A stretch of 39,662 bases of DNA from Candidatus Altimarinota bacterium. Lineage in GTDB: Bacteria > Patescibacteriota > Gracilibacteria > CAIRYL01 > GCA-016699755. The stretch spans positions 1-39,662 of the forward strand of contig JAOARU010000048.1 in assembly GCA_025210675.1 (NCBI GenBank), written 5' to 3'. The translations under genes and the position numbers were made by a program. Positions 1 through 39,662 of the stretch are shown in pieces (position 1 is the first letter of the stretch; every line of letters starts with the position of its first letter). The notes beneath the pieces were generated by a model, which was not told the origin of the DNA, did no database searches, and saw nothing but the letters and a program-made list of their open reading frames with translations.

Positions 1-250
1 CCTACTCCAAACAGTGTCCACAAAACCCTGCCTCACTGCCTCATTCAGACGTGTACCTCCTTTAAAGTACACTTACTTCATCTCGGCAGCTTGCTCCTAG
101 AAATACTTGTTTCTAATACCAAATTCCTACTCCAAACAGTGTCCACAAAACCCTGCCTCACTGCCTCATTCAGACGTGTACCTCCTTTAAAGTACACTTA
201 CTTCATCTCGGCAGCTTGCTCCTAGAAATACTTGTTTCTAATACTAAATT
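1..250. repeat. Tandem direct repeat, two 125-bp units
   Basis: Two head-to-tail copies, 1-125 and 126-250, differ at one visible position near the end of the unit (C at 120, T at 245). The unit length is not a multiple of three and no long reading frame crosses it, so it is probably non-coding. Each unit holds an inverted repeat, GTGTAC-N10-GTACAC (51-72 and 176-197). The array touches the window edge and may continue to the left; a few bases of a third unit follow at 251. From 251 to 400 I see no gene, only a GGGGG-CAAA-CCCCC hairpin at 308-321. The array lies beside a recombinase island, so it could be part of a mobile element. Confidence 0.9.
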
Positions 251-400
251 CCTATTTAAGCCACTTTTAAAAAGTAGCTAATTCTATTAAATGTAGTTAT
301 TTTTTTTGGGGGCAAACCCCCTCATTATCCATTCAAAAGAATAACGAGCCTCCCCCTAAAACATAATTCATTTCTGTATCCACGTTTTTGCTTCAATCTA

Positions 401-910
401 TCAATTCTTCTTAAAGTCAATAAAGGCTCTTTGGGGAAATGTCCTCTGCGTAACCTTTTCAAATCTGATTTTAATAATCTGTCCTAGTTTTCTGTAATTA
501 TTCGGATAAAGCTCAATAACCCGTATTTTATCACGCTTAAACGCTTCTATTTTCTTGCGCATGCTGTAGTTGTAGTTTTTGTTGCCAAGCATACCAAAAT
601 ACTCAATATATACATCGTAGTCGCTAAGGTAAAAATCAGGATAAACCACTCTTCCTGTGCTTAATCTACATGCTTTTTCATATTGGTAATTTATTTTTTG
701 AGACGCAAGAAAATCAGCTATTTCTTTCTCCATTCTACTTTTAACCTCTTCACCTTTTGTTGTGATATAGATTTGTTTTTTAGTCTTTTTCTGGATTTCT
801 TGAATTTCTACCGAAGAAGCTTTTTCCTTGATTTTGTTTGTTGAGGGTTTTTTTAAGAAACTATTTTTGAGGTAGTTTACTAACTTTTTAAAAAAACTTT
901 TTTTGCTCAT
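401..910 (-). CDS. PD-(D/E)XK-like endonuclease domain protein
   Basis: The 169-residue protein has a Lys-rich first 50 residues and then a small nuclease-like fold. A Glu on the first helix (MEKEIADFL) is followed by YPDFYL and then YIEYFG, spaced like the D and E-x-(K/W/F) strands of the PD-(D/E)XK superfamily. The closest pattern I know is the nuclease module near the C-terminus of some UvrD-like helicases and DUF559-type proteins. The usual Lys of the ExK motif is not obvious. This predicts DNA cleavage or repair in the cytoplasm, but the substrate is unknown. The gene stands alone, divergent from the recombinase, in what looks like an accessory island, so a role in a mobile element or its defence is possible. 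Confidence 0.6.
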   Translation of the reverse strand: MSKKSFFKKLVNYLKNSFLKKPSTNKIKEKASSVEIQEIQKKTKKQIYITTKGEEVKSRMEKEIADFLASQKINYQYEKACRLSTGRVVYPDFYLSDYDVYIEYFGMLGNKNYNYSMRKKIEAFKRDKIRVIELYPNNYRKLGQIIKIRFEKVTQRTFPQRAFIDFKKN

Positions 911-1226
911 TTTTTGTTTATTTTTTCTATATTATTATACCATAATTATTTATTTATATCAAATAATCCTATTTAACCCACTCTCACAAGCCATTGACTT
1001 TTTATCTCTGTAAATATATTATTCTCTTCTTTTTGGCACAGGGATTTTATCACCAGCTAATAAAAAGCAAAGCTTAACGGTTTTTTATGTCCAGATTAGC
1101 ACTCATTAATGAGGTAGAAGAGGGCTCAGGAACAACTCGGCAGAAAACCGAAGCTTGACTTTTTATTCTAGCAAGTGATCCAATGTAATTGCCAAAAAAA
1201 AGAAAAAATGTATGTAACCTAAGCCC
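911..1226. other. Intergenic region upstream of recombinase, with a 12-bp palindrome
   Basis: About 315 bases lie between two divergent genes and hold no convincing reading frame. A perfect 12-bp palindrome, CTCATTAATGAG, sits at 1102-1113, about 115 bases before the recombinase start. It could be an operator or part of a recombination site, but nothing else in the sequence decides this. The first 50 bases next to 911 are very A/T-rich and probably carry the promoter of the nuclease-like gene. Confidence 0.4.
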
Positions 1227-2675
1227 ATGAAAGTATTTGCCTACATTAGGAAATCAACCGATGACAAGCGTTTGCAGACGCATTCTTTGGCATACCAAAG
1301 AGAGGAGATACTCAGAGCATTTAAAGGGGAATACGACAAAATAGATTTCTTTGAAGCCTCAGAAAGTGCAGCCAAAACAGGTCGCAAAAGCTTCTCTGAG
1401 CTCCTAAGAATCATCGAACACGAGATTAAGCAGGGAGAACAAGTAATCCTCTTAGCACACGCCGTAGACCGCCTCACACGCAATCTCTTTGACCTAGCAA
1501 AACTCGAAGAACTCAGACAGCAAGGACTCAAGATCCGCACCTGTGGGAGCGATTTTGAGGGTGATAGCGCACTTCTGAACCTATCTATCCAAGCAATCTT
1601 TGCCACTGACTTTGTAGGCAAACTCAAAAGCAAAATGAACTCAGCCTATGAACAAGGCGCCAGAGAGGGCAAAAGTTTCTTTGGTGTACCACTTGGTTAC
1701 CAAGCAGGCGAGATCAAAGGCATAAGAAAACCACACCCAGAGAAATCAAAAGCCATAAAACGCATATTTAAAGAATTTGTTGCCTCAGATCAAGGCACTT
1801 CAGAATTTACCCCAAAAGCCAAAGAAATAGGCAAAATCTACGGAGTCAGAATCATGAACCCAACTTCACTCTCATATATCCTCAGAAATAGCTTTTATAT
1901 GGGCGTAATCCAATACAACGGCGTAGAATATCAAGGCGCACACAAGCCAATAATCAGCCAAGATCTCTTTCTAAAAGTCCAAGAAAAACTCGACGGCAAA
2001 CGTCATTTTAAGGTAGTTAGGCACAATTTTTTATTCCGCAGAAAAATCAAATGCTCTTGCGGCAGAATAATGACCGGAGAGACCCAAAAAGGCTTTGTGT
2101 ATTACCGTTGTCACAATAAAAAATGCACCCAAAAACCACTTAAAGAAAGACTCATCAATAAATATATCGAAGATTTTTTACAGCAAAATCAGCTCTCACC
2201 AGAAACAGTCCACGCAATCCTTCAAAAAATCAAAGAAGGCAAAAAAGAAATCATCAAAAATATCCAATACACCAGAAAAGGTCTCACTCAAAGACTCAAC
2301 AAAAGCGAACAACGCCTCGACAAGCTCAACGACATGTATTTAGACATGGAATACAACAAGGAAGAATACCAAGCACTCAAAATGAGACTCTTAAAAGAGC
2401 AAAAATCAATCAAGGAGGAAATCCAAAGATCAAATAGTGAATGGTTCATAAACGTAATCGACACAGCAGAGAAAATGTTCGAACTCATCAAAAACCGCTT
2501 ACTCTCTTGGAAAACGGCAGATATAGAAAAAAAGCGCTGGATTCTTGATTTACTAGGTTCGAACTTTTTTATCAACTCCGAAAAACGGCTTCAGATAGAG
2601 ATTTCTCCACTCTTCATAACCTTGATTTCTAGCCAAAAAACAGTTTGGCTCCTCGGACTGGATTCGAACCAGTGA
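1227..2675 (+). CDS. Large serine recombinase (site-specific integrase)
   Basis: This 482-residue protein has the three domains of a large serine integrase. The N-terminal resolvase catalytic domain (1-150) has the YIRKS motif with nucleophile Ser10, and Asp81-Arg82 and Arg85 in a DRLTR motif. The recombinase DNA-binding domain (about 152-260) is followed by a zinc ribbon with Cys276, Cys278, Cys295 and Cys300. The rest (about 310-440) is charged and helical, the expected coiled coil. The enzyme would integrate or excise a DNA element. The last residues, ending GLDSNQ, are read from the complement of tRNA-Asn; such a tail is typical of a frame running into a tRNA and is not a domain. The gene is convergent with the tRNA, so its 3' end probably sits at the attachment site. 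No clear Shine-Dalgarno precedes the ATG. Confidence 0.93.
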   Translation: MKVFAYIRKSTDDKRLQTHSLAYQREEILRAFKGEYDKIDFFEASESAAKTGRKSFSELLRIIEHEIKQGEQVILLAHAVDRLTRNLFDLAKLEELRQQGLKIRTCGSDFEGDSALLNLSIQAIFATDFVGKLKSKMNSAYEQGAREGKSFFGVPLGYQAGEIKGIRKPHPEKSKAIKRIFKEFVASDQGTSEFTPKAKEIGKIYGVRIMNPTSLSYILRNSFYMGVIQYNGVEYQGAHKPIISQDLFLKVQEKLDGKRHFKVVRHNFLFRRKIKCSCGRIMTGETQKGFVYYRCHNKKCTQKPLKERLINKYIEDFLQQNQLSPETVHAILQKIKEGKKEIIKNIQYTRKGLTQRLNKSEQRLDKLNDMYLDMEYNKEEYQALKMRLLKEQKSIKEEIQRSNSEWFINVIDTAEKMFELIKNRLLSWKTADIEKKRWILDLLGSNFFINSEKRLQIEISPLFITLISSQKTVWLLGLDSNQ

Positions 2676-2720
2676 CCTAACGGTTAACAGCCGTTTGCTC
2701 TACCGCTGAGCTACCGAGGA
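2646..2720 (-). tRNA. tRNA-Asn (GTT)
   Basis: Read on the minus strand from 2720, the sequence folds as a full cloverleaf. The acceptor 5' strand TCCTCGG pairs with CCGAGGA, followed by G and an encoded CCA (2648-2646). The D-arm is AGCTCAGCGGTAGAGC, the anticodon loop is CTGTTAACC with anticodon GTT, and the T-arm contains GGTTCGAATCC. The 3' end is overlapped by the recombinase stop codon on the other strand. The 5' end is overlapped by the stop codon of the methyltransferase on the same strand, so the tRNA is probably processed from that mRNA. Confidence 0.95.
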
Positions 2721-3860
2721 GCGTTTTTGTAAGATTATGATTTCTCGACCTACTTTTTGCTCTTTGCGTCTAAACAAAAGGCTTTTTCTAGGACGATTCG
2801 TCAAACTCACCGTCCTATTTTCCCAAAATTTTTCAATAATTTCAAGTACTTTTTTCAAAAAAATTTCACCTTTTTGAGTTTGCCAAAAAGGTAGCGCTAT
2901 AACCGCTCGATCGCCTTTGATCTTTGTGTGCATATTGCGTAAAAATCCATAAATCACATCCTCTGTATCACTAAGCGCTTTTTCCAAATCTTTTTCATTT
3001 AAACTCCTTTTAAAAATTGGTCCAAGATAAGCCTCACAACAAATTGCCTCAGATTCAAGCTCTTTTTTAAAAGCATCTCGGGCATCCTGTTTGAAAATTT
3101 TGCGTTCCTTTTTTCCAAAAAAATACTCCAAGTTTTTACGACTCATCTCCAAAACTTTTTCTGAAATATCACTACCCAAAGCCCTTAATCCTAAATTTTC
3201 ACCCTCAATTAACACTGTACCCGTCCCGCAAAACGGATCATAGATACTTTTTGGTAAAATGCCATTTTCTCGGGTAAAATTCAACATCATCAATGCTAAT
3301 TTTGGCGGTAACATACCCACCTCCATATCTCTAAACGGCTTTTTATAGTCTCTTTCACTAAATTTATCAATATTTTGAGCGGCAATAGTATGAAAAATTG
3401 TAAATTTTTCACCTTTTTTTAGAATCATGATCTCAAACCCCTTACTTAAAAGCTTTTCTTTATGAAGTGTGCCTGCATCAAGATTTTGAAAATTGCGATT
3501 AGCAAACCTAATAGAAATACTACCTTTAAGTAGTTTTTTGACTTCGTTTAGCACTTTTCTGTTGTCTCTAAAGCCACAAAAAGACGTAATTCCAAAATTT
3601 AATTTACCTTCTTTGTGATTTTTAATCAAAAACTCAGCAATAGCTTGACTTAGCTCTTTTATGCTTATTTCTTCTATCATTTCCGCAATCCTAATTGTGC
3701 CTCCAAGTTGCTCAATCAATTTTTGAGCATTGGAAATTTCCCCTTCATACAAAAAAAATGATTGCGAAAATGATGAAATTTCTTGAAAATGAGGCAGAAC
3801 ATACGAAATTTCTGTTTTTGATAAATGTGGATTTATACCAAATTGAAAAATATATTTCAT
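2700..3860 (-). CDS. THUMP-domain, Trm11-like tRNA guanine-N2 methyltransferase
   Basis: The protein has 386 residues. The N-terminal part (about 1-165) fits a THUMP RNA-binding region and the C-terminal part is a class I SAM methyltransferase. The SAM-binding motif is DPFCGTGT (208-215) in the UPF0020/Trm11 family. The catalytic motif normally written DPPYG reads EAYLGP here (276-281), a variant I recall from CPR relatives. The expected reaction is N2-methylation of a guanine in tRNA, such as G10, but the exact position cannot be read from sequence. The last codons lie in the 5' part of tRNA-Asn, and the TAG stop is the D-arm TAG, a 21-nt overlap on the same strand. The C-terminal residues SSVAQR are therefore tRNA-derived. 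Confidence 0.8.
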   Translation of the reverse strand: MKYIFQFGINPHLSKTEISYVLPHFQEISSFSQSFFLYEGEISNAQKLIEQLGGTIRIAEMIEEISIKELSQAIAEFLIKNHKEGKLNFGITSFCGFRDNRKVLNEVKKLLKGSISIRFANRNFQNLDAGTLHKEKLLSKGFEIMILKKGEKFTIFHTIAAQNIDKFSERDYKKPFRDMEVGMLPPKLALMMLNFTRENGILPKSIYDPFCGTGTVLIEGENLGLRALGSDISEKVLEMSRKNLEYFFGKKERKIFKQDARDAFKKELESEAICCEAYLGPIFKRSLNEKDLEKALSDTEDVIYGFLRNMHTKIKGDRAVIALPFWQTQKGEIFLKKVLEIIEKFWENRTVSLTNRPRKSLLFRRKEQKVGREIIILQKRSSVAQR

Positions 3861-4322
3861 AAAAACAATACATCTAAATGGCTTTTTTATCTCAGTTTAA
3901 ATTTAGCTTTTATAAGTGGTTTTAGTGGGGGAGTTTTTGCGCTTTCTTATTATCAATACTTAAATCGAGATGATATACAGATTGTGCCACAAAATCATGA
4001 CAAAATTCCACTAATTCATTTTGAAAAAATAGAAAACGGGACAATGTACGGCAAAACTGGCGAAAAAGAAATTAGATTTATAATAGGCAAGGAGAGCATT
4101 TTTACATCTCATGGTGGGAATTTTGATTTTTCGGTGGCTGAGATTTTGCCAATGCTAAAGACCCTTCCAGCTCCTGATGGTTCAGAATTTGTGGCTTCAA
4201 AAAGAGGTAGTAGATATTGGGCGCTTGATGAGCCAGAGGCTTTTTTGCTCTCTGAGAAAAACAGGATTTTCTTTAAAAATGCTCAGGAAGCAGAGGATTA
4301 TGGATACAAAAGAGGAGAGTGA
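3825..4322 (+). CDS. Single-pass membrane protein with Ada-like C-terminal domain lacking cysteines
   Basis: The reading frame has 165 residues. One membrane segment (about 20-45, WLFYLSLNLAFISGF) is followed by an outward-facing region. The C-terminus reads VASKRGSRYWALDEPEAF then RIFFKNAQEAEDYGY. This resembles the Ada-type metal-binding tail of small CPR membrane proteins (ASKNGxKYH...C...NRIxFxSxEEAxxAGY), but the metal-binding Cys residues are absent, so zinc binding is doubtful. The ATG at 3825 overlaps the divergent methyltransferase start (3860); a TTG at 3843 would reduce the overlap and keep the membrane segment. It sits just before the S24/S26-like gene, a pairing that may matter functionally. 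The function is unknown. Confidence 0.65.
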   Translation: MWIYTKLKNIFHKNNTSKWLFYLSLNLAFISGFSGGVFALSYYQYLNRDDIQIVPQNHDKIPLIHFEKIENGTMYGKTGEKEIRFIIGKESIFTSHGGNFDFSVAEILPMLKTLPAPDGSEFVASKRGSRYWALDEPEAFLLSEKNRIFFKNAQEAEDYGYKRGE

Positions 4323-4368
4323 CAATTTAATAAAAATTTCAATCTTTTAAACAAAAAGGCAATGAATT

Positions 4369-4779
4369 TTGATTTCATATATATTTCATATTTGGCTTAT
4401 TTTAGCGTTGATTTTGCATTTTGAATTGTATATCATTTTTACAGCGCTTATATTGCGTATGAAAACAAAAATCCCCTATCCATTTAAAAATATAAATTTC
4501 AACCGTACTGCATTCTTGATTCATGGAAAAAGCATGGAACCAATGCTTAGTCATGGCGACATGGTTTTTGTTAATCGTGATTTTGAGAGCCTGCATGGCA
4601 AAATGATAGCTTTTAAAACAAGCAATGAAAAAATTACTGCCAGACGATTTTTTCAAAGAGACGATCGCAGAATTGAATTAAGAGCTGAAAATTCATTTTT
4701 TCCAACAATGGTCATCAATCCTAAAAAAGAGACCCTAGAAATACTTGGAGTCATAGAGTCTACCCTAAAGGGAGTATGA
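4369..4779 (+). CDS. S24/S26-family peptidase-like membrane protein
   Basis: The 136-residue product starts with a hydrophobic segment (about 5-28) and continues into a LexA/signal-peptidase fold. The catalytic serine motif is HGKSMEPML (Ser55) followed by HGDMV, as in both S24 (LexA) and S26 (LepB) families. At the place of the catalytic Lys (xVKRx), the sequence is ITARRFF, so Arg92 seems to replace Lys. The N-terminal membrane anchor favours a signal-peptidase-like role, but the length is short for LepB and activity is uncertain. The start used is TTG at 4369; an internal ATG at 4459 would drop the membrane segment. It ends at a shared terminator that faces the surface-protein operon. Confidence 0.65.
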   Translation: MISYIFHIWLILALILHFELYIIFTALILRMKTKIPYPFKNINFNRTAFLIHGKSMEPMLSHGDMVFVNRDFESLHGKMIAFKTSNEKITARRFFQRDDRRIELRAENSFFPTMVINPKKETLEILGVIESTLKGV

Positions 4780-4804
4780 GGGTGAAATTATTTTCTAAAA
4801 AAAC

Positions 4805-4828
4805 AAAAGCCCTCACCTGAGAGCTTTT
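4805..4828. terminator. Bidirectional terminator between convergent genes
   Basis: AAAAGCCCTCA (4805-4815) pairs with TGAGAGCTTTT (4818-4828) with one imperfect pair. It is flanked by A-runs and T-runs on both strands. It sits between the S24/S26-like gene (plus) and the last gene of the surface operon (minus). Confidence 0.75.
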
Positions 4829-4858
4829 AGCAAAAAAAAACCGTAAATTAAATCAACA

Positions 4859-5707
4859 CTATACTTCTTTGCGACGCATTATAACAGTCGCCGCAAAAAG
4901 AGATACAATCCCAAGCCCGATTTCTTTTGGACCTGTTTGGCTTGTTTTTGGTGCATTTATAGTCTTTTTTGTAGTGTATTTAACTTTATCTTGAATTGTA
5001 TTAATAACTGAACCTTTGTCAGTTTTGCCTGTGTGTGTATTTACTTTAAATTGTGTTGGCTCTTTTTCGACTGCTGCTGAATGTAAATTTTCCATATTCT
5101 CAAATGGATTCACAAACCCTGAATTTGTTGTTGTTTGAATAGGTTTCAAATCTGTAATATTTGTAGCTTCAGGATTTTTTCCAGTTGTTACCGGAGTGAG
5201 TGGTTTTAGCTGAATAGGCTTAGCGGTATTTGTATTTTCTGCTGCTGAATTATGAGTATTGTCAGTCAACGGTATTAGATTGAGTGTTTCTGATGTAGAA
5301 TTAAAATCCAGTTTTTCTTTTGGTTTTTCAGTTTCAACAGCGCTTGTAGATGCTTTTTCTGATTTTAACTCAAGTGGCATGAATTCATTTGAATTAAAAT
5401 TAATTTCTTCAGATTCCACATTAAAATTCTTAGCTGAAAATCCACCTATTTTCTCTTTTTCTTCTTTTGGCATCAGTGCATCTTGAATAGATGCCTTCAT
5501 ACTTGATCCATCACCATCAAATACAAATGGCGCAATTCCAGCCCCCAAAAAAGCAAGTCCCAAAACTGCTAAAAATATAGCCAATCCTTTGCGGGGGACA
5601 TTATGATGAGACAGATCTATATCATGTTCATCATGCAAGATGCCTTTTATTTTTTGATGTGCTTGCTCTGTTTGATGCTCTAGTACGGTTTTCCAATTAT
5701 TGCTCAT
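4859..5707 (-). CDS. Surface-operon membrane protein with TGP-type C-terminal tail
   Basis: I use the ATG at 5707, which forms an ATGA overlap with the stop of the upstream gene, giving 282 residues; a longer frame to 5758 would run into that gene. A charged, His-rich cytoplasmic stretch (1-40) is followed by a membrane segment (41-63), then a long Asn/Thr/Lys-rich low-complexity region with no fold I recognise. The tail has QTGPKE (257-262), a hydrophobic stretch to about 276, and RRK, similar to an LPXTG-like sorting signal. It could be a linker or anchor for the cohesin/dockerin proteins encoded upstream. No sortase is visible in the window, so covalent anchoring is inference. No homologous family is recognised. 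Confidence 0.75.
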   Translation of the reverse strand: MSNNWKTVLEHQTEQAHQKIKGILHDEHDIDLSHHNVPRKGLAIFLAVLGLAFLGAGIAPFVFDGDGSSMKASIQDALMPKEEKEKIGGFSAKNFNVESEEINFNSNEFMPLELKSEKASTSAVETEKPKEKLDFNSTSETLNLIPLTDNTHNSAAENTNTAKPIQLKPLTPVTTGKNPEATNITDLKPIQTTTNSGFVNPFENMENLHSAAVEKEPTQFKVNTHTGKTDKGSVINTIQDKVKYTTKKTINAPKTSQTGPKEIGLGIVSLFAATVIMRRKEV

Positions 5708-6843
5708 TTTATTAATGAAAAAGATTTTCTTAAAGTAACGAAACCCATTGCCAAACAAGCTGAAAATATCCAGACATGTTTTGCTCCTACATCATGAGTT
5801 TTTTGATCTTGAGGGTTAACCAGTTCAACTCCTCCTTTATATATAGCTTCAAGAAATGGGTGGCTTTCTGTACCTGATTGTCCGATTGTGGCAAATACCT
5901 CATCAGAAAAATCAGTCTCCTCCATTTTTGAATTGTAGGCTGTGATAGCAAAGTGATATTTTGTATTATTTTGTAAATTTTCGATTGTTGCATTGTTTGT
6001 TCTACCCAAATCTCTTCTATATACATAAACACCACTTTGAGTTGAATAATATATATAATACCCTTCTACGCTTTCATCAAAATCCCATACAAATTCAGCT
6101 TTTGAATTTCTTGATTTAATTCTAAATCCTTGCGGTCTTTGGAGATTATCTTGAAATGCATTTTCAATTATTTCCTTTTCTTCTTGAGTTGGAATTTGGT
6201 GACTATATGTACCTTCTGGGATTACTGGATCTGGTTTTGTGATTGGTGTATTAGCTCCATTCAATGTCAATTTTAAATTATTTGGTTTTTTTTCTAAGAT
6301 GTTTTCTGTAAGCAATCCTGATATCATAAACACCCCTGTGTTTCCTAGTTCTGAATCTTGATAATTAAAAAACTCAACAGAGCTTTTTTTGTTTTGATCT
6401 GTCAATACTTCAAAAATCACACTAGCAATATAAATCTGATTATTATCAATAGGCGTACCGATATTTGCTCTACCGATTTGTACTATTCCCTCCTGAGCAT
6501 TAATCTTGTCTCCATCAGGTGCAGCAAGCCCAAAATCAGAACCATCAGACTTGATCTCAAGAGCTTTTAATTCAGCTGGATTATATTTTAACCAGCTTGA
6601 TACTGAGCTTATTTTTTTGCTTGCAGGATTATCGATAACTATATCAACAATCACTTTTTCACCTTTTTTAATGACATCTTTTTTTACAAAATAGCCATTT
6701 TCTTTATTTAAAGCTTTACAATTTTCTCTTTCTGTACAATTTTCACCAAATTGCAACTCTGTCTGATTTGCATTTGCATTCGAGATTGACATAAAAGCAA
6801 AACTCATCATTATGCCTAAAAGGATTTTTGTTTTTTTATTCAT
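5704..6843 (-). CDS. Cohesin-like + fibronectin type III membrane-anchored surface protein
   Basis: From the ATG at 6843 the product has 379 residues, with a signal peptide (1-25, ending ANA). Residues 51-195 form a cohesin-like beta module with the signature SWLKYNPAELKALEI, then an AxEGIVQIGRANIG strand and IYIASVIFEVL. Residues 236-321 look like a fibronectin type III domain (FVWDFDESVEGYYIYYS...KYHFAITAYN). A C-terminal membrane segment (about 356-371) preceded by DVGAK and followed by RK anchors it. The cohesin-like module resembles those of the lipoprotein upstream and of the giant protein's N-terminus. Its expected role is to bind a dockerin, perhaps the one ending the giant protein. 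Its stop overlaps the next start (ATGA), and it starts 1 nt after the lipoprotein stop. Confidence 0.75.
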   Translation of the reverse strand: MNKKTKILLGIMMSFAFMSISNANANQTELQFGENCTERENCKALNKENGYFVKKDVIKKGEKVIVDIVIDNPASKKISSVSSWLKYNPAELKALEIKSDGSDFGLAAPDGDKINAQEGIVQIGRANIGTPIDNNQIYIASVIFEVLTDQNKKSSVEFFNYQDSELGNTGVFMISGLLTENILEKKPNNLKLTLNGANTPITKPDPVIPEGTYSHQIPTQEEKEIIENAFQDNLQRPQGFRIKSRNSKAEFVWDFDESVEGYYIYYSTQSGVYVYRRDLGRTNNATIENLQNNTKYHFAITAYNSKMEETDFSDEVFATIGQSGTESHPFLEAIYKGGVELVNPQDQKTHDVGAKHVWIFSACLAMGFVTLRKSFSLIK

Positions 6844-6844
6844 T

Positions 6845-7558
6845 TTATTCTGAAATTTCTGTTTCAATTTTAGCCTCAGCTTGTGCCTCAGCTTCTTTTT
6901 GTTTCTTTATTTCCTCAAGATTTGGCATTTCTTTAACACTGTTGATTATGAGAGCAGGGGACTTAGGTCTTTTAAGTAGACTCTCTGTGATTCCCCTTGA
7001 AATACCTACTATATCTGTATGTCCACCATCTCTGGCATCAAAAAAATCAATATTAATTGTTTCCCTGCTTTTTCTTCTAAATGTAACTATTGCGATAGTT
7101 ATTCTTCCTGCTGGCTCTATTTCTGAAATACTTGAAAACCCAATTTTTATTAAACCATTTTCTTTGTCTATATTTTTTTCATTAGGTGCAAACAAAACTT
7201 TTTCCTCAAGATTTTTATGAATTTCAATATTTGTAGCTTCGATTAAATCAGGATTATAACTCAAAAAACTTCTCACAGAATTAAACTTAATTAAATGTTC
7301 ATTTTTTATGCTCAACAAAACCTTAATTTCATCGTCTTTTTCATTTAACATCTCTAATGACATCGAGATTTTTTTCTCTTGGTTTTCTTGCCTTTGCTTT
7401 GCTATTTTTACTGCATCAAGCAATTCATTTTTTAATGAAGTTTCACTTGCTGCCCGATGACTATTGTTTGACTGAATATTTACCTCTCCTGTTTCTTTTT
7501 CACAAGCAGTCAATGTAAACATAATTAGCAATATCGAAATTATTGAGATTTTTTTCAT
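6845..7558 (-). CDS. Cohesin-like lipoprotein
   Basis: The 237-residue protein has a lipoprotein signal with lipobox LTAC (Cys19), so it is probably tethered to the outer face of the cytoplasmic membrane. A short coiled region (about 37-65) leads into a module (about 65-205) with FLSYNPDLIEATNI, then ENGLIKIGFSS, ITIAIVTFRR and a DFFDARDGG stretch. These line up by eye with SWLKYNPAELKALEI, EGIVQIGRAN and FFNYQDSELG of the next gene, and this pattern fits the cohesin superfamily. The C-terminus is Glu/Lys/Ala-rich and helical. The start overlaps the giant gene's stop (ATGA at 7558-7555). It could be the membrane receptor for the dockerin of the giant protein. The cohesin call is remote and needs a profile search. 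Confidence 0.7.
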   Translation of the reverse strand: MKKISIISILLIMFTLTACEKETGEVNIQSNNSHRAASETSLKNELLDAVKIAKQRQENQEKKISMSLEMLNEKDDEIKVLLSIKNEHLIKFNSVRSFLSYNPDLIEATNIEIHKNLEEKVLFAPNEKNIDKENGLIKIGFSSISEIEPAGRITIAIVTFRRKSRETINIDFFDARDGGHTDIVGISRGITESLLKRPKSPALIINSVKEMPNLEEIKKQKEAEAQAEAKIETEISE

Positions 7559-10500
7559 TGATAATCAAAAATATTTGTGTTGATTTTTTTTGTATCATAA
7601 GGAGTAAATTCTGTCTCCTTCTCCTTATCTTGACCTTGTTGGTTAAATGTTTGTGCAAAAATAGTAAAATCTGTGAAGTCGATTTTTCCATCTTTGTTTA
7701 AATCCATGACATCTATCTCATCGTCTGCTGTTTTTCCATAAACACTAGAAAAAAGTGTGAAATCCAAAAAGTCGATTTTGTTATCCCCGTTGAAATCTGA
7801 TTGTGCAAAAAGTCCTGCTTCATCAACTGGTGGATTATATCCTTTAAATGACTTGCTGCGTGTCTTGAGCTTAGCACCCCCAATTACCTCAAGATCTCTC
7901 TGAAAAACATAATAATCCCTATTTGGAACTTGCCCTTCTGTATAAAGAATAATACTAATATCCTCTTTGCCGATTATTGCCGACTTAACCTTCAAGGCCT
8001 TCTTTTTGTCCTGTTGAATAATCTGAAAATTCTTTCCTGATTCATCAAGTGATGAATATTTTATTGGGTGACTAAATTCAATTTTAATTTCATTTTCACT
8101 AATAGGACTTACATTTTTAATTGTTGCATCTCCCTTGAACTCTTCTTCATCAAATGTTTCAAAATTGATTTGATTATTTGTACCCTGGACATCTTTTATG
8201 CCTAGTGCTTCTGAATCAACAATCAATGTATATCTAGTATCTTCCTGCATAAAATTTGTCTCTAGGTTTACTATTCTTCCGTCTGCACTGACTTTTATTT
8301 TTCTGATAGGCAATCTTTCTGATATATTTTCATAATCCACAACTTTAAACACATTGCTCTTAATTTTTGATGTATCAAGTGGTTTTGAGAACAATATCTC
8401 CACATTACGCTCTGATGTTGCCCTTGTGTTTTTTATATATGGAAGTGGTGATCGATCTTTTGAAACAAACCCATCAGTCACATAAAACTCAAAATTTTCT
8501 TCAGAGCTATTTCCATTCACATCAGTTGCAGTAATTGGAAAAAGGTATGGTTCTGATGATGGAGCAGTTGTTTTTTCTGCTACGATATCAGTTGCAAAAT
8601 ACCATCTTCCCTTTGCCCCCTCTTTGACACTTGGAGTTAGTGTGATGATTTTTTGCTCCAAACTTGGCGCAGCTTCATTTTGCTTTTCTAAGTCTTTGTC
8701 AGCCGTTTCCGTACTTGAAGGTTTTTCTGAATCTTTTGGTGCAAAAATATTTAAACTTGATGATTTTTCATTATTTGTGCCTTTTACCTTGTGTGCGATA
8801 TTTCCAAGATTCACTATCACGCTTTCGATTTCTGCATCACCTTCTTCAACAAATATATATAAAGTTGATCTTGTTTCACCATCATTTGGGATAGACTTTG
8901 GACTCATATAATTTTTGTCAGTATAGATAATTGGCTTATCCCCAGCAAGTGCTCCATCAGACACATGAAATTTAAAATTATCATAACTATAATAATTACC
9001 CTGTTTATCTGTTACTGTAAATTCGATTTCTCTGTGTCCAGGTGTGATAGCTCTATCAACTGTGAGTGGTTCACTTGAAAACCATACACCACCACCTTCC
9101 TCAACAGTTCTATTAAGTGAAATTGGTGGCATGCCTAGTTCCATTAAATTCGCACTAACACTCTCAATATCTTCAGGTCCATTTGGATCTTTTACTTTAA
9201 TGTTCAATGTAAATGTTGAAACTCCATCATTTGCAACACCATTTCTAGGAACTGCATAGATGTCATCTTTGTCAATTGTTGGTACACCACCTGCATTTTT
9301 TTGAATCTTAACCGAAATTTTTGAGCGAGTTTCTTCTCCAGATTTATCTATCACTATTACAGGTAATTCATAAGTACCAGGTTTTACATTTGATGGAACA
9401 AGCAATCCTTTTTCTTCAAACCAGACACTATTTCCAACAACCGTACTAGCATGTGCAGTTGGTACAAATATATTCATAAAAAATGATGTCTCACAGTTTC
9501 TAGTATCATTATTTGGCTTTGCATAATCTCCTTGGCAATTCACACCTTCTTTTAGGCTGTATGAGCGAGTTTGTTTGCTATTGTTGCAACTTGACCATTC
9601 TCCTGCTTCATAATCAGAAGATGTGCACGACCTGAGATTACATGCTTCTTCATTTGGTGGTCTGACACCTGATCCCTCATCGCAATCAACACCACTTTTT
9701 AATTCTACTGAGCGTGTGCGTTTTTCGTTTGAACATTCTGACCAATTTCCAACCACATAATCTCCAGCTGTACATGCAGCCTGTGAGTCGAGGTTTTCAT
9801 ACATATCATCAACTGTCCTCATGACCTTTGTTCCAAGTCCGATTTGACCCAAATCAAGAATTACTTTTGCAATATCATCAGCACCATCGTCGTCAGTTAC
9901 TTCAACATAAAATGTCAAAGGAGTTTGCTCACCTGGTGAGATTTGTGTTGGGTATGAATAAGCACTTGCAACTTCAGGTGGAATACTTGAAGTGAGATCT
10001 TTTGTGATCATAAACTCAACTGTTCCATTTGCTTTGATACCACTTTTATTTTCTGCAATTACATCGATTTTTGTAGGCTCTGATTGAGTCGAAATAGTCG
10101 GCGGAATTGTAATATCAAGATAAAACCACTTCTTATTATCCACCACATTTGCACTCGAATTTTCAGGCGTACTGCCTTGTGTACCCTGGACAAACTCTAC
10201 CCCAGGCTCACCATTAATCGGACGTAGATCAGCAGTCAATTTTGCAATATCATCAATGCCAAGTGGATCTTGAATTCTAACCCAAAGTCTTGTTTTACCA
10301 TATTTATTACTAACCTTGTATGGACTTGCATAAGATTCATCAGAAAGAACCTCTAAATGTTTTACTTTTTCCAAAATCGCAACAGCATTTTTCATATCAG
10401 TTTTATTGCCGAGCGGATCAACTACACTTAATGTATAAACACCACTTTCAAATGTTTCTGGAACAACAGCTTTAATTTTATTTTCTGTCTGTTCGATAAT

Positions 10501-13500
10501 TTCAAGAGTAGTTGAATTTAATTTTACTATTGAATTTTCTATTAAATTTTCTACTGTAATTTCAACCTCTGTATCTTCCGCATTGATAAATGAATTTGGT
10601 GAAACAGATTGAATTATTGTTAATTTTTCATCATAACCAAGAAATCCTTTTGAATTTTTTGAATTAATCAAAATACCATTAGTATTCTTAAACTCATTTG
10701 GATCTACTTTTAAAAAGTATGATTTATTTGCCTGCTGTGAGTATGTCTTGATAAACACCTTACTGCCTTGTTTTGTGGTATTTGTAATTGTGAGCTTTTT
10801 TTCTTCGCCATTTTCATAGCTTACAATTTTAATATTTAATGGAGTTACACTTGAATCATTAGGCTCTTCTGTAAATGTAACTACTAGACTTGTCTTGTCT
10901 TTTACTTCGATATTTTCAATGGCAAAATTCGACTCATTAAAGAAACTATTTTTACCCAAGAAAACTTTTTTATTATAAAAATTTGTAACTGATTTTTCAG
11001 ATTCATAATCCTTAATAGTATCTTTTCTAACTTCCAATAAATATTTTTTAGAAGGAAATGTAGTGATATTTTTAAGTGTAATTGTTTTGTAATCTTTTGA
11101 AATTTCAGCCTTTACATTTTCATCAATCAGATTATTTCCGATAATAATACCGTTGTCATTAACCTGATAAATCGAATAAATATCACACACCCCCTGGGTT
11201 ATTCCTGATTGAGTTGTACATTTACCTGCTGTTGCAGAAGATGCAAATACATTGCGATCAAGATTAATAACTACACCCTCATCTGTTGCTTCAACCCTGC
11301 TTACCCTAGGCGCTGTTTGAGCTATTTCCTCTGCTCCAAATGGCGCAAAAGGAAACACATTTACAGAAAGTATGTCACCATCTTTAGACTTGAGACTCCA
11401 TACACTTGATTCATTTGAAATAACCAACATATTATCACCTTTTGGTTCTGTATTCATTGTGTATGTAGTTGACACAAATGGCCTTACTGTGGTTGAACCC
11501 TGTGGAACTGATACAATTCCAATTCCATGATCAATTTCAGCAAAACCCGCACTTGTTTGCCATGAAAGACTCACATCATCCCCCTTACTTATAATCATTG
11601 GTGATGCCTGCAAATTACAAGACAAATCCTTTATAGAAATCTGAATAGAGTCTTGATTGTCTGATAGATCTGATTCTTCTGTATCTGATTGGATTGCCAC
11701 CTTGTGAATCAGGCCACCTTGAGTGTGTGGATTGATTTTTGCAGTATAATAAATCTCACCCTCCTCATCTGGTTCAAGTGTTGAAAAATTACACTCAATC
11801 AAACCTGCTTTGATTTCACAATTTGGATTTTGATCTACAAAAGTTATATCACTAGAAAAAGGAACCTGATCTATTAATTTAACCTTAACAGAAGTAGTAT
11901 TACCAGTATTTTTATATTTAGTTTTATATGTGATTACGCTTTCTGGTTTCACGATATAATTATCAGCTGTTTTTTGAACGTACAAATTAGCCAATTTATT
12001 ATCTGTAATCAAGATTTTTCTCTGAATTTTTGCTCCATCACTTGATTGGACATTATTTTGAAGAACCCCTGACTTTTTTGCCCTAGCTTTGTATTCAACT
12101 ATCCTGCTTTCATTTGGATTTAAGTTCGAAATCAAGCAACTGATACCGTTTTCATTAACTAGACAGTTATCACTATTTGAAGTGATCTCAAAATCAGTCA
12201 ATATATCTTCCGCACTCATAATATCTGAAACAATAACATTCTTAGCTGGAATCTCCCCGCTATTTACATAGTGAATTGTAAAATTAATCTCATCTCCAAC
12301 ATTTGCTACTGTTTCAGCAACAAAAGCCTTTACATCTACATAAGAAGAATTAAACACCCCTTCATATTGTGTAAATATATTATTTGCTGAGTTAAAGTCA
12401 GCATTTCTCCCTTGAATACTACTTGCGATTTTGATTGACCCAGCCGAAAGCACATTTGCTGTTATTTTTTTTGTACTACTTGATCCTGCTTCAAGTGTTC
12501 CTATATTACATGTAATCTCACTTTTATTTGAGCTGATTTTGCACGAATCTGCATCTTCAATTTCTACAATCTCAAGAGGCTCAATTTTGACAGTCATGAT
12601 TACATTTTGTGCAGCCTGATTACCTAGATTTGCAAAATTTGCACTATATTCAAGTGATCCATCTACTACCCTTCCTTCACCAAACACCTTTAAATCAGAT
12701 TGTTGTTGATCCTGAATTTTTAATTTCAACTCTGATGAACCCGTAAAGCCACTTGTTTGAATTGCTGCTTCTGTCCTAATTTCACCTTCTTGTTTCGCTA
12801 TTACCCTATATGAAATAGCCCTTGATTCTGCTGGATTTAATTCCTCAAAATCACAAGAAATATCTCCTGAAAATGGATCATGTGAACAATCTGTAGTTGA
12901 AAGACTGTTATTTACAAATTCCAATCCTGCTGGAACATTATCAAACAAATTAATATCTTTAATACTTGTATTTCCAGTATTTTTAAATTGTACTCCAATT
13001 TCTATTTCTTCATCTTTTTTAAGCACGCTTGCAGAAGCAAATTTATCAAAAAGCATTTTTACTTTATCTTGCTCCCTTACTTCAATCATAAAACCTTGCT
13101 CATTGTTATCAAGATCAGACTCAATTGTATTAGCTCCTCTGATGACTGAATAAAACGAAGCATTACCACTCTTCAATTTTAATCCTTCAAATTTTAATGT
13201 GCCCTCTTCTCCTGATTCCAATTTCTTTATGTCACATCTTAATATTTTTTGATCTTTTGAAATCAAACAATTACAAGATCCGTTTTCAGCATCATCATAA
13301 CTACAATCTACAGAATTGCTATCATTATTGATCTCCAAAACTTCATTTAAGACAGTTATATTTATATATCCACCCCCTGAAATCTTGTTTCCTGTGTTTT
13401 TAAAATCAGTTTTAAATTTATATCTATCACCATACTCAGTGTAAGTAGTATCAACTTTTAAATCAGCAAAATACTCCGCAGTGATCCTGATTTTCTCATA

Positions 13501-14934
13501 ATCACTATTGTCATTTGGGTTCAAATCATTACCATCTGAGCTAATACTAGCCTCACCTGATACAATTCCAACCTGTGTCGCTGTTGCACTATATGAAGCC
13601 TGCCCTTTTTGACCACCCACTACATTACCCAATTCACATGTAATTTTGCGAGTTTCAAAATTTAGCTCACAACCAGATGGTGATACTCCAAATTCTAACC
13701 CCTCAGGTAACTCATCTATGATTTTTGCATTTTTAGCTGTTCCCTTGGCCTTGTTTTCATAACTAAATGTAAAGAAAACCATATTTGAAGTATTCACCAC
13801 TGTTCTATCAGCAGTTTTTTGCAATGTTAAGTCTGGATCATTTGAAACCAACACATCAACTGAGCAGCTTTGTTTTTTGCTAAGATCTGTTTGCCCAGCT
13901 GTAATCGCTCTTAATACCCTTGGATCATCTGTTGGTCTTACACTAACTATGTTTAAGTTCCAAGCGTTAAAATCAACTTGTTCAATTGAGCTTGGATTTA
14001 CATCTTTTGAAAACTCTATATCAAGAGTGTTTTCATCTACTGCTACAACATCAGTAACATAAAAATCTGAAATCCCAGTAGTATTTGCATACCCTGTAAA
14101 AAAAGCAAAATTATAATTAGACGAGATAGCCCCACTCGAATTTCCCTGAGCAGTACCAGCAACCTCTAAACGGTATTCTTGTCCTGCTATTTGCTCTTTT
14201 AAATTTTTAATAACTACCTTTGTATTTTGAATTTCAAGTGTAGTTGAATCTTTCTTTAATTCAGGTGTAAATGCAAAATCCTGAATTGCCATCTGGCTAA
14301 TATAATCAGAAAATTGCACCTCAATACTTGTAGACGAAATAACATGTGCATCAATCACTCTAAAATCACCCTCATTTTCAATTGTGATCTTTCCGCTCTC
14401 AGTGGTCAAAACTCTCTCAGAAAGTGAACCTGATTCCTGAACAATAGAAAACTCCTTTAATCTTACAGGAATACTTGTCCCCAGTGGCACATCAGATGAG
14501 ACCTTCATAGCGACCCTAATAAATGCGTCACCCTTTTTAATATTTATGCCATTTCCACCTGTCGCTGCGATAGCCTTTAGCACACCTGATTCTTTATTAT
14601 TGGCTTCAGTCAAAAATCCCTGCTCATGAAAAGGCGTGCCAGTTGTGTCAATTCCCAACGAGCTTAACTCTTGTGGATTCCACTCTAATGTAAATGCGTA
14701 TCCAACAACATTTTCAAAATCCTTATTTGCCTTAATTTCAATATCACCAGCTTGATTTTGCTGAGTTTTGTAATTCTGAGGAACATAGACTTCTTGAGCA
14801 CTTTCTTGCTCGTCCCCCTTAGTCGCAAATAGATCTGCTTTATAGTCGTCACTTGGCATTAGGAATACAAATCCCAATATTAGCGCTATACAAAGCCCTA
14901 CGCACGATGCTATAATTTTTGTTTTCTTGTTCAC
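7555..14934 (-). CDS. Giant surface protein: N-terminal cohesin-like module, DUF11/Ig-like repeats, C-terminal type I dockerin
   Basis: This 2459-residue protein starts with GTG at 14934. Residues 7-26 are a membrane or signal segment. Residues 62-186 form a cohesin-like module (FTLEWNPQELSSLGI). Residues 187-365 are two SbsA/Big_5-like Ig domains. Residues 366-1103 hold six DUF11/CARDB-like repeats of about 120 residues (KNTGN motifs and paired Cys). An SxxLSW Ig-like domain (1104-1165) and two Big_5-like domains (1207-1434) follow, then an IPT/TIG domain (1437-1522). Four Ig-like repeats with DDIAK/EDIES motifs (1523-2155) come next, one interrupted by two thrombospondin-1-like repeats (1720-1815), then two Big_5 domains (2161-2365). 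A dockerin ends the protein, with two calcium loops: Asp2380/Asn2382/Asp2384/Asp2388/Asp2391 and Asp2411/Asn2413/Asp2415/Asp2419/Asp2422. It is first in a coupled four-gene operon. Confidence 0.85.
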   Translation of the reverse strand: MNKKTKIIASCVGLCIALILGFVFLMPSDDYKADLFATKGDEQESAQEVYVPQNYKTQQNQAGDIEIKANKDFENVVGYAFTLEWNPQELSSLGIDTTGTPFHEQGFLTEANNKESGVLKAIAATGGNGINIKKGDAFIRVAMKVSSDVPLGTSIPVRLKEFSIVQESGSLSERVLTTESGKITIENEGDFRVIDAHVISSTSIEVQFSDYISQMAIQDFAFTPELKKDSTTLEIQNTKVVIKNLKEQIAGQEYRLEVAGTAQGNSSGAISSNYNFAFFTGYANTTGISDFYVTDVVAVDENTLDIEFSKDVNPSSIEQVDFNAWNLNIVSVRPTDDPRVLRAITAGQTDLSKKQSCSVDVLVSNDPDLTLQKTADRTVVNTSNMVFFTFSYENKAKGTAKNAKIIDELPEGLEFGVSPSGCELNFETRKITCELGNVVGGQKGQASYSATATQVGIVSGEASISSDGNDLNPNDNSDYEKIRITAEYFADLKVDTTYTEYGDRYKFKTDFKNTGNKISGGGYINITVLNEVLEINNDSNSVDCSYDDAENGSCNCLISKDQKILRCDIKKLESGEEGTLKFEGLKLKSGNASFYSVIRGANTIESDLDNNEQGFMIEVREQDKVKMLFDKFASASVLKKDEEIEIGVQFKNTGNTSIKDINLFDNVPAGLEFVNNSLSTTDCSHDPFSGDISCDFEELNPAESRAISYRVIAKQEGEIRTEAAIQTSGFTGSSELKLKIQDQQQSDLKVFGEGRVVDGSLEYSANFANLGNQAAQNVIMTVKIEPLEIVEIEDADSCKISSNKSEITCNIGTLEAGSSSTKKITANVLSAGSIKIASSIQGRNADFNSANNIFTQYEGVFNSSYVDVKAFVAETVANVGDEINFTIHYVNSGEIPAKNVIVSDIMSAEDILTDFEITSNSDNCLVNENGISCLISNLNPNESRIVEYKARAKKSGVLQNNVQSSDGAKIQRKILITDNKLANLYVQKTADNYIVKPESVITYKTKYKNTGNTTSVKVKLIDQVPFSSDITFVDQNPNCEIKAGLIECNFSTLEPDEEGEIYYTAKINPHTQGGLIHKVAIQSDTEESDLSDNQDSIQISIKDLSCNLQASPMIISKGDDVSLSWQTSAGFAEIDHGIGIVSVPQGSTTVRPFVSTTYTMNTEPKGDNMLVISNESSVWSLKSKDGDILSVNVFPFAPFGAEEIAQTAPRVSRVEATDEGVVINLDRNVFASSATAGKCTTQSGITQGVCDIYSIYQVNDNGIIIGNNLIDENVKAEISKDYKTITLKNITTFPSKKYLLEVRKDTIKDYESEKSVTNFYNKKVFLGKNSFFNESNFAIENIEVKDKTSLVVTFTEEPNDSSVTPLNIKIVSYENGEEKKLTITNTTKQGSKVFIKTYSQQANKSYFLKVDPNEFKNTNGILINSKNSKGFLGYDEKLTIIQSVSPNSFINAEDTEVEITVENLIENSIVKLNSTTLEIIEQTENKIKAVVPETFESGVYTLSVVDPLGNKTDMKNAVAILEKVKHLEVLSDESYASPYKVSNKYGKTRLWVRIQDPLGIDDIAKLTADLRPINGEPGVEFVQGTQGSTPENSSANVVDNKKWFYLDITIPPTISTQSEPTKIDVIAENKSGIKANGTVEFMITKDLTSSIPPEVASAYSYPTQISPGEQTPLTFYVEVTDDDGADDIAKVILDLGQIGLGTKVMRTVDDMYENLDSQAACTAGDYVVGNWSECSNEKRTRSVELKSGVDCDEGSGVRPPNEEACNLRSCTSSDYEAGEWSSCNNSKQTRSYSLKEGVNCQGDYAKPNNDTRNCETSFFMNIFVPTAHASTVVGNSVWFEEKGLLVPSNVKPGTYELPVIVIDKSGEETRSKISVKIQKNAGGVPTIDKDDIYAVPRNGVANDGVSTFTLNIKVKDPNGPEDIESVSANLMELGMPPISLNRTVEEGGGVWFSSEPLTVDRAITPGHREIEFTVTDKQGNYYSYDNFKFHVSDGALAGDKPIIYTDKNYMSPKSIPNDGETRSTLYIFVEEGDAEIESVIVNLGNIAHKVKGTNNEKSSSLNIFAPKDSEKPSSTETADKDLEKQNEAAPSLEQKIITLTPSVKEGAKGRWYFATDIVAEKTTAPSSEPYLFPITATDVNGNSSEENFEFYVTDGFVSKDRSPLPYIKNTRATSERNVEILFSKPLDTSKIKSNVFKVVDYENISERLPIRKIKVSADGRIVNLETNFMQEDTRYTLIVDSEALGIKDVQGTNNQINFETFDEEEFKGDATIKNVSPISENEIKIEFSHPIKYSSLDESGKNFQIIQQDKKKALKVKSAIIGKEDISIILYTEGQVPNRDYYVFQRDLEVIGGAKLKTRSKSFKGYNPPVDEAGLFAQSDFNGDNKIDFLDFTLFSSVYGKTADDEIDVMDLNKDGKIDFTDFTIFAQTFNQQGQDKEKETEFTPYDTKKINTNIFDYQ

Positions 14935-14964
14935 TTTTTGTTTTTTTAAAGTTTTTATCTGGAT

Positions 14965-14993
14965 ATTATCTCTTATTTTGGCTTTTTTTTCAA
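14965..14993 (-). promoter_or_regulatory. Candidate sigma70-type promoter of the surface operon
   Basis: On the minus strand, TTGAAA (14993-14988) and GATAAT (14970-14965) are separated by exactly 17 bases. Transcription would start near 14958, about 24 bases before the GTG start at 14934. No other clear promoter separates the four overlapping genes downstream. Confidence 0.6.
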
Positions 14994-15038
14994 GGAAAAT
15001 ACTCTTGACGAAGCTATGAAAAAATTTCCTAAAAAAAA

Positions 15039-15066
15039 TTGCTATTTTTGTTGTACACTTTATAAT
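15039..15066 (+). promoter_or_regulatory. Candidate promoter of pyrF-pdxT
   Basis: TTGCTA (15039-15044) and TATAAT (15061-15066) are 16 bases apart. A start site near 15073 lies downstream of the first in-frame ATG at 15016, which supports the ATG at 15088 as the real pyrF start. Confidence 0.6.
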
Positions 15067-15087
15067 GATTTCTACTATTTAATAAAA

Positions 15088-15942
15088 ATGACTCATTTTT
15101 CCGATTTATTAATCCAAAAAACAAAAGAAAAGAAAACACCAATCTGTCTTGGGCTTGATCCTCATTTTAACATGCTTCCTGATTGCATCAAAAAAGGCAA
15201 AACAGAAATTCAAGCCATCAAGGACTTTTTATTTGAAATAATAGAAGCTACACACGACAAAGTAGCAATCTGTAAGCCAAATATCGCTTTTTTTGAAGAA
15301 TGGGGCGCAGAAGGCTTAAAAGTATTTGAGGAAGTATGTGAAAAAGCCAAGGAAAAAGAACTTTTAGTACTTGTAGACGCCAAAAGAGGTGATATTGGCT
15401 CAACTTGCGAAGCTTATGCTAGAGCATTTTTGACTTATCCTATATATGACGCTTTGACCATCAATCCATACTTTGGAGAGGACGGTATTAAGCCATTTTT
15501 AAAATACGCTTCAAAAAACAACAAAGGACTCTTTTGTCTCGTAAAAACATCAAATCCAACAGGCGGTGAATTTCAAGACCTAATGGCAGGCGAATATCTA
15601 GTGCACGAACATGTGGCGCATGCAGTAAGCAGATGGGGTGCAGATTATCTCGGAGAGAGCAAGTTTTCTCTACTTGGTGCAGTAGTTGGTGCGACCTATA
15701 TAGATGATATACATATTTTGAGACAAGATATGCCCTCTCAGATTTTCTTGATACCAGGCTATGGCGCACAAGGCGGCAAAGCAAAAGACCTCTTTGCTGC
15801 ATTTTATAAAGACGGAAAAGGCGCAATAATAAACTCTTCACGCAAAATTCTTTTTGCCTCAAAAGAAAAAGACTTCGCAGCAAAAGCCAGAGAAGAACTA
15901 ATAGCATCAAATGAAGAATTTCTACCAATATGGAAAAAATAA
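15088..15942 (+). CDS. pyrF: Orotidine 5'-phosphate decarboxylase (type 2)
   Basis: PyrF converts orotidine 5'-phosphate to UMP in pyrimidine synthesis. With the start at 15088 the protein has 284 residues, normal for the type 2 (mycobacterial-like) family. ICLGLDPH near the N-terminus, the catalytic DAKRGD motif (97-102) and VKTSNPTGGE are visible. A frame start at 15016 would add residues with no family match and lies before the likely transcription start. The end overlaps pdxT by 13 bases, so the two are co-transcribed. Other pyrimidine genes are not in this window. Confidence 0.92.
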   Translation: MTHFSDLLIQKTKEKKTPICLGLDPHFNMLPDCIKKGKTEIQAIKDFLFEIIEATHDKVAICKPNIAFFEEWGAEGLKVFEEVCEKAKEKELLVLVDAKRGDIGSTCEAYARAFLTYPIYDALTINPYFGEDGIKPFLKYASKNNKGLFCLVKTSNPTGGEFQDLMAGEYLVHEHVAHAVSRWGADYLGESKFSLLGAVVGATYIDDIHILRQDMPSQIFLIPGYGAQGGKAKDLFAAFYKDGKGAIINSSRKILFASKEKDFAAKAREELIASNEEFLPIWKK

Positions 15943-16499
15943 CAATCGGCATATTGGGCATACAGGGATCTAGGGAGGAGCATGAAAAAATGCTCAAAAA
16001 ACTCAAATGCAATGTAAAATGGGTCAGAACACCAGATCAATTATCAGGTATAAACGGCTTGATTATACCAGGTGGTGAATCAACAGCCATTGGTAAAATC
16101 ATCAAAAAAAACGGCCTCTATGATAAACTACTCAGGCAAGTCAAGTCAGGACTTCCAGTATGGGGGACTTGTGCTGGTGCTATTTTGCTTGCTATAAATG
16201 GCAGCCCATACAGCTTAAAATTGATTGATATAGACATAGAGCGAAATGCCTACGGCAGACAAAATGAATCATTCATCACTGATATAAATTTTCAAGACAA
16301 GCCCTTTAAAGCGGTTTTTATCAGAGCACCAAAGATCACAAAAACAGCCAAAAATGTTAAAATCCTGGCAAGACACGCCCAAGATCCCATAATAGTACGC
16401 CAAGACAATATCATGGCATCAACCTTTCACCCTGAATTGACCAATGATATAGCCATTCATAAGTATTTCCTAGAAAAATGTATCAAACCAAAGCATTGA
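15930..16499 (+). CDS. pdxT: Pyridoxal 5'-phosphate synthase glutaminase subunit
   Basis: PdxT releases ammonia from glutamine for the PdxS subunit, which makes pyridoxal 5'-phosphate. The 189-residue protein has the class I amidotransferase fold: IPGGES (46-51), the nucleophile Cys81 in WGTCAGA, and His167/Glu169 in FHPEL. The usual partner pdxS is not in the window. The gene overlaps pyrF and converges with murD, overlapping its 3' end by 17 bases. PdxT is not common in CPR genomes, which makes the lineage interesting. Confidence 0.92.
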   Translation: MEKITIGILGIQGSREEHEKMLKKLKCNVKWVRTPDQLSGINGLIIPGGESTAIGKIIKKNGLYDKLLRQVKSGLPVWGTCAGAILLAINGSPYSLKLIDIDIERNAYGRQNESFITDINFQDKPFKAVFIRAPKITKTAKNVKILARHAQDPIIVRQDNIMASTFHPELTNDIAIHKYFLEKCIKPKH

Positions 16500-17697
16500 C
16501 GTATTTTACAAACTCATCACCTTTTTCCTCATAATTTTTCCATAAAGAAAAACTAGGTGAAGCTGTAGAAAGCAACACTGCTTGACCTTTTTTAGTATAT
16601 AAATAAGCAAAATCCACCCCCTCTTTCATTGATTTTGTGTGCAAGTATCTAAAGTCATATTTATCTTTCAATAAATCAAAAATCCTCTCTCCATTATCCG
16701 GAAAAAATACTAAATTAGAAATTTTTAAACTTACAATCAACTGAGCCAGCCCATCAAAATCAAGCCCTCTATCATATCCACCCAAAAACAATGTCCCCAC
16801 ATTATTCAGTGATTTCAGAGCAGAAATAGTCGAATCGGGCGTAGTACTAATCGCATCATCATAATAAGCAACCCCATTCAAATCCCTTATTAGATTCAAC
16901 CTGTGTGGTAGAGGATTTATTTTGGAGATAGCGTTTTTTATAACTTCATCAGAGATTTTTAAATGTCTAGCCACACATATTGCCAAAGATAGATTTTGCT
17001 TATTGTGCAGACCTAACAGTCTTGATTCTTGACCAAGTAAATCAATCCCGCATTTTACAACTCTTGATCTAGCATTGATATCTAAACCCTCAGGCACAAA
17101 CAAAAAATCACCCTCATTTTGATAAGCGTATATATTACCTTTGGCTTTTCTATAAGACTCTAAACCACCATGATAATTTAAATGTTCAGGAAAAAAACTC
17201 GTAAAAACAGCAATATGAGGAGACAAACTCACCTCATTAAGCTGATAACTAGAAAGCTCCATCACACAATAAGTCTCACTTGTGATTTGACCCAAGCAGC
17301 TAATGGCAGCTGTGCCAATATTTCCTAAAAATTCAACCAAAAACCCAGCTTCTTTCAAAATCATATAAACAGCATTTGAAGTGGTTGATTTACCCTTACT
17401 GCCTGTAATACCGATTATTTTTCCAGGACAATTATTCAAAAAAATCTCAGTAGCAGAAGTAATCCGTTTAGACTTCTCCAGACCCTTTGTATGAGGCGGT
17501 ACACCAGGGGACTTAATCACTATGTCAAAATCCTCGACATCTCTAAGATAATCCTCTCCATTATAATCGCAAACTGCATCTTTATCAGCCACCTTAACCT
17601 CGCACTCAATATTCTGCAAAAAATCAAGCACAGCTCTTCCCTCTCTGCCAAATCCCACTATCAATATACGTTTATTTTTTAATTCCGATAATTTCAT
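16483..17697 (-). CDS. murD2: UDP-N-acetylmuramoyl-L-alanine--glutamate ligase, probably the MurD2 (L-Glu) type
   Basis: This 404-residue Mur ligase carries the ATP motif GITGSKGKSTT (96-106) and MELSSYQL typical of MurD. Ordinary MurD adds D-Glu to UDP-MurNAc-L-Ala. The gene is immediately downstream of, and overlaps by 26 bases, a gene that looks like murL. In the MurD2-MurL pathway described in Xanthomonas, the ligase adds L-Glu and MurL then epimerises it. The L-Glu preference here rests on gene context, not on residues I can name. The N-terminal region has a Rossmann-like GFGREGRAV motif. It acts in the cytoplasm in peptidoglycan precursor synthesis. Confidence 0.8.
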   Translation of the reverse strand: MKLSELKNKRILIVGFGREGRAVLDFLQNIECEVKVADKDAVCDYNGEDYLRDVEDFDIVIKSPGVPPHTKGLEKSKRITSATEIFLNNCPGKIIGITGSKGKSTTSNAVYMILKEAGFLVEFLGNIGTAAISCLGQITSETYCVMELSSYQLNEVSLSPHIAVFTSFFPEHLNYHGGLESYRKAKGNIYAYQNEGDFLFVPEGLDINARSRVVKCGIDLLGQESRLLGLHNKQNLSLAICVARHLKISDEVIKNAISKINPLPHRLNLIRDLNGVAYYDDAISTTPDSTISALKSLNNVGTLFLGGYDRGLDFDGLAQLIVSLKISNLVFFPDNGERIFDLLKDKYDFRYLHTKSMKEGVDFAYLYTKKGQAVLLSTASPSFSLWKNYEEKGDEFVKYVNALV

Positions 17698-19033
17698 AAA
17701 ATTCTTTACTTATATTATGGCAATGCCTTTCTTGAAGCAATTTTTGCATATCTTGTTCCTCAAAGCCACATTTTTCAAAATCCCTTAATATCACCTCATT
17801 ATCTCCAATAGGCTCAATTTTTATGGCATTTTGCATGGCAGCTATTATCTCACTTTCTGCACCCACACAATCAAATGGCTTCTCAAGATCCTCTTTATAC
17901 AAAGCCTCAAAAGTCCCCCTAAGACTCTCTTTTTCAAACAAATTTTCCCCAAAAATCTGCACCAACCTATCCCTAGTCAAAAATCCAGAAAAAAGCGCAA
18001 ATATAAAAGCACACTTAGCACAATTATTGCACCACAAGCCCTCAAAATCCTTTTGCCTACGAAAAAACCTATTACAACTAGTAAAAGAATTCAAAAACCT
18101 CTCATCTTCAAGAAAAATCTCAGCAATCCTTATCTCCCAAAAACCTCTCATCAATGAGAAATAATTAGTATTTGTGATATAAGTTTTTATAAAATCACTC
18201 ATCATAATTTCAGCCTCCAGAGTCTTTGACCATTGATGATTGATTTCATGTCCGAGGTAAGTCGCATTTCCAAAATTAGCAGAATGCTCATTGCTAACAA
18301 TAATATTTTTAACAGGAGTAAATAAATCAACCAAACTCGCACAAAAAGCCAAAATAAAAGAAAAAGGCACATGTCCATTATAAAACCCCTCCTGATTCAA
18401 CCTAATCAGCTCAGGATCTATTTTGCGGTTAATTAAGATAGGCTCTTTGTTAATTAGCCTGCACTGATTTATAGCAATTGGATTTTGATCAAAAACAAGA
18501 GGGACAAATGACTCGTGAGGAGGGCACCCCTTTGTAAATTGCCCAGCTCTCTCAAGTAGTTTCAATGAAGCCAATGAATCCTTGCCACCCCCCAAACAAA
18601 GCAGATCAACACCTTTTTGCTTAGTTGATTTTAACTTCGTGTATTTTGTACCTGAGTGATTTTTAAAATTAATCAAACCCCTAAAATCTATTTTATTTTG
18701 ATAAAAAAACTCCCCCAAACCTTTTTCAAAAACAGCTTTAAAAAAAGCCTTTTGCTTAGTGGTCAATTTGCCACTTTCAAGCACTATTTCAGGTGCCGCT
18801 CCAGCCTTATAATAACTTATACCAAGCGCCATATGCACAAAAAACAAAGCCCTATTTAGCCTTTTTTTATCTATCCTTTTCCTCCTTAATTCTTTTGGGA
18901 TTTTAATTTCCAACTCCTCTTTTAGTTCTTTTTCATCTAATTTATAATAAAAAACACCCCTAAGATTCTGAACATCAAACTCAAAATCCAATACAACAAA
19001 TTTTTTTGCCAATGATTTATTAAATTCAATCAT
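17672..19033 (-). CDS. murL: UDP-MurNAc-L-Ala-L-Glu epimerase (MurL)
   Basis: MurL epimerises the terminal L-Glu of UDP-MurNAc-L-Ala-L-Glu to D-Glu, so the cell need not supply free D-Glu. The 453-residue length fits. An ATP-pyrophosphatase-type loop reads LGGGKDS (147-153). A Cys cluster with CNNCAKC lies in the second half, and VSNEHSANFGN is also typical of the family as I recall it. The gene overlaps the murD-type gene directly downstream, the arrangement known for murL-murD2. No murI glutamate racemase is seen in this window, though it could be elsewhere. Confidence 0.82.
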   Translation of the reverse strand: MIEFNKSLAKKFVVLDFEFDVQNLRGVFYYKLDEKELKEELEIKIPKELRRKRIDKKRLNRALFFVHMALGISYYKAGAAPEIVLESGKLTTKQKAFFKAVFEKGLGEFFYQNKIDFRGLINFKNHSGTKYTKLKSTKQKGVDLLCLGGGKDSLASLKLLERAGQFTKGCPPHESFVPLVFDQNPIAINQCRLINKEPILINRKIDPELIRLNQEGFYNGHVPFSFILAFCASLVDLFTPVKNIIVSNEHSANFGNATYLGHEINHQWSKTLEAEIMMSDFIKTYITNTNYFSLMRGFWEIRIAEIFLEDERFLNSFTSCNRFFRRQKDFEGLWCNNCAKCAFIFALFSGFLTRDRLVQIFGENLFEKESLRGTFEALYKEDLEKPFDCVGAESEIIAAMQNAIKIEPIGDNEVILRDFEKCGFEEQDMQKLLQERHCHNISKEFYEIIGIKK

Positions 19034-19235
19034 CAGCTCTTATTTTATCATAAAAATTTTTTTAAAAAAGCGTACTACTTTAAAAAAACAAAACAACCCA
19101 AGAGACTGCCTGTGCAAGATCCAAAAACATAACTCAACTAGCATTGTGCTCATCGTAGAATCCAAGCTCGCAAGCCAGACACACTAGGATAAATGACAAC
19201 ACAAAAAATCCGACAATCAACCCCCTCCGTAGGAA

Positions 19236-19970
19236 TTACTTAACCTCAATTGTTGCCTTGTCATCAAATGGATTTGTACGCATAGCAAATGAAAACAAAT
19301 ACGGATATTCATTTTTTAAATGCTTCATATACTCAACCCATTCAAACATAAGCAAATTATACGCCCTTTCAGTGTCCCCTTTTAAGTGCAAGAAATCAGC
19401 TTGATGTTTCTGAATTTCATCAAGATAATTTCTTCTAAACAACTCTTCTTCCAAGTGCATCACAGCCCTAAGTAGCTCCGTAAACGTCTCATGTTCAAGC
19501 AATACAGGATTTTCTAACATTTTCACCAAAAAATCCCTTTTAGAATAAAGATATTTTTTCAAATCAATCAAACAAACCTTTTTTATTTCTATATCAACAT
19601 TACGATTTTTTAATTTTGATTCAACCTTAGCAAAATTCTCATCAGTCCATTCTTCATTAACCAGCAAATCACCCTTTATTTTTTGTAAATCATGATCAGA
19701 CTTTGATAAATTTTCCAGCAACTCTGTTCCCATTTCACTAAAAAACACACCAATAACCATGTTTAATTTCTCAAGCATAGCACGCTTCTCACGCTCTTTA
19801 AGGATTTGTTCAATTACAATACCCACCAAAAATACCTCAATTGGTATAAATGCAATATCACCTAAAAGAAATATAAAAATATGATGAGCGTCTTTAAACA
19901 AATAAAAATGCACACTATAAAGTACTGCTGACAATATAAACAATGCTACACCCAAAAGAATTGTTCTCAT
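19236..19970 (-). CDS. Conserved two-TM membrane protein of unknown function
   Basis: The 244-residue protein has two N-terminal membrane segments (about 3-22 and 30-56), then a cytoplasmic helical region rich in Glu/Lys. The C-terminal part reads DTERAYNLLMFEWVEYMKHL then YPYLFSFAMRTNPFD. I recall this as a conserved pattern in unnamed proteins of bacteria and archaea, with no known role. It stands alone, with about 200 bases of non-coding DNA between it and murL. No function is proposed. Confidence 0.7.
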   Translation of the reverse strand: MRTILLGVALFILSAVLYSVHFYLFKDAHHIFIFLLGDIAFIPIEVFLVGIVIEQILKEREKRAMLEKLNMVIGVFFSEMGTELLENLSKSDHDLQKIKGDLLVNEEWTDENFAKVESKLKNRNVDIEIKKVCLIDLKKYLYSKRDFLVKMLENPVLLEHETFTELLRAVMHLEEELFRRNYLDEIQKHQADFLHLKGDTERAYNLLMFEWVEYMKHLKNEYPYLFSFAMRTNPFDDKATIEVK

Positions 19971-20029
19971 GATTTTATCAAATTATAGATAAATACTTTC
20001 ATCTATAATTTAATCAAATTCCAATTTTT

Positions 20030-20270
20030 TTACAAATACTTTTCTGAGAGCAACCTTAACTCATCCGCTGCTTCATACATTTTTAAAAATCTCGCAATAG
20101 GCACATAGAGCGAGATCGTTTCAGCAACCTTTGTACGCATATTATGCAGCCTATCTGCTAGCTTTACTATCAATACCACTAGCATCTCCTACATTAGCAT
20201 AGTATTTTTTATCATCTTGGCGGATTGCATCTTTTGTAAGAGCCAAGACACCAACACACACCTCATGGGT
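20030..20270 (-). pseudogene. Remnant of a RelA/SpoT-like HD-domain hydrolase, frameshifted
   Basis: On the minus strand, one frame reads VLALTKDAIRQDDKKYYANV (about 20250-20190). A second frame continues with VKLADRLHNMRTK, then ISLYVPIARFLKMYEAADEL, ending at a stop at 20030. KLADRLHNMRT is the signature of the RelA/SpoT and small HD (ppGpp hydrolase-like) families. The two parts join only across a frameshift, and a TAG blocks the second frame just upstream. The N-terminal HD half is missing and the remnant stops at the trxA terminator. It is therefore a broken gene. A sequencing error could cause the frameshift but not the missing N-terminus. Confidence 0.75.
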
Positions 20271-20320
20271 GCTGACCTGAGAGATGCTCAGTTGTATAAC
20301 ACAAACCCCCATGCCAACAA

Positions 20321-20362
20321 AACAAAAAAACACCCCTAGATTACTCAAGGGGTGTTTTTGTT
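20321..20362 (-). terminator. Rho-independent terminator of trxA
   Basis: The sequence CACCCCT (20331-20337) pairs with AGGGGTG (20348-20354), extended by flanking A-runs and T-runs (AACAAAAA with TTTTTGTT). It lies just after the trxA stop on the minus strand. Confidence 0.85.
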
Positions 20363-20370
20363 AAGCCGCT

Positions 20371-20688
20371 TTACAATTGTTGATCAATTCTAGCTTTGAC
20401 ATCTTCTTCGCTCATAGCTCCTGTAAATTCATCAACCACCGCTCCATTTTTAAAAATCTTAAAAGCAGGAATCCCCATAACACCATATTCTTGAGTTTTA
20501 TTTGGCTCATCATCGACATTCAATTTACCGATTTTAGCCTTGCCTTCATATTCAGTTGCCAATTTATTTATAATTGGAGTCATTATTTGGCAAGGACCAC
20601 ACCAAGGCGCCCAAAAATCAACAAGAACAGGTACATCAGACTTCATTACCTCTTCTTGAAAATTATCATCTGTAAATGTTTTTAACAT
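20371..20688 (-). CDS. trxA: Thioredoxin
   Basis: This is a 105-residue standard thioredoxin with the active site FWAPWCGPCQ (Cys30, Cys33) and the cis-proline motif MGIPAFKIF. It reduces protein disulfides in the cytoplasm. It is a single gene with its own terminator, divergent from the small membrane protein at 20865. No thioredoxin reductase is in the window. Confidence 0.96.
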   Translation of the reverse strand: MLKTFTDDNFQEEVMKSDVPVLVDFWAPWCGPCQIMTPIINKLATEYEGKAKIGKLNVDDEPNKTQEYGVMGIPAFKIFKNGAVVDEFTGAMSEEDVKARIDQQL

Positions 20689-20813
20689 ATGTATTTAAAA
20701 AATCCTCTTAAATTATACCCTTTTATAAATTTTTGAGAAATGTTTTTTTTAAAATAAAAAATGGCTTTATGGCAGCTTTAAATAAAGCTCTTAAAATTTT
20801 TTGAACAATTTTC

Positions 20814-20842
20814 TTGCACTAAAAAAAAATTCAAGGCACAAT
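20814..20842 (+). promoter_or_regulatory. Weak candidate promoter of the small membrane protein
   Basis: TTGCAC (20814-20819) and CACAAT (20837-20842) are spaced by 17 bases, with the ATG at 20865 about 20 bases downstream. The -10 element matches the consensus only partly. Confidence 0.35.
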
Positions 20843-20864
20843 AAGACCAACTTAAAAAACAAAA

Positions 20865-21119
20865 ATGGACATCTTTGGAATACCAATTGAAACAACAAAG
20901 GATTTACTAAATCTCTCACTATCAGGTGGATTTTTACTTATAGTCCTATTTTTGTGCCTGGTTCTGATTCGTCTTTATGTAGTACTCGGCAATCTGGCAA
21001 ACATCACAGAAAGTATCGCAGAAATAACAGACGTCATTAGGCACTACGTCTGGAAACCAATTGAACTAATAAACACTCTAATCAGCAAGATCACTTCACT
21101 TTTTAACAAGAGACGCTAA
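20865..21119 (+). CDS. Small single-pass membrane protein
   Basis: The 84-residue product has one strong membrane segment (about 19-43, GGFLLIVLFLCLVLIRLYVVL) followed by an amphipathic helix and a basic end (NKRR). The layout recalls DUF948-type small proteins, but I cannot assign a family. The gene overlaps rsmG at the 3' ends by 24 bases on opposite strands. The function is unknown. Confidence 0.7.
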   Translation: MDIFGIPIETTKDLLNLSLSGGFLLIVLFLCLVLIRLYVVLGNLANITESIAEITDVIRHYVWKPIELINTLISKITSLFNKRR

Positions 21120-21788
21120 ATTAAGCGGATTTTTTTTAGGGACACCAATGCTCCGTGGATATTCTGCAGAGCATTTTTTGACCTTACTAATTAGCCAAAA
21201 CTCCCTTGAATCACCATTTGGGAGAGACTTATTAACAATCCTTGGGCTAGTCCCCCCTAAAAATTCTGCCAATCTCTCCTCTTCCTCGGCGTTGTTTGGA
21301 CCTCTATAAGCCACTATTTCACCATTGATACTCAAAAGCGGCAATCCTATCTCCAAAAGCACAGGAAAATGAGCAAAAGCCCGAGCAGTCAAAGCATCAA
21401 AAGTCTCTCGATATTTTTTATCATGTGCAATAGTCTCCGCCCTATCGCACAATACAATCAGATTATTCATACCCAGCTCCTTACAAAAATACCTCAAAGA
21501 ATCAGCCTTCTTACCAACTGACTCAACAGCAAAAAACTCCGCATCAGGAAAACAAATAGCCAAAGCAATCACAGGAAAACCACCTCCAGAGCCAAGATCT
21601 ATAACTCTTTTTTTATTTTTTATAAATTCTAATCCCAATAGCGAATCAAAAAAATGCTTTTCCACAATCCCTTGTTCATCACGGATTGCAGATAGATTAA
21701 TGATTTTATTTCGCTCCTTAAAAAGCTCCAGAAAAGCCTGCATCTTTTTAATATCAACCTCAGGAAAATTTTCTTGTATTATTTGCAT
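21096..21788 (-). CDS. rsmG: 16S rRNA (guanine527-N7)-methyltransferase
   Basis: RsmG (GidB) methylates G527 of 16S rRNA. The 230-residue protein shows NLSAIRD near the N-terminus, HFFDSL, the SAM-binding loop IDLGSGGGFP (63-72), and the FDALTARAF motif. This is the normal RsmG length. It is divergent from pheS with about 36 bases between the chosen starts, and convergent with the small membrane gene. Confidence 0.94.
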   Translation of the reverse strand: MQIIQENFPEVDIKKMQAFLELFKERNKIINLSAIRDEQGIVEKHFFDSLLGLEFIKNKKRVIDLGSGGGFPVIALAICFPDAEFFAVESVGKKADSLRYFCKELGMNNLIVLCDRAETIAHDKKYRETFDALTARAFAHFPVLLEIGLPLLSINGEIVAYRGPNNAEEEERLAEFLGGTSPRIVNKSLPNGDSREFWLISKVKKCSAEYPRSIGVPKKNPLNLASLVKK

Positions 21789-21824
21789 GGAAAAATACTA
21801 ACACTTTATGATAAAATACAGAAC

Positions 21825-22841
21825 ATGAAAAATGAAATTGAAAAAATAGAACAAGAAGCCATAGCTGATACTAGCGCTTGTAAATCAATCGAAGAACTCA
21901 AAGAAGTTGAAATAAAATTTCTTGGAAGAAAAGGGCTACTCCCAATGCTTCTTAGAAAAATCCCTGAACTAAGCTCAGAAGACAAAAAAACAGTCGGGCA
22001 AATGGGCAATGTTCTCAGGAAAAACCTCGAAGAAAAAATAGCAAATCGCTACTTTGAGCTTGAAGACCAACAAGAAGAAAATGAGTTTTTTGACATAACA
22101 ATCCCAGCCAAACCTCTTGAAAAAGGACATCATCATCCAATTAGCATGATGATTTGTCATATTGAGGAAGTTTTTTCCCGTCTTGGATTTACCTCAATTA
22201 GCGGAGCGGAGATTGATGATGATTGGCACAATTTTTCTGCCCTAAACGTTCCAAAAGACCACCCAGCTCGTGAAATGCAGGATACATTTTGGGTAAAAAA
22301 CATTGACGACCATGTACTTAGAACACAGACATCAAACATGCAGATTCATTACATGGAAGCCAACAAACCACCAATTAGGATTATTGCCCCAGGCAAGACA
22401 TTTCGTAAAGACTCAGATGCGACACACTCACCAATGTTTCATCAATTTGAGGGACTAATGGTTGATAAAAATGTCTCACTCGCCAATTTAAAATGGGTAC
22501 TCAAAACAGCACTCTCTGAAATACTAGAAAAAGAAGTTGAACTTAGATTTAGACTCAGTTTTTTCCCATTTACAGAACCATCACTTGAAGTTGATGCAAG
22601 CTGTGTTCAATGCGCTGGCAAAAATCCAAACTGCAAAGTCTGCAAGGGGACTGGATTCCTAGAAATAGCAGGAGCAGGCATGGTACACCCAAATGTCCTA
22701 AGAAATGCAGGACTTGATCCTGAAAAATGGAACGGATTCGCATTTGGATGCGGTATTGAGCGTATACTAATGGTTAAATACCAAATAGACGACCTAAGAT
22801 TATTCTACGAAAACGACCTTAGATTTTTAGAGCAATTCTAA
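21825..22841 (+). CDS. pheS: Phenylalanyl-tRNA synthetase alpha subunit
   Basis: PheS forms the catalytic part of the alpha2-beta2 enzyme that charges tRNA-Phe. From the ATG at 21825 the protein has 338 residues, the normal length. A frame start at 21774 would overlap the rsmG start and adds unrelated residues. Class II motifs are visible: GKTFRKDSDATHSPMFHQFEG (motif 2 region) and GFAFGCGIERILM (motif 3). A CVQC...CKVC zinc knuckle is inserted, as in many bacterial PheS. The beta subunit gene pheT, usually adjacent, is not downstream here. Confidence 0.96.
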   Translation: MKNEIEKIEQEAIADTSACKSIEELKEVEIKFLGRKGLLPMLLRKIPELSSEDKKTVGQMGNVLRKNLEEKIANRYFELEDQQEENEFFDITIPAKPLEKGHHHPISMMICHIEEVFSRLGFTSISGAEIDDDWHNFSALNVPKDHPAREMQDTFWVKNIDDHVLRTQTSNMQIHYMEANKPPIRIIAPGKTFRKDSDATHSPMFHQFEGLMVDKNVSLANLKWVLKTALSEILEKEVELRFRLSFFPFTEPSLEVDASCVQCAGKNPNCKVCKGTGFLEIAGAGMVHPNVLRNAGLDPEKWNGFAFGCGIERILMVKYQIDDLRLFYENDLRFLEQF

Positions 22842-22843
22842 TT

Positions 22844-22880
22844 AAATACCCTCTAACCAAAAACTAGAGGGTATTTTTTT
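22844..22880. terminator. Bidirectional terminator between pheS and the MscS gene
   Basis: AAATACCCTCTA (22844-22855) pairs perfectly with TAGAGGGTATTT (22865-22876), with T-runs following on the plus strand and A/T flanks on the other. The hairpin contains the stop codon and last residues of the mscS-like gene on the minus strand. Confidence 0.9.
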
Positions 22881-23907
22881 CCATAAAAAGAGTTTGAGTT
22901 GGAAATGCAAATATGATTTCCTCCTCTTTAAAAGCCTCAAAAATCGCATAATTAACCTCCTCAGTCTTCTTACAAAAAACAGCATAACTAGAATCCTCAA
23001 CCCAATACACCACCTCAAAATTCAAAGAAAAATCACCAAACTCCTTAAAATAAACCCTCACAAGCTCTACACCATTTATTTCTTTTATGATTTTTGTGAT
23101 TATCTCAGGGATCTTTTTTAAACTTTCCTCAGCAGTAGAATACTCAACACCCAGTACAAAACTACCCCTACGCTTCTTCATTCTCTTATAATTTTGAATT
23201 CTTGAATTAGTCAAATCCTGATTGGCAATTACGATCTCCTCTCCAGTCAAAGACTCTATCCTTGTTGTCTTGATGCCAATTTTCTTAACAGTACCAGCCA
23301 GTGAATCAATAGTAATATAATCACCCTTTTTAAAAGGCTTATCCAAAAAAATAGAAAAACTAGAAAACATATCACCCAAAACGCTCTGAAGAGCCAATGC
23401 AACAGCGATACCACCAATTCCCAGACCAGCAATAAGCGAAGACACATTAACACCTAGATTTTGCAATAAAAACAAAAATCCAAGCACCCATACAAGCATC
23501 TTCAAGAGCCTTCCTGCAAACTCTATCGCACTCTCACTACTTTTATTCTTCTCAGAAAGAGTCTCCACACCAAAATCAATAATCCTATCAACAGCCCTGA
23601 TTATTTCAACTAAAAATAGCGCCAAAACAGCAAATTTGACCCATTTTTCCACATCTTTTTCAAAAGTCAAAAACTGAATAGCCAAAAGCACCCCCGCACT
23701 TATTGCAAATCCATTATTAAAATTTTTAATAATATCCACAAACAAATCATCAACCCTATTTTGAGTCTTTTTTGCAAGACGCTTGATCGTATTTGCCAGT
23801 CGCTTTTTAAAAATCGGAAAAGCCCCGTAAAAAGCCAAAAAAACCAGCAAAGCCAGTAAAATCTGCTTTACAGAATTTCCAAAAACTAACTTATCTAAAA
23901 AATCCAT
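22864..23907 (-). CDS. MscS-family small-conductance mechanosensitive channel
   Basis: The 347-residue protein has several membrane segments in its first 180 residues, then the pore-lining helix and beta domain of MscS. GLGIGGIAVALALQSVLGD is the Gly/Ala-rich pore helix, followed by FSIFLDKPFKKGDYI and the RTTRI-like (KTTRIESLTGEEIVIAN) region. It would release solutes on hypo-osmotic shock. Its stop lies inside the pheS terminator hairpin. It starts 9 bases after the transketolase subunit, so the two are probably co-transcribed. Confidence 0.92.
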   Translation of the reverse strand: MDFLDKLVFGNSVKQILLALLVFLAFYGAFPIFKKRLANTIKRLAKKTQNRVDDLFVDIIKNFNNGFAISAGVLLAIQFLTFEKDVEKWVKFAVLALFLVEIIRAVDRIIDFGVETLSEKNKSSESAIEFAGRLLKMLVWVLGFLFLLQNLGVNVSSLIAGLGIGGIAVALALQSVLGDMFSSFSIFLDKPFKKGDYITIDSLAGTVKKIGIKTTRIESLTGEEIVIANQDLTNSRIQNYKRMKKRRGSFVLGVEYSTAEESLKKIPEIITKIIKEINGVELVRVYFKEFGDFSLNFEVVYWVEDSSYAVFCKKTEEVNYAIFEAFKEEEIIFAFPTQTLFMEKNTL

Positions 23908-23916
23908 ATATGAAAG

Positions 23917-24723
23917 TTAAATTTCAAGCTCACTCATTGCCTGCTCAAACTGCTCTTGATTTGGAGCTTTACCATGCCAACCTACTTGATTTTCCATAAA
24001 ACTCACACCCTTACCCTTAATTGTATGAGCCACTACACAAACAGGCTGATCTTGAACCTCAATAGCCTCCTCAAGAGTCTCAGAAAGCTCATCAAAATCA
24101 TGCCCATCACACTCCAGTGTATACCAACCAAAAGACTCAAACTTCTCAGCTACATCACCAAAATCACAAATTTCTTTTGTGGTGCCGTCAATCTGCAAAC
24201 CATTTCTATCTATAATAGACACTAAATTGCCAAGTTTGTACTTATGAGCAGTCATGACCGCCTCCCAGATTTGCCCTTCTTGTAGCTCTCCATCACCATG
24301 CAGAGAAAATACCTTGTTTGGCTTATTGTCTATTTTTAAACCCATAGCCAAACCAGTAGCCACAGAAAGCCCCTGTCCAAGCGAACCTGTGCACACCTCA
24401 ACACCCCTGATGTCGTTTTTTGGGTGTCCTTGTAAGAGCGCATCAGTCTGACGCAAATTAAACAAATGATCCTTTTCAAAAAAACCAGCCTCCGCCAAAA
24501 CAGTATAAAGGGCTGGTGCAGCATGCCCCTTAGAAAGAATTAAATAATCACGCTCATTCCAATTTGCATTTTCAGAATCGTATTTTAAAAATCCACCAAA
24601 ATAAATCTGAATCAATATATCAATACAAGAAAGAGAAGGTCCAGGATGACCACTCTGTGATGCGTATAACATCTTGACAATGTCTGCACGAAGTTTTTTT
24701 GCTATTTGTGGAAGATTTTTCAT
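23917..24723 (-). CDS. Transketolase, N-terminal (TPP-binding) subunit
   Basis: This 268-residue protein covers only the N-terminal half of a transketolase. SKGHAAPALY, the TPP/Mg motif GDGELQEGQIWEAVM and DRNGLQIDG are clear. The C-terminal pyrimidine-binding half is absent from the neighbouring sequence; the next gene downstream is the MscS channel. Split transketolases are known in archaea and many CPR bacteria, usually with adjacent halves. The partner is presumably elsewhere in this genome. The complete enzyme moves two-carbon units in the non-oxidative pentose phosphate pathway. Confidence 0.9.
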   Translation of the reverse strand: MKNLPQIAKKLRADIVKMLYASQSGHPGPSLSCIDILIQIYFGGFLKYDSENANWNERDYLILSKGHAAPALYTVLAEAGFFEKDHLFNLRQTDALLQGHPKNDIRGVEVCTGSLGQGLSVATGLAMGLKIDNKPNKVFSLHGDGELQEGQIWEAVMTAHKYKLGNLVSIIDRNGLQIDGTTKEICDFGDVAEKFESFGWYTLECDGHDFDELSETLEEAIEVQDQPVCVVAHTIKGKGVSFMENQVGWHGKAPNQEQFEQAMSELEI

Positions 24724-24878
24724 TATAAGAACAAAGTATATCTATTTTAGCATAAGATTTTCTTTTTTTTAAAGTCAAAACTTGATTTTTATAAGCAAAA
24801 AGTGCAAAATCTGAAAGTCTTATCAAGAACCTAAACGTGACATAATACCATGAAAGATATGATCTTAGTTTGAAAAAT

Positions 24879-24974
<96 letters not shown>

Positions 24975-25057
24975 GGTCTACAAATTAGCGTCACCGGGTC
25001 TCGAAGCGACAGGCACAAAGTGCCGTAGCGAAGAGTCAAATCCGGTATGCTCCACCA
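24975..25057 (+). pseudogene. Probable tRNA 3'-end remnant with an interrupted T-loop
   Basis: ACCGG (24993-24997) and CCGGT (25042-25046) can form a T-stem, and ATGCTCC-A-CCA at 25047-25057 looks like an acceptor strand with CCA. Between the stem halves, instead of a 7-base T-loop, there are 44 bases ending TCAAAT. Removing about 37 of them would restore a loop GTCAAAT. The extra part contains a GGCAC-AAA-GTGCC hairpin. No matching 5' half (GGAGCAT) is found nearby. It is most likely a damaged tRNA end left by integration. Confidence 0.45.
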
Positions 25058-25077
25058 TTAAAACAATCAGCGGAAAT

Positions 25078-25110
25078 AAGCTCCTTCTCCATTTAAGGAA
25101 GGGCTTTTTT
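25078..25110 (+). terminator. Terminator downstream of tRNA-Ala
   Basis: AAGC-T-CCTTCT (25078-25088) pairs with GGAAGGGCTT (25097-25106) with one bulged T, followed by a T-run on the plus strand only. It fits transcription from the tRNA side. Confidence 0.7.
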
Positions 25111-25490
25111 AAGCGGTTTCTGACCATATTGCTCGTGGTTCAAGAGGAGTTTTCTGCCCTGTAGTAGATAGTTGGCATTTTTCAATTTTTCAAAAGTAGT
25201 AATGGCTTTAACAAGCAGTTTCTTCTCGGTTCAAGAATAAAAGATCGATCAGCTTAATTTTGATCACAGAATCGAGATCTTTATATTTATAGGACAGATA
25301 ATTGAACACCCCGATTACTTCGATTATCAGTTTCCAAAGAGCGTTCTCGCTTGAGTCTTTTTAAGTGTGCCAATAATTTCCCGAACTCTTCTCTGTTTCC
25401 CTTATATCCCGACTTTGCCTCGCTGTACCACTTCACAATGCCCATTTTCTTTCTGTCTGCGTATTCTCCGATGATTCTTTTTTGAGACAC
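25093..25490 (-). pseudogene. Remnant of a serine recombinase
   Basis: A 67-codon frame starting at the GTG at 25490 reads SQKRIIGEYADRKKM then IVKWYSEAKSGYKGNREEF. This matches the resolvase-domain stretch after the catalytic Ser in large serine recombinases. After about residue 46 the match is lost. Farther down the same strand, two other frames read DSVIKIKLIDLLFLNREE and then ITTFEKLKNANYLLQGRK, ending at a stop at 25093; they could be the recombinase C-terminus after a frameshift, but this is less certain. The catalytic Ser, the middle domains and the zinc ribbon are gone. Its 3' end faces the tRNA-Ala 3' end, as the intact recombinase faces tRNA-Asn. Confidence 0.65.
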
Positions 25491-25622
25491 TTCGCGGCAA
25501 CTACACCGTGGAGGAGGACACCCCTGTAACCGAACTCAAGGATCAAAACACGAAGTTTTGATACTGCAAATTGGTGGACGGAGTATTTAGGATTATTAAC
25601 GTGAATTCAAGGTCACTCTTTG

Positions 25623-26369
25623 ATGAAACGCTTGAAAAATAGACTGTTTTCATTAAAATTACTATATATTATCATTCTAAAATTTATGAGAAAAATAATT
25701 AAAAAATTTCGCAATACTCCAATTAGTCGTTTTCTGATGAAAATTTATTCATTTATTGAATTAATTGCTATCAAGAATTTTCAAGAAAAAAAGACAATGG
25801 ATTTAATAAATGGAATCATCAAAAAAGATAAGCCATTATTGCTTCCAAGTGAATTATTCTTAATCTATGCTTTTGCAAAAACTCAAACACTAATTGATGG
25901 TGATTATGCCGAAGTGGGAGTATGCGAAGGAGGAACAGCTAAAACTATCTGTGAAGCTAAAAAAGATAAATCATTATACCTGTTTGACACCTTTGATGGC
26001 TTACCAGAAACTGAAAAGATTGATGAAACTGTAAACTTCAAACCAAATATGTTTAGTGCGGATTTTGAAAAAGTAAAAGAGAAATTGGCTGATTATAAAA
26101 ATGTTTATATTTACAAAGGATTATTCCCAAAAACATCTACACCAATTAAGGATAAAAAATTTGCATTTGTTCATTTAGATGTTGATTTATATCAAGGAAC
26201 AAAAGACTGTCTCGAGTTTTTTTACAGCAGGATGACTAAGGGAGGGATTATCATTTCTCATGATTATGATATGGAAGGTGTCAGAAAAGCGTTTGATGAA
26301 TTTTTTGCTAACAAACCTGAAATTGTTATTCAGCTAGTAATGACTCAAGGCATGGTTATAAAAAGGTAA
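25623..26369 (+). CDS. TylF/MycF-type SAM-dependent methyltransferase
   Basis: The 248-residue protein has a basic N-terminus, then a class I methyltransferase core of the TylF/macrocin O-methyltransferase family. It shows YAEVGVCEGGTA (SAM loop), LYLFDTFDGLPE, FAFVHLDVDLYQGT (metal/acid motif) and GGIIISHDYD. Members methylate sugars or secondary metabolites, and in bacteria are often found near surface-glycan genes. No glycan or antibiotic genes surround it here. It is a single gene between a recombinase remnant and a strong terminator, so it may be a leftover cargo gene. ATG 25623 is used; a later ATG at 25686 is also possible. Confidence 0.82.
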   Translation: MKRLKNRLFSLKLLYIIILKFMRKIIKKFRNTPISRFLMKIYSFIELIAIKNFQEKKTMDLINGIIKKDKPLLLPSELFLIYAFAKTQTLIDGDYAEVGVCEGGTAKTICEAKKDKSLYLFDTFDGLPETEKIDETVNFKPNMFSADFEKVKEKLADYKNVYIYKGLFPKTSTPIKDKKFAFVHLDVDLYQGTKDCLEFFYSRMTKGGIIISHDYDMEGVRKAFDEFFANKPEIVIQLVMTQGMVIKR

Positions 26370-26433
26370 TCACAATTAAGTAAACTTAAATTCTCCTTAA
26401 ACCAAAGCACATTTCGCAACCCCGGAGTCTTAA

Positions 26434-26482
26434 AGACCATTTCAATTCGTCCCGCGAAGGCGAACTCTGAATGGTCTATTTT
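26434..26482 (+). terminator. Terminator of the TylF-type gene
   Basis: AGACCATT (26434-26441) pairs with AATGGTCT (26470-26477), extended by CA/TG and by an inner TTCG/CGAA pairing, then a T-run. From here to 26790 I see no gene; 26540-26625 holds the second copy of the short dispersed repeat. Confidence 0.8.
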
Positions 26483-26712
26483 TTAATTTTTTTACTCATA
26501 AAAATTCAATACATACCCATTGAAGATCTACAATTCGCAGACTACAACCCGAGAGCCGCCAGTAAAAATTAGGCTCAGGAGATCTTAGAGTAACAGGCAC
26601 AAAGTGAGAGTGCAGAGTCGTAGGGAAATTTCTTTCAAAAAAATAAACCCAAAAAAATATCAACAGATTATCTCATAATACCTAACGCAATATCAGTCCT
26701 TATTCTCCAATC

Positions 26713-26745
26713 AAAAAAGAGTAGCTAGATAACCACTCTTTTTTT
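26713..26745. terminator. Terminator of the sigma/anti-sigma operon
   Basis: AAAAAAGAGT (26713-26722) pairs with ACTCTTTTTT (26735-26744) around a 12-base loop. The A/T arms make it usable on both strands. It is about 45 bases past the stop of the anti-sigma-like gene. Confidence 0.75.
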
Positions 26746-26790
26746 ACTAACTTTAACCAACCAAGTTAAATTTTAGCACATTACTAAGTA

Positions 26791-28503
26791 TTATTTTTTA
26801 AATTCCATCATTCCTTCAATCTCTTTTTTGTGATCTTTAATTATATCTTTTATCAATGGTAGCATGACAGCTTTTTTATAAAAATAAGGATCTGATTCTG
26901 GTTTTTCTATAACGTCAAATTTTAAAGCAGGTACAAATAATTCACCTTCTTGCATATCATCTTCATCATATTTCCTGTGCAACATATATATCAACTCCGG
27001 TTCACCTACTTTTATAGACTTAATTTTAATTTTCATCTCACTTCTCATATATGGAGAAATAAATTGATAATCCAAGCCACCTTCTGAAATTAACTTTCTC
27101 AATTTTTTCTCATCTTGCTCTGTTTCATAATCCGAGCTTAGGTACTTATTAATCTTGATATTATACACACTTGCCACTTTCTTTTCTCTGATATTTACAC
27201 TTACACTCAGCCCTGTCTGGTGTCCTGATTGATCATAAACCTGCTTACCATTAATCCTTAAAGGATAAAGCACACTGATTTCTTCAGGTATATAAAGACT
27301 CTCACCCATCTCTTCTCCAAGATTCAGATATTCTTTTTGAACAACAGGATCAGCATAATCACTTTTATCGATATTATATTTCCTTAGAAAATCATCAGCA
27401 AGCGAAATCATTTTTTTATCACTTGGAATATCTGATTTTTTAAGTTGTTTTTTCTCAATACATTTTCGATCTCCTTTACATTCCCTATAAAGATTTGGCC
27501 ACTTATTATAATTCTTGTTAATTGAAATTGTAGAATTTTTTAAATCAATATAAATATTATGCCCGTATTTTTCATCTTTTTCTGAAAAATTAATACTATC
27601 AATACCAAGCTTTCCAAATTTCTCTAAATCAATAATTCCAAGATCAACATTTTTTATAAAATTACTAACTTTTATACCTTTTTCTCTTTGCAAAATTGCC
27701 ATTTTTGACTCAATTTCAGGCAAATCACCCTCAAAGACATACTTATACTCAGCCTGCTCAAATAATGGCATGATTTTTATATCAGCTCCTCCTTTGATTT
27801 CCGCTGCATCTCCTTTGATTTCCGCTGCCTCTACCTTGATTTCCACTTCTTCAGCCTCTATATTATCCATCATCAATGCCTCTGATGGTGGAATTTTTAA
27901 TATCTTTCTTACCTCTTTATCTTCCGTTGCATTATTTATACCTAGTGATTCAACCGAAGAATTCAAAAGCAATGGCTCAGGTGCTGAATTTGTATTCAAA
28001 TTCAAAGCCCTTGAATTATTGTTCGTCATGTTGGCAGTATTTTTTACCTTTTTTAGCTTAATTGTCCCAAAAGCATTTTCAGTCATCGTGATAATCTCTG
28101 ACTTAGTATCAAATTCAATACCTGCTGTCCTTGCTTCTGATTTAGGCATTTCATATTTTGCTGAATCCGGCACATTCATTGCTGGTGTATTATCCTGAAA
28201 ATAATACACACTTGGCACAGCTCCTACCAATAGTCCCGCTGTGATATACGCTAGTTTTTCCATATAGTTTCTATTAAATAAATAAAATAAAAAATTTGGT
28301 TCTTCTGAACTTGATTCAGTTTTTGAATCCGAAATTTTCTGCACAATTTCGTTTTTAAGCTCAGCTTGGAAATCCTTGCTAAAAGGCACATTAGGCTTAG
28401 ATTCCGCAATATTTTCCAGTATTGCCCTCACCTCCTTATCGTGTTTTTTTAAGCTTGTATCCAGTTCGTATAACTCACCTATGATTTTTTCTAAATTTCT
28501 CAT
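26791..28503 (-). CDS. Membrane-anchored anti-sigma-like protein
   Basis: The 570-residue protein begins with a charged cytoplasmic part (1-80), has one membrane segment (about 84-102), and then a large extracytoplasmic domain. It starts within the ATGA overlap of an upstream ECF sigma gene, the normal place for an anti-sigma factor. The zinc-type HxxxCxxC anti-sigma motif is not present, so the sigma-binding mode is unclear. Residues 216-243 contain a short Glu/Ala/Ile/Lys repeat (EIKVEAAEIKGDAAEIKGGA). The outer domain (about 245-570) has no family I recognise and could sense an envelope signal. Confidence 0.7.
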   Translation of the reverse strand: MRNLEKIIGELYELDTSLKKHDKEVRAILENIAESKPNVPFSKDFQAELKNEIVQKISDSKTESSSEEPNFLFYLFNRNYMEKLAYITAGLLVGAVPSVYYFQDNTPAMNVPDSAKYEMPKSEARTAGIEFDTKSEIITMTENAFGTIKLKKVKNTANMTNNNSRALNLNTNSAPEPLLLNSSVESLGINNATEDKEVRKILKIPPSEALMMDNIEAEEVEIKVEAAEIKGDAAEIKGGADIKIMPLFEQAEYKYVFEGDLPEIESKMAILQREKGIKVSNFIKNVDLGIIDLEKFGKLGIDSINFSEKDEKYGHNIYIDLKNSTISINKNYNKWPNLYRECKGDRKCIEKKQLKKSDIPSDKKMISLADDFLRKYNIDKSDYADPVVQKEYLNLGEEMGESLYIPEEISVLYPLRINGKQVYDQSGHQTGLSVSVNIREKKVASVYNIKINKYLSSDYETEQDEKKLRKLISEGGLDYQFISPYMRSEMKIKIKSIKVGEPELIYMLHRKYDEDDMQEGELFVPALKFDVIEKPESDPYFYKKAVMLPLIKDIIKDHKKEIEGMMEFKK

Positions 28504-29063
28504 AATATTGAAAAGATGATGATAAAAATTGTAAGAATTACATCTTTTTTTATTTTTTTGATTGCCCTAGAGAAGTCTATTCTACAACTTGATTCGGTCT
28601 TTCCGGTAATCTCGGCAATTTCCCTATAGCTTAAGTCTTGCCACAATCTCAACATGATGACATCTCTCTGACTTCCACTCAAACAAGACATATGTTTTTT
28701 AACTTTCTCAAACATTATCCTTGTGTCTGTATCTTTTTTAATTTGTTCGTCAGCATCAGATGACAAATCCCAAACATCTTCAATGTCGGTCGTCTCCTTG
28801 TGTGTACGATAATGGTCTATGACATTGTTTTTGGCGATTTGATAAAGCCATGTTGAAAATTGAGCCTTGTCGCTTTTGAATTTGCCAATGTTTTCAAGTG
28901 CCTTAAGAAAGGTTTTTGAGGTGAGATCTTCAGCTGTCTCTATATGAAAAGTTTTAAAATAAATAAAATTATAAATTTTTTTCACATAAAATTCGTATAG
29001 ATCTGCAAAGTGCTCAGTTCGACCTTCTTGGCATTTTTCAATAAGTACTTCTTCTTTGATCAT
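28500..29063 (-). CDS. ECF-type RNA polymerase sigma factor
   Basis: The 187-residue protein has sigma-70 region 2 (about 20-90: FYVKKIYNFIYFKT, AEDLTSKTFLKAL, FSTWLYQIAKNNVIDHYR) and region 4 (about 125-175: LSGSQRDVIMLRLWQDLSYREIAEITG). No region 3 is visible, as in ECF factors. It would direct transcription in response to an envelope signal relayed by the membrane protein that overlaps its 3' end by 4 bases. A promoter with ECF-like features lies just upstream. The last residues are hydrophobic and unusual for the family. Confidence 0.93.
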   Translation of the reverse strand: MIKEEVLIEKCQEGRTEHFADLYEFYVKKIYNFIYFKTFHIETAEDLTSKTFLKALENIGKFKSDKAQFSTWLYQIAKNNVIDHYRTHKETTDIEDVWDLSSDADEQIKKDTDTRIMFEKVKKHMSCLSGSQRDVIMLRLWQDLSYREIAEITGKTESSCRIDFSRAIKKIKKDVILTIFIIIFSIL

Positions 29064-29105
29064 TTGGTTTTAAGACGGCTAGCCTTCTGGATTTCCAAAA
29101 ATTTA

Positions 29106-29131
29106 TACGATAGGACCGAAAAAATGTTTCA
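29106..29131 (-). promoter_or_regulatory. Candidate ECF-type promoter of the sigma gene (autoregulation)
   Basis: On the minus strand, TGAAAC (29131-29126) and CGTA (29109-29106) are placed so that AAC and CGT are 16 bases apart. This is the usual layout for ECF promoters. It is about 40 bases before the sigma start, so the factor may drive its own operon. Confidence 0.5.
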
Positions 29132-29186
29132 GAAATTCTAGGCAAAGATGATTTTTGAGGGATATATTTTAATTCTTATTATACTA

Positions 29187-29864
29187 TTATCCAAAACCCC
29201 TTGGTGCAATTATAACAGTAAATTCACCTTTTTGCTTCTCCGGTGTTCCACTTAGTATCTCTTTTAATTCTTTTGCATTTCCATACAAAAATTCCTCATA
29301 AATTTTACTAATCTCTCTAGCAATACAAATTTGCCTATCCTGATCGAGCAGATTTTCTGCTTGCTCTAAAAACTTCATAATCCTATGCGTTGACTCATAC
29401 AATACAGCTGTATGCTCAAGTTCATTAATATTTTTAAATAACTTCTCCCGACCCTTCTTGTGAGGCATAAACCCAAAAAACTCAAAATGATTACTCGGAA
29501 AACAACAAGCAGACAAAGCCATCAAAAAAGCACTAGCACCAGCAATAGGCACAGAGCGAAAACCAGCCTGACAAGCATCATAAACAAGCTTATGCCCAGG
29601 ATCAGATATACAGGGAGTCCCTGCGTCCGAACAAAGAGCCACCCTTTTACCCTCCTCTAATAATCTTATGATTTTTTCTGGGTCTGATCCAGCATGAAAA
29701 GACACACAAGGAGTGCTGATCTTAAAATGACTTAACAACTTCCTAATATGACGAGTATCCTCAGAAGCTATAATATCTACATTTTTCAATATCTCCAAGG
29801 CTCGCATTGACATATCAGACAAGTTCCCGATTGGTGTTGGCACTACATACAATTGACTTTGCAT
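29187..29864 (-). CDS. rsmI: 16S rRNA (cytidine1402-2'-O)-methyltransferase
   Basis: RsmI 2'-O-methylates C1402 of 16S rRNA. The 225-residue protein begins LYVVPTPIGNLSDMS and contains ASEDTRHIRKLL, LCSDAGTPCISDPG, and ALYESTHRI-like (VLYESTHRIMKFL), all typical of this tetrapyrrole-methylase-fold family. It is slightly shorter than the Escherichia coli protein because the C-terminal extension is missing. Between this gene and the next (29865-30057) I see no coding sequence. Confidence 0.95.
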   Translation of the reverse strand: MQSQLYVVPTPIGNLSDMSMRALEILKNVDIIASEDTRHIRKLLSHFKISTPCVSFHAGSDPEKIIRLLEEGKRVALCSDAGTPCISDPGHKLVYDACQAGFRSVPIAGASAFLMALSACCFPSNHFEFFGFMPHKKGREKLFKNINELEHTAVLYESTHRIMKFLEQAENLLDQDRQICIAREISKIYEEFLYGNAKELKEILSGTPEKQKGEFTVIIAPRGFG

Positions 29865-30057
29865 TTTAAATTAACTAACAAAATCATTTTATCTGAGGAC
29901 ACATTTTTTGTAAAATCACCACCAATTTACACCTACATTTTGAGCCAAAATCTTTAACATATATACAATATCCCTGATTTCACTTGCACAACTTATTTTA
30001 TTAAAAACCATGCCAACTTCATCACAATTCACCAGCGATCCATCATGCAATAATCAA

Positions 30058-30486
30058 TCAATCCTCCCTACTAATAAAAGAAATCTCAATCAAAACTCCC
30101 ATTATAAGAAGCAGCGTAGCAATCCACCAACTCAAAACCCCATATTGCTGAAAAAGCAGTCCAATATTACAAACAGAAGCAAAAATCATCCCCTGCCTGA
30201 CAGCCATATTTGTAGAGCGAGCTACTGAGCGATAAGGCAAAAAAGAAGCCCTAAAAAAAGCTCCAAACAAAGCAAAAGTACTAGCAGTTGCAAAGAAAAA
30301 AGTAGCATAAAAAAGCGGTATAGCGATCTCAGGAGATGAAAATGGCGATGAATTATTAACAACTATGCTCCAAGCAGTCCAAGAAAAAAAAGCAGCCACA
30401 CTCAAAGCAAACAAAGGCCAATTACTACGACTTTTTTTAAATAACTCCTCAGCTATCTCCATTGCTTTTCTTCTTTCTTGATTCAT
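30058..30486 (-). CDS. Four-TM membrane protein of unknown function, coupled to metK
   Basis: The start at 30486 gives 142 residues and an ATGA overlap with the metK stop; an upstream frame start at 30531 lies inside metK. About four membrane helices are visible (roughly 24-43, 53-75, 92-110, 113-133). The pattern [10 protein letters not shown]-like start and [10 protein letters not shown] is one I have seen in CPR hypothetical proteins, but no function is known. It is co-transcribed with metK. Confidence 0.75.
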
Positions 30487-31613
30487 AAAAATTTCGCCTT
30501 TAAGGTTTCTGCAATATCTATTTTTTCCCATGGAAAATCACTATTGCCAAAATGCCCGTTTGTAGATGTAGATCTATAAATGGGACGCTTAAGATCAAAA
30601 TAGCCAATTATATCAGCAGGCTTAGTAGGGAAGTATTCATAAGCTATTTCTTCTAATTTTTGATCACCAACCTTGCCAGTTCCAAAAGTCTCTATATAAA
30701 TAGAAACAGGCTCTGCAATCCCAATAGCATAAGAAATCTGCACCTGACACTTTTGAGCCAAGCCACTCGCCACCATGTTTTTAGCCATATAACGAGCTAT
30801 ATAAGCTCCACTACGATCTACTTTTGATGGATCTTTCCCAGAAAAACAACCACCCCCATGAGGAGCATATCCCCCATAAGTATCGACCACGATTTTGCGT
30901 CCTGTTAATCCAGCATCTGCCACAGGACCTCCCTGTACAAAACTTCCAGTTGGATTAATATGAAATATAGTCTCATCATCGAGATACTGACCAATACTTG
31001 CCTCAATTATTTCTGATTTTATTATCCTTCTTAACTCCTCTTGATCTATCTCAAGTGAATGTTGCGCTGAAAGCACCACCGTATGCACCCTTCTTGGCTC
31101 TTTATCCCTTGTATATTCCACTGTTACCTGGCTTTTGCCATCAGGCCTTAAAAAATCAATCACCCCAGACTTTCTAGCCTCAGTTAGCTTTTGAGTCAAC
31201 TGATGAGCAAGCGTGATTGGAAGAGGCATCAATTCCGGTGTCTCATCTGAAGCATAACCAAACATCAAACCCTGATCTCCTGCACCCTGCTCAGCCTGAT
31301 CAACTCCTTGAGCTATCTCTGAGCTCTGCTCAGAAATAGAAGTGATAATCCCACAAGTATTAGCATCAAATCCCAACTCAGACCCCACAAACCCAATATC
31401 CCTGATCACACTTCTAGCTATCTTCTCCGTATTGCACCATGCGTTTGTGCTAATCTCACCAAATACATAAACCAATCCTGACTTTACAGCTGACTCAATA
31501 GCAACCTTACTATTTGGATCTTTACGGATTAATTCATCTAAAATTGCATCAGAAATTTGATCGCAAATTTTATCTGGGTGCCCCTCTGTAACTGACTCTG
31601 ATGTAAAAAGCAT
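30483..31613 (-). CDS. metK: S-adenosylmethionine synthetase
   Basis: MetK makes S-adenosylmethionine from methionine and ATP. The 376-residue protein shows the family motifs [29 protein letters not shown] (the GAGDQG motif) and [16 protein letters not shown]. The length matches bacterial MetK. SAM is used by the several methyltransferases in this window (Trm11-like, rsmG, rsmI, TylF-type). The stop overlaps the start of the small membrane gene downstream. Confidence 0.97.
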
Positions 31614-31669
31614 TATTTCAATAAATTCAAAATATATCTTATACGATAAAAAATTTTTTTTAAAGCAAA

Positions 31670-31924
31670 CTACTTTTTACGCTTATTTTTTACAAAAATT
31701 TGGATTGCAATTTTTTTTATAAAAGGGATTTTTGACCCAACCTGAAACAATATCTTACGCAAAAACCGAATCATTTTTTTACCATGACTTGGAGATATCA
31801 AAAGTACGCCAGAAGTGATCAATACTAGGCCAGGTGACAAAGGGAATATCAAACTGACAACGCCAAACATTATCAATACAACCCCAAGTGCAACCTTCAA
31901 GTGCCTTTTTAAGCCCTTAAGCAT
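31670..31924 (-). CDS. Small PGPGW-like membrane protein
   Basis: The 84-residue protein has two membrane segments around [18 protein letters not shown], which resembles the PGPGW family of small membrane proteins of unknown function. The C-terminus is strongly basic (KNKRKK). It overlaps the purD 3' end by 16 bases on the same strand and is probably translated with it. Confidence 0.65.
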
Positions 31925-33231
31925 TTCATATGTTTAATTTTTTTTTCAATCAAAGTCCTCGTACCAATATCAGTCCTATGAAAAACAGCCCCCTTGACGC
32001 TACTACAAGCCTCTTCCGCCATTTTTTCAGCCATATAAATATCATCTGCCTTTGCCACAAAAGCAATAGCACGTGACCCCTTAAGATAAAGCACACCTTC
32101 TTGCTCATCAACACTAGCAAAATGTATCTCAATCCCCGCAGGAATTCTATCATAATCTATTTCAACAGCTTTATTTTTGACTGGATTTTCAGGATAACCC
32201 TCTGGGACGATATACTTACAAACAGTAGCTTTTTCTTCAAAGCCTACCTCTATCTTATCAAGCCCTTCATTAATAACAGCTTCGCAAATCTCCACAAAAT
32301 CACCCTCAAGCAGACAAAGAGCATTCATAGCCTCAGGATCACCAAATCTAGCATTATACTCTATTAATCTCACACCATTTTTAGTAGCAATAAAACCCCC
32401 ATACATAATCCCCTTAAACCTCTCACCACACTCTTTTTCAAGAGCCTGCATCACCTTAAAAGTAATATCCTCAGCCTCTTTTGTATCCTGTTCAGTCAAA
32501 AAAGGCAATGACCCAGAAACATCAGACACTGTACCCATTCCGCCTGTATTTTCACCTTTATCATCTTCAAATGCCCTTTTATTATCTTGAATAATTGGCA
32601 TCTTCTTTAAACTCACACCATCTGCAAAAAACATCGCAGAAAACTCCTGACCCTCTAATTTTTCCTCAATCACAACCACACCTAATTCCCTGAGACACTC
32701 TTTTGCATACCTTACACCTTCCTCAATAGTCTTAAAATGATCATCTTGTACCTTGACCCCTTTTCCACCTGCCAATCCATCATATTTTACCACTATTTTA
32801 CCAAGAGACTCCGCATACTCCATCATACCTTCTTCACTTGTAAACACTCTAAAATCAGGATTAGCCCTGATCTCATATTTATCCAACAGATTCCTAGTAA
32901 AACTCTTTGAACTTTCCAACCTAGCCAAACTCTTAGTTGGAGCCACACTCTTTATGCCTAGCTCCAAAAGTGCATCACTAGCACCCATTGCGATTGGATC
33001 ATCAGGACCTATGATAGCAAAATCAGGCTGCTCTTTTTGAGCAACCTCTTTCAAAAAATCAAAATCAAGCAATGAATCAACAACATAAACCTCCTTAGCC
33101 AAATCTAAAATACCAGGATTATTGGCAGTTGAGATAGTGACGACCTCTGCATCTTGCGGACTTCTCAATATAGCCTTACAGATAGCATGCTCCCTAGCCC
33201 CATTACCAACTACAAGTATTTTTTTACTCAT
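31909..33231 (-). CDS. purD: Phosphoribosylamine--glycine ligase
   Basis: PurD joins glycine to phosphoribosylamine in purine synthesis. The 440-residue ATP-grasp protein shows VVGNGAREHAI at the N-terminus, VVKYDGLAGGKGVKV, EEKLEGQEFSAMFFADG, and GFIATKNGVRLIEYNARFGDPE. The length is usual for PurD. No other purine gene lies in the window. The downstream small membrane gene starts before its stop. Confidence 0.95.
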   Translation of the reverse strand: MSKKILVVGNGAREHAICKAILRSPQDAEVVTISTANNPGILDLAKEVYVVDSLLDFDFLKEVAQKEQPDFAIIGPDDPIAMGASDALLELGIKSVAPTKSLARLESSKSFTRNLLDKYEIRANPDFRVFTSEEGMMEYAESLGKIVVKYDGLAGGKGVKVQDDHFKTIEEGVRYAKECLRELGVVVIEEKLEGQEFSAMFFADGVSLKKMPIIQDNKRAFEDDKGENTGGMGTVSDVSGSLPFLTEQDTKEAEDITFKVMQALEKECGERFKGIMYGGFIATKNGVRLIEYNARFGDPEAMNALCLLEGDFVEICEAVINEGLDKIEVGFEEKATVCKYIVPEGYPENPVKNKAVEIDYDRIPAGIEIHFASVDEQEGVLYLKGSRAIAFVAKADDIYMAEKMAEEACSSVKGAVFHRTDIGTRTLIEKKIKHMKCLRA

Positions 33232-33305
33232 TCTTCTTTAAAAATATGCCTGATTATTTTGGGCGATTTTTAATTTTAAATCAAGATCGACTTTCACCAA
33301 AAAAT

Positions 33306-35327
33306 CTACACATCTTCCGTTTCCCTGTTTTGAAGGACTTGCTCAGGATCAGTTGTAATGATCTTGTCCTCTGTATATGAAGCAATAATTTGAATAGCCA
33401 CATGTTTCAAACCAGCAAAGAAAATACCCTGTCCAACACCAGAATTCAAAAGCAAATATTTCTCACCCTCAGTCAAATTAAACACTTTTCCCAAAGCATC
33501 TATAGAACCAGGAGCCTGTTTTAATAATAACTGCATAGACGAATTAGTAATAATCGGCTTGCCATACTCACTCTTCAAAAAATCCTCAACATCTTGAGTA
33601 ATTGTAGTAATCCCAAGCCAATATTTACGAGCACGCTTAGCCAACCCATACAAAAACTTCGCACTATCTTCATATTGCATAATACTCCAAGCCTCATCCA
33701 CTACAAGTATACGCTTTTTAAGCGAACTTCTAACCCTAGTCCAGATAAAATTCAATATCACAAACATAGCAATAGGACGGAGTGCCTCTTCCAAATCACG
33801 AATCTGAAAAACCACAAGTCCACCCTTTAAATCCATATTTGTCGGCTTATTAAAAATACCTGAATAAGTACCATGAGTGTATTTTTTAATCCTTTCACAC
33901 AATCCCTCAGCACCCTGCATAGACGACAATACATCATACAAATCCTCCATTGTTGGCATCTCCATTTTACTTGGATCTTCTATATCCATAGTTATGCCCT
34001 TTAAAGCATAAGTATCAAGCAAAGCATGATCCATGATACCTTCCTCAATCGGGTCTAATTTTCCCAGCATCAAATTAAATAATCCATGCAAAGAAATGAT
34101 ATTTGACCTGAGTAAATCACCAGGCTTAAGCCTCTCATCTTTGAGCGGCTCAGGCAAATCAAATGGATTGATACGCTTATCAGAATTAAGCGAAACCTTA
34201 ACATGAGTACCTCCAACCACTTCACACAACTTATCATATTCATTTTCAGGATCTATGACGATCACATCAGTCTCCATCATCATAGAACGCAATATTTCCA
34301 GCTTAACAGCATAAGACTTACCAGCACCAGATGTCGCAAAAATCAACGAATTCGCATTTTCCAAAGAAAACCTATCAAAAATAACAAGCGAATCATTATG
34401 TCGATTAAGTCCATACAAAATACCCTCATTTGAAGTTAACTCAGAACTAGTAAACGGAAACGCAGTTGAAAGAGGAGAAGTATTCATATTTCTATGAACC
34501 TCAATCTTATCAAGAGCAAGCGGCAAACATGACGTCAGCAAATGCTGTTGTTGCAAATCAGCCGACTTTGACATGACCATTTTTCCACCCAATATAGACT
34601 CAATATGAGACTGAGCTTTTTTGATCTTGTCTAAATCAGGCGCATAAATTGTAAAATACAATCCAAACTGAAAAAACTTCTCCTGTCCTCTCTGTAGCTT
34701 ATCCCTCAACTCCTCTGCATCTTCAAGCGCAGCTTCGATCGCTGGATCTCTAACCATGCCTTTTTCCTGATTCATATGCATAGTTGACTGCATTTGAGCC
34801 ACCTTATTACGAAGCACCTTCATGATCGCAGCTGACTCAGTTGGATACACAAAAATAGATATATCCATTGTAACATCAAAATTCACCACAGGAGACAACC
34901 AATTAGCCTCTATAAATCTCGGATACGAATACACAAAAAACCCCTTAGCATAAGTATCACCCATTCTAACATGAGAATACTCCACATCCATTGAACTTGG
35001 AGCAATTAAATCCAAAATGGTAGCCATACCATCTCGATAGCTTTTTTCTGCCTCCTTAAGAGCCTTAATCTCAACAGCAGACAATTTTTTGTCTTGTCCT
35101 GCATTTTTTATAATCCCAACCTCTTTCCTAACCTCTTTATGCGATCCAAAAAAACCACCAGAACTTTTCTTAACCCCTTTCTTTACTGGCATACTAGTCT
35201 CAGTAAACACAGGAGCAGTCCCTGTTGGTGCACCTTGTGCATTTTGAAAAGGCGATGTGCTTCCATCATTTTGAGCCTCCTCTCGATTAACTGCCTGAAT
35301 GTCGTGCATAGACGGTGTACCTGCCAT
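33306..35327 (-). CDS. VirB4/TraC-like type IV secretion-type ATPase
   Basis: The 673-residue protein has a Gly/Ser/Thr-rich N-terminal 60 residues, then a VirB4-like N-terminal region, then the HerA/FtsK-type ATPase. The Walker A loop is ATSGAGKSYA (GAGKS 334-338) and the Walker B strand is RILVVDEAW (Glu545 probable). TQDVEDF near the C-terminus matches the arginine-finger/sensor region. VirB4 ATPases power conjugation or type IV secretion and, in CPR chromosomes, are often found without the full apparatus. No VirB6, VirD4 or pilin gene is seen beside it. It is divergent from the membrane-protein pair at 35462. Confidence 0.85.
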   Translation of the reverse strand: MAGTPSMHDIQAVNREEAQNDGSTSPFQNAQGAPTGTAPVFTETSMPVKKGVKKSSGGFFGSHKEVRKEVGIIKNAGQDKKLSAVEIKALKEAEKSYRDGMATILDLIAPSSMDVEYSHVRMGDTYAKGFFVYSYPRFIEANWLSPVVNFDVTMDISIFVYPTESAAIMKVLRNKVAQMQSTMHMNQEKGMVRDPAIEAALEDAEELRDKLQRGQEKFFQFGLYFTIYAPDLDKIKKAQSHIESILGGKMVMSKSADLQQQHLLTSCLPLALDKIEVHRNMNTSPLSTAFPFTSSELTSNEGILYGLNRHNDSLVIFDRFSLENANSLIFATSGAGKSYAVKLEILRSMMMETDVIVIDPENEYDKLCEVVGGTHVKVSLNSDKRINPFDLPEPLKDERLKPGDLLRSNIISLHGLFNLMLGKLDPIEEGIMDHALLDTYALKGITMDIEDPSKMEMPTMEDLYDVLSSMQGAEGLCERIKKYTHGTYSGIFNKPTNMDLKGGLVVFQIRDLEEALRPIAMFVILNFIWTRVRSSLKKRILVVDEAWSIMQYEDSAKFLYGLAKRARKYWLGITTITQDVEDFLKSEYGKPIITNSSMQLLLKQAPGSIDALGKVFNLTEGEKYLLLNSGVGQGIFFAGLKHVAIQIIASYTEDKIITTDPEQVLQNRETEDV

Positions 35328-35461
35328 GATTTTTTATCTTTGTTTCTAGTTATTTTCTCATAATTTAGCAAAAAAATCAATATTAGACCAGGCATTAGTC
35401 CCATAAAAGCCCTTGCTAAAATGATAAAAAAATGATAAAATTATATGATTTAAACAAAAAG

Positions 35462-36250
35462 ATGGATCAGGCAAATAAAAATTCGGACATAGAAAAAAAC
35501 AGAGACGTAGCAGCTTTTGCATGGACACTTATATTTGCACCTGTTTTGATTGTGATGCGAAAAGACTCAGAATTTATTCAATTTCATGCCAAACAAGCCC
35601 TGGTTTTCTTAATACTTGCAGTATTGATTGCTGTCTTGCCTTACAATCTCCCAAAACTAAATATCCTAACAGTAGCAATAGCTGTTGCAGGCTTTATCAA
35701 TGCCAATCAAGGCAGATGGTGGAAAGTGCCTTTCGTGTCAGGCATCATAAATCAAGACCTAACCCCTCAAAACATCACCCATATTTTAAAAAACCTTTCC
35801 TTAAACTCAATAGACATAATCCAACGCATATTCAAAAACACAGCCTCACATAGCCACGAAGTAGCAAAAAAAGCCCACGAAGCCCATGAAAACGTAGGAG
35901 ACTTAAAAGGTCAGATGAGCTTTCTTGAACGTGAATTCGTCAAAGAAAAATACCTCAGAGGACACAACAAATCAGAACTCTCCAAAAAAGCTCAAGAAGC
36001 AATCAACAAAATAGAAGTACTCCTAATAAACCACAAATTCATTCAAGACGACAACAGCGACTTTTCATCATTCACAAAAAGCCAAACAGAAGTCCTATTC
36101 GGCAATTTTGACAACAAAGGAGGAGTTATTTTTGTAAATTTTACTAAAAACAAAGACTCAGCAGACTTAACCTTTGGCTCTTGGTGTGGATTTGCTGTGG
36201 TTTTTGATGATTTAGACAAAGAAATCTCTAAAATAAAATGCCTAATTTAG
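35462..36250 (+). CDS. DUF4870/Tic20-like membrane protein with soluble tail
   Basis: From ATG 35462 the protein has 262 residues (a frame start at 35432 adds ten). The first 80 residues, FAWTLIFAPVLIVMRKDSEFIQFHAKQALVFL, resemble DUF4870 or Tic20-like small membrane proteins. The remainder (about 110-262) is soluble, with a helical part around SHEVAKKAHEAHENVG and a beta-rich end around GGVIFVNFTKN. The function is unknown. It overlaps the next gene by 13 bases and is divergent from the VirB4-like gene, which might make the two part of one membrane module. Confidence 0.7.
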   Translation: MDQANKNSDIEKNRDVAAFAWTLIFAPVLIVMRKDSEFIQFHAKQALVFLILAVLIAVLPYNLPKLNILTVAIAVAGFINANQGRWWKVPFVSGIINQDLTPQNITHILKNLSLNSIDIIQRIFKNTASHSHEVAKKAHEAHENVGDLKGQMSFLEREFVKEKYLRGHNKSELSKKAQEAINKIEVLLINHKFIQDDNSDFSSFTKSQTEVLFGNFDNKGGVIFVNFTKNKDSADLTFGSWCGFAVVFDDLDKEISKIKCLI

Positions 36251-36726
36251 AAAACATATTTACAATTAAGCCAATTCAAAACCACATCGAAGAACATGGC
36301 AACTACCACATAAATGAAAACTATGTAGAAATGTCCATAGTCAAATTTCTTGAAGAATGCCAAAAAAAAGAAATAGATTTTGTAGTAAAAAGCAGGGGAT
36401 ACAGAGACAACATCTCAATACCGGCCGATTTCTTTCTCAGTATTGCCAGTGCACCAGAACGCAAAATTCAAGAAGAAAAAACAAAAATTCTCATACCATT
36501 CTACATTGCATCAGGTGTGCTTTTAGGCACTCTTCTAATTGTGCCATTTTTAATCGGTCTTCAAACCTGGCTTGCCTATCTTGTCTCGGTATTTTTTGGT
36601 GGACTTGTAGCATTTATGCTCGGCTGGACATCAAGAACCAAAGAAATAGAGCGCAGAAAAGCCCTAGTAGAACAAATCCAGCGTATCGCAGATCGCCTCA
36701 AGATGAGTGTTATGAATAGCAATTAA
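36238..36726 (+). CDS. Membrane protein of unknown function, two TM segments
   Basis: The 162-residue protein has a soluble N-terminal part (1-80), two adjacent membrane helices (about 84-104 and 107-128) and a basic C-terminal helix with Arg/Lys (EIERRKALVEQIQRIADRLK). No family is recognised. It is translated from the same mRNA as the preceding gene, with a 13-base overlap. Confidence 0.75.
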   Translation: MPNLENIFTIKPIQNHIEEHGNYHINENYVEMSIVKFLEECQKKEIDFVVKSRGYRDNISIPADFFLSIASAPERKIQEEKTKILIPFYIASGVLLGTLLIVPFLIGLQTWLAYLVSVFFGGLVAFMLGWTSRTKEIERRKALVEQIQRIADRLKMSVMNSN

Positions 36727-36804
36727 TATTTAAATCTTTTCTAAAAACATTCTCCCACCCCCTCTGATCTACCCACCCCAAAAAAACCAACCCCCTTCCT
36801 CTTC

Positions 36805-36833
36805 TTGACTTAACAATAAAATAATTATATAAT
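36805..36833 (+). promoter_or_regulatory. Strong sigma70-type promoter before the portal-like gene
   Basis: TTGACT (36805-36810) and TATAAT (36828-36833) are 17 bases apart, five of six and six of six matches to the consensus. The next gene start is at 36922, leaving a leader of about 80 bases that contains a terminator-like hairpin. Confidence 0.75.
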
Positions 36834-36861
36834 AACAATAGAAACCTGCTTTCAGATAAAT

Positions 36862-36905
36862 ATGAATATGAAAAACAAGAAATGAACATCAATTTCTGTT
36901 TTTTT
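36862..36905 (+). promoter_or_regulatory. Leader with mini-ORF and terminator-like hairpin (attenuator or small RNA)
   Basis: A 7-codon frame (MNMKNKK, ATG 36862, TGA 36883-36885) overlaps the left arm of a hairpin. GAAAT (36879-36883) pairs with ATTTC (36892-36896), extended imperfectly by an A-run and by the T-run 36899-36905. Together with the upstream promoter this could end a small RNA of about 65 bases or attenuate the portal-like gene. Both readings are inference. Confidence 0.45.
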
Positions 36906-36921
36906 AGATTTTTTTGAAAGC

Positions 36922-38436
36922 ATGATAAAACAAAAATTTCAAAATCTTAAAAATCTCGTACTAGGCTCAGAAGACCAAAAAGCATCAAAAATAGCCGAAT
37001 GCTCAAAAATCCAAAACCTATACGAAGACCAGTTCGCCATTGACAAAAAAGCACCAAAAAAAATCCTCAACGGCTTTCTAATTTTTCAGATTATGTGGAG
37101 AGTGATCTCCAAAATGAAAATGCTCGACTATCGCCTTGTATGCGATGCACTTGACCCTGAAACCACACAAACAGTAAATGAAGTAGTTGACGACATCGTA
37201 AAAAAAAGCGGCTTCCAAAACTGCTTCACAGAAAAAAACTCAGGCTTTTTCAGAGCACTGCTCTTTGGAGACTCATTTTTAAGAATTGGTGCAGGAGACG
37301 AAAAAGAACCAATCCGATTTGAACTCTGCTCTATTTCTGATATTTGGATCGACCCAAGAGCACAAGAATTCAGAAGCAAAAGCTCAAATTTTGACGTAGA
37401 CGAGATCGCCATCTCCCACTACTACACAATAGATCAATTCAAAACCTACTATCCTGACTTTTCAAATCAAGACATCAGAGGCGATCTTCCATTTTTCAAA
37501 GACCAAGACCCAGATCAACAAGAAAACTACGTGCAAGTAGCTGAATACTTCTCAAAATCAACTGAAACCTACCAAGTTTTTGCAGGAAAAGACGCAACCA
37601 TACTCAAAGATTGCATAGGCGAAGACTACCCATTCAGAGATGCAAAAGAAAAAGCCTACATACCATTTTTGCACTTCATCTGCTTCCCATCACTAAACAG
37701 TATCTACAACGTAGGACTCGGAAACCTCTTCTACAAACTACACGAAGAAACAAGAAGACTAATCAACATGGCAATATCAGCAGTCTCAGAAAGAGTCGAT
37801 CCGATTTACACCATTGCCATGAAAAAAAACAAAGTAGCCGAATTTCAAAACTGGCTCTACAAAGCAATGGAAGCCAAGAGCAGGGGAGACATGGGCATTA
37901 TCCCAGTTGATATTGATGACGATGGACAACTTGAATACGGCAAAGTCAACTCAATCATTGGAGAACAACTAACCACAGAATTCGAGCGACTTTACGATCA
38001 ATACGACAAAATCATAAAAAGAATCGGCATAAACCTAGACGACTTCTCAGCCACAAACGACACAGCCCGTCATGCCATGATTCGTGAAGAAAACTCAAAC
38101 GCCTTTGTAAAACAAATCATGGAACAAAACGCAGAAATGTTCAGATTTGCAATAGAAGCAACACTCACAGCTATTCGTGACTTTATCCCACATGACAACA
38201 CCATCGAAGTAAAAGAAGGCATTACACTCGGCATGATAAGTGAAATTTTAGAAAAATACGAATTCAGAATAGAAGTCGACTCAAGAAGCGGATCCTACCC
38301 AAGCAATGTTTATGAAATCTCAAAAATGGACGAACTACTAAACATTCTTCCAATTCAAAGCAAAGCCTATCAATCAACATTGGTCAAAAAAGCCAACCTA
38401 CTAGGCCTAAACATCACTTCTCAAGATTTAATCTAA
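36922..38436 (+). CDS. Phage portal-like protein (P22-type fold)
   Basis: The 504-residue protein resembles large portal proteins. The N-terminal helix region (ILNGFLIFQIMWRVISKMKML) is followed by a stretch with ALLFGDSFLRIGAG (112-125). ISDIWIDPRA (138-147) looks like the portal DP motif. AYIPFLHFICFPSLNSIYNVGLG (245-267) precedes a long helix with EETRRLINMAISA, as in P22-type portals. In phages the portal forms the ring through which DNA is packaged. Here no terminase, capsid or protease lies within the window, and housekeeping genes flank it, so it may be domesticated or a prophage scrap. It starts 16 bases past a T-rich hairpin and is followed by a small gene after 5 bases. Confidence 0.6.
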   Translation: MIKQKFQNLKNLVLGSEDQKASKIAECSKIQNLYEDQFAIDKKAPKKILNGFLIFQIMWRVISKMKMLDYRLVCDALDPETTQTVNEVVDDIVKKSGFQNCFTEKNSGFFRALLFGDSFLRIGAGDEKEPIRFELCSISDIWIDPRAQEFRSKSSNFDVDEIAISHYYTIDQFKTYYPDFSNQDIRGDLPFFKDQDPDQQENYVQVAEYFSKSTETYQVFAGKDATILKDCIGEDYPFRDAKEKAYIPFLHFICFPSLNSIYNVGLGNLFYKLHEETRRLINMAISAVSERVDPIYTIAMKKNKVAEFQNWLYKAMEAKSRGDMGIIPVDIDDDGQLEYGKVNSIIGEQLTTEFERLYDQYDKIIKRIGINLDDFSATNDTARHAMIREENSNAFVKQIMEQNAEMFRFAIEATLTAIRDFIPHDNTIEVKEGITLGMISEILEKYEFRIEVDSRSGSYPSNVYEISKMDELLNILPIQSKAYQSTLVKKANLLGLNITSQDLI

Positions 38437-38441
38437 AATCA

Positions 38442-38753
38442 ATGAAACACATCAATTTCCTAAAAAAACTTCTCCTAAACAAAAAATCCCAATCCTCATA
38501 CACAGAAGAACTGCTTGGATCTAGAGCAAAGCGCAGAGCATTCGCAAAATTCTACAAAAACCACGAAGAAGACATAGACTATTTAATAGAAGTATTCATG
38601 TACTATGAAATGCAAAAAATCCTAAAAAAAGACCTCAAAGAATTCAAAAAAGGACTAGAAAAATTTCGCATATTCTTCAAAGCCTGCCACGAAGAAGAAC
38701 AACACAAAGAACAAGAAGACCAAACAGAAACAACAAGCAATCTAAGTTTTTAA
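38442..38753 (+). CDS. Small charged helical protein, downstream of the portal-like gene
   Basis: The 103-residue protein is mostly helical and strongly charged, with Lys clusters and a Glu/Gln-rich C-terminus. It begins 5 bases after the portal-like gene and is probably translated with it. Phage portal neighbours can be scaffold or accessory proteins, but no family is recognised here. From 38754 to 38958 the plus strand is A/C-rich and I see no feature. Confidence 0.7.
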   Translation: MKHINFLKKLLLNKKSQSSYTEELLGSRAKRRAFAKFYKNHEEDIDYLIEVFMYYEMQKILKKDLKEFKKGLEKFRIFFKACHEEEQHKEQEDQTETTSNLSF

Positions 38754-38958
38754 TTTTTACAATTACCACACAAAAACCCAACCCCACTCATCACCCCTTA
38801 GACACCTCACACACCTAAATATCATTATTTCAAATCAGCCTCCGCACCTCTCCCAAAAATCCCTCAAAAACTCACAACCTCACAACACCCCTAAAAAATC
38901 ACAAAAAAAAGCCAACAAAACTCTGCACCACCAAACCCCCATATCCCAAAACACCCAC

Positions 38959-39662
38959 CTATCTCATCACAATCTCTTTAACAATCTCCTTAGTTTCAGT
39001 AAACCGCTGATCACTATGAAGCACGACCACTATCAACTCTTTTCCACCATCCTGATAAAGCGATATAAGACACTGCCCCGCCTCGTCCGTTGTCCCCGTT
39101 TTGATACCGATAAACTTAGACCCTCTTTCAAAAAGCAGCTCATTTGTATTTCGAATAAAATGCCTCTTCCTAATATTTCTTGATATTTTAACCAACTCCT
39201 TAGTACCAACAGTCTCCCTAACAAATCCACTTTTTTCATTCAACAAAAACCCAGCCATCAAGCCCATATCATAAGCACTAGCATAATGTCCCTCCTCATC
39301 AAGCCCATGCGGATTTTTAAATTGAGTATCTTTCAATCCTAACTCCTTAGCCCTTAGATTCATTTTTACTACAAACTCATCAACACTCCCAGAATCATAT
39401 ATAGCCAAAGCAACAGCAGAATCATTAGCAGAATGTATCAAAAGCATTTGCATTAAATCCCTAACAGTAAATTCCTCATTTGCCAACAACCAAGCCTTCT
39501 TCCCCTCAACTTTCGTAGCCTCTCTATCAACTTGCAACACCTCATCGAGATCATGATTTTCCAATATCAAAATAGCAGTCATAACCTTTGTCAAACTAGC
39601 AATAGGGCGGCGAGTATGTATATCTTTCCCAAAAAGCACAGCATTACTAGACTTATCCATAA
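38959..39662 (-). CDS. D-alanyl-D-alanine carboxypeptidase (peptidase S11), partial
   Basis: Only the last 234 or so residues are inside the window; the N-terminus lies past the right edge. In the visible part the penicillin-binding motifs are SxxK in ASLTKVM (Ser22, Lys25 counted from the ATG at 39660), SxN in HSANDSA (Ser77, Asn79) and KTG at 187-189. The protein trims the terminal D-Ala of peptidoglycan stem peptides outside the membrane. The ATG at 39660 is probably internal, since the signal peptide and the start of the domain are missing. Confidence 0.9.
   Translation of the reverse strand, partial: MDKSSNAVLFGKDIHTRRPIASLTKVMTAILILENHDLDEVLQVDREATKVEGKKAWLLANEEFTVRDLMQMLLIHSANDSAVALAIYDSGSVDEFVVKMNLRAKELGLKDTQFKNPHGLDEEGHYASAYDMGLMAGFLLNEKSGFVRETVGTKELVKISRNIRKRHFIRNTNELLFERGSKFIGIKTGTTDEAGQCLISLYQDGGKELIVVVLHSDQRFTETKEIVKEIVMR

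Follow-up and report, generated by a model that had tools for sequence, protein, structure and literature searches.

A conserved four-gene cohesin/dockerin operon for surface proteins in a Candidatus Altimarinota bacterium

ORF calling on a contig of a Candidatus Altimarinota bacterium (JAOARU010000048.1 of assembly GCA_025210675.1; the window, i.e. the whole stretch of DNA that was analysed, is 39,662 nucleotides long) revealed a surface-protein operon of four abutting genes on the minus strand, running from 14934 to 4859. Three of the encoded proteins carry one cohesin each and the first, a giant of 2459 amino acids, also ends in a dockerin. The locus is best read as encoding a surface fibre that depends on calcium, involves no enzyme and is fastened by cohesins with lipid and wall anchors. 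A four-gene cohesin/dockerin operon had been proposed in a preliminary description of this DNA, and the open reading frames, Pfam matches, family profiles and a predicted structure bear it out. The genome has a size of 982 kb and is 99.8% complete; its relatives are Ca. Peregrinibacteria.

The open reading frames, all on the minus strand, span 14934..7555, 7558..6845, 6867..5704 and 5758..4859. With the likely start codons listed below for genes 3 and 4, successive genes are joined by a 4-bp overlap, a 1-bp gap and an overlap of a few bp. The features of the locus are:

7555..14934, minus strand: gene 1, giant surface protein (ORF; Pfam; ends conserved in 14 relatives)
14860..14916, minus strand: N-terminal membrane segment of the giant, residues 7-25 (hydropathy 2.85 over 19 residues)
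14827..14844, minus strand: juxtamembrane motif YKADLF of the giant, residues 31-36 (common to other giants and gene 4)
14380..14745, minus strand: N-terminal cohesin of the giant (PF00963 and family profile)
7648..7800, minus strand: C-terminal two-loop dockerin of the giant, loops DFNGDNKIDFLDFTLF and DLNKDGKIDFTDFTIF (PF00404 over cut-off; PDB dockerins and EF-hands)
6845..7558, minus strand: gene 2, lipoprotein of 237 amino acids with lipobox LTAC (Cys19) (ORF; near-invariant Cys)
7061..7339, minus strand: cohesin of the lipoprotein (family-level matches to PF00963; homology to the gene 3 cohesin)
5704..6867, minus strand: gene 3, cohesin-FN3 protein, likely ATG at 6843 (ORF; Pfam; AlphaFold model)
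6376..6681, minus strand: cohesin of gene 3 (PF00963, 28.1 bits against a cut-off of 24.1; Foldseek)
5896..6135, minus strand: FN3 domain of gene 3 (PF00041, 29.9 bits, cut-off 25)
5707..5793, minus strand: sorting-like C-terminal tail of gene 3, with DVGAKH, a helix and basic residues (alignment; helix 355-378 in the model)
4859..5758, minus strand: gene 4, anchored protein, likely ATG at 5707 (ORF; conserved fourth gene in relatives)
4862..4942, minus strand: sorting-like C-terminal tail of gene 4, with SQTGPKE, a helix and RRKEV (sequence)
4804..4829, minus strand: terminator-like hairpin 3' of gene 4, with 11 pairs and a T run (consensus scan only)

Cohesins, dockerin and anchors

The giant protein is composed of the N-terminal membrane segment, the cohesin, five DUF11 repeats, TIG and Big_5-like domains and the C-terminal dockerin; Pfam gave no recognised catalytic domain on it. 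The dockerin scores 26.3 bits with PF00404 (cut-off 22.9) and contains two calcium-loop repeats, which agrees with its initial assignment as a two-loop type I dockerin. Its PDB matches comprise dockerins and many plain EF-hands. Among giants, the dockerin loop and the residues after it are strictly conserved; the giants of f10 and G018 have a single loop. The juxtamembrane motif is shared by giants, neighbouring dockerin proteins and gene 4. With the giant protein as query against the contigs of genomes no relatives were confirmed.

Pfam, family profiles or predicted structure place all three modules in the cohesin family, as had been proposed, and neither profile search nor structure prediction moved any of them outside the cohesin fold. 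The N-terminal module of the giant alone stays under the PF00963 cut-off of 24.1 (23.0-23.5 bits; E 3.4e-5 in the genome search), but its family profile matched 16 PDB sequences, each of them a cohesin or a chain that includes one (best E 3.6e-5). The lipoprotein module alone is also under this cut-off with 13.9 bits; PF00963 is matched by 7 of its 11 relatives (best 1.5e-9), and hhalign shows the module's homology to the cohesin of gene 3 (99.9%, E 3.4e-35). The model of gene 3 gave 2w1n as best structural match in Foldseek (5.2e-12), together with 3ul4 (TMt 0.72). PDB profile searches returned FN3 proteins only with A1 and nothing meaningful with A2. The (W/Y)NPxxL signature that had been ascribed to all three modules holds for the giant (WNPQEL) and gene 3 (YNPAEL), whereas the lipoprotein reads YNPDLI, with I for L. 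No similarity was detected by hhalign between the giant's cohesin and either of the other two, which we interpret as probably reflecting different cohesin types. The lipoprotein cohesins and the FN3-type cohesins form separate, old groups.

Of the three anchoring modes first described, the N-terminal membrane segment and the lipobox stand as proposed, while the C-terminal membrane tail is better described as sortase-type in appearance across relatives. Gene 2 encodes a predicted lipoprotein, with a signal peptide and a lipobox cysteine that is nearly invariant in the family; the LPAM_1 model gave 13.1 bits against a cut-off of 20. The tail of gene 3 is degenerate in the window and reads QNGP, TGP or SGP in relatives. 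A sortase-like tail is common to genes 3 and 4 across relatives: the relatives and gene 4 carry TGP/SGP/QNGP, a helix and a basic tail, an arrangement that resembles a sorting signal but gave no match to LPXTG models, and none of the curated anchor models fires on genes 3 and 4. The genome encodes one sortase (single PF04203 match, 89.5 bits), which may process these tails. Gene 4 carries no cohesin; its protein has a cytoplasmic W-K-T motif, a membrane segment, MKASIQ (5483-5500) and an NTHTG motif, and its conservation indicates that it is a genuine member of the operon system.

Distribution in related genomes

A gene-neighbourhood comparison recovered the same four-gene block, with its order kept, from 13 further genomes; these belong to at least four families, and one of them is TGA-recoded. 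Cohesin/dockerin neighbours of related type are more widespread in the class, and anchored cohesins adjoin dockerin proteins in other families as well, in very different layouts. Among 59 relatives, 22 have both cohesin and dockerin, 11 and 5 have one of the two and 21 have neither (odds ratio 8.4, p 5e-4 when counted by genome; not significant, p 0.12, when counted by family). In some f2 genomes the giant and the FN3 protein are on different contigs and the lipoprotein was not found. A count of 228 of 353 genomes includes many matches by FN3 only and does not describe the distribution of the family; the more distant matches of the gene 3 alignment, which are to FN3 only, were left out as homologues.

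A surface assembly and its alternatives

We consider it fairly probable that the locus is a surface-assembly operon for a non-catalytic coat or adhesin, in which the dockerin of the giant is held by the operon's own anchored cohesins. Gene 1 would supply a very long Ig-like chain, in which the cohesin lies beside the membrane segment at the N-terminus and the dockerin, which would bind calcium, lies close to the opposite end. Genes 2 and 3 would supply the sockets, one a cohesin tethered in the membrane by lipid, the other a cohesin-FN3 protein whose C-terminal tail would hold it in place, probably on the wall through the action of sortase. Calcium-dependent plugging of the dockerin into the cohesin of gene 2 and/or gene 3 would give the fibre two points of attachment to the cell surface, or leave the cohesins as its sole hold should the N-terminal segment be cut. 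The protein of gene 4, which starts in the cytoplasm and ends in a further sorting-like tail, may help to place or tether the complex, and the product could let the bacterium adhere to surfaces or to its partner cells. The module identities, the conserved order, the co-occurrence by genome, the cohesin-dockerin neighbours in other families, the anchors with the sortase, the old cohesin groups and the likeness to Clostridium perfringens proteins (see below) support the surface assembly. The family-level count, the single-loop giants, the split f2 loci, the EF-hand likeness and the silent anchor models count against it. A 721-aa mini-giant of L074, folded as one chain, lends it no support either, with a pLDDT of 55-65 at the dockerin, too low to be informative, and no readable cohesin-dockerin interface; Foldseek matches of this model were generic Ig-chain proteins.

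The dockerin could also be a mere calcium-stabilised end cap with its true partner, if any, elsewhere, the cohesins then being general Ig-like adhesion modules. The one-loop dockerins, the plain EF-hands among the PDB matches and the genomes in which cohesin or dockerin occurs alone favour such a cap, but anchored cohesins repeatedly adjoin dockerins in very different layouts and the strict conservation in and after the loop also speaks against it, which makes it unlikely. Alternatively, the dockerin might bind the N-terminal cohesin of the next giant to give head-to-tail filaments, with the lipoprotein and FN3 cohesins only rooting or capping the chain. In all complete family members read, cohesin and dockerin are indeed at opposite ends of the giant; polymerisation would, however, be hindered by the position of the cohesin beside the membrane segment unless this is cut, and the cohesins of genes 2 and 3 would lack a clear role, so that we regard filaments as quite unlikely.

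Anchored cohesins and a dockerin protein are cellulosome-type parts, and a reduced cellulosome displaying dockerin-bearing enzymes was also considered. The PF00963 search of the genome found cohesins only in the three operon proteins, one per protein, and no tandem-cohesin scaffoldin; the only convincing dockerin in the PF00404 search is that of the giant, and the Pfam hits of the four operon proteins include no CBM. In the two cellulase families searched, GH9 had no match in the genome and GH5 a single 12.3-bit fragment under the cut-off, i.e. no significant cellulase, which upholds the earlier remark that the operon comes without cellulase genes. Lacking a dockerin-bearing catalytic subunit, a multi-cohesin scaffoldin and a CBM on the four proteins, the cellulosome reading is highly improbable and was rejected. 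A dockerin of the kind that fits cohesins on anchored neighbours speaks for a self-assembling surface coat or adhesin more than for an apparatus that digests cellulose.

Relation to known systems

The cellulosome, with its anchoring scaffoldins bearing type I/II cohesins and its dockerin enzymes, shares both module families and the cell-surface anchors with the operon; here a giant fibre is found instead of dockerin enzymes, a tandem scaffoldin or GH9. The structure closest to the gene 3 model, 2w1n, is from the secreted, non-cellulosomal glycosidases of C. perfringens, in which a cohesin is followed by FN3, and a C. perfringens glycosidase dockerin (2jnk/2ozn) ranks ahead of all other dockerins among the PDB matches of the giant's dockerin. 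In C. perfringens these modules are on enzymes, whereas here they are on non-catalytic anchored and giant proteins of one operon. Non-cellulosomal extracellular proteins with cohesin and dockerin, proposed to act in cell interactions, are known from archaea including ANME, a different lineage with variable domain sets, ABC-transporter binding proteins and multi-cohesin chains; the available sections of that report describe no comparable four-gene block (PMC9012536).

Giant proteins of the envelope that carry DUF11/FN3 or dockerin domains occur in Vampirococcus (PMC8080830), Omnitrophota (PMC10066038) and Peregrinibacteria (PMC11573180), all small host-dependent or symbiotic bacteria, and the accessible parts of these three papers mention no cohesin partner. 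In the open-licence literature we found no paper on a system like the present one in Peregrinibacteria, Gracilibacteria or Patescibacteria, in line with the initial remark that no described system of this layout was known in CPR bacteria. For the question of how CPR bacteria construct their envelopes and grip their partners, and by what means their giant proteins are fixed, the operon provides candidate plug-and-socket pairs which can be directly expressed and tested. If the surface assembly is correct, a large uncultured group would have retained cohesin-dockerin assembly as an architecture devoted to the cell surface and free of enzymes. More tentatively, and as a possibility that falls somewhat short of probable, the surface of Peregrinibacteria may consist in part of giant Ig-like fibres locked by dockerin-cohesin plugs onto lipid- and sortase-anchored cohesins; this would be an ancient assembly without enzymes, with a juxtamembrane motif of its own, for gripping host or sister cells. 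The operon might also help to explain other CPR dockerin proteins, among them SEML1_0315, an essential envelope protein of a cultured Saccharibacteria epibiont for which host glycans were suggested as target; it resembles gene 1 in having a dockerin on a CPR envelope protein (PMC10633639).

Gene order and module identity

ORF calling on the minus strand of the window gave four successive ORFs (genes 1 to 4). With the likely starts these genes overlap or abut, which suggests that they form a single transcript.

Features of the operon in the window
14934..7555, minus: gene 1, giant protein; ORF, 2459 aa, GTG start
7558..6845, minus: gene 2, cohesin lipoprotein; ORF, 237 aa
6867..5704, minus: gene 3, cohesin-FN3 protein; ORF, 387 aa, likely ATG at 6843 (379 aa)
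5758..4859, minus: gene 4, fourth anchored protein; ORF, 299 aa, likely ATG at 5707
14993-14965, minus: promoter-like match ahead of gene 1 (consensus match only)
4829-4804, minus: terminator-like hairpin directly past gene 4 (consensus match only)
14827-14844, minus: juxtamembrane motif of the giant, YKADLF
5483-5500, minus: juxtamembrane motif of gene 4, MKASIQ

In Pfam the giant has five DUF11 stretches, matches to TIG, Big_5 and DUF4625, and the C-terminal dockerin claimed in the preliminary description, which has two loops and scores over the cut-off (26.3 vs. 22.9 bits). Its likeness in the PDB is to dockerins, but to ordinary EF-hands too. Gene 3 exceeds the cut-offs for both cohesin (28.1 vs. 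24.1 bits) and FN3 (29.9 vs. 25 bits). Its AlphaFold model, with a pLDDT of about 90 over most of the cohesin, is structurally closest to 2w1n (5.2e-12), a double module of cohesin and FN3 from a C. perfringens glycosidase, followed by many cohesins such as 3ul4 (target-normalised TM 0.72). Taken alone, the giant's N-terminus (23.0-23.5 bits) and the lipoprotein (13.9 bits) are below the Pfam cohesin cut-off. A profile of the giant's N-terminal module, built from 13 genomes and searched against the PDB with an E limit of 1, matched 16 sequences, all cohesins or cohesin-containing chains (top 6kg8, 3.6e-5). PF00963 is matched by 7/11 lipoprotein relatives (best 1.5e-9), and hhalign shows the module of the lipoprotein to be a homologue of the gene 3 cohesin (99.9%, E 3.4e-35). 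Because of these family-level profile matches and the homology to gene 3, we regard both modules as cohesins, settled at the family level, and the earlier assignment of cohesin-like modules to three proteins stands. In the tree, one branch (100/99) separates the cohesins of the lipoproteins from those of the FN3 type, by which the duplication behind them is judged to be old.

Conservation and variation among relatives

A search for the same gene neighbourhood, suggested in the preliminary description, recovered the four genes in the same order in 13 other genomes, four of which (L074, L076, L079, L081) are known from named contigs without a family handle and could coincide with G genomes not read. 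The genomes with the block span at least families f1, f10, f12 and f17. In G002 the block is divided: one contig has the giant with the lipoprotein, another the FN3 protein with gene 4. Several f2 genomes carry the giant and the FN3 protein on separate contigs. Two relatives of gene 3 contain in-frame TGA codons, 4 in G018 C38 (locus L037) and 24 in G019 C12; as L037 is open with TGA read as glycine, the operon is present in recoded members of the class too.

Loci of relatives (L, locus; G, genome; f, family)
Four-gene block: L031 (G016), L032 (G059), L033 (G052), L034 (G036), L035 (G045), L036 (G027), L044 (G001), L058 (G029), L074, L079, L081
Four-gene block, open only if TGA is sense: L037 (G018)
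Four-gene block, giant cut by contig end: L076
One-loop giants: L031 7660-12933, L034 3604-8763, L036 6420-11531, L037 5755-10296
Upstream dockerin-like proteins: L039 2757-12607, L031 12964-16908, L033 10588-14502, L036 11556-14987, L044 15803-18319; also L034, L037
Small-dockerin layout (f5): L048, L049, L051, L052, L057
Cohesin and dockerin in one chain: L047 2843-4462, L055 6941-8452
Protein of ~210 aa after gene 4: L074 6428-7069, L076 3379-4020, L079 12929-13555, L081 12542-13183

The shortest giant has 721 aa (L074) and the longest, that of the window, 2459 aa. Conserved are the membrane segment, a short motif and the cohesin at one end and the dockerin loop, with residues invariant across ten aligned giants, at the far end; between them lies a variable chain of Ig-like domains. 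Two dockerin loops occur in the giants of the window, G001, G004, G005 and G007, a single one in those of f10 and G018. The sequence of this single loop is nearly unchanged between distant families. In seven loci the giant is directly preceded by additional large proteins whose C-termini resemble dockerins; the window has the giant alone, with a divergent gene next to it. The ~210-aa protein following gene 4 in four loci, absent from the window, looks by eye like a metallo-hydrolase.

Other layouts were also found. In f5, the gene directly upstream of the cohesin-FN3 gene encodes a protein of only 109-145 aa, made up of a membrane segment and a dockerin with two loops, and in several cases the gene after the cohesin-FN3 gene has a tail like that of gene 4; the f5 dockerin and cohesin are a small pair suited to binding assays. 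In f3 (L045) the giant is replaced by a protein of 493 aa that has the juxtamembrane motif and one dockerin loop. Families f14 and f18 have proteins (503-539 aa) whose single chain matches cohesin as well as dockerin, beside another anchored protein. The feature that recurs is an anchored cohesin adjoining a dockerin.

In a named-genome scan, the contigs with full-length gene 3 relatives bore the titles Candidatus Peregrinibacteria, Patescibacteria group bacterium and once just 'bacterium'; remoter matches were FN3 only. The taxon assigned to the window is deduced from its relatives. Among 59 relatives in the class survey (E up to 0.01), 33 have a cohesin match, 27 a dockerin match, 22 both and 21 neither. 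Co-occurrence by genome gives an odds ratio of 8.4 (p 5e-4, uncorrected for kinship); counted by family, p is 0.12. In a phylum sample, 25/380 genomes match the lipoprotein profile; most of them belong to the same class, and most match via the gene 3 type.

Anchors and the juxtamembrane motif

Membrane topology and tails are predicted from sequence patterns. The lipobox cysteine of gene 2 is nearly invariant in its family. Relatives of gene 3 end in QNGP, TGP, SGP or TGM, and those of gene 4 in TGP or SGP, followed by a hydrophobic helix and basic residues; the window gene 3 tail is degenerate (DVGAKH). With classes assigned by eye, as also in the motif scan, the tail pattern occurs in 36/453 ORFs of the loci, mostly gene 3, gene 4 or positional counterparts. 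The genome encodes a single sortase, which has the motifs TGHS and TCTP, and a sortase has been noted in Peribacteria as well (PMC4736985). NCBIfam anchor models gave no match on the gene 3 or gene 4 tails, which we call a putative, not proven, sorting-signal-like pattern.

A motif of the form hydrophobic-x-A/G/S-D/A/S/N-L/I (F-x-A-D-L type) recurs a short distance past the N-terminal membrane segment in the giants, in the dockerin proteins upstream of them and in gene 4, both in the window and in loci L031-L058. It occurs in 33/233 ORFs of the loci with such a segment, mostly operon members, an enrichment that is descriptive since the pattern was defined after seeing the family and without a shuffled control. 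Possibly it is an undescribed targeting or processing signal, with cleavage, targeting or packing as candidate roles.

Possible function and genomic surroundings

A cellulosome is unlikely, because a search of the genome (982 kb, 64 contigs, 99.8% complete, the window being one entire contig) for dockerin-bearing enzymes, GH9 and GH5 found neither of the first two and just a 12.3-bit fragment of GH5; the description of the operon as lacking cellulase genes agrees with this. The interpretation favoured here is a surface fibre that cohesins, as putative sockets, would hold in place; its dockerin may bind the gene 2 protein, the gene 3 protein, the next giant or a partner carried by a different cell. 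A surface role fits the giant DUF11/FN3 surface proteins of the CPR predator Vampirococcus (PMC8080830), as well as the finding that huge proteins are enriched in Peregrinibacteria (PMC11573180).

No description of such a cohesin/dockerin system in Peregrinibacteria, Gracilibacteria, Patescibacteria or CPR was found in the open-licence literature, which, being limited to such papers, is weak evidence of absence. Among the nearest published cases are ANME archaea (PMC9012536) and Omnitrophota giants with dockerin (PMC10066038), Cloacimonadota (PMC8542988) and the essential dockerin protein of a Saccharibacteria epibiont (PMC10633639).

Just beyond gene 4 and convergent to the operon is a LexA/signal-peptidase-like peptidase gene (4369-4779). 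Further along, a Ccr-type recombinase-like gene (1227-2675; NCBIfam CcrA model 4e-12, far below the model cut-off) runs into the end of a tRNA-Asn gene (2646-2720), possibly the trace of a mobile element.
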